The notes under the pieces were generated by a model. It was not told where the DNA came from and ran no database searches. It saw only the letters and a program-made list of their open reading frames with translations. DNA of 46,809 nucleotides. Origin: an uncultured Verrucomicrobiota bacterium (GTDB lineage: Bacteria > Verrucomicrobiota > Verrucomicrobiia > Limisphaerales > CAIQOK01). Each line of letters starts with the position of its first letter. Within the stretch, counting starts at the first letter, position 1. Both the position numbers and the translations under genes were made by a program. Shown here piece by piece: positions 1 through 46,809 of this stretch. The stretch spans positions 1-46,809 of the forward strand of contig CAIQOK010000184.1 of the NCBI GenBank assembly GCA_903873415.1. Direction: 5' to 3'.

Positions 1-322
1 CGATCTTGACGATGGCTTCAATGACGGAGACATGGAAGGTATTTCTGATGGCACAGGTGAAGGTTCACATGATGGGTTGAACGACGGTTCCAGGGAGGGT
101 TCCAAAGTAGGTACGACAGATGGCGTAAGAGATGGCAATAGACTAGGAGTAGATGAGGGTTCTATCGATGGGAACATACTAGGAAAAATTGAGGGTGAAC
201 TAGACGGTTTAACTGAAGGAAAAACTGTGGGTGCCAAGGAGGGTGTGGAAGAAGGATTGGACGAAGGGTTAAATGATGGACTATGCGATGGACGTAAAGT
301 AGGTTTCAGAGATGGATTGGAG
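1..322 (+). repeat. 12-bp-periodic tract encoding glycine every fourth residue
   Basis: Read on the plus strand from position 2, this stretch codes for tetrads ending in glycine, mostly xxDG, xxEG or xxVG. The glycine codon recurs every 12 bases from 14 to 326, giving 27 tetrads without a break. The composition is visibly more AT-rich than the rest of the window. It interrupts atpD on the other strand at about 322. From memory, similar glycine-tetrad tracts occur in predicted proteins of eukaryotic algae, but I could not check this. It may be a foreign or chimeric sequence at a contig end. The long plus-strand frame that continues from it to 1762 is only a shadow of atpD and atpG. Confidence 0.75.
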
Positions 323-844
323 CTTGGCGATATTGATGATGAGCTCCATGATGACGACGGTTTTGCCGACTCCGGCGCCGCCGAAAGCACCCACCTTGCC
401 CCCCTTGAGAAAGGGGCAGATGAGATCGATGACCTTGATGCCCGTGGTAAGAATCTGGGGGCTGGTGGACTGGTCGATGAGCGCCGGGGCGGCGCGGTGG
501 ATGGGGAGATATTTGTCGGCCTTGACCGGGCCCTGCTCATCCACGGCGTTGCCGGTGACGTCAAAGACGCGGCCCATGACGGCTTCGCCGACGGGCATGC
601 ATATGGCAGTGCCGGTGTCGAGGATTTCCATGCCGCGCTTGAGGCCTTCGGTGGCGCTCATGGCGACGGCGCGGACCCAGTTGTCACCCAGGTGCTGCTG
701 AACCTCGAGGGTGAGCTTGGTCTTGCCTGCGGCGCCCGGCGAGGTGAACTCGACGGTGAGGGCATTGTAAATGGCCGGGACTTGGTCGGGGAACTCAATG
801 TCGACGACCGGGCCGATGATTTGAACGATTTTGCCTTTGTTCAT
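323..844 (-). CDS. atpD: ATP synthase F1 subunit beta, N-terminal part, broken
   Basis: This is the catalytic beta subunit of the F1 sector, which makes ATP on the inner face of the membrane. The first 174 residues are normal: the beta-barrel domain, then the P-loop GGAGVGKT near residue 159 and the following helix up to ELIINIAK. After that lysine the reading frame enters the periodic tract at the window's left end, adds 13 unrelated residues and stops at 281. A complete beta subunit has about 460-480 residues, so most of the catalytic domain is missing. It lies 15 bases downstream of atpG, the usual order. The break is more likely a chimeric contig end than a real mutation, because loss of beta would inactivate the enzyme. 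Confidence 0.93.
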
Positions 845-859
845 GGGGATAAATTACTG

Positions 860-1738
860 CTAGCCCAACGCCATCTGGGCGGTGGTGATTTCCAAAAGTT
901 CCTTGGTGATATTGGCCTGACGCAGTTTGTTGTATTCCAACGTGAGGTCTTTAATGAGCTGCTTGGCGTTGTCGGTCGCGTTTTTCATCGCCACCATGCG
1001 CGAGCTGTGCTCGGAGGCCTTGGCCTCAAGCAAAATCTGGTAAATCTGGAAATTCAGCGCGTGGGGGAGCAGCTCTCCGAGGACCTGATCGGCGGCCGGC
1101 TCGAACTGAAAATCCTGAGCGGAAACCGAAAGGGGGACCGAATGAGACTCGCCTTGGGCGCCAACCCCAACTCCTTTGACCTCAGCCACCGGCAGCAGGG
1201 TGCGGACGACGGGACGCTGATTCAGTGTGCTGATGAAATTGGTGAAAAGCACGTCAACTTGGTCGACGTCGCCCTTCAAGAAGAGGTCGCGGACAAATTT
1301 AGAGATGGCGCGGGCCTCGGCAAACAGGGGGGAATCCTTGTAGCTGAACTCCGCGGCGAGATTCCGTTTGGAGCGGGCCACAAACTGGGATGCCTTTCGT
1401 CCGGCGGAGATATAAACGGTGGTATCCTTGTCGAACTTGGCCGCCTCGCGGGTGAGGTTCGAATTCAGGGCTCCGCACAGGCCCTTGTCCGTGCTGACCA
1501 GCACAACCGCGCGCTTGAGGACGGGACGCGACTCCATGAGCGGATGCGAGAAGTCGCGACTGTCGGCGCCCACCCCGGCGAGGACCTCGTTCATCAAGGA
1601 GGCATAAGGCCGGCCGGCCAGAGCGGCGAGCTGGGCCTTGCGCATCTTGGACGATGCCACCATCTGCATGGCCTTGGTGATCTGCGCCGTGTTCTTGACC
1701 GACTTGATACGTCGGCGGATGTCGCGTGTGCTGGGCAT
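860..1738 (-). CDS. atpG: ATP synthase F1 subunit gamma
   Basis: This is the central rotor shaft of the F1 sector, 292 residues, typical for the family. The N-terminal helix reads MPSTRDIRRRIKSVKNTAQI, and TKAMQMVASSKMRKAQ follows, which is the conserved part that sits inside the alpha3beta3 ring. The C-terminal helix contains SRMVAMKNATDNAKQLI and a conserved ending ITKELLEITTAQMAL. The Rossmann-like middle includes STDKGLCGALNSNL. The gene starts 4 bases after the atpA stop and is followed closely by atpD, so the three are probably translated from one mRNA. Confidence 0.97.
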   Translation of the reverse strand: MPSTRDIRRRIKSVKNTAQITKAMQMVASSKMRKAQLAALAGRPYASLMNEVLAGVGADSRDFSHPLMESRPVLKRAVVLVSTDKGLCGALNSNLTREAAKFDKDTTVYISAGRKASQFVARSKRNLAAEFSYKDSPLFAEARAISKFVRDLFLKGDVDQVDVLFTNFISTLNQRPVVRTLLPVAEVKGVGVGAQGESHSVPLSVSAQDFQFEPAADQVLGELLPHALNFQIYQILLEAKASEHSSRMVAMKNATDNAKQLIKDLTLEYNKLRQANITKELLEITTAQMALG

Positions 1739-1742
1739 TGCC

Positions 1743-3275
<1,533 letters not shown>

Positions 3276-3306
3276 ATCAAACTTTCAATTCCGTTCTGCT
3301 TTAAAT

Positions 3307-3699
3307 TCAAAAACTGTCTTCCAGCGCGGCCAGCCGGGCCTTGACGCTGCCGTCATAAACATCACTGCCCACTTTTACGCGGATGCCGCCGATCAATTCC
3401 GGGGCGACTCGAAACTGAACATCAAGTCCGGTGCCATAACGCGCAGACAAGGTGCTGCAAATGGCAGTCTTTTGGGCCTCAGTGAAATCCACGGCGTTTT
3501 CAACGCAGGCGGTTCTGCGCTCCAAGTCGAGCTTAACCAATCGTTGGAGATGGCTCAGAATGGCCACATAACCGCGGGGTTTCCGGGAGAGAACCTCCGT
3601 GACTGTTTGGCGCACACGAGCCTCGTCGAGAACTCCGTTCGGACGGCAGACCCGAAACAGCGCTTTGGAATCGCGCCGGTTTTGCTTGGAAAGTTTCAT
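3307..3699 (-). CDS. atpH: ATP synthase F1 subunit delta, short form
   Basis: This is the delta subunit that ties the peripheral stalk to the top of F1. The C-terminal half carries the family signature GGIRVKVGSDVYDGSVKARL. The predicted protein has only 130 residues against about 175-185 usually, and the shortfall is in the N-terminal helical bundle that binds alpha. The upstream sequence to atpF (3700-3737) is too short to hold the missing part in frame. Its place between atpF and atpA supports the call. A short delta may be normal in this lineage. Confidence 0.88.
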   Translation of the reverse strand: MKLSKQNRRDSKALFRVCRPNGVLDEARVRQTVTEVLSRKPRGYVAILSHLQRLVKLDLERRTACVENAVDFTEAQKTAICSTLSARYGTGLDVQFRVAPELIGGIRVKVGSDVYDGSVKARLAALEDSF

Positions 3700-3737
3700 T
3701 CAGACCGTGGTTGCAAGGGTGAAATCTGCGATGGTAA

Positions 3738-4307
3738 TCAGTTCGAGGACATTTGGCGGTTTGTTTCCTCGGCCAAGCGGCTCTGATCTTCGGCGGTCAA
3801 CAGTTTGCCGGCCACTTTAGAACTCGTGGCGACAACCAGTCGGCCGATCTCCTTGCGCAGCTCGGTTTTCATCCGCGCCAGTTCCGCTTCGTTGGACTGC
3901 TTGGCTTTGGCGATGATGTCCCCGGCGGTGGCGATGGCCTTCTGGGTTTCCTGCTCTAAAATTTTTGCGGCTGAGGCGCGGGCTTCCTCAATCGCCTTGT
4001 TGGATTGAATGCTGGCCTGGGTCAGGATTTCTTGGGCCTTGATCTGGGCGTTGGCAAGTTCCTTGCGGGTTTTCTCGGCGTTTTCCAATCCCTCGGCTAT
4101 CTGCCGTTTGCGCAGGTCGAGCATCGCAAGCAGCGGTTTATAGGCATAACGAGCGAGCACCAGCGCCACCAGAATGATCAAAATCATCTGGGAAAAGAAA
4201 AGCCGGGGCTCCCAGCCGAACTGGCGGGTTACCACAGTCAAAGGACTGTCTGTCGAAGGCGCATGGGCCGCTTCGGCTGCGGCAGCAAAAATGGGCATCA
4301 AGGTCAT
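3738..4307 (-). CDS. atpF: ATP synthase Fo subunit b
   Basis: This is the peripheral stalk subunit of Fo, 189 residues. One membrane segment lies at about residues 36-56 (LFFSQMILIILVALVLARYA), followed by a long charged helix rich in Ala, Glu, Lys and Gln that would form the stalk dimer, ending with KVAGKLLTAEDQSRLAEE. The 35 residues before the membrane span are longer than in many homologues. The gene lies between atpE and atpH, each with a gap of about 40 bases. Confidence 0.95.
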   Translation of the reverse strand: MTLMPIFAAAAEAAHAPSTDSPLTVVTRQFGWEPRLFFSQMILIILVALVLARYAYKPLLAMLDLRKRQIAEGLENAEKTRKELANAQIKAQEILTQASIQSNKAIEEARASAAKILEQETQKAIATAGDIIAKAKQSNEAELARMKTELRKEIGRLVVATSSKVAGKLLTAEDQSRLAEETNRQMSSN

Positions 4308-4353
4308 AGGATAAAAGGGCTGGACCGCGGCGTTGCCGCCGCGGTCCGGGAAC

Positions 4354-4563
4354 TTACTTGGTCAGGTAGATGGCGAAGAAGGTGATGCCTTCCGCCAGAG
4401 CCGCCAGGATGATCGCGATGTTACGGATCTGGCCAGCGGCGCCCGGATTGCGTCCGGTGGCCTCAGCGGCCTTCATACCAATGAGACTCACGCCGATGGC
4501 TGAACCGAGGGCGGCCAGACCGACGTGCAAGCTTCCCGTTACTTCTGCAAACATGGGTGTCAT
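4354..4563 (-). CDS. atpE: ATP synthase Fo subunit c
   Basis: This is the proteolipid that forms the rotor ring in the membrane, 69 residues. It has two hydrophobic helices joined by the polar loop ATGRNPGAAGQIRN. Helix 1 holds the glycine-rich GLAALGSAIGVSL, and helix 2 has the ion-binding glutamate in AALAEGITFF. The residue after the glutamate is glycine rather than Ser/Thr, and there is no glutamine at the usual helix-1 site, so proton rather than sodium coupling is likely (inference). I chose the ATG at 4563, not the longer frame from 4614, because AAAGG stands 7 bases upstream and the family starts there. Confidence 0.96.
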   Translation of the reverse strand: MTPMFAEVTGSLHVGLAALGSAIGVSLIGMKAAEATGRNPGAAGQIRNIAIILAALAEGITFFAIYLTK

Positions 4564-4632
4564 GTTAATGCCTTTCGTTTGTTGTTGATCCAACCGCCTC
4601 GGCAGACTTGCCACCGTCCGACGGCTGAAATT

Positions 4633-5580
4633 TTAGTGGTCGTGCGCGTGGCCTTCGCCGTGACTGTGCCCTTCATCATGAGAGCAAATCAACTGGGTGA
4701 ACACCGCCGTCAGGAGCATAAAAACCAAAGCCTGAACCAGTCCGACTAGGATCTCCAGAAAGTAGAACGGCAGCGGAATCAACCACCCGAGCCAAGGCAC
4801 AATGTTCATCATGGCTTCCAGCACGTTTTCACCGGCGAAGATGTTGCCGAAGAGACGGAAGCTCAGGGACACTGGGCGGAACAGGATGGACAGGGTCTCA
4901 AGCACGCCGACAAAGAGGAAAATAGCGACCATGAACCATTTCATCACACCGGTGCTGTCGCTGCCCGGAGCAAAGATGTGTTTGAAAAAACCCACCGGAC
5001 CGTTGGCCTGCACAGCCCAGACCACCCACATGAAAAAGAAAAGAATGGCCAGGGCCGAGGTCATGTTCAGATCGGCGTTGCCGCCGCGCAGCCAGGGATG
5101 AAACTCATGCGACCCGTCCGACATGAGTGCATTCCACCCCACCGTGCCTATGCCTGGTATAAGACCGAACCAGTTGGTAAACAGAATGAAGAGGAAAATA
5201 GTGGCGAAGAACCAGAAGGTTTTTTTAACCAGTTTATCACCCAGAATTTCCCCGAGGAAACCGTAGAGGGACTCGACCATCCACTCGGCGAAATTCTGCA
5301 GGCCGGAGGGGACAGACTGAACCTTGCGGGTGGCAAGCTGTGCAAAAACGACAATCCCCAAAGTGACCAGCATCGTCACAACCATGGAGTTGGTGATCGC
5401 CAGCGGTCCCAGATTGAAGACGATGACCGCCTTTGAAGGCAGCCCATGTTCAGAGGCCTCACCCGAAGCAGATTCGCCGCACCAACCGGCCACCGGCACA
5501 ATCGCCAAGGCCAGCCAGATCAAAATGACTTTAATAAATCGCACTTTCGTAGGAATGTCCGGAGTTGCTAATATCCGCAA
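4633..5580 (-). CDS. atpB: ATP synthase Fo subunit a
   Basis: This is the stator channel subunit of Fo. It shows a signal-like hydrophobic N-terminus, then several membrane helices. The essential arginine lies in SLSFRLFGNIFAGEN, and the last helix carries LVGLVQALVFMLLTAVF. The protein ends in a histidine-rich tail (HDEGHSHGEGHAHDH). The start is uncertain: the frame opens with TTG at 5580, while GTG at 5544 would begin directly at the hydrophobic segment. Neither has a clear ribosome-binding site. It is the first gene of the operon. No atpI-like gene precedes it, since the next gene, topB-like, diverges. Confidence 0.94.
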   Translation of the reverse strand: MRILATPDIPTKVRFIKVILIWLALAIVPVAGWCGESASGEASEHGLPSKAVIVFNLGPLAITNSMVVTMLVTLGIVVFAQLATRKVQSVPSGLQNFAEWMVESLYGFLGEILGDKLVKKTFWFFATIFLFILFTNWFGLIPGIGTVGWNALMSDGSHEFHPWLRGGNADLNMTSALAILFFFMWVVWAVQANGPVGFFKHIFAPGSDSTGVMKWFMVAIFLFVGVLETLSILFRPVSLSFRLFGNIFAGENVLEAMMNIVPWLGWLIPLPFYFLEILVGLVQALVFMLLTAVFTQLICSHDEGHSHGEGHAHDH

Positions 5581-5829
5581 GCCAGATTGAGGCCTGCAAT
5601 TCCACCGGAGCGACCAGTAAACTGCCGTATCGTGAAAAATTTCACAAGCGTTTTTTTATTTTTTTTCCAAGCCGGCCCGCCCACATGAACCCGCCTCCGT
5701 TGCGCGACCCTGCGGCCTGTAAAACAGGGCCGCTTGGCTTTATGATGCCGGGGATGGAATGCGGCCCGGGACCGGGGGGATTGGTTCACAAAGCTTGCCG
5801 TGGCCGCGCGCATCGTGTACAGCCATCGC

Positions 5830-8616
5830 ATGGGCAAGGCATTGATTATAGCGGAGAAGCCGTCTGTGGCAGGCGATATCGCCAAAGCACTGGGCGGATT
5901 TCAGAAGGAGGAAGACTATTTCGAGAACGACAAGTTCGTGATCTCTTCCGCGGTTGGGCACCTGCTAACCATCATCCCTGCGGAGGGGAGCGAGGCGGTG
6001 CGGGGAAAGTGGACTTTCAAGTGCCTGCCGGTCATTCCGCCGCACTTTGATCTCGAGCCCATTGAGCGCAGCCAGAGCCGGCTGCGGGTGCTGACCAAGC
6101 TGCTGAAGCGGAAGGATGTGACGGAAGTGATCAACGCCTGCGACGCGGGGCGGGAGGGGGAACTGATTTTCCGCAATATCATCCGCTATACCAAGGCTCC
6201 GCAGCCCATCAAACGGCTCTGGCTGCAATCGATGACACCCGGGGCCATCCGGGACGGGTTTGCCGCGCTGCGGGATGACGCTTCGATGCAACCCCTCTCC
6301 GATGCCGCCACCAGCCGCAGCGAGGCGGACTGGCTTGTCGGCATCAACGGCACGCGGGCGATGACGGCGTTCAACTCCAAGCTGGGTGGTTTTTTCAAGA
6401 CCACCGTGGGCCGGGTGCAGACGCCCACTCTGGCCATCGTGGTGGAGCGGGAGGCCAAGATCCGGAAATTTGTTGCCCGGGATTTCTGGGAGGTGCTGGG
6501 CACCTTTCAGGCGGCGGGCGGGACGTATTCCGGCCGCTGGTTTGATGAGAAATTCACCCGCTCCGAGGACGACCAGCTCAAAGCCGAACGTGTGTGGGAC
6601 AAAGCCCTGGCCGAAAGCCTGCGCGGCAAATGCATCGGCAGACCGGGCGTCGTGACCGAAGAGAGCAAGCCCACCAGCTCTCTTTCTCCCCTGCTCTACG
6701 ATCTGACGAGCCTGCAGCGGGATGCCAACTCGCGGTTTGGATTCTCCGCCAAAAACACGCTGGGGCTGGCTCAGGCGCTTTACGAGAAGCACAAGGTTCT
6801 CACCTACCCCCGAACGGATGCCCGGGCCTTGCCGGAGGATTATATCAGCACCGTGAAAAACACGCTGGAGATGCTGGGAGGAACAAACTACGCCCCCTTT
6901 GCGGGGACGATTCTCAAATCCGGCTGGGTGCAACCCAACAAGCGGATTTTCAACAACGCAAAAATCTCCGACCACTTTGCGATCATCCCCACCACCCAGG
7001 CGCCCCGCGGATTGTCCGAGCCGGAACAGAAGCTTTACGACATCGTGACGAAGCGGTTTCTGGCCATCTTCTATCCGGCCGCCGAGTTCATGGAAACCAA
7101 CCGTATCACCCGGGTCGAGGGAGAACCCTTCAAAAGCGCCGGCAAGGTCCTGGTCAACCCCGGCTGGCTCGCCGTCTACGGCAAGGAGTCCGATTCCGAC
7201 GAGACGCCCAGCCTCGCGCCGGTCAAGCCCAACGAAACCGTCCAGACCCCGCTTGTGGAAGTCAAAGCCAACGTGACCAAGCCGCCGGCCCGCTACAGCG
7301 AAGCGACGCTGCTCTCAGCCATGGAAGGTGCGGGCAAGCTGGTGGACGACGATGAACTGAGGGCCGCGATGAGCGAGAAGGGGCTGGGCACGCCAGCCAC
7401 GCGCGCCGCCATCATCGAAGGGCTGATTCTGGAGGATTACATCCACCGCAACGGGCGTGAATTGCAGGCCACCGCGAAGGCGTTTTCGCTGATGGAACTG
7501 CTCAACGGGCTGGGTATTCCCGAGCTGACCAAGCCCGAACTGACCGGGGACTGGGAATTCCAGCTCAAACAGATCCAGCGCCGGCAGATCAGCCGCACGC
7601 AATTCATGGAGGGAATCGCGAGCATGACCCGCCGCATTGTGGACCGGGCCAAGTCGTTTGAGCACGACACCATTCCCGGGGATTTCGGCACGCTGAAAGT
7701 CACCTGCCCGAAGTGCGGCGGGGAGATCCGGGAAAAGTACAAGCAGTTCCAGTGCGCCAAATGCGATTTCGCCGTCTGGAAGACCCTCTGCAGCCGGATG
7801 TTCGAGCCGGAGGAGGTGGAACAGTTGATCACCAAAAAGCAGATCGGCCCGCTTCAGGGCTTCCGCAGCAAGCAGGGATTCCCCTTCGCCGCGGTGCTGA
7901 AGATGAACGCCGAGCAGAAGGTGGAGTTTGATTTCGGCAACGGCGAGGCCAAGGACGGCGAGGCGGTCGCGCCGGTGGATTTCACGGGCAAGGAACCCTT
8001 GGGGAAATGCCCTAAGTGCGGCTCCCGGGTCTTTGACGGCGGAATGAATTACGTCTGCGAAAAACAGGCCGGCGCTGAGAAAACCTGCGATTTCCGCTCA
8101 GGCAAGATCATCCTGCAACAGGAAATCTCCGCCGACCAGATCCGCAAACTCCTCAGCACGGGCAAGACGGACTTGCTGAAAAATTTCATCTCCAAGAAAA
8201 CCAACCGCAAATTCGAGGCCTTCCTGGCTCTGAAGGACGGCAAAACGACCTTTGAATTCGCCCCGCGCGAGAAAAAGGGCAAAGGCCGATCCTCGGAACC
8301 CGCCCCGGTGATTGATTTCACAGGCCGGACGGCGGTGGGCAAGTGCCCCAAATGCGGGGGCAAAGTGTTCGACACCGACGCGGGTTATCTCTGCGAAAAA
8401 TCACAGGTGCCGGCCAAGGCGTGCAAGTTCAAGATCGGGCGCGCCATTCTGGAGCAACCCATTGAAGCGGAGCAGGCCGGAAAAATTCTCGCCACCAAAA
8501 AGAGCGATCTGCTGGAGAAATTCATCTCAAAGGGCGGCAAACCCTTTTCCGCCTTCCTCGTGATGGACGCAAAGGGCAAAATCACCTTCGACTTCCCCGT
8601 GCGCGAGGACGAGTAA
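5830..8616 (+). CDS. topB: DNA topoisomerase III-like enzyme with three C-terminal zinc repeats
   Basis: This is a type IA topoisomerase that passes single strands through a transient break. The Toprim domain starts with ALIIAEKPS, and the active-site tyrosine is Tyr326 in LTYPRTDAR. Compared with about 650 residues in the E. coli enzyme, this one has 928. The extra part is three Toprim_Crpt-like repeats, each opening with CPKCG (Cys at about 626, 727 and 839) and ending in a segment like FxAFLxxKDGKxTFxF. I chose the ATG at 5830, because the frame from 5800 adds ten unconserved residues. It diverges from the atp operon and stands alone. Confidence 0.93.
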   Translation: MGKALIIAEKPSVAGDIAKALGGFQKEEDYFENDKFVISSAVGHLLTIIPAEGSEAVRGKWTFKCLPVIPPHFDLEPIERSQSRLRVLTKLLKRKDVTEVINACDAGREGELIFRNIIRYTKAPQPIKRLWLQSMTPGAIRDGFAALRDDASMQPLSDAATSRSEADWLVGINGTRAMTAFNSKLGGFFKTTVGRVQTPTLAIVVEREAKIRKFVARDFWEVLGTFQAAGGTYSGRWFDEKFTRSEDDQLKAERVWDKALAESLRGKCIGRPGVVTEESKPTSSLSPLLYDLTSLQRDANSRFGFSAKNTLGLAQALYEKHKVLTYPRTDARALPEDYISTVKNTLEMLGGTNYAPFAGTILKSGWVQPNKRIFNNAKISDHFAIIPTTQAPRGLSEPEQKLYDIVTKRFLAIFYPAAEFMETNRITRVEGEPFKSAGKVLVNPGWLAVYGKESDSDETPSLAPVKPNETVQTPLVEVKANVTKPPARYSEATLLSAMEGAGKLVDDDELRAAMSEKGLGTPATRAAIIEGLILEDYIHRNGRELQATAKAFSLMELLNGLGIPELTKPELTGDWEFQLKQIQRRQISRTQFMEGIASMTRRIVDRAKSFEHDTIPGDFGTLKVTCPKCGGEIREKYKQFQCAKCDFAVWKTLCSRMFEPEEVEQLITKKQIGPLQGFRSKQGFPFAAVLKMNAEQKVEFDFGNGEAKDGEAVAPVDFTGKEPLGKCPKCGSRVFDGGMNYVCEKQAGAEKTCDFRSGKIILQQEISADQIRKLLSTGKTDLLKNFISKKTNRKFEAFLALKDGKTTFEFAPREKKGKGRSSEPAPVIDFTGRTAVGKCPKCGGKVFDTDAGYLCEKSQVPAKACKFKIGRAILEQPIEAEQAGKILATKKSDLLEKFISKGGKPFSAFLVMDAKGKITFDFPVREDE

Positions 8617-8838
8617 CACCGCTTCATCCAACCCTCCCACGGGAATGGCAACCGGATCTTGCCGGGCGGCTCGGCCCCTCTGCTCAACTCGGCCAGCCCT
8701 GCCCCGTCTCCCGGACAGGGGCGGCAAAGGGTTGGTGTTGAGCACTATCGAATTTGGACAGCCTCGGACCAGAGATGCCCGCCAAGAAGGACCTGCGGGA
8801 ATGCACCGTCCGATTTGCACCGCGCCAAAGCCACGGCC

Positions 8839-9816
8839 TCAGCGGGCAAACAAGCTGCGAATGACTTCCTCGATGGGGATTTCGTGGATGTCGATGTCGG
8901 TTACGATCAGTTCGTCCAGCAATGCTTTGCAGACGGGGATGACGCGATCGCGTTTAATCTTGAAGGTGATGCTGCCGGGGCTCTGAGAGACCACCTCGCC
9001 AAACCGGGCCAGAGCCTCAGGAGATCTCCCGGGCATCCCATCACACTGGATGGTGACGAGTTTGAAATCGGCGAAACGATCCACCACCTCGCTGAGCCGC
9101 CCGTCGAAGGAAATAGCCCCCCGGTCGATGATGATCACCCGCTGACATAGCTCATGAATATCGGTCATGTAATGACTGGTCAGGAGAATGGTGGTTTTCT
9201 CCCGGGCATTATAATCGCGAAGAAATTCACGAACGGTTTTCTGGGAAACGACATCCAGGCCGATAGTGGGTTCGTCGAGAAAGAGCACCTTGGGCCGGTG
9301 CAGGAGCGCGGCGATGAGCTCCATCTTCATCCGTTCGCCCAGGGACAGCTCCCGCACCGCCACATCCATTTTGTCGCGCACGGCCAGAAGCCCGGTCATC
9401 TCGTCGATGGTGCGATTGAGGGCGGTCTGGCTGATGCCGTAGATTTTAGCGTTGAGTTCCAGTGATTCGCGGGCCGGAAGGTCCCACCACAACTGGTTTT
9501 TCTGGCCGAGCAACAGGGCGAACTGCCGGCGGTAGCCATCCGCGCGTTCCCACGGCACATACCCCAGAACCCGGGCTGAACCTTCGGTGGGATGGAGCAG
9601 TCCGGCCAGCATTTTCAAGGTGGTGGTTTTACCCGCCCCATTGGGCCCCAGAAACCCCACCAGCTCGCCCGGCTCAACCCGGAATCCAACATTCTTGACG
9701 GCAAAGGTTTGCTCATACTCCCGGCGCCAGAGGCCGCGGAGCGCGCCTGCAAAGCCAGGCTTCTTCTTGTAAGTGCGGAAGGCCTTGGTCAGGCCGGTGA
9801 CTTCAATCGCAGACAT
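8839..9816 (-). CDS. ABC transporter ATP-binding protein, ABC-2 export type
   Basis: This is the ATPase subunit of an ABC exporter. It has the Walker A GPNGAGKTTT, the Q-loop region LLLGQKNQLWWDLP, the signature LSLGERMKMEL, Walker B VLFLDEPTIGLD and the switch histidine in LLTSHYM. After residue 230 comes a C-terminal extension of about 95 residues (SFDGRLSEVVDRFADFKLVT) typical of this subfamily. The ATG at 9816 starts MSAIEVTGLTKAF, and the longer frame from 9846 adds nothing conserved. Such ATPases usually sit next to one or two six-helix permeases, but none is present on either side, so the partner must be elsewhere. The substrate is unknown. Confidence 0.92.
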   Translation of the reverse strand: MSAIEVTGLTKAFRTYKKKPGFAGALRGLWRREYEQTFAVKNVGFRVEPGELVGFLGPNGAGKTTTLKMLAGLLHPTEGSARVLGYVPWERADGYRRQFALLLGQKNQLWWDLPARESLELNAKIYGISQTALNRTIDEMTGLLAVRDKMDVAVRELSLGERMKMELIAALLHRPKVLFLDEPTIGLDVVSQKTVREFLRDYNAREKTTILLTSHYMTDIHELCQRVIIIDRGAISFDGRLSEVVDRFADFKLVTIQCDGMPGRSPEALARFGEVVSQSPGSITFKIKRDRVIPVCKALLDELIVTDIDIHEIPIEEVIRSLFAR

Positions 9817-9899
9817 GCCAAATGGTAAGTGAACGGGGGGCGGCAAGCACTGACGGCCGGGCCTTCAGATCGAAATCCCGCCGGCATCGGCCACACACC

Positions 9900-11282
9900 T
9901 CAGCGCATCAATTTCTTCTCAATCAGACCAACGGCTTGACGCACCGCAGGATCCACCTCCATCCGGTCCTTGACCAGCTTGCAGGCATGCATCACGGTGC
10001 CGTGATCGCGCCCGCCAAAGGCCTCGCCGATGGCGCTCAGAGAGCTGGTGGTCAACTGACGCGTGAGATACATCGCGATCTGGCGCGGAAAAGCAATGTT
10101 TTCCGGACGGCGTTTGCTCGTCATATCGGAAAGGCGCAGATCATAATGCTCGGCCACCTTTTTCTGAATGACCTCGAAGCTGATGGAAAACCGGCCTTCC
10201 TCGTGAAGAATCTCCCGTAGCAGACCCTCAACGACCTCCAAGGTCAGCGGCTTGCCAGTCAGGGCGGCATAGGATGCCACACGAATCAAGGCCCCCTCCA
10301 GCCGCCGGATGTTGGTGCGGATCCGGTGGGCCAGAAACTGAATGATTTCGTCGGGCAATCGCACATTCATGGACGCGGCCTTCTTTTGCAGAATGGCCAG
10401 GCGCATCTCCACGTCGGGCGGTTGCAGGTCGGTGACCAATCCCCATTCAAAGCGGGAAACGAGCCGGTGCTCTAGATTCTGCATTTCGCTGGGCGGCCGG
10501 TCACAGGTCAGAACAATCTGTTTGTGCGCCTCATGGAGCGCATTGAACGTGTGGAAAAACTCCTCTTGGATGCGCTCCTTCCCTGCTAGAAACTGGATGT
10601 CATCGATCAACAAGACGTCGGTCTGGCGGTATTTCTTGCGGAACTTGGCCAACTGATTGTTCTGGATCGCGTCAATGTATTCGTTGGTGAACTTTTCAGA
10701 GGACAGGTAGGCCACCCGGGCGCCTTTTTTGCGGGCGCCCACATGCTGGCCGATGGCGTGCAGGAGATGGGTTTTCCCCAAGCCGACTCCACCGTAGAGG
10801 AAGAGGGGATTATAGGATTTGCCGGGGGCTTGGGCGACGGCCAGGGCGGCGGCCTGGGCAAAGCTGTTATTGTTCCCCACCACAAAAGACTCAAAGGTGT
10901 TCTTGGGGTTGAAGGCAAAGTCAACCGGCTGTGAAACCGGGCGCGACGCAGCCGACTGGGCGGGCGTTGGGAGCTGCACTGCTTCCGGAACCGGGACAAC
11001 GGGCATGAGGCTAGCGCCGCCCGGCAGGGGCGGCAGGGCGACTTTGAATTTAATCTCCAGCTGCTGCCCGGCGGCCACGGCCACGGCGTCCCGCAACAAA
11101 TCGATATAATTGTCGTTCAGCCAGACCTCGCAGAAATCATTGGCCACTTCCAAGGTGAGCTGGCCGCCGTTGGCGCCGGCCGGACGCAGTCCGGCAAACC
11201 ACAGGTTGTAAGTCTCACTGTTGAGGGTGGCGCGCAAATGCTCGCGCGCCGAACCCCAGATTGTCTCTGCTGTAGCTTGCAT
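9900..11282 (-). CDS. dnaA: Chromosomal replication initiator DnaA
   Basis: This is the initiator ATPase that binds DnaA boxes and melts the origin. Domain I covers residues 1-80 (IWGSAREHLRATLNSETYNLW). Linker II is short and rich in Pro/Ala. Domain III has Walker A GGVGLGKT at 164-171, Walker B LLIDD at 224-228 and sensor residues in SRFEWGLVTDLQPPD. Domain IV has the DNA-binding helix-turn-helix with GRDHGTVMHACK. The length of 460 residues is normal. The 760-base spacer upstream holds DnaA-box-like sites and looks like the origin, so autoregulation through those boxes is plausible. Confidence 0.98.
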   Translation of the reverse strand: MQATAETIWGSAREHLRATLNSETYNLWFAGLRPAGANGGQLTLEVANDFCEVWLNDNYIDLLRDAVAVAAGQQLEIKFKVALPPLPGGASLMPVVPVPEAVQLPTPAQSAASRPVSQPVDFAFNPKNTFESFVVGNNNSFAQAAALAVAQAPGKSYNPLFLYGGVGLGKTHLLHAIGQHVGARKKGARVAYLSSEKFTNEYIDAIQNNQLAKFRKKYRQTDVLLIDDIQFLAGKERIQEEFFHTFNALHEAHKQIVLTCDRPPSEMQNLEHRLVSRFEWGLVTDLQPPDVEMRLAILQKKAASMNVRLPDEIIQFLAHRIRTNIRRLEGALIRVASYAALTGKPLTLEVVEGLLREILHEEGRFSISFEVIQKKVAEHYDLRLSDMTSKRRPENIAFPRQIAMYLTRQLTTSSLSAIGEAFGGRDHGTVMHACKLVKDRMEVDPAVRQAVGLIEKKLMR

Positions 11283-11315
11283 GTTTCTTATCCAACCGCC
11301 CGGATCAACCGGTAA

Positions 11316-11822
11316 TTATTCACTTTACCCCGCCCCAAGCGCGACACACCGCTGTCACATCGCCATTGCAACAAAAAACCGGCTCCGCCCGGCAAAATCA
11401 AAACGCCCGGCCACCGCTCCACAGCGCAACGCGGAGGGAGTCAAAAACAAACAACTAATCCACAACAACTTACAAATAAGGAGTCAAAGCCCAATGAAGG
11501 GACGACCCATGACCGGTCTTAAGAACGTGATCCATCGCTGATGGCAGGAAGGTTTTTATGCCATAGCGACCCAAGTTACGAGGACAAAGTATTAACTTTT
11601 GTTCACCAGTTATTCACAGGCCGGTTTCACCCAATAAAACAGGGGCTTTTCCCCGCTTTTCAAGAAAAACACATTCCCCCTCAACATCCCCGGGACCGCA
11701 AATGGAAGATTGTGGAAACCCACCGCGGATCTTCAGTAAACTTTTATTTGTAAATCAACCCAATTAATACTTTTAAGGAAGGTTTGACAGAATGCCCACA
11801 CCCTAATTAAATAATGAACGTT
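11316..11822. other. Candidate replication origin: DnaA-box-like sites and an AT-rich segment
   Basis: In the spacer upstream of dnaA, sites close to the DnaA box TTATNCACA are TTATTCACT at 11316-11324, TAATCCACA at 11456-11464, TTGTTCACC at 11599-11607 and TTATTCACA at 11610-11618 (exact match). All are on the plus strand. A markedly AT-rich run follows at about 11735-11822 (for example ATTAATACTTTTAAGG and CCTAATTAAATAATG) and could be the unwinding element. Position next to dnaA is the usual place for oriC. I could not compute skew or test whether a second box cluster exists elsewhere. Confidence 0.55.
11784..11812 (+). promoter_or_regulatory. Sigma-70-type promoter for the small RNA candidate
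   Basis: A perfect -35 box TTGACA (11784-11789) is followed after 17 bases by TTAAAT (11807-11812), four of six matches to TATAAT. AATAAT three bases further on matches five of six but with a 20-base spacer. The expected transcription start is about 11819. It points away from dnaA, toward the terminator at 11949-11996, with no open reading frame of note between. Confidence 0.5.
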
Positions 11823-11991
11823 AAGCACTGACAGGCCCAAATAGGTCTGATGATCTTTGAAGTCCAGTATGTTTTTCGGCCAGGTTTCGGTACAGAACCC
11901 GGCCGATGTTCTACATTAATCCCACTGTTGTACCAATTCGAAAACTCCCCGGGCTTCTCGGCCATCTTCTGGCTGATTAGCCCGGTTTTTT
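11819..11991 (+). ncRNA. Candidate small RNA between dnaA and dnaE
   Basis: A promoter and an intrinsic terminator, both on the plus strand, bracket about 173 bases with no plausible protein. The predicted transcript can form a hairpin from AGGCC/GGTCT near 11835-11847, and a strong hairpin at 11877-11905 (CGGCC, one mismatch, GGTT, a 9-base loop, AACC, one mismatch, GGCCG), before the terminator stem. The size would fit a 6S-like regulatory RNA, but I do not see the single large internal bubble closed by the two ends, so I leave it unassigned. It runs convergent to dnaE and inside the presumed origin. Confidence 0.45.
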
Positions 11992-11996
11992 GTTTT
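11949..11996 (+). terminator. Intrinsic terminator, plus strand
   Basis: The stem CCGGGCT (11949-11955) pairs with AGCCCGG (11979-11985). An inner stem CGGCCA (11959-11964) pairs with TGGCTG (11970-11975, one G-U pair). TTTTTTGTTTT follows at once on the plus strand. On the minus strand the tail is only TTTT after a few bases, so it works best for plus-strand transcripts, although it might also stop dnaE transcription. Confidence 0.8.
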
Positions 11997-12042
11997 CAGG
12001 GTCGAATTTTATCAATAAGCAATTGATATAAACACACTTACA

Positions 12043-15000
12043 CTACTCAGCCCCGTCTTCCGGCCGCCGCTCCCACGAGCGGCGCTGGCGTTCAGGCAGG
12101 GTCGTGTCCACCTTGGCATAGTAGGTGTCGGCCCCCAGCAGCGTGTTGACCGCGCGTTCCAGCGCCAGCGAGGGCAGCACACTGCAACGATCATGGGTTT
12201 CCACGAAGACCACTTCCCCTCCGGGCTGCCGGAAACAAAGGATCAACGGGCACTTGCCGGAGTGGGCCGCTATTAAATCCCGCACGGGTTCCAGACTGTC
12301 AGGGGTCAGATGCGCGGAGTGCAGGCGAAAATGAACCTGCTTGGTGTATTTGCGGGGCGCGTCCTCCAGCGCCAGTATCTCCTGGGGGAACACCTTCGGC
12401 CGCTCGTCCCCGGTGGTCACCTCGCCGATCACCAAAACCGCCTTGTTCACCTCCAGCAGGGGCCGGAATTTTTCATGGTTGTCGTTGATCAGAAGGATTT
12501 GAACCGAACCCACCAGGTCTTCCAGGGTCACAAGGGAATAGGCCTTCCCGCTTTTCTTCGAAACGCCATCCTGCACGGCGGCAATCATCCCGCCCAGCCG
12601 GGTAAGGGTGCGGTTGGCCAACCCCCCCAGTCTGGCGGTGTCGGTCAGCGAATACTTCTCCAAAAGCGGGACCAGCGGGGTGAGGGGATGCCCGCTGACA
12701 TAAAAGCCGAGCAGTTCCTTTTCCAAGGCGAGCAGCTGATGCTGGGGCCACTCCGGCAGGTTGCTGATCGCCTCGGGCATGGGCGGGGCCTTCTCCTCCA
12801 GCGCGCCAAAGAGCGAGCTCTGCCCCTTCTGCTTGTCCGACAAGATGCCGGCCGCTCTGACCAGCGTGCGCTCAATCTGCGCCACCAGCGTGGCGCGCGT
12901 CTGCCGAAAGGAATCGCAGGCCCCTGCCTTGATCAACGCCTCGAGCGTCTTGCGCCCCAAAGACCGGCCGTCCACCCGTTCACACAAATCCGCCAGGGCG
13001 CTGAACCGGCCGGCGGCGCGCGCCTGGAGGATCGTCTCAACCGCCGCCTCGCCGACGCCCTTGATGGCGGCCAGGCCGAAGCGAATGGCCCGCGCGGACA
13101 AAGCCTTGGCGGCATCCGGTCCGGCGGTGCCGATGGCGGGGGCGAAGAAAACCCCGCTCTCGTTCACATCCGGCCCGAGCACCTCAATGCCAAACGAGCG
13201 CGCCTCGGCGATATATTCCGCAAGCTTGGCCGTGTCCGCCATGTCGTTGGTCATCATGGCGCAGAAAAACTCCACCGGATAATTCGCCTTCAGGTAGGCC
13301 GTCTGGTAGGCCACGATGGCATAGGCTGCGGCGTGGGATTTATTGAATCCGTAGCCGGCGAATTTCTCGAGCAAATCGAAGACCTGATTGGCCCGCGCCG
13401 GGGGGATGTCGTTAACCTGCTTGCAGCCCTTGACGAACTTCTCGCGCTGCTTCTGCATCTCCTCCACCTTTTTCTTGCCCATCGCGCGGCGCAGCAAATC
13501 GGCCCCGCCCAGCGAATAGCCGGCAAGCAACTGCGCCGCCTGCATCACCTGCTCCTGATAGATCAGAATCCCGTAGGTTTCCCGGGCAATGGACTCCAGC
13601 AGCGGATGCTCATATTCGATCTTCACCTCGCCGTGCCGGCGCTTGATGAATTCAGGGATCAGGTCCATCGGCCCGGGCCGGTAAAGGGCGACAAGCGCCG
13701 TGATGTGTTCGACAGAGCTGATCTGAAATTTACGGCACAAATCCCGCATTCCGCCCGATTCCAACTGGAACACACCCAGGGTCTCGGCCCGATTAAGCAG
13801 CTCGTAGGTTTTCTTGTCGTCCAGCGGCAGCTGGTCGATAAGCACCTCGATCCCTTGCGCCTGCCGCACCATCTCACAGGTGTTGCGGATGACCGTGAGC
13901 GTCTTGAGCCCCAGAAAATCCATCTTCAAGAGGCCCAGCTCGCCCACCGGATTCATCGCATACTGGGTGACGATGGTGCCGTTCTCGTCGCTTTTGAGCG
14001 GAAGCAGGTTGACCAGCGGCTCCGGTCCGATGACCACACCGGCGGCATGCACGCTGGCGTTGCGGGTCAGATCCTCCAGAACAAACGCCGTGTCAATCAG
14101 TTCGCGGGTGACATCCTCCGTATCGTAGGCCTGCTTGAGATCGGGCGACTGTTTGAGCGCCTTCTCCAGCGACATCTTCAGCTCGTTGGGAATCATCTTG
14201 GCCAGCCGGTCGCACTCGCCAAAGCTCAACCCCATCACACGCCCCACATCCCGCACCACCGACTTGGCCCCCATTGTGCCGAAGGTGATGATTTGCGCGA
14301 CCGCATCCCGCCCATACTTCTGCCGGACATACTCAATCACATCCGCGCGGCGGTCATCGGCAAAATCAATGTCGATATCCGGCGGATTCACCCGCTCCGG
14401 ATTAAGGAACCGCTCGAACAGCAGGCCATAACGGATCGGATCAACGTTGGCGATCTCGAGCAAAAAGGTGACGATGGAACCGGCGGCCGATCCGCGCGCC
14501 ACGCACGTGACGCCCTTGCTCCGTCCATACTGCACAAAATCCGCCACGATTAGAAAGTAGCTGATGAAGCCTGTCTGCTCGATCACCTTGAGTTCCAGCT
14601 GCAGCCGGTCAATGACAGCCTGAATGGCGGCGGCGACGGTGGATTGGAGATGCAAAGCGACGCCTGGAGCGGCTTGGGTACCAGGGGTTGCCGGAGGGCT
14701 GTAGGTTGGCAACCGCGCCGGATCCTCGATCCCCTCCACCACAAACTCGTGCCCCTCCGCCCGGACATGCAATCCGTAGCGCCGATGCAAGCCCTCGGCC
14801 AGAAGCTTGCGCAAATACCCTTCCCGGGTGAAAAGTTCCGGGGGATTGAACACCGGGTAATACAACTTGCCGAACTCGATCTCCACATTGCACTTCTCAG
14901 CCACCTCGAGTGTGTTCTGGATCGCCTCGGGCACCTCGGCAAAGCGGGCTTTCATCTCCTCCGGCGAACGAAGATAGAACTGCTGCTCGACGTATTTCAT

Positions 15001-15717
15001 CCGTTTCGTGTCGGCCAGTTGTGTCTGCGTTCCAATGCAGATCAGGCAGTCATGCGCATGGGAATGGCCCTTTTCGATGTAGTGGACGTCATTGGTGGCC
15101 ACCAACTTGAGCCCGAATTCTTTGGCCCATGGAATGAGATGCCGGTTGACCTTGGCCTGTTCGGAGATGTTATGGTTCTGGAGTTCGAGGTAAAAATTCT
15201 CCGGCCCCAAAGTCTGTTTAAACCAATCCAGCGCTTCGCGGGCGCGGGGCAACTGGTCCTTCACGATCGCCTCAGGAATCTCGCTCGCCAGACAGCCCGA
15301 GAGGGCGATAATGCCTTCCTTGTGGGCCAGGAGCAGCTCTTTATCGATGCGCGGCTTATAATAGTAGCCTTCCAGATGCGCCGCCGTGGTGAGCTTGATC
15401 AGATTCTTGTAGCCCGCCTCGTCCTTGGCCAGCAGGACCAGATGGTTATAGACATCGCGCCCGCCGGAGCTGCTCTTCTTCTCATGCCGGCTGCCCGGAG
15501 CGACATACACCTCGCAGCCGATGATGGGCTTGATCCCCTTTTCCCGGGCGGCCTGATAGAAATCAATCGCTCCATACATCACGCCGTGATCGGTGATGGC
15601 CATCGCGGGGAATTTGAATTTATCGGCCTTGTCCATGAGCCGGTCCAAGCGGCAGGCCCCATCGAGCAGGGAATACTCGGTGTGTAGGTGTAGGTGAACA
15701 AAGTCCGCGTGCGACAT
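12043..15717 (-). CDS. dnaE: DNA polymerase III subunit alpha
   Basis: This is the replicative polymerase subunit of the C family, 1224 residues. The PHP domain opens with FVHLHLHTEYSLLDGA, and DHGVMYGAIDFY follows. The palm contains the catalytic aspartates in PDIDIDFADDRR near residue 445. The fingers and beta-binding region include GYGFNKSHAAAYA and the little-finger motif ELLGFYVSGHPL. The helix-hairpin-helix and the OB-fold (LGGMIAAVQDGVSKKSGKAY) are present. It is the DnaE1 type without a proofreading exonuclease domain. It lies alone upstream of the origin spacer on the same strand as dnaA. Confidence 0.98.
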   Translation of the reverse strand: MSHADFVHLHLHTEYSLLDGACRLDRLMDKADKFKFPAMAITDHGVMYGAIDFYQAAREKGIKPIIGCEVYVAPGSRHEKKSSSGGRDVYNHLVLLAKDEAGYKNLIKLTTAAHLEGYYYKPRIDKELLLAHKEGIIALSGCLASEIPEAIVKDQLPRAREALDWFKQTLGPENFYLELQNHNISEQAKVNRHLIPWAKEFGLKLVATNDVHYIEKGHSHAHDCLICIGTQTQLADTKRMKYVEQQFYLRSPEEMKARFAEVPEAIQNTLEVAEKCNVEIEFGKLYYPVFNPPELFTREGYLRKLLAEGLHRRYGLHVRAEGHEFVVEGIEDPARLPTYSPPATPGTQAAPGVALHLQSTVAAAIQAVIDRLQLELKVIEQTGFISYFLIVADFVQYGRSKGVTCVARGSAAGSIVTFLLEIANVDPIRYGLLFERFLNPERVNPPDIDIDFADDRRADVIEYVRQKYGRDAVAQIITFGTMGAKSVVRDVGRVMGLSFGECDRLAKMIPNELKMSLEKALKQSPDLKQAYDTEDVTRELIDTAFVLEDLTRNASVHAAGVVIGPEPLVNLLPLKSDENGTIVTQYAMNPVGELGLLKMDFLGLKTLTVIRNTCEMVRQAQGIEVLIDQLPLDDKKTYELLNRAETLGVFQLESGGMRDLCRKFQISSVEHITALVALYRPGPMDLIPEFIKRRHGEVKIEYEHPLLESIARETYGILIYQEQVMQAAQLLAGYSLGGADLLRRAMGKKKVEEMQKQREKFVKGCKQVNDIPPARANQVFDLLEKFAGYGFNKSHAAAYAIVAYQTAYLKANYPVEFFCAMMTNDMADTAKLAEYIAEARSFGIEVLGPDVNESGVFFAPAIGTAGPDAAKALSARAIRFGLAAIKGVGEAAVETILQARAAGRFSALADLCERVDGRSLGRKTLEALIKAGACDSFRQTRATLVAQIERTLVRAAGILSDKQKGQSSLFGALEEKAPPMPEAISNLPEWPQHQLLALEKELLGFYVSGHPLTPLVPLLEKYSLTDTARLGGLANRTLTRLGGMIAAVQDGVSKKSGKAYSLVTLEDLVGSVQILLINDNHEKFRPLLEVNKAVLVIGEVTTGDERPKVFPQEILALEDAPRKYTKQVHFRLHSAHLTPDSLEPVRDLIAAHSGKCPLILCFRQPGGEVVFVETHDRCSVLPSLALERAVNTLLGADTYYAKVDTTLPERQRRSWERRPEDGAE

Positions 15718-15880
15718 CCCGTCAGCCTAACCGCCGCCGCCGCCCCCATGCAAGGAGGGGATATTCACAAAAGACGAGCCCCCCGCGCCTCCCCCGTCTT
15801 GGTTCGATGATTGGGCATTGGAACGGACACCGCTTTGGGCGGCGGTATCGCGCTCTAAGACTTGTGCGGGGGACAATCCG

Positions 15881-16861
15881 CTAAACGTTGGCCTGCAGCG
15901 CGGCATCTATTTTATCAGCAAGCGTGGCAAAGCCGGCGTTGCCCGGATGCAGCTCATTGGCCCAATCGGCGCAGCCCGACAGGGTGCCCGTGAGATTGAC
16001 GTGGAAAAGCTTTCCGGCATAGGCAGGTTGCGCAGCCAGACCGGCAAGCATGGTGTTGACAGCATCAATGAATTTAGCCACCACCCCGCGCCGGACAAGC
16101 AGATCATCCGCGTTTTGATTGGGATAGTTTTTGCGCTTGAAACTCTCGTCAAACCAAGGTCCCACCTTGCAGCCCAGAAAGGAAAACACCCCGCGCCCAT
16201 CAGGCCATGGATAATCATAGCCATGGGTGAAGACGGGCATCCGAAATGCGCCCCCGGCCGCCTGCAGCGCCGTGTCAATCAGGTATTGGTAGGCAGTCTT
16301 AAACGTGCCGTTGACCACGCCATCCAAGACCTCCTGATTCACCGGGGGAAGACCAGACCGGGCGTTGTTGATAAACGGGAAGAACTCATCCCCGGCAATG
16401 TCATTGCCGCCGGCGGACAAGAGCAGCGCCTGCGGCCGGTCCTGCTGGATGCGATGAACCAGCTCGACAATACGCGAAGGGTCATCAGACTGGAGCGGCC
16501 CGAAAGGAAGTCCAAAAAGCTCGCGCGGAACCGGTCCGTAGGCCTCATCATTCAACGTGGATCCGGCCACGGCAAGATTGGTGATGGTGTGCCCGTGCGT
16601 CGAGTGGAGGCAGTCGATCAAATCCGTTCCGGGCGGGTAATCAAACCACGAGTCGCCTTGGGCCAGGAGCTTGAAAGTGCGCTTGCCGGGAGCCGCAGCA
16701 AGCATGGCCCGCAGCGGTGCGGCCGCGGCCCCCCTTTGATCGGCAGGCACGGTGGTGTAGCCCCGCACTGCCTGCCGGACAGAATGAATCCGGTCGAGCA
16801 GTTCGTGGTTTCGGGCGATTTCCGCCCGGATTTCAGCGAGGTTTTTTTGGTTGATACTCAT
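15881..16861 (-). CDS. SGNH/GDSL-type hydrolase
   Basis: This is a predicted esterase or lipase, 326 residues from the ATG at 16861. Block I is QGDSWFDYPPG with the likely nucleophile Ser71, block II contains LAVAGSTL with a glycine near residue 100, block III is AGGNDIAGDEF (Asn153), and block V is NELHPGNAGFATLADKI with the likely catalytic His305. The residue three before that histidine is asparagine instead of the usual aspartate. There is no signal peptide, so it is probably cytoplasmic. A longer frame back to 17059 overlaps the preceding gene and is not conserved-looking. It follows the chagasin-type gene on the same strand after 122 bases. The substrate is unknown. Confidence 0.83.
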   Translation of the reverse strand: MSINQKNLAEIRAEIARNHELLDRIHSVRQAVRGYTTVPADQRGAAAAPLRAMLAAAPGKRTFKLLAQGDSWFDYPPGTDLIDCLHSTHGHTITNLAVAGSTLNDEAYGPVPRELFGLPFGPLQSDDPSRIVELVHRIQQDRPQALLLSAGGNDIAGDEFFPFINNARSGLPPVNQEVLDGVVNGTFKTAYQYLIDTALQAAGGAFRMPVFTHGYDYPWPDGRGVFSFLGCKVGPWFDESFKRKNYPNQNADDLLVRRGVVAKFIDAVNTMLAGLAAQPAYAGKLFHVNLTGTLSGCADWANELHPGNAGFATLADKIDAALQANV

Positions 16862-16983
16862 GGTTTTATGATGGTTTAAAAGAATTCTGTTTTTCACTGC
16901 CGGCATAAAGCCGGTTTGAAATCCTTTCCGAGACAAGCCCCGACTTGTCCTGCCGGCGGCCGAAGCGCCGCCGTCCGCCACCC

Positions 16984-17322
16984 TTACTGCGGACGGTCCG
17001 CTTGGCCGATGAAAATCCCAAATACAACCGTTTCCAGCGGAGCGCCTCCGGAATCCCATGGTCGCAGCAACCGCAGAGTCAGCTCGCCACCCGCCGCCGG
17101 CACCGCGCGCCAGCGAAATTCACGCCATCCGCCTCCACCCACACCGCTCCGGGCCTCGGGGTTGAAGAAATCGGCCAGCGGCTTCAGTGAAGGCGGCACC
17201 CCCTCATCCACCACCCAGCAATAGCCCGTGGTGGGATTCTCCGCGAGAGTCACCCGGAGCATGTCCCCCGGCCGGACCTCCACCCCCTGGCCGCTATCTG
17301 CGGCGGTCAAAGAAATCTCCAT
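16984..17322 (-). CDS. Chagasin-type (I42) cysteine protease inhibitor
   Basis: This is a small beta-sandwich inhibitor family protein of 112 residues. The three loops that block papain-like proteases are visible: ENPTTGYCW (29-36), the glycine-rich GVGGGGWREFRW near 60-71, and LRLLRPWDSG near 84-92. The ATG at 17322 gives a protein without signal peptide. The frame extends upstream to 17436, but the added 38 residues do not form a clean signal sequence. Many relatives are exported, so a cytoplasmic form is a little unusual. No papain-like target is encoded nearby. Confidence 0.8.
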   Translation of the reverse strand: MEISLTAADSGQGVEVRPGDMLRVTLAENPTTGYCWVVDEGVPPSLKPLADFFNPEARSGVGGGGWREFRWRAVPAAGGELTLRLLRPWDSGGAPLETVVFGIFIGQADRPQ

Positions 17323-17443
17323 AAAAAAACACGATGGCAGAAAATGGCCGCAGACGGCGATGATGCAATCTCGCCCGCCGGCATTGCGCCAGACAGAAGC
17401 CACCGATACCCCTCCCACCCGGCACCGGACTCCCATTTTGCGA

Positions 17444-17982
17444 CGGATTGACGCGCGGCAGCCTACAACTGCGTCACATCAATTTCTTCCGGCGCAACTC
17501 CTGTTCCTTTCCCGCTTCGGGTTGTCATTAATCCCTCCATGCTTCTAAACGCCCCAGCGCCTTGTCTGGCCCCCAGAACAAAACCGCATGACGCGCACAA
17601 TCGTCCAACCTCAGAAACGGCCCGGGGCAAACCCCTTGCCACCTCCACTACAGGATCACACAAGCACAGTTCGTCAAGGGCCGGCGATGATTTAGGAGTT
17701 GATCCAATCGGGCGAAGGCGGAACAAAGAACGGCGCCCCAGGTCAAAACTTACGGTTTAGTTTCCCTGTGATCTGCTTTTTTCATGTGATCTCACGGGCC
17801 GTTTCTGTTTTTCTGCCGGGTTTGTGCCGGCACCAAAATCTCCTTTTCGTGATAATCCAAATCAGCGCGCGTCACTCCGAATAAATTTGTCGTTCAAACA
17901 TCTTTAAAAACAGGTTCCATTGCATATTCCGACAGCCGCTTCCAAATCCATTCACACAAAGGCACGGCGGATTGACGCGCGG
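17444..17982 (+). repeat. Two copies of a 15-base sequence containing TTGACG
   Basis: CGGATTGACGCGCGG occurs exactly at 17444-17458 and again at 17968-17982, 524 bases apart in the same orientation. The second copy forms the -35 region of a promoter. The first has no matching -10 box at a normal distance. The range given spans both copies. They could be a regulator site or a duplicated promoter element. Confidence 0.5.
17463..17528 (-). CDS. Possible 21-residue peptide with a strong ribosome-binding site
   Basis: A short frame begins at ATG 17528 with GGAGGG ending six bases before it, one of the clearest Shine-Dalgarno sequences in the window, where most genes lack one. The product begins MTTRSGKGTGVA and ends EEIDVTQL. 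It lies upstream of the chagasin-type gene on the same strand. An in-frame extension upstream exists but looks random. I recognise no family. It may be a leader peptide or chance. Confidence 0.25.
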   Translation of the reverse strand: MTTRSGKGTGVAPEEIDVTQL

Positions 17983-18268
17983 GGTCCCCTGCCCTAGGAT
18001 TTATGGCGATTTATTATTCCGACCGGCAATGAAAAAAAACACCGCAACCAAACCGGCAACACACCACCGGAGCGGAGGCGCGTTTCACTGCCTCAGGCCG
18101 GCGGCATTTTTAAACGCCTCCACAATCAACCTCTTCCCCGGAAACCTAAGCGGGCCGGCTCTGGATTGTTTCCAGTAATTCGCCCAAGCCTGCGGTGACC
18201 AATCCGAACCGCACCAACCATGCCCCTTTGAGTGCGCCATCCAAACCACTTTGATCCTTCGAGATAAA
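17529..18268. other. 740-base spacer between divergent transcription units
   Basis: No convincing gene is seen between the possible small peptide at 17528 and trmB. The spacer holds the promoter at 17972-18000 and the second copy of a 15-base repeat. A short plus frame at 18029-18178 starts with MKKNTATKP but has no ribosome-binding site and no recognisable features. I looked for tRNA, tmRNA and RNase P signatures and saw none. Confidence 0.5.
17972..18000 (+). promoter_or_regulatory. Promoter upstream of trmB
   Basis: TTGACG (17972-17977, five of six) and TAGGAT (17995-18000, four of six) are separated by 17 bases. Transcription would start near 18007 and give a leader of about 260 bases before trmB. 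There is no other plus-strand gene to serve. Confidence 0.45.
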
Positions 18269-18898
18269 ATGAAGAATACCCCCGTGGAAACCGCCGCCGC
18301 CCCGCCCCGGCAGAGCCTGCTCGTGGAGCTGGACTCCATTCTTGAACCGATCAACACCGCCGGGCTCTTTCCCAAGGCCCAACCTCTGGAGGTGGAGCTG
18401 GGATGCGGGGACGGATCGTTTCTCATCAACTATGCCCGCCAAAAGCCGGAGAGTAATTTTCTGGGAGTGGAGCGCCTGACAGGCCGCATCAAAAAAGTGG
18501 ATCGCAAGGCCCGCCGCGCCGGCCTGGTCAATGTGCGCGGCTTGCGCATCGAATCGACCTATTTCCTGCGTTACCTGCTACCGCCGCAGACGGCCGCAGC
18601 CTTGCACATTTATTTTCCCGATCCCTGGCCCAAGCGGAAACATTGGAGCAACAGGCTGGTGGACGCGGGATTTCCCGCGCTGGCGCGCCGGGAATTGAGC
18701 GCAGGGGGGACTATTTACCTGAGAACGGATGCCGCCGCCTATTTCAAACAAATGCGGCAGGTTTTTGACGCCAGCCCGGAGTTCCGGGCTGTGGAAACGC
18801 CGGAAGAACTGGCGGCTGTGAAAACTGATTTTGAAATGGAATTCAATGCGAGAGGCATACCGACACTGCTCGCGGCCTATCAACTTGTTTCAAACTAA
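18269..18898 (+). CDS. trmB: tRNA (guanine-N7-)-methyltransferase
   Basis: This is an SAM-dependent enzyme that makes m7G46 in the variable loop of tRNAs, 209 residues. The SAM-binding motif is LEVELGCGDGSFL, the next conserved element NFLGVERLTGRI, the tRNA-binding/catalytic motif IYFPDPWPKRKHWSNRL, and the C-terminal part has YLRTDAAAYF. I use the ATG at 18269, because the frame from a TTG at 18251 adds only six residues. It is a single-gene unit facing the microcompartment operon. Confidence 0.95.
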   Translation: MKNTPVETAAAPPRQSLLVELDSILEPINTAGLFPKAQPLEVELGCGDGSFLINYARQKPESNFLGVERLTGRIKKVDRKARRAGLVNVRGLRIESTYFLRYLLPPQTAAALHIYFPDPWPKRKHWSNRLVDAGFPALARRELSAGGTIYLRTDAAAYFKQMRQVFDASPEFRAVETPEELAAVKTDFEMEFNARGIPTLLAAYQLVSN

Positions 18899-19296
18899 AA
18901 CCCGCGGTTGGGATAATCCGTGGATTCACGCTAAAAGAAAGAGACGGGAGTCAACCGCCTCAGACCGAGGCGATGTGAACCGGTAGGTGATTTGACTTTA
19001 TCCTCCAAGCACCTGTCCACTTGCGTATTTCGAGGCCTTGGAATTCCGGCCTAATTCTTCCGGCACTACTTTGGCCCGCATGGCAGACAGATTCACCGCC
19101 GCATTCCTGAACTGCGAAATTCAAAAAAGACGATACTGCGAGTTTCCGGGGGAAAATCGGAGCCTATTCCGCCAATCTCTTCCTGCCGCCCCCCCCCCCC
19201 AGAGAGGAGGGGTGGCGAGTTATGGCCACGAAACGGAGACCCGGAGCCCACCCGCTTGCGAATCCGGATTGAACTGTTCAGCGTGGGCTTGAGCAA
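18899..19296. other. Spacer between convergent trmB and the aldolase gene
   Basis: No gene is seen. A short hairpin CGCCTC/GAGGCG lies at 18956-18972 without a T-run, so it is at best a weak terminator for trmB. A run of twelve C occupies 19189-19200, the longest homopolymer I noticed; it could be prone to slippage or to sequencing error. No clear terminator for the minus-strand operon is visible. Confidence 0.5.
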
Positions 19297-20370
19297 CTAT
19301 TTCAACCGGGCCATGATCTGCTCAGTGATCGCCTTAATGGCCGCTTCGGCTTCGGGATCGAAACCGGTGGTGGGCGATGCCGCCGGCGGCACCTGGCATG
19401 TCACCCCCGGGCGCCACTCGGGATTGTCGCACAGTTCGCATTCCTTCATGCCGTAGCGCGGATCCACATAACCCAAGCTCTGCTTGATCTTGAGCAAGTC
19501 CTGGAGGTGGCCGGGGGAGAAAGTATTCGGCGCCTTGCCCAGCTGGGCAGTCACCAGCAGCGTGCGGCAGTAGGCCTCGATGATTTCCATCCGCCAATAG
19601 GCTTCCTCAATGTTGTTATGGGACCAACTGACCACGCCATGGTTGGCCATGAGGATGGTGTTGTGCTTGTCAGCCAGATCGGCCACCAGCTTGCCCATCT
19701 CGGGAGTGCCTGGCGTGCGATAGGGGGCAATAGCCACGCTGGCGAACACCTCATACTCGGGAATCATGCAGGTCGGAGGCACCACGCCGGCCACGGCAAA
19801 ACCAGTGGCGTAGGGGGGATGGCAGTGGCAAGTGGCCACGGCCTTGGGCTGCTTTTGCATGATCTGCAAATGCATCATAATTTCACTCGTGCGCCGTTTT
19901 GTGCCGAAGAGCTGGTTGCCGTCGAAATCCACCAGACACATGTCCTCGGGTTTTAGCGACCCCTTGCTGACCAAGGTGGGCGTGCAAATGGCAATATCCT
20001 CGCCGACGCGGATGGCCATGTTGCCGCCGTTGCCGTCGACATAGGCGCGCTGCCAGAGGCGGCGGCCCATCTCGCAAATCTGCTCCTTGAGACCGAGGGC
20101 GTAAGGAGAACTGAAAAAGGCTTCCAGCTCGGCCTTGGGCGATTTCGATGTGAGCGGCTTGGAGGGGGGCTGCGGGCTGACCTCCAGCGCCGGCGCTGGC
20201 TTGGACGGGGCTGCGGGCAGCGCCGCGGCTTTCATTTTGCCGCGCCCTTCAAAATCCCGCAGAAAATCGCGGGCGGAAGGGGTGAGAATGACTTCTTGGG
20301 AAATGGAGCGAGGGTCCTGACCGTTGCGCACCATTTCTTCCAAATCGCGGAGACTAATGACAGTTTTCAT
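19297..20370 (-). CDS. Microcompartment class II aldolase (fuculose/rhamnulose-phosphate type)
   Basis: This is a zinc aldolase expected to split L-fuculose- or L-rhamnulose-1-phosphate into dihydroxyacetone phosphate and lactaldehyde inside the shell. The class II aldolase/adducin domain spans about residues 85-300, with metal ligands His182 and His184 (CHCHPPYA) and His244 (ANHGVV) and a glutamate in PEYEVFAS. Before it come 80 residues: a helix-forming segment (LRDLEEMVRNG, then TPSARDFLRDFEGRG) and a Pro/Ala linker, like an encapsulation peptide. The C-terminus carries a CELCDNPEWRPGVTC segment and another amphipathic helix (AEAAIKAITEQIMARL). It is the last gene of the operon; its ATG overlaps the stop of the BMC-P gene by four bases. 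Confidence 0.92.
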   Translation of the reverse strand: MKTVISLRDLEEMVRNGQDPRSISQEVILTPSARDFLRDFEGRGKMKAAALPAAPSKPAPALEVSPQPPSKPLTSKSPKAELEAFFSSPYALGLKEQICEMGRRLWQRAYVDGNGGNMAIRVGEDIAICTPTLVSKGSLKPEDMCLVDFDGNQLFGTKRRTSEIMMHLQIMQKQPKAVATCHCHPPYATGFAVAGVVPPTCMIPEYEVFASVAIAPYRTPGTPEMGKLVADLADKHNTILMANHGVVSWSHNNIEEAYWRMEIIEAYCRTLLVTAQLGKAPNTFSPGHLQDLLKIKQSLGYVDPRYGMKECELCDNPEWRPGVTCQVPPAASPTTGFDPEAEAAIKAITEQIMARLK

Positions 20371-20672
20371 GGTTCAAAAGGGGAATAAAAAATCTCATCC
20401 ACCAGCGCCGCGTTGATCGCGTCAATGGGAGTCGGGCCGTCGAACGGAGCCGTGGCTTCCGCACCCTCGACATAGCCAATGGTCTGACCGACGCCGCCGC
20501 CCAAATTATCGTAGACAACCAGGCTCGGATCCTTGCTCAGGCCGGCAGGCGGCTCGCAGCCGTGCTGAAAATGCTCGCGAGTGAAGGGACTGACCAGAAG
20601 CCACCGCGCGCCAATCAGGGACGGCACCGTCTGCGACAGAGTCACCCGGCCGATAACCAGTCCCATTCTCAT
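20367..20672 (-). CDS. BMC-P shell vertex protein (EutN/CcmL family), third copy
   Basis: This is a pentameric vertex protein of a microcompartment shell, 101 residues. The fold start MGLVIGRVTLSQTVPSL, the central GGGVGQTIGYVEGAEA and the end PTPIDAINAALVDEIF follow the EutN/CcmL pattern. The ATG at 20672 overlaps the TGA of the upstream BMC-P gene (ATGA), so translation is likely coupled. Its sequence differs more from the other two BMC-P proteins than they do from each other, with an insert around residues 35-48 (HGCEPPAGLSKD). Confidence 0.93.
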   Translation of the reverse strand: MRMGLVIGRVTLSQTVPSLIGARWLLVSPFTREHFQHGCEPPAGLSKDPSLVVYDNLGGGVGQTIGYVEGAEATAPFDGPTPIDAINAALVDEIFYSPFEP

Positions 20673-20947
20673 ACGGGCACCCCCGGCTCCTTCTCGTCCA
20701 CGATCCCGACAATCATCCATCGGGCTGGACTTTTCTTGTCACCGACCGCTTTACGGGCCGCCAGACCATCGGAGGAAATGATGACGCGCTGATGCATTCC
20801 GGCCCCGTGCGGGTCAATGGCCACCTGGGGAGCGCCCTCGGGCTGGCCTGTGTTGTTGATCGGCTGGCAGATGACAAATCGCCACCCCTCGAAGCTGGGA
20901 TGCTTCCGGGTAGCGACCACATTGCCTTCCACGCGAGCCAGGAGCAT
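20669..20947 (-). CDS. BMC-P shell vertex protein (EutN/CcmL family), second copy
   Basis: This is a vertex protein of 92 residues. It begins with LARVEGNVVATRKHPSF, the conserved first strand of EutN/CcmL proteins, and has ICQPINNTGQPEG, the central region AIDPHGAGMHQRVIISSDG, and ARWMIVGIVDEKE at the end. It starts 3 bases after the aldehyde dehydrogenase stop and overlaps the next BMC-P gene by four bases. Three different BMC-P genes are usual for microcompartments of the Planctomycetes-Verrucomicrobia type. Confidence 0.94.
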   Translation of the reverse strand: MLLARVEGNVVATRKHPSFEGWRFVICQPINNTGQPEGAPQVAIDPHGAGMHQRVIISSDGLAARKAVGDKKSPARWMIVGIVDEKEPGVPV

Positions 20948-20950
20948 GAA

Positions 20951-22450
20951 TCAATAAATCCGCAGATTATCCACCATCACGCAGCGTCGAACGCGGGTGA
21001 AGGTTCTGGGATTGGTGATACCCTCGCCGGTCGGTGTGGCAATGGAGAAGCTCAGGTAACCCTCGCCCCCAAGCCCCAAGCCAGCCGGGGACGGTCCGTT
21101 CTTCACGAATAAAGTCGTGTCCAGCGCCCGGGCCATGGCGGTGATATTCTCGACATCATGCGAGTGAATGATGGCGGTGTGTTTGTAATTATGCTCAGCC
21201 TGCAGCGAGCGCTCAATTCCCTCCTCAACGCTCTTGACGCGCACAATGGGCAGCATCGGCATCATCTGTTCCTCCTGAACAAAGGGATGATTGGCATCGG
21301 TCTCGGCGAAGAGCAACTGGGTGTCGGGCTTCAGGTCCACCCCGGCCGCCTTGGCCAGCACGGCGGGATCCTTGCCGATGAACTCCTTGTTGGTCATGGC
21401 ATGGCCGCAACCGCCCCCCTGCCCTTCCTTGAAGGTGAAGGCGGCTTTCGTGAGCCGATCGAGCTGGGCCGGGTCTAGTTTGACCGCGCCGTTTTCGGAC
21501 ATGCGCTGCATCAGTTTATCCGCCACCTGATCGAGGACAAACACCTCTTTCTCGCCGATGCACAGCAGATTGTTGTCAAAAGCCGCTCCTTGAATGATTG
21601 CCTTGGCGGCGCGCGCCGGACAGCAGGTGTCGTCCACAAAAACCGGCGGATTTCCAGGACCTGCGCAAATGGCGCGCTTGCCCGTCTGCATCGCCGCCTT
21701 GACGACCATGGGACCGCCGGTGACACAGAGCAGCCGGACCGCCTCATGACTGCAAATGGCCTTGAATGAGTCGAGGGTGGGCGTTTCGATGATGGTGATC
21801 AGGTTGCGGATGCCCGTTTCGCGTTCGATGGCCTTGTTGTATTCACGCACCGCCATGGCCGCACACTTGGCGGCGGAGGGATGGGCATTGAACACCACAC
21901 CATTTCCCGCGGCGACAATATTGACAATGTTGCCGCTCAGCGTGGGAATCGAATGGGTGGACGGAGTGATCGCGGCCACCACGCCAAAAGGGGTGTATTC
22001 CTCCAAGGTGATGCCATGATCGCCGCTGCGAGCATCCGGGCGGAGCCATTCCACACCGGGAACCAGTTTGATGATCTGCAGCTTTGCAATTTTGTGATCG
22101 AGCCGGCCGATCTTGGTCTCCTCGAGCTCAATCCGGCCCCATTCAACCGCGTTGGCCTCGGCCATGGTCTTGACGATTTCAATAACCTTGGAGCGGGCGG
22201 CAATGCCTTTCTGACGGAGTTGGAGAAATCCCTCGTGCGCGGCGGCGCAGGCTGCGTTCGCATCGGAGAAAACGCCGTGACGACCGGAAGCCGCAGCCAG
22301 ACTGCCCCCGGTGGCCAAGTTGACGTACTTGTCGCCGCAACTGCAGGCGGAGGCGGGCGCGGCAGGCGCTGGCAAGGTCATCGCTCCGTTCAAACGACCG
22401 AGAACTTCTGATACCACGTCCCGGATCAATTTTTCATTCACTGCGCTCAT
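20951..22450 (-). CDS. pduP: CoA-acylating aldehyde dehydrogenase (PduP type)
   Basis: This enzyme oxidises an aldehyde (expected lactaldehyde) to its CoA thioester with NAD inside the microcompartment, 499 residues. The catalytic cysteine is Cys297 in AFDNNLLCIGEKE. The cofactor region includes ITPSTHSIPT and NAHPSAAKCA. The first 20 residues (EKLIRDVVSEVLGRL) form an amphipathic helix joined by an Ala/Pro linker with ACSCGD, matching an encapsulation peptide. The context makes a microcompartment PduP-like role much more likely than a free AdhE-type role. Substrate choice is inferred from the aldolase in the same operon. Confidence 0.95.
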   Translation of the reverse strand: MSAVNEKLIRDVVSEVLGRLNGAMTLPAPAAPASACSCGDKYVNLATGGSLAAASGRHGVFSDANAACAAAHEGFLQLRQKGIAARSKVIEIVKTMAEANAVEWGRIELEETKIGRLDHKIAKLQIIKLVPGVEWLRPDARSGDHGITLEEYTPFGVVAAITPSTHSIPTLSGNIVNIVAAGNGVVFNAHPSAAKCAAMAVREYNKAIERETGIRNLITIIETPTLDSFKAICSHEAVRLLCVTGGPMVVKAAMQTGKRAICAGPGNPPVFVDDTCCPARAAKAIIQGAAFDNNLLCIGEKEVFVLDQVADKLMQRMSENGAVKLDPAQLDRLTKAAFTFKEGQGGGCGHAMTNKEFIGKDPAVLAKAAGVDLKPDTQLLFAETDANHPFVQEEQMMPMLPIVRVKSVEEGIERSLQAEHNYKHTAIIHSHDVENITAMARALDTTLFVKNGPSPAGLGLGGEGYLSFSIATPTGEGITNPRTFTRVRRCVMVDNLRIY

Positions 22451-22508
22451 AAATTATCAACTGCTTCACCGGAAAAAAACCGGGGCTTCAAACCTTTCCC
22501 CCCGCCTT

Positions 22509-22823
22509 TCACCTGACTTTTGAACTGAAAATCTCCTTACCAAACACATCCACGGTGTCAACAATGCCAATGATCACAGCGTCAACCGGGGCCTCCTTTA
22601 GATTGGGTGCCAAGCGGGCGCTGCTGCCCTGGCAGAACAACACCATCTCACCAACCCCCGCGCCGACGCTGTCCACCGCCACGATGGTGTTGGTGCCGGC
22701 GCGAAACCGGGTCGGATCCTTGTCGTCGACCAACTGGGGGCGGAGCAAGAGCAGCTTGCGCCCGGACATGTTGGGATCCTTTTTAGTGGCGACGACCGAG
22801 CCTTCGACTTTGGCGAGGACCAT
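22509..22823 (-). CDS. BMC-P shell vertex protein (EutN/CcmL family), first copy
   Basis: This is a vertex protein of 104 residues from the ATG at 22823. VLAKVEGSVVATKKDPNMSG is the canonical first strand, followed by RKLLLLRPQLVDD, TIVAVDSVGAGVGEMVLFCQ (the conserved core) and AVIIGIVDTVDVFG. The frame extends 12 codons upstream to 22859, but the conserved start argues against using them. It is placed between the third BMC-H gene and the aldehyde dehydrogenase, 58 bases from the latter. Confidence 0.95.
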   Translation of the reverse strand: MVLAKVEGSVVATKKDPNMSGRKLLLLRPQLVDDKDPTRFRAGTNTIVAVDSVGAGVGEMVLFCQGSSARLAPNLKEAPVDAVIIGIVDTVDVFGKEIFSSKVR

Positions 22824-22912
22824 AGGGTTGTGTGTGCGGGTGGGCTGGGCAAATACCAAGGAGCAGGAGGCAAACTCCGTCGCGCCTCCGGCTCCCGGAT
22901 TCGAACCTCCCG

Positions 22913-23197
22913 CTACTTCTTCTTGGGCAACACGGCTTCCACGTCCTGATGCGGACGGGCGATCACATGCACGCTGACGACCTCGCCTTTGATGGCCTTG
23001 ATCGCTTGCGCACCGGCATCCACCGCCGCCTTGACTGCTGCGACATCGCCGACCACCACTGCGGTCACGAGGGCGTTGCCGACTTGGGTCATGGGCCCTG
23101 CCAGTTCCACGTTGGCCGCCTTCAACATGGCGTCCGCGCCCTCGACGAGGGCGACCAGTCCGCGTGTTTCAATCATTCCAATTGCTTGATGTGCCAT
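22913..23197 (-). CDS. BMC-H shell hexamer protein, third copy
   Basis: This is a single-domain shell protein of 94 residues that would form hexameric tiles. It begins [20 protein letters not shown], contains [14 protein letters not shown] and ends [21 protein letters not shown]. The loop that lines the central pore reads QVGNALVT, with Gly-Asn-Ala where canonical PduA-type proteins have Gly-Ser-Gly. AAGGA lies eight bases before the ATG at 23197. The gene follows ackA after 34 bases. Confidence 0.96.
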
Positions 23198-23231
23198 AAT
23201 TTTTCCTTGGGTTGGGAGTTGGTAAATTGTT

Positions 23232-24416
23232 TCAGATGTTCTCCAAAAAACGTTTGGTCTCGCGCGCCACGACCAGTTCCTCATTCGTCGGCACCACCAG
23301 AACCTTGACCCGGGAAGAGTCCGCGCTGATCACGGACTCAACCGCCCGGGCCGAGCGGTTTTTCAAGGGATCTAGCACAATGCCGAGCTGATCCAGATTG
23401 GCGCAGATGGCTTCGCGGATATCGGCGCGGTTCTCGCCGATCCCGGCTGTGAAAACAATCGCCTCGACACCATTGAGTTCAAAAAATTGGCTTCCGATCC
23501 AGTGGCGGGCGGAGGCCACATAAACCTCCACCGCCATTTTCGCCGCGGAATTCCCCTGCGCCGCAGCCTCGATCACCTCGCGCATGTCATTGGAAACACC
23601 GCTCAGTCCCTTGATACCGGATTCCTTCGCGAGCTGGCGCTGAGCCTCCTCGATGGTGATGCCTAGGGTTTTCACCGCATAGGGCAGCGCTTCGGCGTCC
23701 AGATCACCCACCCGGTTATTCTGAGGCAGACCGGATTGCGGGCTCATGCCCATGCTGGTGGCGATAGCCGAGCCGTTTAAAATGCCGGTGATGCTGGAGC
23801 TGCCGCCCAGATGGCAGGAAACCACGCGCAGCGGGGGGCCGCTGATTTTTGTCCGGCCGCCATCCACGTAAAGACGGCGGGCGCGCTCGGCCACATCCTC
23901 ACGGCCAAGCAACTCCGCGGAACGCTCGGCGATGAATTTATGGCTGGCGCCGTGGAAACCAAAGCGCCGGACACCCGCGTCGTGCCACGCGGCGGGAACC
24001 GCATAGCGCATGAAAGGTGGCGGGGCAAACTGGTAAAATGCGGTCTCAAACAGACCCAGCAGCGGCACCCCGGGCATCCGCTCTGCAAACAGTTTAATGC
24101 CAGCTATGTAGGGCGGGTTGTGCGCCGGCGCCAGTCCGTTGTAATCCGCCATCGCCTGAAGCACCCTCTCATCCAAAAGAACACAACCGGTGACATCCTT
24201 GGCCAACACGGTTTTAAAACCCACGGCGGCAAGGTCCTGCTCCCGCTCGATCGCCCCGGACTCCCGCAGTTCAGCCAGGCAATCTCCGATGGCCTTGGCA
24301 TAGTCGGTGACGCGCTCGAAGCCGCCCTTGTGCAACAAAAGCCCGGCGCCGTTCGAGAAATCGAACAAACGCCACTTGAGCGAAGTGGAACCAAGGTTGG
24401 CGACAAGGATTTTCAT
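23232..24416 (-). CDS. ackA: Acetate kinase family enzyme
   Basis: This enzyme would transfer the phosphoryl group from an acyl phosphate (lactyl or acetyl phosphate) to ADP, the ATP-yielding end of the pathway. It has 394 residues. The N-terminal motif is [15 protein letters not shown] where acetate kinases usually have NAGSSSLK. Other family motifs are intact: [24 protein letters not shown] and TAGIGEN. No encapsulation helix is seen, so it may act outside the shell. It lies inside the microcompartment operon between two BMC-H genes. Confidence 0.94.
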
Positions 24417-24497
24417 GCGAGGCGGCGGGGAGCTTGAATCCGGAAGCGATCAACTCAGGCGTTGGGCCTCCGGCTTCCCGGCTCCAGACCTGCCGGG

Positions 24498-24779
24498 TTA
24501 CTGCTGCAGCCACTTGCCCAGCACGCTGAGCCCCTCGTGCGGACGGGGGATCACTTGGACGCTGACAACCTGACCGACCTGGGAGGCGGCTGCAGCCCCG
24601 GCATCGGTGGCCGCCTTGACCGCGGCGACATCGCCCCGGAAAAAGCCGGTCACATACCCGCTCCCAACCTTTTCCCAGCCTGTGATGGTGACGTTGGCGG
24701 ACTTGAGAGCGGCGTCGCACGCTTCGAGCAAGGCGCAGAGGCCTTTGCATTCGATCATTCCAATTGCTTGTTGAGCCAT
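24498..24779 (-). CDS. BMC-H shell hexamer protein, second copy
   Basis: This is a shell tile protein of 93 residues. It has [20 protein letters not shown], the pore loop KVGSGYVT with the standard Gly-Ser-Gly, [14 protein letters not shown] and [13 protein letters not shown]. The tyrosine after the pore motif differs from the leucine in the other two copies. It is separated from the first BMC-H gene by 33 bases and from ackA by 81 bases. Confidence 0.96.
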
Positions 24780-24812
24780 AATCAGTTGTGTTAAAAAATT
24801 GACGGTTGAAAA

Positions 24813-25106
24813 CTACTTCTTGGCCGCAGCTCCGTTGTCCCCGATAAACGCCGCCAGCAAATCGTCATGCGGCCGGGCGAGAATATGCGAGCTGACCAGT
24901 TCGCCCACCTTGGCGGCGGCCTTGCTCCCGGCGTCCACCGCGGCTTTGACACTGCCCACATCACCCTGGCAGAGCACCGTGATAAGCCCGCCGCCGATGG
25001 GGATGGTTTTGATCAGCCGCACATTGGCGGCTTTGACCATCGCGTCACTGGCTTCGACGCTGCCGACGTAGCCCTTGGTTTCAATCATGCCTAATGCTTC
25101 ACTCAT
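24813..25106 (-). CDS. BMC-H shell hexamer protein, first copy
   Basis: This is a shell tile protein of 97 residues. It has ALGMIETKGYVGSVEASDAM, the pore loop PIGGGLIT (Gly-Gly-Gly), [15 protein letters not shown] and SSHILARPHDDLLAAF, then a short tail ending AAAKK. It lies 38 bases downstream of pduL. Three BMC-H copies with three different pore loops suggest pores with different selectivity (inference). Confidence 0.96.
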   Translation of the reverse strand: MSEALGMIETKGYVGSVEASDAMVKAANVRLIKTIPIGGGLITVLCQGDVGSVKAAVDAGSKAAAKVGELVSSHILARPHDDLLAAFIGDNGAAAKK

Positions 25107-25144
25107 AATTTTATTCTTTGTTGGAGGTTGAGAGTTTCTGGAAA

Positions 25145-25840
25145 TTATTTACTCAGTTCGCAAGGGGTTCCCGGCTGCAGATTGCACGCGTTACCCTCGT
25201 CCGTATCGATATGAACCTCGAGCTTGAAGCTTTTGTCGACGCGGCAAAGCATCTTCTCCAAGGCAACCCCGCAGTCGCCGCCGATTTTCAGCCTCATGAA
25301 ATCCCCCTGCTTGACCCCGTAATAGGCGGCATCGGCGGGCGAAAGGTGGGCGTGACGAAGGGCGCGGATGACGCCCTGCTCCATCTCAAAAAAACCGGCC
25401 GGTCCCATCAACATGCAACCCGGTGTCCCCTTGACATCCCCCGAGCTGCGCAGCGGCAGATCGAAGCCCAGCGCAATCCCGTCCGTGTAGGCCAGTTCCA
25501 CCTGGTTGAGAGTCCGGCACGGGCCGAGAATGCGGAGGTTTGAAATGACGCGGCTGCGCGGCCCGATGAGGGTGAGTGTCTCCTTGGCGGCGAACTGGCC
25601 GTCCTGGTAAAGCCACTTGTGAACAGTCAGCTGGTGCCCTTTGCCGAAGAGCGTTTCCACGGCTTCCTGGGTGAGATGGCAGTGACGGGCGCTCACATTG
25701 ACCAGGAGCGGGTTCGGCGCGGCGGCGGCGGCGGGCATGGGGCGGCCCATGCGCTGATAAACAACCTGGCGGACCAGGTGTTCCACAACCGCGCGATGTA
25801 AGGTCGGACTCGGTTCTGCCATAATTGTCAGTTCGGACAT
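25145..25840 (-). CDS. pduL: PduL-type phosphate acyltransferase
   Basis: This enzyme converts acyl-CoA and phosphate to acyl phosphate and recycles CoA within the microcompartment. It has 231 residues from the ATG at 25840; a second ATG at 25822 is possible. Metal-binding histidines lie in VNVSARHCHLTQE and in RALRHAHLSPADA, and the C-terminal barrel has VHIDTDEGNAC. The N-terminal helix LHRAVVEHLVRQVVYQRM followed by an alanine-rich linker resembles an encapsulation peptide. It is the first gene of the operon, 72 bases from the divergent regulator. Confidence 0.94.
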   Translation of the reverse strand: MSELTIMAEPSPTLHRAVVEHLVRQVVYQRMGRPMPAAAAAPNPLLVNVSARHCHLTQEAVETLFGKGHQLTVHKWLYQDGQFAAKETLTLIGPRSRVISNLRILGPCRTLNQVELAYTDGIALGFDLPLRSSGDVKGTPGCMLMGPAGFFEMEQGVIRALRHAHLSPADAAYYGVKQGDFMRLKIGGDCGVALEKMLCRVDKSFKLEVHIDTDEGNACNLQPGTPCELSK

Positions 25841-25860
25841 CTTGGCAGATTGCTGGAAAG

Positions 25861-25903
25861 CGTCAACTATTTTCTTGCAAAGCCTTCCAAAATCTTCCAA
25901 AAA
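25861..25903. promoter_or_regulatory. Divergent control region with 10-bp phased repeats
   Basis: Three 10-base units stand head to tail: CTTGCAAAGC (25874-25883), CTTCCAAAAT (25884-25893) and CTTCCAAAAA (25894-25903). A partial TCTTGG follows. The 10-base period puts the copies on the same face of the helix, as expected for a multimeric DeoR-type repressor. On the minus strand TTGACG (25866-25861) could be the -35 box for the microcompartment operon, but no good -10 box follows, so that part is weak. The region lies between pduL (25840) and deoR (25913). Confidence 0.55.
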
Positions 25904-25912
25904 TCTTGGGAG

Positions 25913-26671
25913 ATGTCTGCCGAACAACGCCAGCAACGCATCGCAGCCTACCTGCACAAGGCCGAGTTCGCCTCGCTGGAGGAGCTGGCCCGGCACGTCG
26001 GCGCCTCGGTTTCCACCGTGCGGCGAGACCTGACCACACTTGCGGCCACGGGATCACTGAGGCGCACCCATGGCGGAGCCCGGTTGATCCCCGCCCCGAG
26101 CGAGGAATTTGCCTTCTCCTCCCGCAACACCCATCAACTCGAAGAAAAGGACGCAATCGGTCGGGCCTGCGCCGAACTGATCCAACCGGGCCAGAGCATT
26201 ATTCTTGACGCGGGAACAACCATCTACCACGTCGCGAGGCATCTCGAGGAGCGCGTGCCCCAGATCATCACCAACTCACTGCCCGTGGCCAACCTGTTCG
26301 GCGCCACCAACCGGCTGGAGGTGATCGTGAGCGGCGGCGTGATTTATCCGCGGCTGGGGGTGCTCGTCGGCCCGCTGGCAGTGGAGGCTTTCACCAAGAT
26401 CCATGCCGACGTGGCGATCCTGAGCGGCGGAGGTCTGACATTGGGCGGAGTAAGCAACTCGCATGGCCTCTTGATTGATATCCAGCGGGCCATGATCAAA
26501 GCCGCGCACCGAGTCATCTTCTGTTTCGACAACACGAAATTCGGCCGGCAATCCGTGCTGCCGCTCTGCGGGCTGGATTGCATCGACACCGTGGTTACCG
26601 ACGCCAAGGCGCCGCGCGAACTGGTCGCCCAGTTGCGGAAGAAAAACATTGAGGTGATCGTGGCCAGATAA
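25913..26671 (+). CDS. DeoR-family transcriptional regulator of the microcompartment operon
   Basis: This is a sugar-phosphate-responsive regulator of 252 residues. The N-terminal helix-turn-helix reads FASLEELARHVGASVSTVRR, and GSLRRTHGGARL follows. The C-terminal sensor domain has the phosphosugar isomerase-like motifs ILDAGTTIYHVARHL, ITNSLPVANLF, AILSGGGLTLGGVSNSHG and NTKFGRQSVLPL. I use the ATG at 25913. It diverges from pduL, and the spacer holds phased repeats that are the natural operator candidate. Relatives usually repress until a sugar phosphate binds; here a fuculose or rhamnulose phosphate is the obvious guess. Confidence 0.93.
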   Translation: MSAEQRQQRIAAYLHKAEFASLEELARHVGASVSTVRRDLTTLAATGSLRRTHGGARLIPAPSEEFAFSSRNTHQLEEKDAIGRACAELIQPGQSIILDAGTTIYHVARHLEERVPQIITNSLPVANLFGATNRLEVIVSGGVIYPRLGVLVGPLAVEAFTKIHADVAILSGGGLTLGGVSNSHGLLIDIQRAMIKAAHRVIFCFDNTKFGRQSVLPLCGLDCIDTVVTDAKAPRELVAQLRKKNIEVIVAR

Positions 26672-26701
26672 CAGGCCGGTTCGCCCCCCCGCCGCAGCGC
26701 T

Positions 26702-27622
26702 TCACTCCGTCAACAGCCCAACCAGCGCGCCGGCCACCTGTTCAATCCCAAGCTGCTGAAGCCCGCCAACAGGCTTGAGGATGCGCACGCCCGGCTGCGG
26801 CGGCCGCCAAACCCCCTCATTGCTCTCACCCCATAAAAGCAGACAGGGCAGTCCAATCGCCGCCGCGAGATGGGATATGCCCGAATCGTGCCCCGCAAAT
26901 GCGCAGCAGCCTTGCAATTCCACTGCCAGCTCCGAGAGCGGCAGGCTGCGGGCCAAGACGACACGTTCCGACGGCAACCCGCAAGCGAGCCGCCGCATCT
27001 TTTCACCTTCCGCCTCCCCTCCCGCCAAAAGGAGATCAAGGGCGGTTGTTTCCGTCAACCCTTGAAGCAACCCGGTCCATTGCTTTTCCGGCCAGTTTTT
27101 CTTTTCACTCCCGCTGCCCGGATGCAGGGCCAGACGGCGGTTGGGCCGGGGCGCACGGGGCGCCAAACGGAGCCGGGGTAGAGGATCGGCTTGGTATATG
27201 GCCAGGCGCTCCAGCGGCTTGAGGAATGCTTGGGCCGCGTGAATCAAACCCGCTTCGTCGGGCCGATGCGGGCCGAGGATAAACTGAGCCCCGGAACAGC
27301 GCGCCACATTGGCTTGGAAAACCCCGTCCGGATCGAACAGATAAGAGACAATAATCTCGAAACCTGAAAAATAATCAGAGAGCACAGCATCGAGAGTGCC
27401 GTTGCGTGCAAAGAATCCGGCCAGACCGCGTGCCTCGATGGGCTGAACCCTGTCCACCACCCCGCCAAGCATGGCCAGCTCAACAATGTGCGGATAGCCG
27501 ACGACCTCCAGATGCGCGTCAGGAAAATGACGGCGCAAGGCGTCGATGGCGGGCAGGGTCAGGATGAAATCGCCAATGGCACCGCCGCGCAGAACGAGGA
27601 TTTTACCAGGACGGGATTTCAT
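26702..27622 (-). CDS. GT9 family glycosyltransferase (heptosyltransferase-like)
   Basis: This is a predicted ADP-heptose-type glycosyltransferase acting on the lipopolysaccharide core in the cytoplasm, 306 residues. It begins GKILVLRGGAIGDFILTLPA, the family's acceptor-side motif, and has LALHPGSGSEKKNWP at the start of the second Rossmann domain and FAGHDSGISHLAAAIGLP near the end, with LLWGESNEGVW. I use the ATG at 27622, eight bases after GGGGA. The frame from 27637 is also open. It converges with deoR and follows a membrane protein gene. The exact sugar cannot be told. Confidence 0.87.
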   Translation of the reverse strand: MKSRPGKILVLRGGAIGDFILTLPAIDALRRHFPDAHLEVVGYPHIVELAMLGGVVDRVQPIEARGLAGFFARNGTLDAVLSDYFSGFEIIVSYLFDPDGVFQANVARCSGAQFILGPHRPDEAGLIHAAQAFLKPLERLAIYQADPLPRLRLAPRAPRPNRRLALHPGSGSEKKNWPEKQWTGLLQGLTETTALDLLLAGGEAEGEKMRRLACGLPSERVVLARSLPLSELAVELQGCCAFAGHDSGISHLAAAIGLPCLLLWGESNEGVWRPPQPGVRILKPVGGLQQLGIEQVAGALVGLLTE

Positions 27623-27687
27623 TTCAAAATTCCCCATCGCCCGGTCCGGCGCTCGGCCTCAAGATCAGGGTAGGACCGGGGCGGGAG

Positions 27688-28239
27688 TCAGAACTTGGTG
27701 AATCCCAAAGCGGCGACAAACAAACCGAAAATCAAGCGGAGAATGAGGCCGAAGCGGAGCCGGGATTCGCTGGCGGCCGACCAGTTGAGAAAATCACGCA
27801 TGCGCCACGGGGATACCGTCAACCATATGCCCGCCACCACCAGCACATAAGCCCAGGCCTGAATCACCAGCACCCAGGGGGTCGCCGGCAAAAAGGGGCG
27901 GCCGCTGTCCACCATGAGTTTGGCCAGCAGCAGAAAAACCACCGCCAGCCCCCGCACGGCCAGAAAGTCTTGGACGAAAACACAGGAACCCAGCCCCACA
28001 GCCGCAAAGCCCGCAAGGAGATAATCCTTGTAGCTCGCGAAATCGGAGATGGATTCCTGGCTTAGATTCCACACGAACCAGGCGGTGCCCAGCAACATGA
28101 GAGCAACGCCGGCGGGGGTGTTGCGGGAGAACCGCCGCAGAGCCGCGGCATATTTCCCCGGCCGGAGCAACCCGACGATTTGAATCAGGGCCAGCCCGAG
28201 GCCGAGCCCGATAACAAGACTGGAAAACTTAAGTGTCAT
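27688..28239 (-). CDS. Conserved-looking membrane protein of unknown function
   Basis: This is a protein of 183 residues with about five hydrophobic segments: near residues 5-25, 43-60, 72-90, 96-112 and 120-142, and a last one at 163-182. It lacks any motif I recognise. It lies between mpl and the GT9 gene on the same strand, 97 bases from mpl, so a role in the cell envelope is possible but unproven. Confidence 0.7.
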   Translation of the reverse strand: MTLKFSSLVIGLGLGLALIQIVGLLRPGKYAAALRRFSRNTPAGVALMLLGTAWFVWNLSQESISDFASYKDYLLAGFAAVGLGSCVFVQDFLAVRGLAVVFLLLAKLMVDSGRPFLPATPWVLVIQAWAYVLVVAGIWLTVSPWRMRDFLNWSAASESRLRFGLILRLIFGLFVAALGFTKF

Positions 28240-28336
28240 TGCTTATTTAAAAAGAAAGGATGGGGCATAAGGGAAAAGGACGCAAGCCGCCAGAGCAGAG
28301 CCAGAGCAGACGGATGCCACCCTGTGAGTTGACTCT

Positions 28337-29734
28337 TCAGCGCCGGGCCAATTGATCCAGCAACTTCTCATGAATGCCGCCGAATCCGCCATTGCTAAAA
28401 ACCACAATGACATCCTCGGCCCGGGTGCGCTCCACGAGGTGGGCGACAATCGCGTCCGCATCGGGCAGATAATTTGTTTCTCGTCCGGAATTCTTCAGGT
28501 CGCGCATGAGTTTTTCCGGGTCCAACCGTTCCGCCGGAGCCAATTGCTCCAGCCTGGCCACTTGGGCAACGACCACGACATCGGCGCGGCTGAAGGCGGC
28601 TACCAAATCATGCTGAAAAACATTGCGCCGGGTGGAATTGGAGCGGGGCTCGAACACCGCCCATATTTTTTGCGAAGGATACTTCACCCGCAGACCAGCC
28701 AGGGTCTCACGAATGGCTGTCGGGTGATGCCCAAAATCGTCGATCAACGTGACCCCGCCGACGACACCGCGCACCTCCATACGGCGCTTTATGCCACGAA
28801 ACGTGTCGAAGGCCGACTGAATCTGCGGATTGGACAAGCCGAAGTGCCGGGCGCAAGCCACCACGGCCAAGGCGTTGCGGACGTTGAATTCGCCCACGAG
28901 GTTCAGTTGAAACCTATATCCCTCGACCTCAAAACCGCTGGCGGTCGCTCCCAGATGCAGGTTGAGGGCTCTGACCCCACTGGCTTCACTCAGTCCGAAG
29001 CGTTTGACCGGACAGGGAGCGGCGGCCAGAAGATCTGGCAGATTGGGATCCTCACCATTGGCCAGCAAGAGTCCGTTGCGGGGAATGATGCGCACCAGAT
29101 GACTGAAGGTTTTCTTGACCGCCTCCAGATCCTGAAAAATATCCGCATGATCAAACTCAAGGTTGTTGATGATCACGGCCTCGGGGAGGTAATGGAGAAA
29201 TTTGCTGCGCTTGTCGAAGAAGGCCGTGTCATACTCGTCTCCTTCCAGAATAAAGCACTCCCCATCCGCAAAGCGCGCTCCTTGGCCGAGATTTTCCGGA
29301 ACCCCGCCGATAAGATAGCTGGGTTTCAGACCGTTGTGCTCAAAAACCCAGGCCAGGAGCGATGTCGTGGTCGTCTTGCCATGGGTTCCGGCGACCACGA
29401 TGGAACGGCGGCCGCGGATGAAAAACTCCTTGAGCAATTCCGGCAGCGAACAGTAGCGCAGCTTGTGCTCCAGCACGGATTCAGCCTCGGGATTTCCGCG
29501 GGAAATCGCGTTGCCAATAACCACAAGATCAGGACGAAAATCGAGATTGGCCTCGGAATAGCCATTCATGACGCGGATCTTGCGTTCCGCGAGAAACGTG
29601 GACATGGGCGGATAGACATTCAGGTCGGAACCGGTGACCACGAAGCCTTTTTCCGCCATGGCTGCAGCGACAGAGGCCATGGCTGTGCCTCCAACACCAA
29701 TAAAATGAACCGTTTTGAGCTTGCCGGAAAACAT
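28337..29734 (-). CDS. mpl: UDP-N-acetylmuramate:tripeptide ligase
   Basis: This enzyme of murein recycling attaches L-Ala-D-Glu-meso-diaminopimelate to UDP-MurNAc, 465 residues. The N-terminal Rossmann part starts VHFIGVGGTAMASVA, the ATP loop is VAGTHGKTTTTSLL, and the central domain has NNLEFDHADIFQD, characteristic of Mpl rather than MurC. The C-terminal domain has DDFGHHPTAIRETL and EPRSNSTRRNVFQ. I use the ATG at 29734, preceded by AAGGTGG; the long frame to 30076 overlaps the DUF2934 gene. It implies a meso-diaminopimelate cell wall and peptide recycling. Confidence 0.94.
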   Translation of the reverse strand: MFSGKLKTVHFIGVGGTAMASVAAAMAEKGFVVTGSDLNVYPPMSTFLAERKIRVMNGYSEANLDFRPDLVVIGNAISRGNPEAESVLEHKLRYCSLPELLKEFFIRGRRSIVVAGTHGKTTTTSLLAWVFEHNGLKPSYLIGGVPENLGQGARFADGECFILEGDEYDTAFFDKRSKFLHYLPEAVIINNLEFDHADIFQDLEAVKKTFSHLVRIIPRNGLLLANGEDPNLPDLLAAAPCPVKRFGLSEASGVRALNLHLGATASGFEVEGYRFQLNLVGEFNVRNALAVVACARHFGLSNPQIQSAFDTFRGIKRRMEVRGVVGGVTLIDDFGHHPTAIRETLAGLRVKYPSQKIWAVFEPRSNSTRRNVFQHDLVAAFSRADVVVVAQVARLEQLAPAERLDPEKLMRDLKNSGRETNYLPDADAIVAHLVERTRAEDVIVVFSNGGFGGIHEKLLDQLARR

Positions 29735-29795
29735 CGGGCCCACCTTAGCCAGAGCGACCCGAAGAGACAAAAGTTTTCTCCGCACCTGGCAAACT

Positions 29796-30128
29796 TCACA
29801 TCTTAGCCCGCAAGGGTGCGGACGACGCCCCGGCGCCCCGACGACCCGGCGGGACTGTGGTTTTAATTGTTGGAAGAGACACGTCAACCGGCCGGGTGAT
29901 CGGCACCGCTGGCGCAGCCGAGCGAACCGGTCCGGCACCCGGGGTGGCCGGAGTTGATTTGGAGCTGGAAGCCGGACGCGTCGCCCGCAATTCCGCCTCG
30001 GCCTGACGCCAATGTTCCTGACTCCGGCCGATGGGCCGGCCGGCCTGCTCCCAGAGCTGATACGCCCGCCGGGCAATTTCCTCGGGTTTGAGATTGCTGC
30101 CAGATGTGTTTTCGGTTTTCGTTGTCAT
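29796..30128 (-). CDS. DUF2934 protein
   Basis: This is a small protein of 110 residues. Residues 15-48 match the DUF2934 pattern: EEIARRAYQLWEQAGRPIGR, then SQEHWRQAEAEL. The rest is a Pro/Ala/Ser/Thr-rich, probably disordered tail rich in basic residues at the end (GRRGAGASSAPLRAK). The function of the domain is unknown to me. The gene stands directly downstream, in its own direction, of the 358-bp tandem repeat. Confidence 0.85.
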   Translation of the reverse strand: MTTKTENTSGSNLKPEEIARRAYQLWEQAGRPIGRSQEHWRQAEAELRATRPASSSKSTPATPGAGPVRSAAPAVPITRPVDVSLPTIKTTVPPGRRGAGASSAPLRAKM

Positions 30129-30240
30129 TTTTCTTGATTTGGTTGGTGAAAAATAGTTCCGTTCCTCAATTGCGTTTCAAACAGGCCCCTTCGGGTGCTG
30201 TAAGCCACTCCTTATGCTCTTGTGCGCGGCCTGAAACAGC

Positions 30241-31090
30241 CGGCCGGCGGGGAAACCCAAACTTCGCTCCTTTCAAAGCCTGAGACTTCCCCGCCACCCC
30301 ATCCAACCGTTCACTGAACGGCCCCCCTCTTCGCCTCTCCTTGGCAGTCGACAAATTATTTGATCCAAATCCGGCTCGCCTCAACCGGACCAAATCGCTC
30401 AGGCATTCTCGCCGGCCTCGAGCTGGCTGATCGCATTGGAATCATTCCGGACCGGGTGCCCTCTTCGCTCACAGGCATTTTGCGTCAAGCCTGCGCCCAT
30501 CAGGCCCGCTGCTCCTCCCTAAACAAAACGCAAAGCGGCCAGCCCCCCAACAAACAACTGTCCGCTTACAACCACTGCGGCCTCAACACCATGTCCCGCG
30601 GCCGGCGGGGAAACCCAGACTTCGCTCCTTTCAAAGCCCGAGACTTCCCCGCCACCCCATCCAACCGTTCACTGAACGGCCCCCCTCTTCGCCTCTCCTC
30701 GGCATTCAACAAATTATTTGATCCAAATCCGGCTCGCCTCAACCGGACCAAATCGCTCAGGCGCCCTCGCCGGCCTCGACCTGGCTGATAGCATTGGGAT
30801 CATTCCCAACCGGACGCCCTCTTCGCTCACAGCCATTTTGCGTCAAGCCTGCGCCCATCAGGCCCGCTGCTCCTCCCTAAACAAAACGCAAAGCGGGCAG
30901 CTCCCCCCAACAAACAACTGTCCGCTTACAACCACCCCGGCCTCAACACCATGTCCCGCGGTCGGCTGGGAAACCCAGACTTCGCTCCTTTCAAAGCCTG
31001 AGACTTCCCCGCCACCCCATTCAACCGTTCACTGAACGGCCCCCTCTTCGCCTCTCCTCGGCATTCGAGAAATTCTTGATCCACTTGGGC
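30241..31090. repeat. Tandem repeat with a 358-360 bp unit, about 2.4 copies
   Basis: Copy 1 (about 30241-30598), copy 2 (30599-30957) and a partial copy 3 (30958 to about 31090) are near-identical with scattered base changes. Each copy holds an inverted repeat GGCGGGGAA ... TTCCCCGCC (30246-30295, 30604-30653; third copy with one mismatch at 30964-31013) and a perfect palindromic hairpin CCGTTCACTGAACGG (30307-30321, 30665-30679, 31025-31039). Unit lengths of 358 and 360 are not multiples of three, so the short open frames seen in each copy are not a repeated protein. The rest of the 30129-31111 spacer shows no gene. Confidence 0.92.
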
Positions 31091-31111
31091 TCGATACCAC
31101 GCGCCCCGCAT

Positions 31112-31711
31112 TCACTCGTTCAACCCCCCATGCCGGTATCCGTATCCGGACACAACAAGAGCCGGTGCCCACAACCGGGCCGGGTGCTGAGCGTCCCCCT
31201 CGGACAAGTTCCACCAGGCTTGATTCGGCTGCTCATGCGCCCCTTCGCCAAACAGCACCGCCAACCGGACTTCCGACCATACCACCAGTGAACGAAAATA
31301 GCTCAAGGTCGGGTGGTCCGGCGCAGGCTTGGGCAAACAGGCATCAAACGAAACGACCACTGAGCAAGGCCGCCGCACCCGACGCCCCAACCAGTAGGTG
31401 ATCCATGCCTTTACCTGCTCGGGCAGGCTCTCGACAGAGTGGGCCGACACGATCAGGACATGGGCGGACAATCCGTCACTAGCCATCAACTCCCGGATCC
31501 CCCGAAGGCTCAGCAGTTCAAACCTGAACCCTTGCAGTTCCGACGAGCTCGCCGCATCCCTGTCCCCGGTCAATTGGCAAAGGATTTGCCGGGCCCGCAA
31601 TCCCGTGATCTGGTCCTCATAGCCCAGCAGATATTTCGGAGCCTGCTGGCCCACCGGCTCATGACCGCGTGCCTCGGAGGAAATCTGGGGGATTTGCAGC
31701 ATGACAATCAC
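31112..31711 (-). CDS. Hypothetical protein, paralogue of the gene at 32097-32612
   Basis: This is a protein of 199 residues from a GTG at 31711 that overlaps the upstream stop (GTGA); ATG at 31702 is an alternative. Residues 29-130 resemble the first gene of this operon: YEDQITGLRARQI matches FEDVATGVRARLS, LSAHVLIVSAHSVESLP matches VAVDIVLFSLHGWQPLT, and KAWITYWLGRR matches AWLAGWLADRQ. From memory, similar short proteins with a YED...A start and a S-A-H segment before a W-x3-WL helix are common in Verrucomicrobia. No function is known. It is the last gene of a tightly overlapping trio. Confidence 0.72.
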   Translation of the reverse strand: MIVMLQIPQISSEARGHEPVGQQAPKYLLGYEDQITGLRARQILCQLTGDRDAASSSELQGFRFELLSLRGIRELMASDGLSAHVLIVSAHSVESLPEQVKAWITYWLGRRVRRPCSVVVSFDACLPKPAPDHPTLSYFRSLVVWSEVRLAVLFGEGAHEQPNQAWWNLSEGDAQHPARLWAPALVVSGYGYRHGGLNE

Positions 31712-32100
31712 TTTTGAATCGACCGGATGGATCCCAGCGCCGGCTCTTTGGAACCACCAGTCGCGGCGGATCCGTGCGTGCCGAGCTGCTGGAGGATTTT
31801 ACCGCGCAGAGCGCTGTGCTGCTGACCCAGTTCCGCAGCATAAATGACCCGTCGAAATGGGGACGATTCCCGGTCTTGGGCCAAATACCATTCTGCCAAA
31901 GCCCACTCCTCATGCGTCGGCGGATTGCGGTCCAGCAGTCCTTTCTGATAGAGCAACGGCAGATAATCACACACCATTTCCCGGGTGATCCCGGGCAGAA
32001 ATGTTTCCGGCTGCATATCGCCGGGAAATCCGTCGACCACTCGTCCGTCAAGCCTCGGACTCGACGTCGGACCGGCTTGGGTGAGAATTGATTGGCTCAT
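31708..32100 (-). CDS. Hypothetical protein in an overlapping trio
   Basis: This is a protein of 130 residues with no motif I recognise. It has a conserved-looking middle, ITREMVCDYLPLLYQKGLLD, then HEEWALAEWYLAQDRESSPF and a helical end with GKILQQLGTHG. It looks soluble, with no signal or membrane segment. Its ATG at 32100 overlaps the stop of the preceding gene (ATGA) and its stop overlaps the GTG of the next, so the three proteins are probably made together and may act together. Confidence 0.7.
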   Translation of the reverse strand: MSQSILTQAGPTSSPRLDGRVVDGFPGDMQPETFLPGITREMVCDYLPLLYQKGLLDRNPPTHEEWALAEWYLAQDRESSPFRRVIYAAELGQQHSALRGKILQQLGTHGSAATGGSKEPALGSIRSIQK

Positions 32101-32612
32101 ACCAAAACCCCCGCCATCGGTTGACGACCGAAAGCCTGCGACACGCCGGGTGTTGAACCTTCACTGCCGCCATAAAAAAGACCGACTCGGGCCATGTCCG
32201 CCACCTGCTGCAACTGACGAACCACCGGGTTTTTCAGCCCCTGCGCGGCTGCGACCGAGTCGAGTAAAACACCCAAGGCGCAGGAAGGCTTCTGCCGGTC
32301 AGCCAACCAACCCGCCAGCCAGGCCACTGCGGCACCGGTAAGCGGCTGCCAACCGTGAAGAGAAAAGAGCACAATGTCCACGGCTACCGCCGGATCGGCG
32401 AGTTGCTTTTGAAAGAAACGCTGCCCCAGCAAATCAAGCCTCCAGCTCAGCAACCGGAACGGCTCGGGCTCCTCCAACCGGCAGGCCAAATGATCCAGCG
32501 AGAGCCGGGCACGCACACCGGTCGCCACATCCTCAAAAACCACGGCAACAGTCAGCGGAAGGGTTTTGAAGGTCCCGGCCTGCAGCGGATTGATGAGCTT
32601 GGTTTCGTTCAC
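32097..32612 (-). CDS. Hypothetical protein, paralogue of the gene at 31112-31711
   Basis: This is a protein of 171 residues, first of the trio. It has a YED-like start (VVFEDVATGVRARLSLDHLA), a middle with SWRLDLLGQRFFQKQLADPA, then AVDIVLFSLHGWQPLTGAAV, AWLAGWLADRQK, and a strand SCALGVLLDS. The alternation of helices and short hydrophobic strands suggests an alpha/beta fold such as a receiver-like or Rossmann-like domain, but I see no catalytic residues. It is soluble by appearance. The sequence 32613-32846 upstream holds no gene. Confidence 0.72.
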   Translation of the reverse strand: MNETKLINPLQAGTFKTLPLTVAVVFEDVATGVRARLSLDHLACRLEEPEPFRLLSWRLDLLGQRFFQKQLADPAVAVDIVLFSLHGWQPLTGAAVAWLAGWLADRQKPSCALGVLLDSVAAAQGLKNPVVRQLQQVADMARVGLFYGGSEGSTPGVSQAFGRQPMAGVLV

Positions 32613-32846
32613 GGGAGAGGAACATAGAATATGCGAAAAAAACCACCATTGTAGGACCTGCTGATTTCATATCAGCAAAAAGCTGACCCACTATCAGGCA
32701 AATCAGGCAGGCCAAAAAACCTGCCCATACCGGCATCTCCACCCCCAAAAACGGTCCGCCGGCGGCGGCAAAGGGGATGTCCGCGCAAGCCCCCTGCAGG
32801 CCGGGTGAGGGGAACTCCCACAGGCATTCCATTTACCGCTGCCGTT

Positions 32847-34571
32847 TCATGCTTTTTCCTGCTCAGGCAGAACCACACGGATGGTGCAGCCGTGACCGGG
32901 GCGGGAGCGGACGGAGATTTTCCCGTGATGCGCCTCCACAATGCGATGCACGATTGCCAGGCCAAGTCCCGTTCCGGCGCGCTTGGTGGTGTTTAACAGC
33001 GAGGTGAAAGCCAGACGCTGCTGTTCCTCACTCATCCCCTCCCCTGTGTCCACAAACTCCATCACAACCTGCCCCTCGGCATTGGGCCCGCTGCGGGTGC
33101 GGATAGTCAAACTGCCCCCGCCGGGCATGGCCTCCGCCGCATTAAGGAGAAGATTGAGGATGACCTGCTCCAACTGGGTGGCGTCGCCCGGAACGAACGA
33201 CAGATCGGCCTGCAAGTCGGTCACCCAGCGGATGTTCTGGTTTTTGAGTTTATGGCGCACCAGCAACCCCAACTCCTCGATCAATCGATTCAGATTCACC
33301 GGGGCCAGTGTCGGCTCAATGGTCCGGGCAAAATCAAGAATCTGCTCCACGATCTTGTTCAAATGATCGATTTTCTCCCCCAGAATCCGCGTGTCCTTTG
33401 CCCGAGGATCCCCCTCAGGAAACTTAAGGTCGAGCGAGTGATAAAGCATTTTCATCACCGTGAGTGGATTGCGGATTTCATGGGCCACTTCGGCCGCCAG
33501 CAGGCCCAAGGCCGAGAGTTTCTCATTCTGCCTCATCTGCTCCTCGACATCCACAATGCGCTCATAGAGGCGTGCCTTTTCAATGGCGATAGCCGAAAGG
33601 TCAGCCAAGGCTGAAACGATGCGGATTTCCTCGTTGGAGAACTGGTAGAATTGGCCCATGTAGATATTAAGGGCGCCCAAAGCCTTTCCGGCAAACACCA
33701 GCGGCACACTGAGCATCGATACCAACCCCTCGCTGCGGGCCACGTCCACATTCTCATAATGACTGGAAACTTGAACGTTCCCGACCTGCATTGGTTTCTT
33801 GCGCCGAATCACCACGCCCAGCAGGCTGTCGCTGAAACTCAACCGGGGTTTTCCCTGATAAGTCTCACCCGCCCCGTGAGAGGCGCGCAGGTCCAGCCAC
33901 TCGCCAGTGGCATCGAGCATCACCAGCGAGGATGTCTTGGCATGCATGAGGTGGCAGGCTTCGCGCGCCACCACCTGCAGCGCATCATCCAGATTCAGGG
34001 TGGAATTGATGGCTCCACTGACTTCGGCCAGGGACTCGAAGAGACGGGCCTTGAGCCGGAGTTGCTCATAGCGCCAGGTGTTCTGGATGACCCGCACGGC
34101 CTCCTGCGCCAGCGCCTCCAGCAACTCCTGATCCTCCGCACTGAACGCGTCCAGCCGGTCGGAGTCCACGTTGAGCACCCCCCGCACCTCCTCCTTGACC
34201 ACGAGCGGCACCGCCAGTTCCGAGCGCACATCGGGCTGGATCATGATGTAATGGGGCTCGGTCCGCACGTCGCCTGAACGCACCGCTCGGCCGGTACGCG
34301 CCACCATCCCCGTGAGCCCTTCCCCGACCCGCAGCTTGAGTTCCGCCGCAGCGACAGGCAGTCCGGCGGCGGCCTGGATGTCAAGAAAGCCGCTCGTCGG
34401 ATTGAGCAGCACGACCGACCCGCTGGTGGCCCGCATCAAACGCAACGCCTCGCTTAGGATCAACTGGAGCGCCGCCTGCGGCTCCAGCGTGGAGTGGATC
34501 ACGTTGCCGACCTGATAGAGCCGCTGCAAGCGCTCGTACCGGGCTTTGAGTTCAGTCAGTTCATCACTCAT
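32847..34571 (-). CDS. Sensor histidine kinase with two GAF domains
   Basis: This is a cytoplasmic sensor kinase of 574 residues. A short coiled N-terminus is followed by GAF 1 (about 20-165) and GAF 2 (about 185-335), then the dimerisation domain with the phosphorylated histidine near residue 364 in AAEVAHEIRNPLTVMK, and the ATPase domain with N-box LEQVILNLLLNAAEAMPGG, G1 FVDTGEGMSEEQQ and G2 GTGLGLAIVHRIVEAH. It has no membrane segment or receiver domain, and no response regulator is adjacent. The start lies 10 bases after the LptG/F-type gene's stop. The signal is unknown. Confidence 0.95.
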   Translation of the reverse strand: MSDELTELKARYERLQRLYQVGNVIHSTLEPQAALQLILSEALRLMRATSGSVVLLNPTSGFLDIQAAAGLPVAAAELKLRVGEGLTGMVARTGRAVRSGDVRTEPHYIMIQPDVRSELAVPLVVKEEVRGVLNVDSDRLDAFSAEDQELLEALAQEAVRVIQNTWRYEQLRLKARLFESLAEVSGAINSTLNLDDALQVVAREACHLMHAKTSSLVMLDATGEWLDLRASHGAGETYQGKPRLSFSDSLLGVVIRRKKPMQVGNVQVSSHYENVDVARSEGLVSMLSVPLVFAGKALGALNIYMGQFYQFSNEEIRIVSALADLSAIAIEKARLYERIVDVEEQMRQNEKLSALGLLAAEVAHEIRNPLTVMKMLYHSLDLKFPEGDPRAKDTRILGEKIDHLNKIVEQILDFARTIEPTLAPVNLNRLIEELGLLVRHKLKNQNIRWVTDLQADLSFVPGDATQLEQVILNLLLNAAEAMPGGGSLTIRTRSGPNAEGQVVMEFVDTGEGMSEEQQRLAFTSLLNTTKRAGTGLGLAIVHRIVEAHHGKISVRSRPGHGCTIRVVLPEQEKA

Positions 34572-34580
34572 GGCCTGGAC

Positions 34581-35705
34581 CTAACGCACCCGGGCCATAA
34601 GCACAAGGCCGGTGGCCGCGAAGATTAAATTGGGCAGCCAGCCCCCGACCCAGGCCGGCACATAACCCGCCGACCCGAAGGCAAAGCCGACCTGCTGCAA
34701 AATGAAAAAAGTGAAGCAGATGAAAATGCTGGCCGCCACACCCACGAAGACATTGCGCCGGCCCGACGGCACGGCAAACGGGACGGCGATCAGCACCACC
34801 ACCAAGCAGGTCCACGGCCCGGCCAGGCGCCCGTGAAGTTTGGTGGACAGCCAAGCACGAACCCCAGGATCGGGATTGGGATGCAGGCTCTCATAATTGA
34901 GGATTTCCGAGACGGGGATATCGGCCTGACGGGTGTTGCGCAAGCTCAGGCGGTCCGCAACAAGGATCTCGCTCTTGATCATGCGCGGCGTCTCGGAGAA
35001 GGACGGCATGATCAGCGCCGCGATCTGGCGATGGGATGAGCTGGTGGTGTTGGTTTCCATGCCGAACCTGAACTCGCGCGCCTTGAAAAAGGTCCAACAC
35101 CCGTTGGTAAAAGCGGCCCTCTCGGCAAAAAGCTGCCAACGCGTGCCGTCCGCCGAGGACCATTTCACCATCAGATTGCGCATCTCGCCGCTCTGCTGGT
35201 TATAGGTGCCGATGTGCCAGTAACGATCATCACGCGCGTTTTGAAAATCAAGGTTCCGGACCCACTGCCGTTGCTCGGGGCTCAGGCTGGGGCCCACCCG
35301 GCGCTGGAGAATCTCCTCGACGATGGCGGAGGTGCGGGGGACACCGAATTCTTCCAAAGCGAAAAGCGCCAGACTGGCCATCACGCCCACGGCCATATAA
35401 GGCAGACACAAGCGCCACAAACTCACCCCGGCCGCGCGAATAGCGGTGATTTCATTGTGCCGGGCATGATTGGTCAGCGCGTAGAGCAGCCCCAGAAGCA
35501 GAGCCACCGGAAGCACCAGAATCAGAAACTCCGGCGTCTTGAACACGTACAACTCCGCCACGTCCAGACCGTGAAGCTTTTTATCCTGCAGATGATGCAG
35601 TTCACCGAACAGGTCGAAGGCAATCCAAAAAACCAGAAAACCGCCAAGGCAAAAGCCCAGCGGAATCAGAAACTCACCCAGCAGATAGCGGTCAAGGCGG
35701 CGCAC
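34581..35705 (-). CDS. Lipopolysaccharide export permease, LptG/LptF family
   Basis: This is a YjgP/YjgQ-type permease of 374 residues that works with LptB to extract lipopolysaccharide from the inner membrane. It begins MRRLDRYLLGEFLIPLGFCL with the first membrane helix, two more near 60-80 and 98-118 (RHNEITAIRAAGVSLWRL lies between), a periplasmic jellyroll domain from 120 to about 290, and three C-terminal helices (TCLVVVLIAVPFAV, ASIFICFTFFILQQ, LPNLIFAATGLVLM). The window has only one such gene, so its partner, LptB and the LptA/C proteins must lie elsewhere. Confidence 0.92.
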   Translation of the reverse strand: MRRLDRYLLGEFLIPLGFCLGGFLVFWIAFDLFGELHHLQDKKLHGLDVAELYVFKTPEFLILVLPVALLLGLLYALTNHARHNEITAIRAAGVSLWRLCLPYMAVGVMASLALFALEEFGVPRTSAIVEEILQRRVGPSLSPEQRQWVRNLDFQNARDDRYWHIGTYNQQSGEMRNLMVKWSSADGTRWQLFAERAAFTNGCWTFFKAREFRFGMETNTTSSSHRQIAALIMPSFSETPRMIKSEILVADRLSLRNTRQADIPVSEILNYESLHPNPDPGVRAWLSTKLHGRLAGPWTCLVVVLIAVPFAVPSGRRNVFVGVAASIFICFTFFILQQVGFAFGSAGYVPAWVGGWLPNLIFAATGLVLMARVR

Positions 35706-35786
35706 CTAAAGGGAGCGTAGAAGCGGGGATGGCAACCCTGCAAGCTTTAGAATGGGCAGCCGGCACCCGACGCCCCCGACCACGCC

Positions 35787-37725
<1,939 letters not shown>

Positions 37726-37744
37726 GGATCTGATCTTTCAAGTT

Positions 37745-37771
37745 GTTCCGTGTTCAACAGGAACACGGAAC
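37745..37771 (-). promoter_or_regulatory. Perfect 11-bp inverted repeat before the secreted-protein gene
   Basis: GTTCCGTGTTC (37745-37755) and GAACACGGAAC (37761-37771) are separated by five bases. In the minus-strand mRNA this makes a strong hairpin that ends 19 bases before the ATG at 37725. There is no T-run after it, so it is not a typical terminator. It may stabilise the mRNA, act on ribosome access, or be an operator for a protein. Confidence 0.6.
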
Positions 37772-37805
37772 GGGTTGGGTTGAGAGACCAGAGCGAAACC
37801 TGGAG

Positions 37806-37842
37806 AAAAAAACCTCCAGACTTCGCAAACGAGGAATGGAGG
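37806..37842 (-). terminator. Intrinsic terminator in the riboswitch leader
   Basis: On the minus strand CCTCCA (37842-37837) pairs with TGGAGG (37818-37813), with a further short inner stem in the 18-base loop, and TTTTTTT (37812-37806) follows directly. It lies about 100 bases after the aptamer and 80 bases before the first gene. It is well placed as the expression platform that stops transcription when cobalamin is bound. CTCCAG just past the T-run could pair with CTGGAG as an alternative fold. Confidence 0.75.
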
Positions 37843-37943
37843 AAATTCGACGAGCCGCCCGGCACAACCGGACGGACTGGTCCCATCTTTCTCTTTGCGG
37901 AGAAGCGCTCCGAAACACGCCCGGAGCTGACGAGTGCACTCAA

Positions 37944-38130
37944 GCCGGTATCCTGACTCTGGCATCAAACCTCACTCCCGCCTTCCCGGACTTTCGTCCA
38001 GTGGCATTGGGAGTTTGTAGCCCTTACAGTGGCGCAACCGTCCCGGATTCACACCGGGTTCCCTGACACTTGAATACGATGATAGCGGAAACCTCTTCCG
38101 CAGTTTTCAATGAACGTTTCCCTGATACCG
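37944..38130 (-). promoter_or_regulatory. Cobalamin riboswitch
   Basis: The minus strand carries the conserved elements in order: GGGAACCCGGTGTGAATCC, then GGGACGGTTGCGCCACTGTA, TGCCACTGG, TCCGGGAAGGCGGG, GATGCC and AGTCAGGATACCGGC. These match the aptamer of adenosylcobalamin/cobalamin riboswitches. The outer stem can form between CGGTATC (38130-38124) and GATACCG (37952-37946). It is followed by an intrinsic terminator and then by the secreted-protein operon, so high cobalamin should switch that operon off. No known B12 gene is in the operon. Confidence 0.94.
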
Positions 38131-38193
38131 CCTGACTGAAACATAATCAATCAAAATCGACATCGACATGGGCCGAACGAGAGCAAACCCGGC

Positions 38194-39255
38194 TCAGTCC
38201 GTATTTGGATAGGAGCCGAGCACTTTGACAAAGTTGCAGTATCCGCCAAGCAACTCCACGGCGCGAGCCACCTTGCGATCCTCCACATGGCCATCGCAGT
38301 CGATGAAGAAAAAATATTCCCAAGCCTTCCGCTTGCTGGGGCGGCTCTCAATCTTGGTCATGTTGATCTTGTAACGACGGAAGGCGGCCAGAGCCTGATG
38401 CAACGCGCCGACCTTGTCGGTGACGCTGACCATCAGGCTGGTGCGATCGTTGCCGCTAGGCGGGCTGCATTGGCGACCGAGAACGAGGAACCGGGTGGCG
38501 TTGGCAGCATTGTCCTGGATGTCGCGCTCCAGCAGGTTCAAACCGTATTTCTCGGCTGCCAGGCTGCCGCCAATGGCCGCGGCCCCCTTCTCCCCCGCCG
38601 CAAGTTCGGCAGAGCGCGCGTTGGAGGATGTCTCGATAATCTCGGCCTGGGGCAGGTGCGCTTGAATCCAGCCGCGGCACTGGGCGAGCGACTGGGGATG
38701 GACGTAAAGTTTTTTGATCTGTTTGCGCGTCGAATTACTCATGAGGCACTGCTGCACCCGCAGAACAATCTGGGAAACAACCTTCAGATCGCTTTCCACA
38801 AACATGTCCAGCGTATGGGTCACCACCCCCTCAGTGGAATTCTCCACCGGCACCACTCCATAGTCCGCGCGGCGTTTGCTCACTTCGGTGAAAACATCCC
38901 CAATGGTCGGCTGGGCCGCGTAGCGCAGACTCGCACCAAACCGGCGCAGGGCGGCTTGATGCGTGAAAGTGGCCTCCGGCCCGAAATACGCAATGGTCAT
39001 GGTCTTCTCCAGCGAGAGGGCGCTGGACATGATCTCGCGGTAGATGGCGCGGACATGCTCGTTGGTCATCGGCCCCTCGTTCAAGCGGCAAGCCCGATCG
39101 AACACGGCCCGCTCACGATGCGGATTGTATATCTCCTGCCCCGCTTTGAGCTTGATCTCGCCTATTGACAAGACATGCCGCATGCGCTCGTTGAGCAATC
39201 GCACGATCTGCGCATCCAGCTTGTCAATCGACTGACGATGATCCGAAAGATTCAT
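38194..39255 (-). CDS. pheA: Bifunctional chorismate mutase / prephenate dehydratase
   Basis: This enzyme makes phenylpyruvate from chorismate in phenylalanine synthesis, 353 residues. The chorismate mutase domain (1-85) has DKLDAQIVRLLNERMRHVL and EIKLKAGQEIYNPHRE. The dehydratase domain (about 87-265) has YFGPEATFTHQAA, GVVPVENSTEGVV and the catalytic NAANATRFLVLG. The ACT domain (about 278-350) has GALHQAL and KIESRPSKRKAWEYFFFID, the residues that bind phenylalanine, so feedback inhibition is expected. It is a single gene; the cobalamin leader that follows belongs to the next operon. Confidence 0.96.
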   Translation of the reverse strand: MNLSDHRQSIDKLDAQIVRLLNERMRHVLSIGEIKLKAGQEIYNPHRERAVFDRACRLNEGPMTNEHVRAIYREIMSSALSLEKTMTIAYFGPEATFTHQAALRRFGASLRYAAQPTIGDVFTEVSKRRADYGVVPVENSTEGVVTHTLDMFVESDLKVVSQIVLRVQQCLMSNSTRKQIKKLYVHPQSLAQCRGWIQAHLPQAEIIETSSNARSAELAAGEKGAAAIGGSLAAEKYGLNLLERDIQDNAANATRFLVLGRQCSPPSGNDRTSLMVSVTDKVGALHQALAAFRRYKINMTKIESRPSKRKAWEYFFFIDCDGHVEDRKVARAVELLGGYCNFVKVLGSYPNTD

Positions 39256-39371
39256 GATGAGGGAGCATGGAGAATTCAGGCCCGGGAATCAAACTTGTTT
39301 GCTCAGCGCGGACGTGGAACAACGCCTGTCCAAGACGGCCCCCGGTTGCCGGCACGGCTCCCCCGACAATT

Positions 39372-41879
<2,508 letters not shown>

Positions 41880-42057
41880 AAACGTCCCCACCATGCGTGA
41901 GGGACAACAGTCAGCCAAAACATCTTTTGTCCTTTGCTTGGGCTGAATTGGCAATACGGGGTGAAAACTTAAAGTTGAAGCCTCTGTATCTCACAGCCAA
42001 ACAGCAATCCTGTTTTCGAGGCTACTTTATGCGGCAAAGGCTGGCGGAATAATACTC

Positions 42058-42101
42058 CTTTGATTCGGGCTTTGCCGGAGTTAAAAGCCCTACTCAAAGG
42101 A
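42058..42101 (-). promoter_or_regulatory. Two-part hairpin upstream of hppA
   Basis: CCTTTGA (42058-42064) pairs with TCAAAGG (42095-42101), and inside it GGGCTTT (42068-42074) pairs with AAAGCCC (42085-42091), giving 14 paired bases with a small internal loop. It lies about 180 bases before the hppA start on its coding strand. No T-run follows on either strand. It could be part of the leader RNA or a relic of a repeat. Confidence 0.45.
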
Positions 42102-42504
42102 CATTTCGCATGGGATTTTTGTGCCGGCCCGTAACCACACACACACCGACCTCATTGCCGAACATTAAGCATCCTCACGTCGGTTGCCTCGCGAAACAAT
42201 GCCGCCCCGGCAATTCATGGACTGCAGGTTCCGGTTGCAAGACCCGAAGGGATGCTGATTCCCGCGCCCCCAATCATTAGCGAGCCACCGGCGCGCTAAT
42301 CCGACTTTGTCCGGATGAGGCTTTGCGGCATCGCTGGCACCGCAAATGTCGCTGCCAATGCTGTTGGTTTTCGTTTTTCCGTGATTCGGAGGGTATGGAG
42401 GGTCAATTGCGCCTCGAAACCCTCCTCTTGCACGATTGGCTTGGGCAACACACTTCGTGCTTCGTACCGGCCTGCTGTCCATTGGCCCCTTGACTTGCTT
42501 CCAA

Positions 42505-42571
42505 GCGCCGTAGGCGCGACCTGTCTATAGATCCGCGTCTATTCAAAAATCTTCCCCAGCCCCGTAGGGGC
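42505..42571. repeat. REP-like pair of GTA-loop hairpins
   Basis: GCGCCGTAGGCGC (42505-42517) and GCCCCGTAGGGGC (42559-42571) are perfect 5-bp stems with the same GTA loop, 54 bases apart, linked by GACCTGTCTATAGATCC. From memory, phrases like GCCGTAGGCGCGACCTGT recur as short interspersed palindromic sequences in verrucomicrobial genomes; this was not checked. The open frame across them on the minus strand (RSIDRSRLRRLEA) is a translation artefact of the repeat. Confidence 0.55.
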
Positions 42572-42723
42572 CGGTGCGGCAAAGCGGCAGGCGGCAGGGG
42601 CGAAAAACACGCGCAAAATAAATTGGATTTGTCTGGATTGCTCATCTGCCGTTTGTCCCGCTCCTCCGGAGCTTGGAATTTATTTTGGATCGCTAGCTAT
42701 GGGCAGGTCGCCCCTCTGGAGCT

Positions 42724-42981
42724 TCAAGAAAGCCGCTTCATCCACCAAGTCCCGAAGTCCCAGTTGACACTCATGACCGCCTCAACGCTTTTGGGTGCTT
42801 GAACCTGCAGCCATTTACCCAAGGTGGTTTGATCGGCGCCCTTGGCCAGTCCAACCAGCTCGGCGAGCACTTGGTCTTGACCCAAAACCGTTCCATGTCC
42901 GCCAGAGAGGTGGCCTCGGAGGCAAAACCCGGCATGATCTGCGACATCAGAAAAATAGGGGAAAAGCCCGAGGTCAGCCAA
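42724..42981 (-). pseudogene. Possible frameshifted transposase remnant
   Basis: An 85-codon frame on the minus strand has a protein-like second half (VLAELVGLAKGADQTTLGKW, then KSVEAVMSVNWDF). In a neighbouring frame the bases just upstream read MPGFASEATSLADMERFWVK, which joins naturally to it if one base is lost or gained near 42890. Together this looks like a broken N-terminal part of a transposase, but I cannot name the family with confidence. It lies next to the palindromic hairpins, in a spacer without intact genes. Confidence 0.3.
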
Positions 42982-43058
42982 TTCCCAACTTAATGTGAAA
43001 ATTTACGGTCGTCGCTGATGATTGGGGTCCCCCGCAGGATTACCCGTGCACTCCGGAA

Positions 43059-44084
43059 TCAGCGGCTGGCAGTCAAAACACTCCTGATTTCCGCAAGAAC
43101 CCGCTCCGGCAAAATGGTTGCCATGCAGGGGACGGCACTCTGACAAACTGCCACCCCGCCAGCGCAGGAACAACGCGCCGCGGACAAAACCCGATGGGTT
43201 CCCCCCACAGGCGCCCAGCGCCGAGGGTCGGTCGGGCCGAACAGAGCCACTACAGGCACCCCCAGCCCAGCCGCAAAATGCAACGGCCCCGTGTCCGCCG
43301 AAACAAAAACCGCAGCCCTCTTCAAAACCGCCAGATACAGGCCCAGATCCGGTATGGGGGAAACCGTCATAGCCCTCGGCGCAAGATATTTGAACTGGTT
43401 AAGCAACTGCTCCTCGCGCTTGCCAACTCCGCTGGCAAAGACCAAGCGCAACCCGGAATCCGCAGCCAAACAGTGCAGGGCCACCCAATGGGCCACCGGC
43501 CATTCCTTCTTGATCTGACTGGACGCAAGATGGCAGAGAATCGAGTCCGGCTCGGAAAGGATTTGGCCGGCGGCGGCAGACAGGGAATCATCGGCGCAAA
43601 TCTCCGGAGCGAGCGAACGCGAAAGCGGAATCTGCCAGGGGGCCAAAAGCTTGGCCAAACGGAGCGATTCATGCACCGGGTTCCCATCCGGCTCAGCGCG
43701 TTCGGTGTAGAGAAATCTCCGGCCCAAGAACCCGCCTCGTTCATCCCAACCCAGCCGGCGCCGGGCTCCAATCAGGAAACTCAAAAGCGCCCCGCGATCA
43801 TTGCTTGCAAAATCCACCGAACGATCGAAGCGCTGACCTCGAAGCGCACGGATCAGAGGCCACGTCTCGAGAAGACCGGCCCGCCCCCGACGGCGGGGCA
43901 TGGCCCAGACACGGGTGAGCCAGGGCAAATGCTGGAAAAGCGGGGCGATTTCATGAGGCACCAGCAGATGGATTTCACCCTCTGGAAACCGTTCGCGAAT
44001 CGCCCGGAGCGCCGGGGTCATCAGCACCGCATCGCCAAAATATTTGAACTGCAGGGCGAGGATTTTCTCGGGGCGGGATCTCAC
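43059..44084 (-). CDS. GT9 family glycosyltransferase (heptosyltransferase-like)
   Basis: This is a predicted lipopolysaccharide core glycosyltransferase of 341 residues. The start EKILALQFKYFGDAVLMTPA is the family's first motif, IHLLVPHEIAPLFQH follows, and the donor side has FVSADTGPLHFAAGLGVPVV and LFGPTDPRRWAPVG. The C-terminus has cysteines in RCSCAGGVAVCQSAVPCM, also common in this family. The start codon is GTG at 44084 with no clear ribosome-binding site. It follows the MsbA-type gene after 53 bases and is likely in the same operon. It differs clearly from the GT9 gene at 26702. Confidence 0.91.
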   Translation of the reverse strand: MRSRPEKILALQFKYFGDAVLMTPALRAIRERFPEGEIHLLVPHEIAPLFQHLPWLTRVWAMPRRRGRAGLLETWPLIRALRGQRFDRSVDFASNDRGALLSFLIGARRRLGWDERGGFLGRRFLYTERAEPDGNPVHESLRLAKLLAPWQIPLSRSLAPEICADDSLSAAAGQILSEPDSILCHLASSQIKKEWPVAHWVALHCLAADSGLRLVFASGVGKREEQLLNQFKYLAPRAMTVSPIPDLGLYLAVLKRAAVFVSADTGPLHFAAGLGVPVVALFGPTDPRRWAPVGGTHRVLSAARCSCAGGVAVCQSAVPCMATILPERVLAEIRSVLTASR

Positions 44085-44137
44085 GGATAATTAAGGGGCT
44101 TGATTTCCGACTTTAACGGTCATACACCGCCGCTGCA

Positions 44138-45973
44138 TCACGAGGCGAATTGCAACTCGTAGAGCTTCTGATAAACCCCGCCACGCCGGACCAGTTCCTC
44201 GTGGCGGCCCGTCTCCACTATCTCCCCCTGCTTCATCACCACGATCAGGTCCGCATGCATGATGGTTGAGAGCCGGTGGGCAATACAGATCGTCGTGCGC
44301 CCCTTCATCAGTTCGTCGAGCGCCGCTTGAACAGCCCGTTCGGACTCCGTATCCAGAGCGCTGGTGGCCTCATCGAGAATCAGGATCGGGGCATCTCTCA
44401 AGACGGCCCGGGCGATGGCGATGCGCTGACGCTGGCCGCCGGAGAGCGAAACCCCCTTCTCTCCGATCACGGTATCGAAGCCGTCGGGTTTCTGCTGGAT
44501 GAAGTCGAGCGCATAAGCATGCTTGGCGGCGGCGGTGATTTCCTCGATGGTCGCCCCCAACCGACCCAGCTCGATGTTCCGGCGAAGCGTGTCGTTGAAA
44601 AGAATGTTTTCCTGCGCCACCACCGCGATTTGGTTTCGCAAATCCCGGGTGGTGACCTCGCGCAAATCCACCCCGCCAATTTTGATGGAGCCGCGGGCCG
44701 GGTCGTAGAAGCGCAGCAGCAGATTGGCCAAGGTGGTCTTGCCGGACCCGCTTTCACCCACCAATGCCACAAGCTGACCGGCCTTGACCATCAGATCAAT
44801 TTTGCGCAATACCGACTTGTCCCCGTAGTTGAAATCAAGCCCCTTGATCTCAATATCCGCATGGGAGGCATGAAGCATTTTGGGCTGCAAGGGTTCCGGA
44901 ACGGAATTCCGCGTGGCGAGCAGCTCAAAAACCCGTTCACTGGCGGCCCGGGCCTGATGCATCTGATTGTGCAACCGAGTAAACGCCTTGATCGGCGGAT
45001 AAATCATCACGATGGTCAGGACAAAGGTGAGAAAATCCGACTCCGTCGGCTGGCGGTCCTTGGGCAAAAATTGCAGGCTCTGCTGGATATAGAGAAAAAC
45101 CAGACCGATGCCCAAGGCCCCGAAGATTTCCGTGAGCTGACTTGGAATTTCATTGGCCCGCAACACCCGCATCAATTGTCCCACGTATTTCCCGTTCGTC
45201 GCCCGAAACTCCGCGCTGACCGTCTCCTCCAGATTGTAAGCTTTGATCACCCGGTTGCCCGTGAACGATTCGTGCATCAGGTTGGTCAGCTCCGCATTGT
45301 AGCCTTGAACCGCCCGGGCCGACTTGCGGACTTTCCGGCCAAAAACCACAATCGGCACGATGCACACCGGAAACACCACCATCGAAATAAGGGTCAACGT
45401 GGTGTTCGTCGCCAGTTGATACCCAAGCAGGCAAAAAATGGTGATGGGATCCTTCACCGCCGACGCGAAAGAACTGCCCACAATCCCATACAGAACCTGA
45501 GTGTCGTTGGTGATACGAGCGATCAAATCGCCTGTGCTGGCCCGGTTGAAAAAGCCCAGAGACAGATTCTGCAAATGGCTGAACAGCTTGGAGCGGATAT
45601 CGGCTATGGCGTGCATCGCCGACCAGTTCGTGAGATAAATGCTGGCATATTGCAGCGTGTTGCGCAAAAGCATGATCACCGGTATCGCAGCGATGATCAG
45701 GACCCAGTGGAACTGGTCGCCGGCGGCGGGGGCATGCAGTTCCGGAACCAGCGCGGCCAGGCGCTGGGAGAGTGGGCGAATCCAGCGGGGGGCGGTCTCA
45801 AACTGGCGATGCAGGTTGGTGGTTCCGGTGAAAACCAACTGCACGACCACCTTCACGGCGGCAATGAGCAGGCCGTTGGCCAAGCCGTAGCCAATGCCAC
45901 AAAGCAGGCCGAGAAAAAACCGCCCGCGATACGGCCGGACAAAACCCCAGAGTTGGCGCAGAAAATAAGCCAT
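44138..45973 (-). CDS. msbA: MsbA-type ABC exporter (fused membrane and ATPase domains)
   Basis: This is a half-size ABC exporter of 611 residues, expected to flip lipid A-core or a related lipid across the inner membrane. Six membrane helices span about residues 15-330, with an unusually long loop after helix 1 (LHRQFETAPRWIRPLSQRLA). The ATPase domain has Walker A VGESGSGKTTLANLLLRFYD, the Q-loop AVVAQENILFND, the signature VSLSGGQRQRIAIARA, Walker B ILILDEATSALD and the switch histidine CIAHRLSTI. With the downstream GT9 gene it forms an envelope lipid module. Other exporter types of this class cannot be excluded. Confidence 0.9.
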   Translation of the reverse strand: MAYFLRQLWGFVRPYRGRFFLGLLCGIGYGLANGLLIAAVKVVVQLVFTGTTNLHRQFETAPRWIRPLSQRLAALVPELHAPAAGDQFHWVLIIAAIPVIMLLRNTLQYASIYLTNWSAMHAIADIRSKLFSHLQNLSLGFFNRASTGDLIARITNDTQVLYGIVGSSFASAVKDPITIFCLLGYQLATNTTLTLISMVVFPVCIVPIVVFGRKVRKSARAVQGYNAELTNLMHESFTGNRVIKAYNLEETVSAEFRATNGKYVGQLMRVLRANEIPSQLTEIFGALGIGLVFLYIQQSLQFLPKDRQPTESDFLTFVLTIVMIYPPIKAFTRLHNQMHQARAASERVFELLATRNSVPEPLQPKMLHASHADIEIKGLDFNYGDKSVLRKIDLMVKAGQLVALVGESGSGKTTLANLLLRFYDPARGSIKIGGVDLREVTTRDLRNQIAVVAQENILFNDTLRRNIELGRLGATIEEITAAAKHAYALDFIQQKPDGFDTVIGEKGVSLSGGQRQRIAIARAVLRDAPILILDEATSALDTESERAVQAALDELMKGRTTICIAHRLSTIMHADLIVVMKQGEIVETGRHEELVRRGGVYQKLYELQFAS

Positions 45974-46113
45974 TCGATGCCCGATTTTTTAACACGCGGC
46001 CCATGAAAGCGAGCGTTTTGTTTTTCAGCGCTCGGAGGGCGAGTTGACTCAAATTAAATCTTACCGGGGCTGGGCGGTGGACGGGGAGTCCGCCGATACG
46101 TTGACTCATAATC

Positions 46114-46353
46114 ATGGTTACCGGAACCGCGACTCTGGGTTTATCCTCCAAACGCGAGCGTCTGGCTCGCATTCACGGACGCTATCAGAGGGCCGGACGG
46201 CCGCACAAGTCACGCATCCTCTGCGAGTTCTGCGCGACATACGGGTATCATCGCAAAGCAGCCCTGCCGCTCTTGAACCGGCCGCTGCGCACCTCGCCCC
46301 CCCCCGCAGGGCGGCAGCAGATTAAATGCCCCTTGGGCGGGGCCGCCACCTGA
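46114..46353 (+). pseudogene. N-terminal fragment of an integrase-type transposase
   Basis: This plus-strand frame of 79 codons reads LSSKRERLARIHGRYQRAGR, then SRILCEFCATYGYHRKAALP and LLNRPLR. The pattern S-K-R-E-x-L ... K-x-R-I-L-x-E-F-C-A-x-x-G-Y-H-R-K-x-A is that of the N-terminal helix-turn-helix part of integrase-core transposases found next to rve domains. After LLNRP the similarity ends and the frame soon stops; no catalytic DDE domain follows. It is a relic of an insertion sequence between the MsbA-type gene and a convergent glycosyltransferase. Confidence 0.55.
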
Positions 46354-46407
46354 TTCACTCCGTGGAAATCCGAGGTTCGGCAACCCCAAGCCACAAGATC
46401 CCGCCCT

Positions 46408-46809
46408 TTATAAAACTGGCGATCGTGATTTAGGGACCCCTTCCAAAAAGGCCACCATCCGCCTTGCCTGAGCATCCCAGTTGTATTCAGTGACAATGCG
46501 TTGACGCCCGCGGGATCCCCGCCGCTCCAACCCGCTTCGATCCATGTCGGACACCTCGCGGATTTTCGAGGACAACGACCGCTCAAGATCGTTAAAATCA
46601 ACATAGATGCCATCCTCACGCAAGACGTGCTCCACGCCGCAGGCTTTTGTGGAAACGACAGCTTTTCCAGTCATGACAAACTCAAAGAGCTTTGACGGAA
46701 AGCTGTTGTCACGACCCAAGAAAGGAAGTCGCGGGTTGGCCGGTGTAAATTTCTTTCTGTAAATTGCTTTCTTTCCCTGCTGCTTCGCCCCTTTGGGGTG
46801 AGGCGGAGC
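46408..46809 (-). CDS. Glycosyltransferase, C-terminal part, cut by the window end
   Basis: This is the end of a GT-B fold glycosyltransferase (GT4-like). NPRLPFLGRDNSFPSKLFEF followed by VMTGKAVVSTKACGVEHVL is the donor-binding region, with the S-K-L-F-E-F helix typical of the family, and the terminal helix region has RIVTEYNWDAQARRMVAFLE. The frame is open to 46809, so the gene enters from outside. The first 25 codons (HPKGAKQQGKK) look like translated intergenic repeat rather than protein. The real upstream part may therefore be missing or joined wrongly at this contig end. Confidence 0.75.
   Translation of the reverse strand, partial: APPHPKGAKQQGKKAIYRKKFTPANPRLPFLGRDNSFPSKLFEFVMTGKAVVSTKACGVEHVLREDGIYVDFNDLERSLSSKIREVSDMDRSGLERRGSRGRQRIVTEYNWDAQARRMVAFLEGVPKSRSPVL

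Follow-up and report, generated by a model that had tools for sequence, protein, structure and literature searches.

The spacer between dnaA and dnaE of this bacterium encodes a small RNA (sRNA) which, with near certainty, belongs to a new family of structured RNAs conserved across the Limisphaerales. The window, 46,809 nucleotides long, comprises the whole of contig C184, part of a draft genome of 3.8 Mb. Pfam confirmed the setting described in the earlier note, with dnaA and dnaE both on the minus strand and the sRNA gene between them on the plus strand. On the evidence of the single sequence alone the unit was plausible. We accept it as real because comparative evidence settles the question: the regulatory RNA unit with its own promoter and terminator, as proposed earlier, is now strongly supported by conservation and covariation. 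The conserved promoter and terminator demonstrate, at the level of sequence, that the RNA is independently transcribed, and it is structured. Its features are listed in Table 1.

Table 1. Features of the sRNA locus and its flanking genes, in window coordinates.
Feature	Positions	Strand	Description	Basis
dnaA	9900-11282	-		Pfam
Promoter	11784-11812	+	-35 TTGACA 11784-11789, 17-base spacer, -10 TTAAAT 11807-11812	sequence
Predicted transcript	11818-11996	+	about 178 nt	inferred from promoter and terminator
P1	11827-11868	+	ACUG 11827-11830 with CAGU 11865-11868, 4 bp	sequence, stem search
boxB-like hairpin	11832-11849	+	CAGGCC-CAAATA-GGUCUG, directly 5' of boxA	folding, stem search
boxA-like element	11852-11860	+	GATCTTTGA	core match to family
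P2 hairpin	11876-11906	+	11876-11886 with 11896-11906	folding, 90-copy alignment
Pseudoknot strand 1	11889-11894	+	GGTACA, in P2 loop	90-copy alignment
CU-rich linker	11907-11928	+	single-stranded; family consensus CUCCGUAAUCCUACU	conservation in 90 copies
Pseudoknot strand 2	11929-11934	+	TGTACC, after linker	90-copy alignment
Pre-terminator segment	11936-11948	+	single-stranded AUUCGAAAACUCC	conservation in 90 copies
Intrinsic terminator	11949-11996	+	two stems, pyrimidine loop, U-run	sequence
dnaE	12043-15717	-		Pfam

The promoter is of the sigma-70 type, and the TTGACA with 17-base spacing claimed in the earlier note is exact in the sequence. TTGAC is kept at a similar position upstream of 87 of 89 copies in relatives, against 9.6 expected by shuffling; it lies mostly 41-62 bases before the start of the covariance model and is extended to the full TTGACA in 60 copies. 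Many relatives have an extended -10 TG, followed by, for example, TTTATT, TCTATT or TTTAAT. A generic promoter scan missed the promoter, because TTAAAT does not have an A at position 2. The transcript start was placed from the -10 box and its end from the U-run, and the covariance model matches positions 11825-11993 of the window (E 3.9e-25). The two-stage terminator is likewise present in full: an outer stem CCGGGCU/AGCCCGG (11949-11955 paired with 11979-11985), an inner stem GGCCA/UGGCU (11960-11964 with 11970-11974), a loop UCUUC (11965-11969; family form YCYYC) and, directly 3' of the stem, the U-run TTTTTTGTTTT (11986-11996). Within the terminator stem, CCGGG is near-invariant (alignment columns 183-187 and 221-225, 90 copies). 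Closed sense open reading frames in the copies are short (median 26 codons, GTG and TTG starts counted), which, together with non-triplet indels between copies, disfavours a small protein as the product.

Folding of the single sequence was informative only to a degree. Compared with 200 dinucleotide shuffles, the plus strand forms a more stable fold (z -3.09), but the minus strand comes close (z -2.85), so that folding alone proves little. The conserved pairing that the earlier note suggested looking for in relatives was found in an alignment of 90 copies, on which we scored 38 pairs belonging to four helices. Standard pairs were formed in 90.3% of cases versus 73.5% after shuffling, compensatory changes occurred at 32 of the 38 pairs, and the covariation score was 0.483 versus 0.190 shuffled and 0.051-0.090 when the pairing was slid by 1-3 columns; the alignment had been fitted to helices 1, 2 and 4, whose counts thus lean towards structure. 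P1 is paired in 86% of cases, and each of its 5 pairs shows compensatory changes; P2 is paired in 89%, and 11 of its 12 pairs show them. The strong hairpin reported earlier at 11877-11905 is real and corresponds to P2.

The strongest evidence comes from helix 3, a pseudoknot between the P2 loop and a strand downstream of the linker. It was absent from the model, yet pairing reaches 97.3%, and each of its 5 pairs has changed on both sides; GUACA/UGUAC is replaced by AUACA/UGUAU, GUUCA/UGAAC, GCACA/UGUGC or GUAAA/UUUAC. This argues that the RNA, not merely the DNA, is under selection.

A BLASTN search with the unit identified copies in 17 of 39 genomes, one of them that of the window. The remaining 16 copies, from 16 families, were 70-94% identical over the matched parts. 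A first covariance model was built from 13 copies and a second from 90. The first found copies in 166 of 196 sampled Limisphaerales genomes, spread over about 50 families, and in 99 of the 111 good-quality genomes of the order. With strict filters it found no copy among 193 genomes sampled elsewhere in the phylum. The 90-copy model with laxer filters added one further copy among 20 genomes of the order that had seemed to have none, and no copy in 34 genomes from the rest of the class. The exact terminator pattern occurs in only 29 stretches among 84,980 species genomes; their titles denote Verrucomicrobiota-type metagenome-assembled genomes (MAGs), with two exceptions, an untyped "bacterium" and an Akkermansia. 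From the named matches to this pattern we infer the name Verrucomicrobia subdivision 3/Limisphaerales for the sampled genomes of the same order. The MAG titled Akkermansia muciniphila (L072, CAMCWI010000043.1) carries the Limisphaerales-specific RNA; probably its title is wrong or the contig is a contaminant. Three pattern matches lie in viral contigs; the covariance model accepts none of them as a member, and viral carriage was rejected. Several genomes have two or three copies, including one tandem pair (L147, 2001-2166 and 2344-2508), both members of which have boxA and which lie about 180 bases apart.

No known RNA family accounts for the unit. The covariance search with 6S and other small RNA models that the earlier note recommended gave no match to an Rfam family: at the gathering cut-offs of Rfam 15 neither the window copy nor the 16 homologue loci were assigned, and relaxed thresholds yielded only chance matches (RyhB, the PepN thermometer, ncS16), the best weak match of locus L029 being ncS16 with 13.2 bits against a cut-off of 48. 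The sole Rfam match in the window is a cobalamin riboswitch (RF00174, 91.5 bits, 37926-38088 on the minus strand). In another genome (G023), a c-di-AMP riboswitch lies near a copy of the family (L008, 898-1059, minus strand). Small SRP RNA (RF00169) was also considered and dropped; the SRP RNA of the genome is on contig C110, and the window contains no match to it. The 6S-like identity suggested in the earlier note was not borne out. Similar size, conservation across the order and the presence of one copy in most genomes are what 6S RNA (RF00013) and the sRNA have in common. However, the genome has a separate 6S RNA on another contig (C160:12058-12238), 6S matches were found in 36 of the 39 genomes searched, and neither the spacer, even at E 10, nor the window as a whole gave a 6S match. 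The folds differ as well: the sRNA does not have the long interrupted hairpin of 6S RNA, in which the 5' and 3' ends pair around a large central bubble, and is instead built from P1, P2 with the pseudoknot, and the terminator. That it is a diverged or second 6S RNA is therefore hardly credible.

The surroundings of the gene vary between genomes. glnB (PII) is the commonest divergent neighbour found, upstream of 29 of the 90 copies. Also upstream are glnA (17 of 90) and dnaA (15 of 90, often beyond glnB), and dnaE lies convergently downstream in 7 of 90; none of eight tested genes was near 41 of the 90 copies. All these counts are lower bounds, since the flanks comprised about 1.5-4 kb and some were cut by contig ends. 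In a sister genome (L042), glnB lies between the sRNA and dnaA. It is missing from this place in the window (11283-11815), whose genome has its two glnB-like genes elsewhere, on contigs C149 and C34. As neighbours vary, the sRNA is not part of the origin. The location between dnaE and dnaA had suggested a presumed origin, with transcription that helps to open it. Of this, the presumed origin finds weak support at best: the spacer contains one exact DnaA box (11610), the sRNA none, and no origin-like GC-skew minimum was found. Given that dnaA was found near so few copies, origin opening has next to no probability. A riboswitch or attenuator, whose terminator would control a downstream gene, would fit the succession of pseudoknot and terminator, a common riboswitch layout. 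Such a cis-acting leader is nevertheless very improbable, as dnaE, which follows in the window, runs on the opposite strand with its 3' end facing the sRNA, and among the 90 copies no sense gene recurs there (a LeuC-like gene in 3, a response-regulator-like gene in 2). No co-oriented downstream gene is conserved. The absence of a fixed neighbour makes it very probable that the sRNA acts in trans.

The 5' half of the RNA contains an element resembling the boxA of rRNA operon leaders. Its GNTCTTTG core is found in 89 of 90 aligned copies amid poorly conserved neighbours, and within these 89 copies TCTTT is constant bar one T to A change. The rRNA leaders of the order have GNTC[TA]TTGA in 32 of 32 cases, 97-150 bases before 16S, and in many of them a hairpin lies just upstream. 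The family matches the GYTCTTT core of these leaders, with GNTCTTTGA common to both; the window copy is a one-base variant with A at the Y position, which in the rRNA leaders is occupied by C, T or G. A simple stem search, which gives approximate frequencies, places boxA inside P1 in 58 of the 90 copies and finds a boxB-like hairpin directly before it in 22 of 90, about a quarter. The window copy has both, P1 enclosing hairpin and boxA in the boxB-boxA order of rRNA leaders. P1 and the boxB-like hairpin are alternative 5' frames, and the boxA signal was thus retained through a remodelling of its surroundings. Among 28 divergent or extra copies, however, 10 have lost a clear boxA or carry it in altered form, all of them with pseudoknot and terminator retained; the element is therefore not essential to every member. 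Unlike an rRNA leader, the sRNA is 180 nt long, is terminated intrinsically about 130 nt after boxA and does not have the conserved AATTGAATTGTG stretch that follows boxA in the leaders. In some rRNA leaders (L148-L153), a hairpin and, after it, a T-run and GTCCCC (GAGATGCCGA..TCGGCACTC..TTTTTTGTCCCC) precede boxB-boxA upstream of 16S; this arrangement looks like an early terminator or attenuator.

BoxA elements are also present in the leaders of CRISPR arrays. NusB/E binds boxA (PMC6614801), and a boxA outside rRNA operons has been described in the suhB leader, in a survey which states that non-coding RNAs were left out of consideration (PMC5725501). These elements, like that of the sRNA, lie away from rRNA genes; in contrast to it, they precede an open reading frame or a long array.

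The 3' half contains three CU-rich unpaired segments, namely the linker, the pre-terminator UUCC and the terminator loop YCYYC. UCC, CCU or CCC is present in 100, 98 and 98% of copies, respectively, and G occupies only about 10% of the positions. The 3' ends of 16S rRNA carry the anti-Shine-Dalgarno sequence CACCTCCTTTC. Unpaired UCC/CCC in loops and linker is the hallmark of C-rich-motif sRNAs, which have been described mainly in low-GC Firmicutes; the UCUUC terminator loop of the window is a weaker version of the motif. The layout recalls LhrC and RsaE/RoxS in its intrinsic termination, in several CU-rich single-stranded sites, one of them in the terminator loop, and in the extra copies in some genomes. 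The likeness is one of layout, with no sequence relation shown, and the present family differs in its phylum, its covarying pseudoknot and its boxA module. Listeria LhrC contacts its target at three CU-rich sites, of which the terminator loop holds one; RNAIII, RsaE, SprD and FsrA are further users of UCCC (PMC4132741).

The sRNA probably regulates other genes. Our preferred reading, for which we see slightly less than an even chance, is a trans-acting sRNA that would pair with ribosome-binding sites and be linked to Nus factors through boxA. Shine-Dalgarno pairing and Nus-factor binding we infer here from motif and precedent. The RNA would work like sRNAs of the LhrC/RsaE type: the pseudoknot and terminator would keep the linker, the pre-terminator UUCC and the loop YCYYC single-stranded, and these segments would base-pair with the G-rich Shine-Dalgarno regions of mRNA targets, preventing ribosomes from binding. 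The nut-like boxA of the emerging RNA would be bound by NusB-NusE (S10), loading an rRNA-type Nus complex on the polymerase. This complex might help the long-range fold to form, and the link would tie supply or activity of the sRNA to rRNA synthesis.

Two other readings give the conserved elements a different weight. 6S RNA tunes RNA polymerase, and by analogy the free RNA could be a decoy whose boxA titrates NusB-S10 (and SuhB) off rRNA leaders, thereby tuning rRNA synthesis. In the 5' half no unpaired element is more conserved than boxA, which was kept while the surrounding stem was rebuilt and matches the rRNA-leader boxA of the same order. However, the copies without boxA, the missing leader stretch downstream of it and the conserved 3' half, which a decoy leaves unexplained, make this rather unlikely. 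Alternatively, the RNA might be an RNP scaffold. A protein would recognize the near-invariant UUCGAAAAUUCCCCGGG together with the pseudoknot, and the pyrimidine loops would be protein contacts and not mRNA seeds. The near-invariant CCGGG of the terminator stem and the UUCGAAA stretch may reflect binding by a protein and not pairing with mRNA; invariance inside the stem is unusual for a plain terminator, and the spread across the order is housekeeping-like. On the other hand, no protein partner is known, and at the conserved unpaired positions of the 3' half pyrimidines abound and G is scarce, which is what an RNA that pairs with mRNA should show; we consider a scaffold possible, though on the doubtful side. 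With similar reserve, we can imagine a 6S-like principle in antitermination, in which free nut-like (boxB-boxA) RNA would sequester NusB-S10 or be made by Nus-modified polymerase, and so couple ribosome synthesis to the translation of target mRNAs via the anti-Shine-Dalgarno-like loops.

In the literature searched we found no paper on small RNAs of Limisphaerales or boxA small RNAs of Verrucomicrobia, nor anything relevant for Pedosphaera, and we know of no described sRNA family in which a boxA/nut-like module is combined with intrinsic termination and a pseudoknot. The Limisphaerales are mostly uncultured bacteria of soil and water, and an order-wide, strongly covarying RNA family of theirs is missing from Rfam. 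Surveys of boxA limited to the leaders of coding genes can miss sites. If the boxA of the sRNA binds NusB-S10, ribosome production and regulation by sRNA would be connected in a way that can be tested directly.
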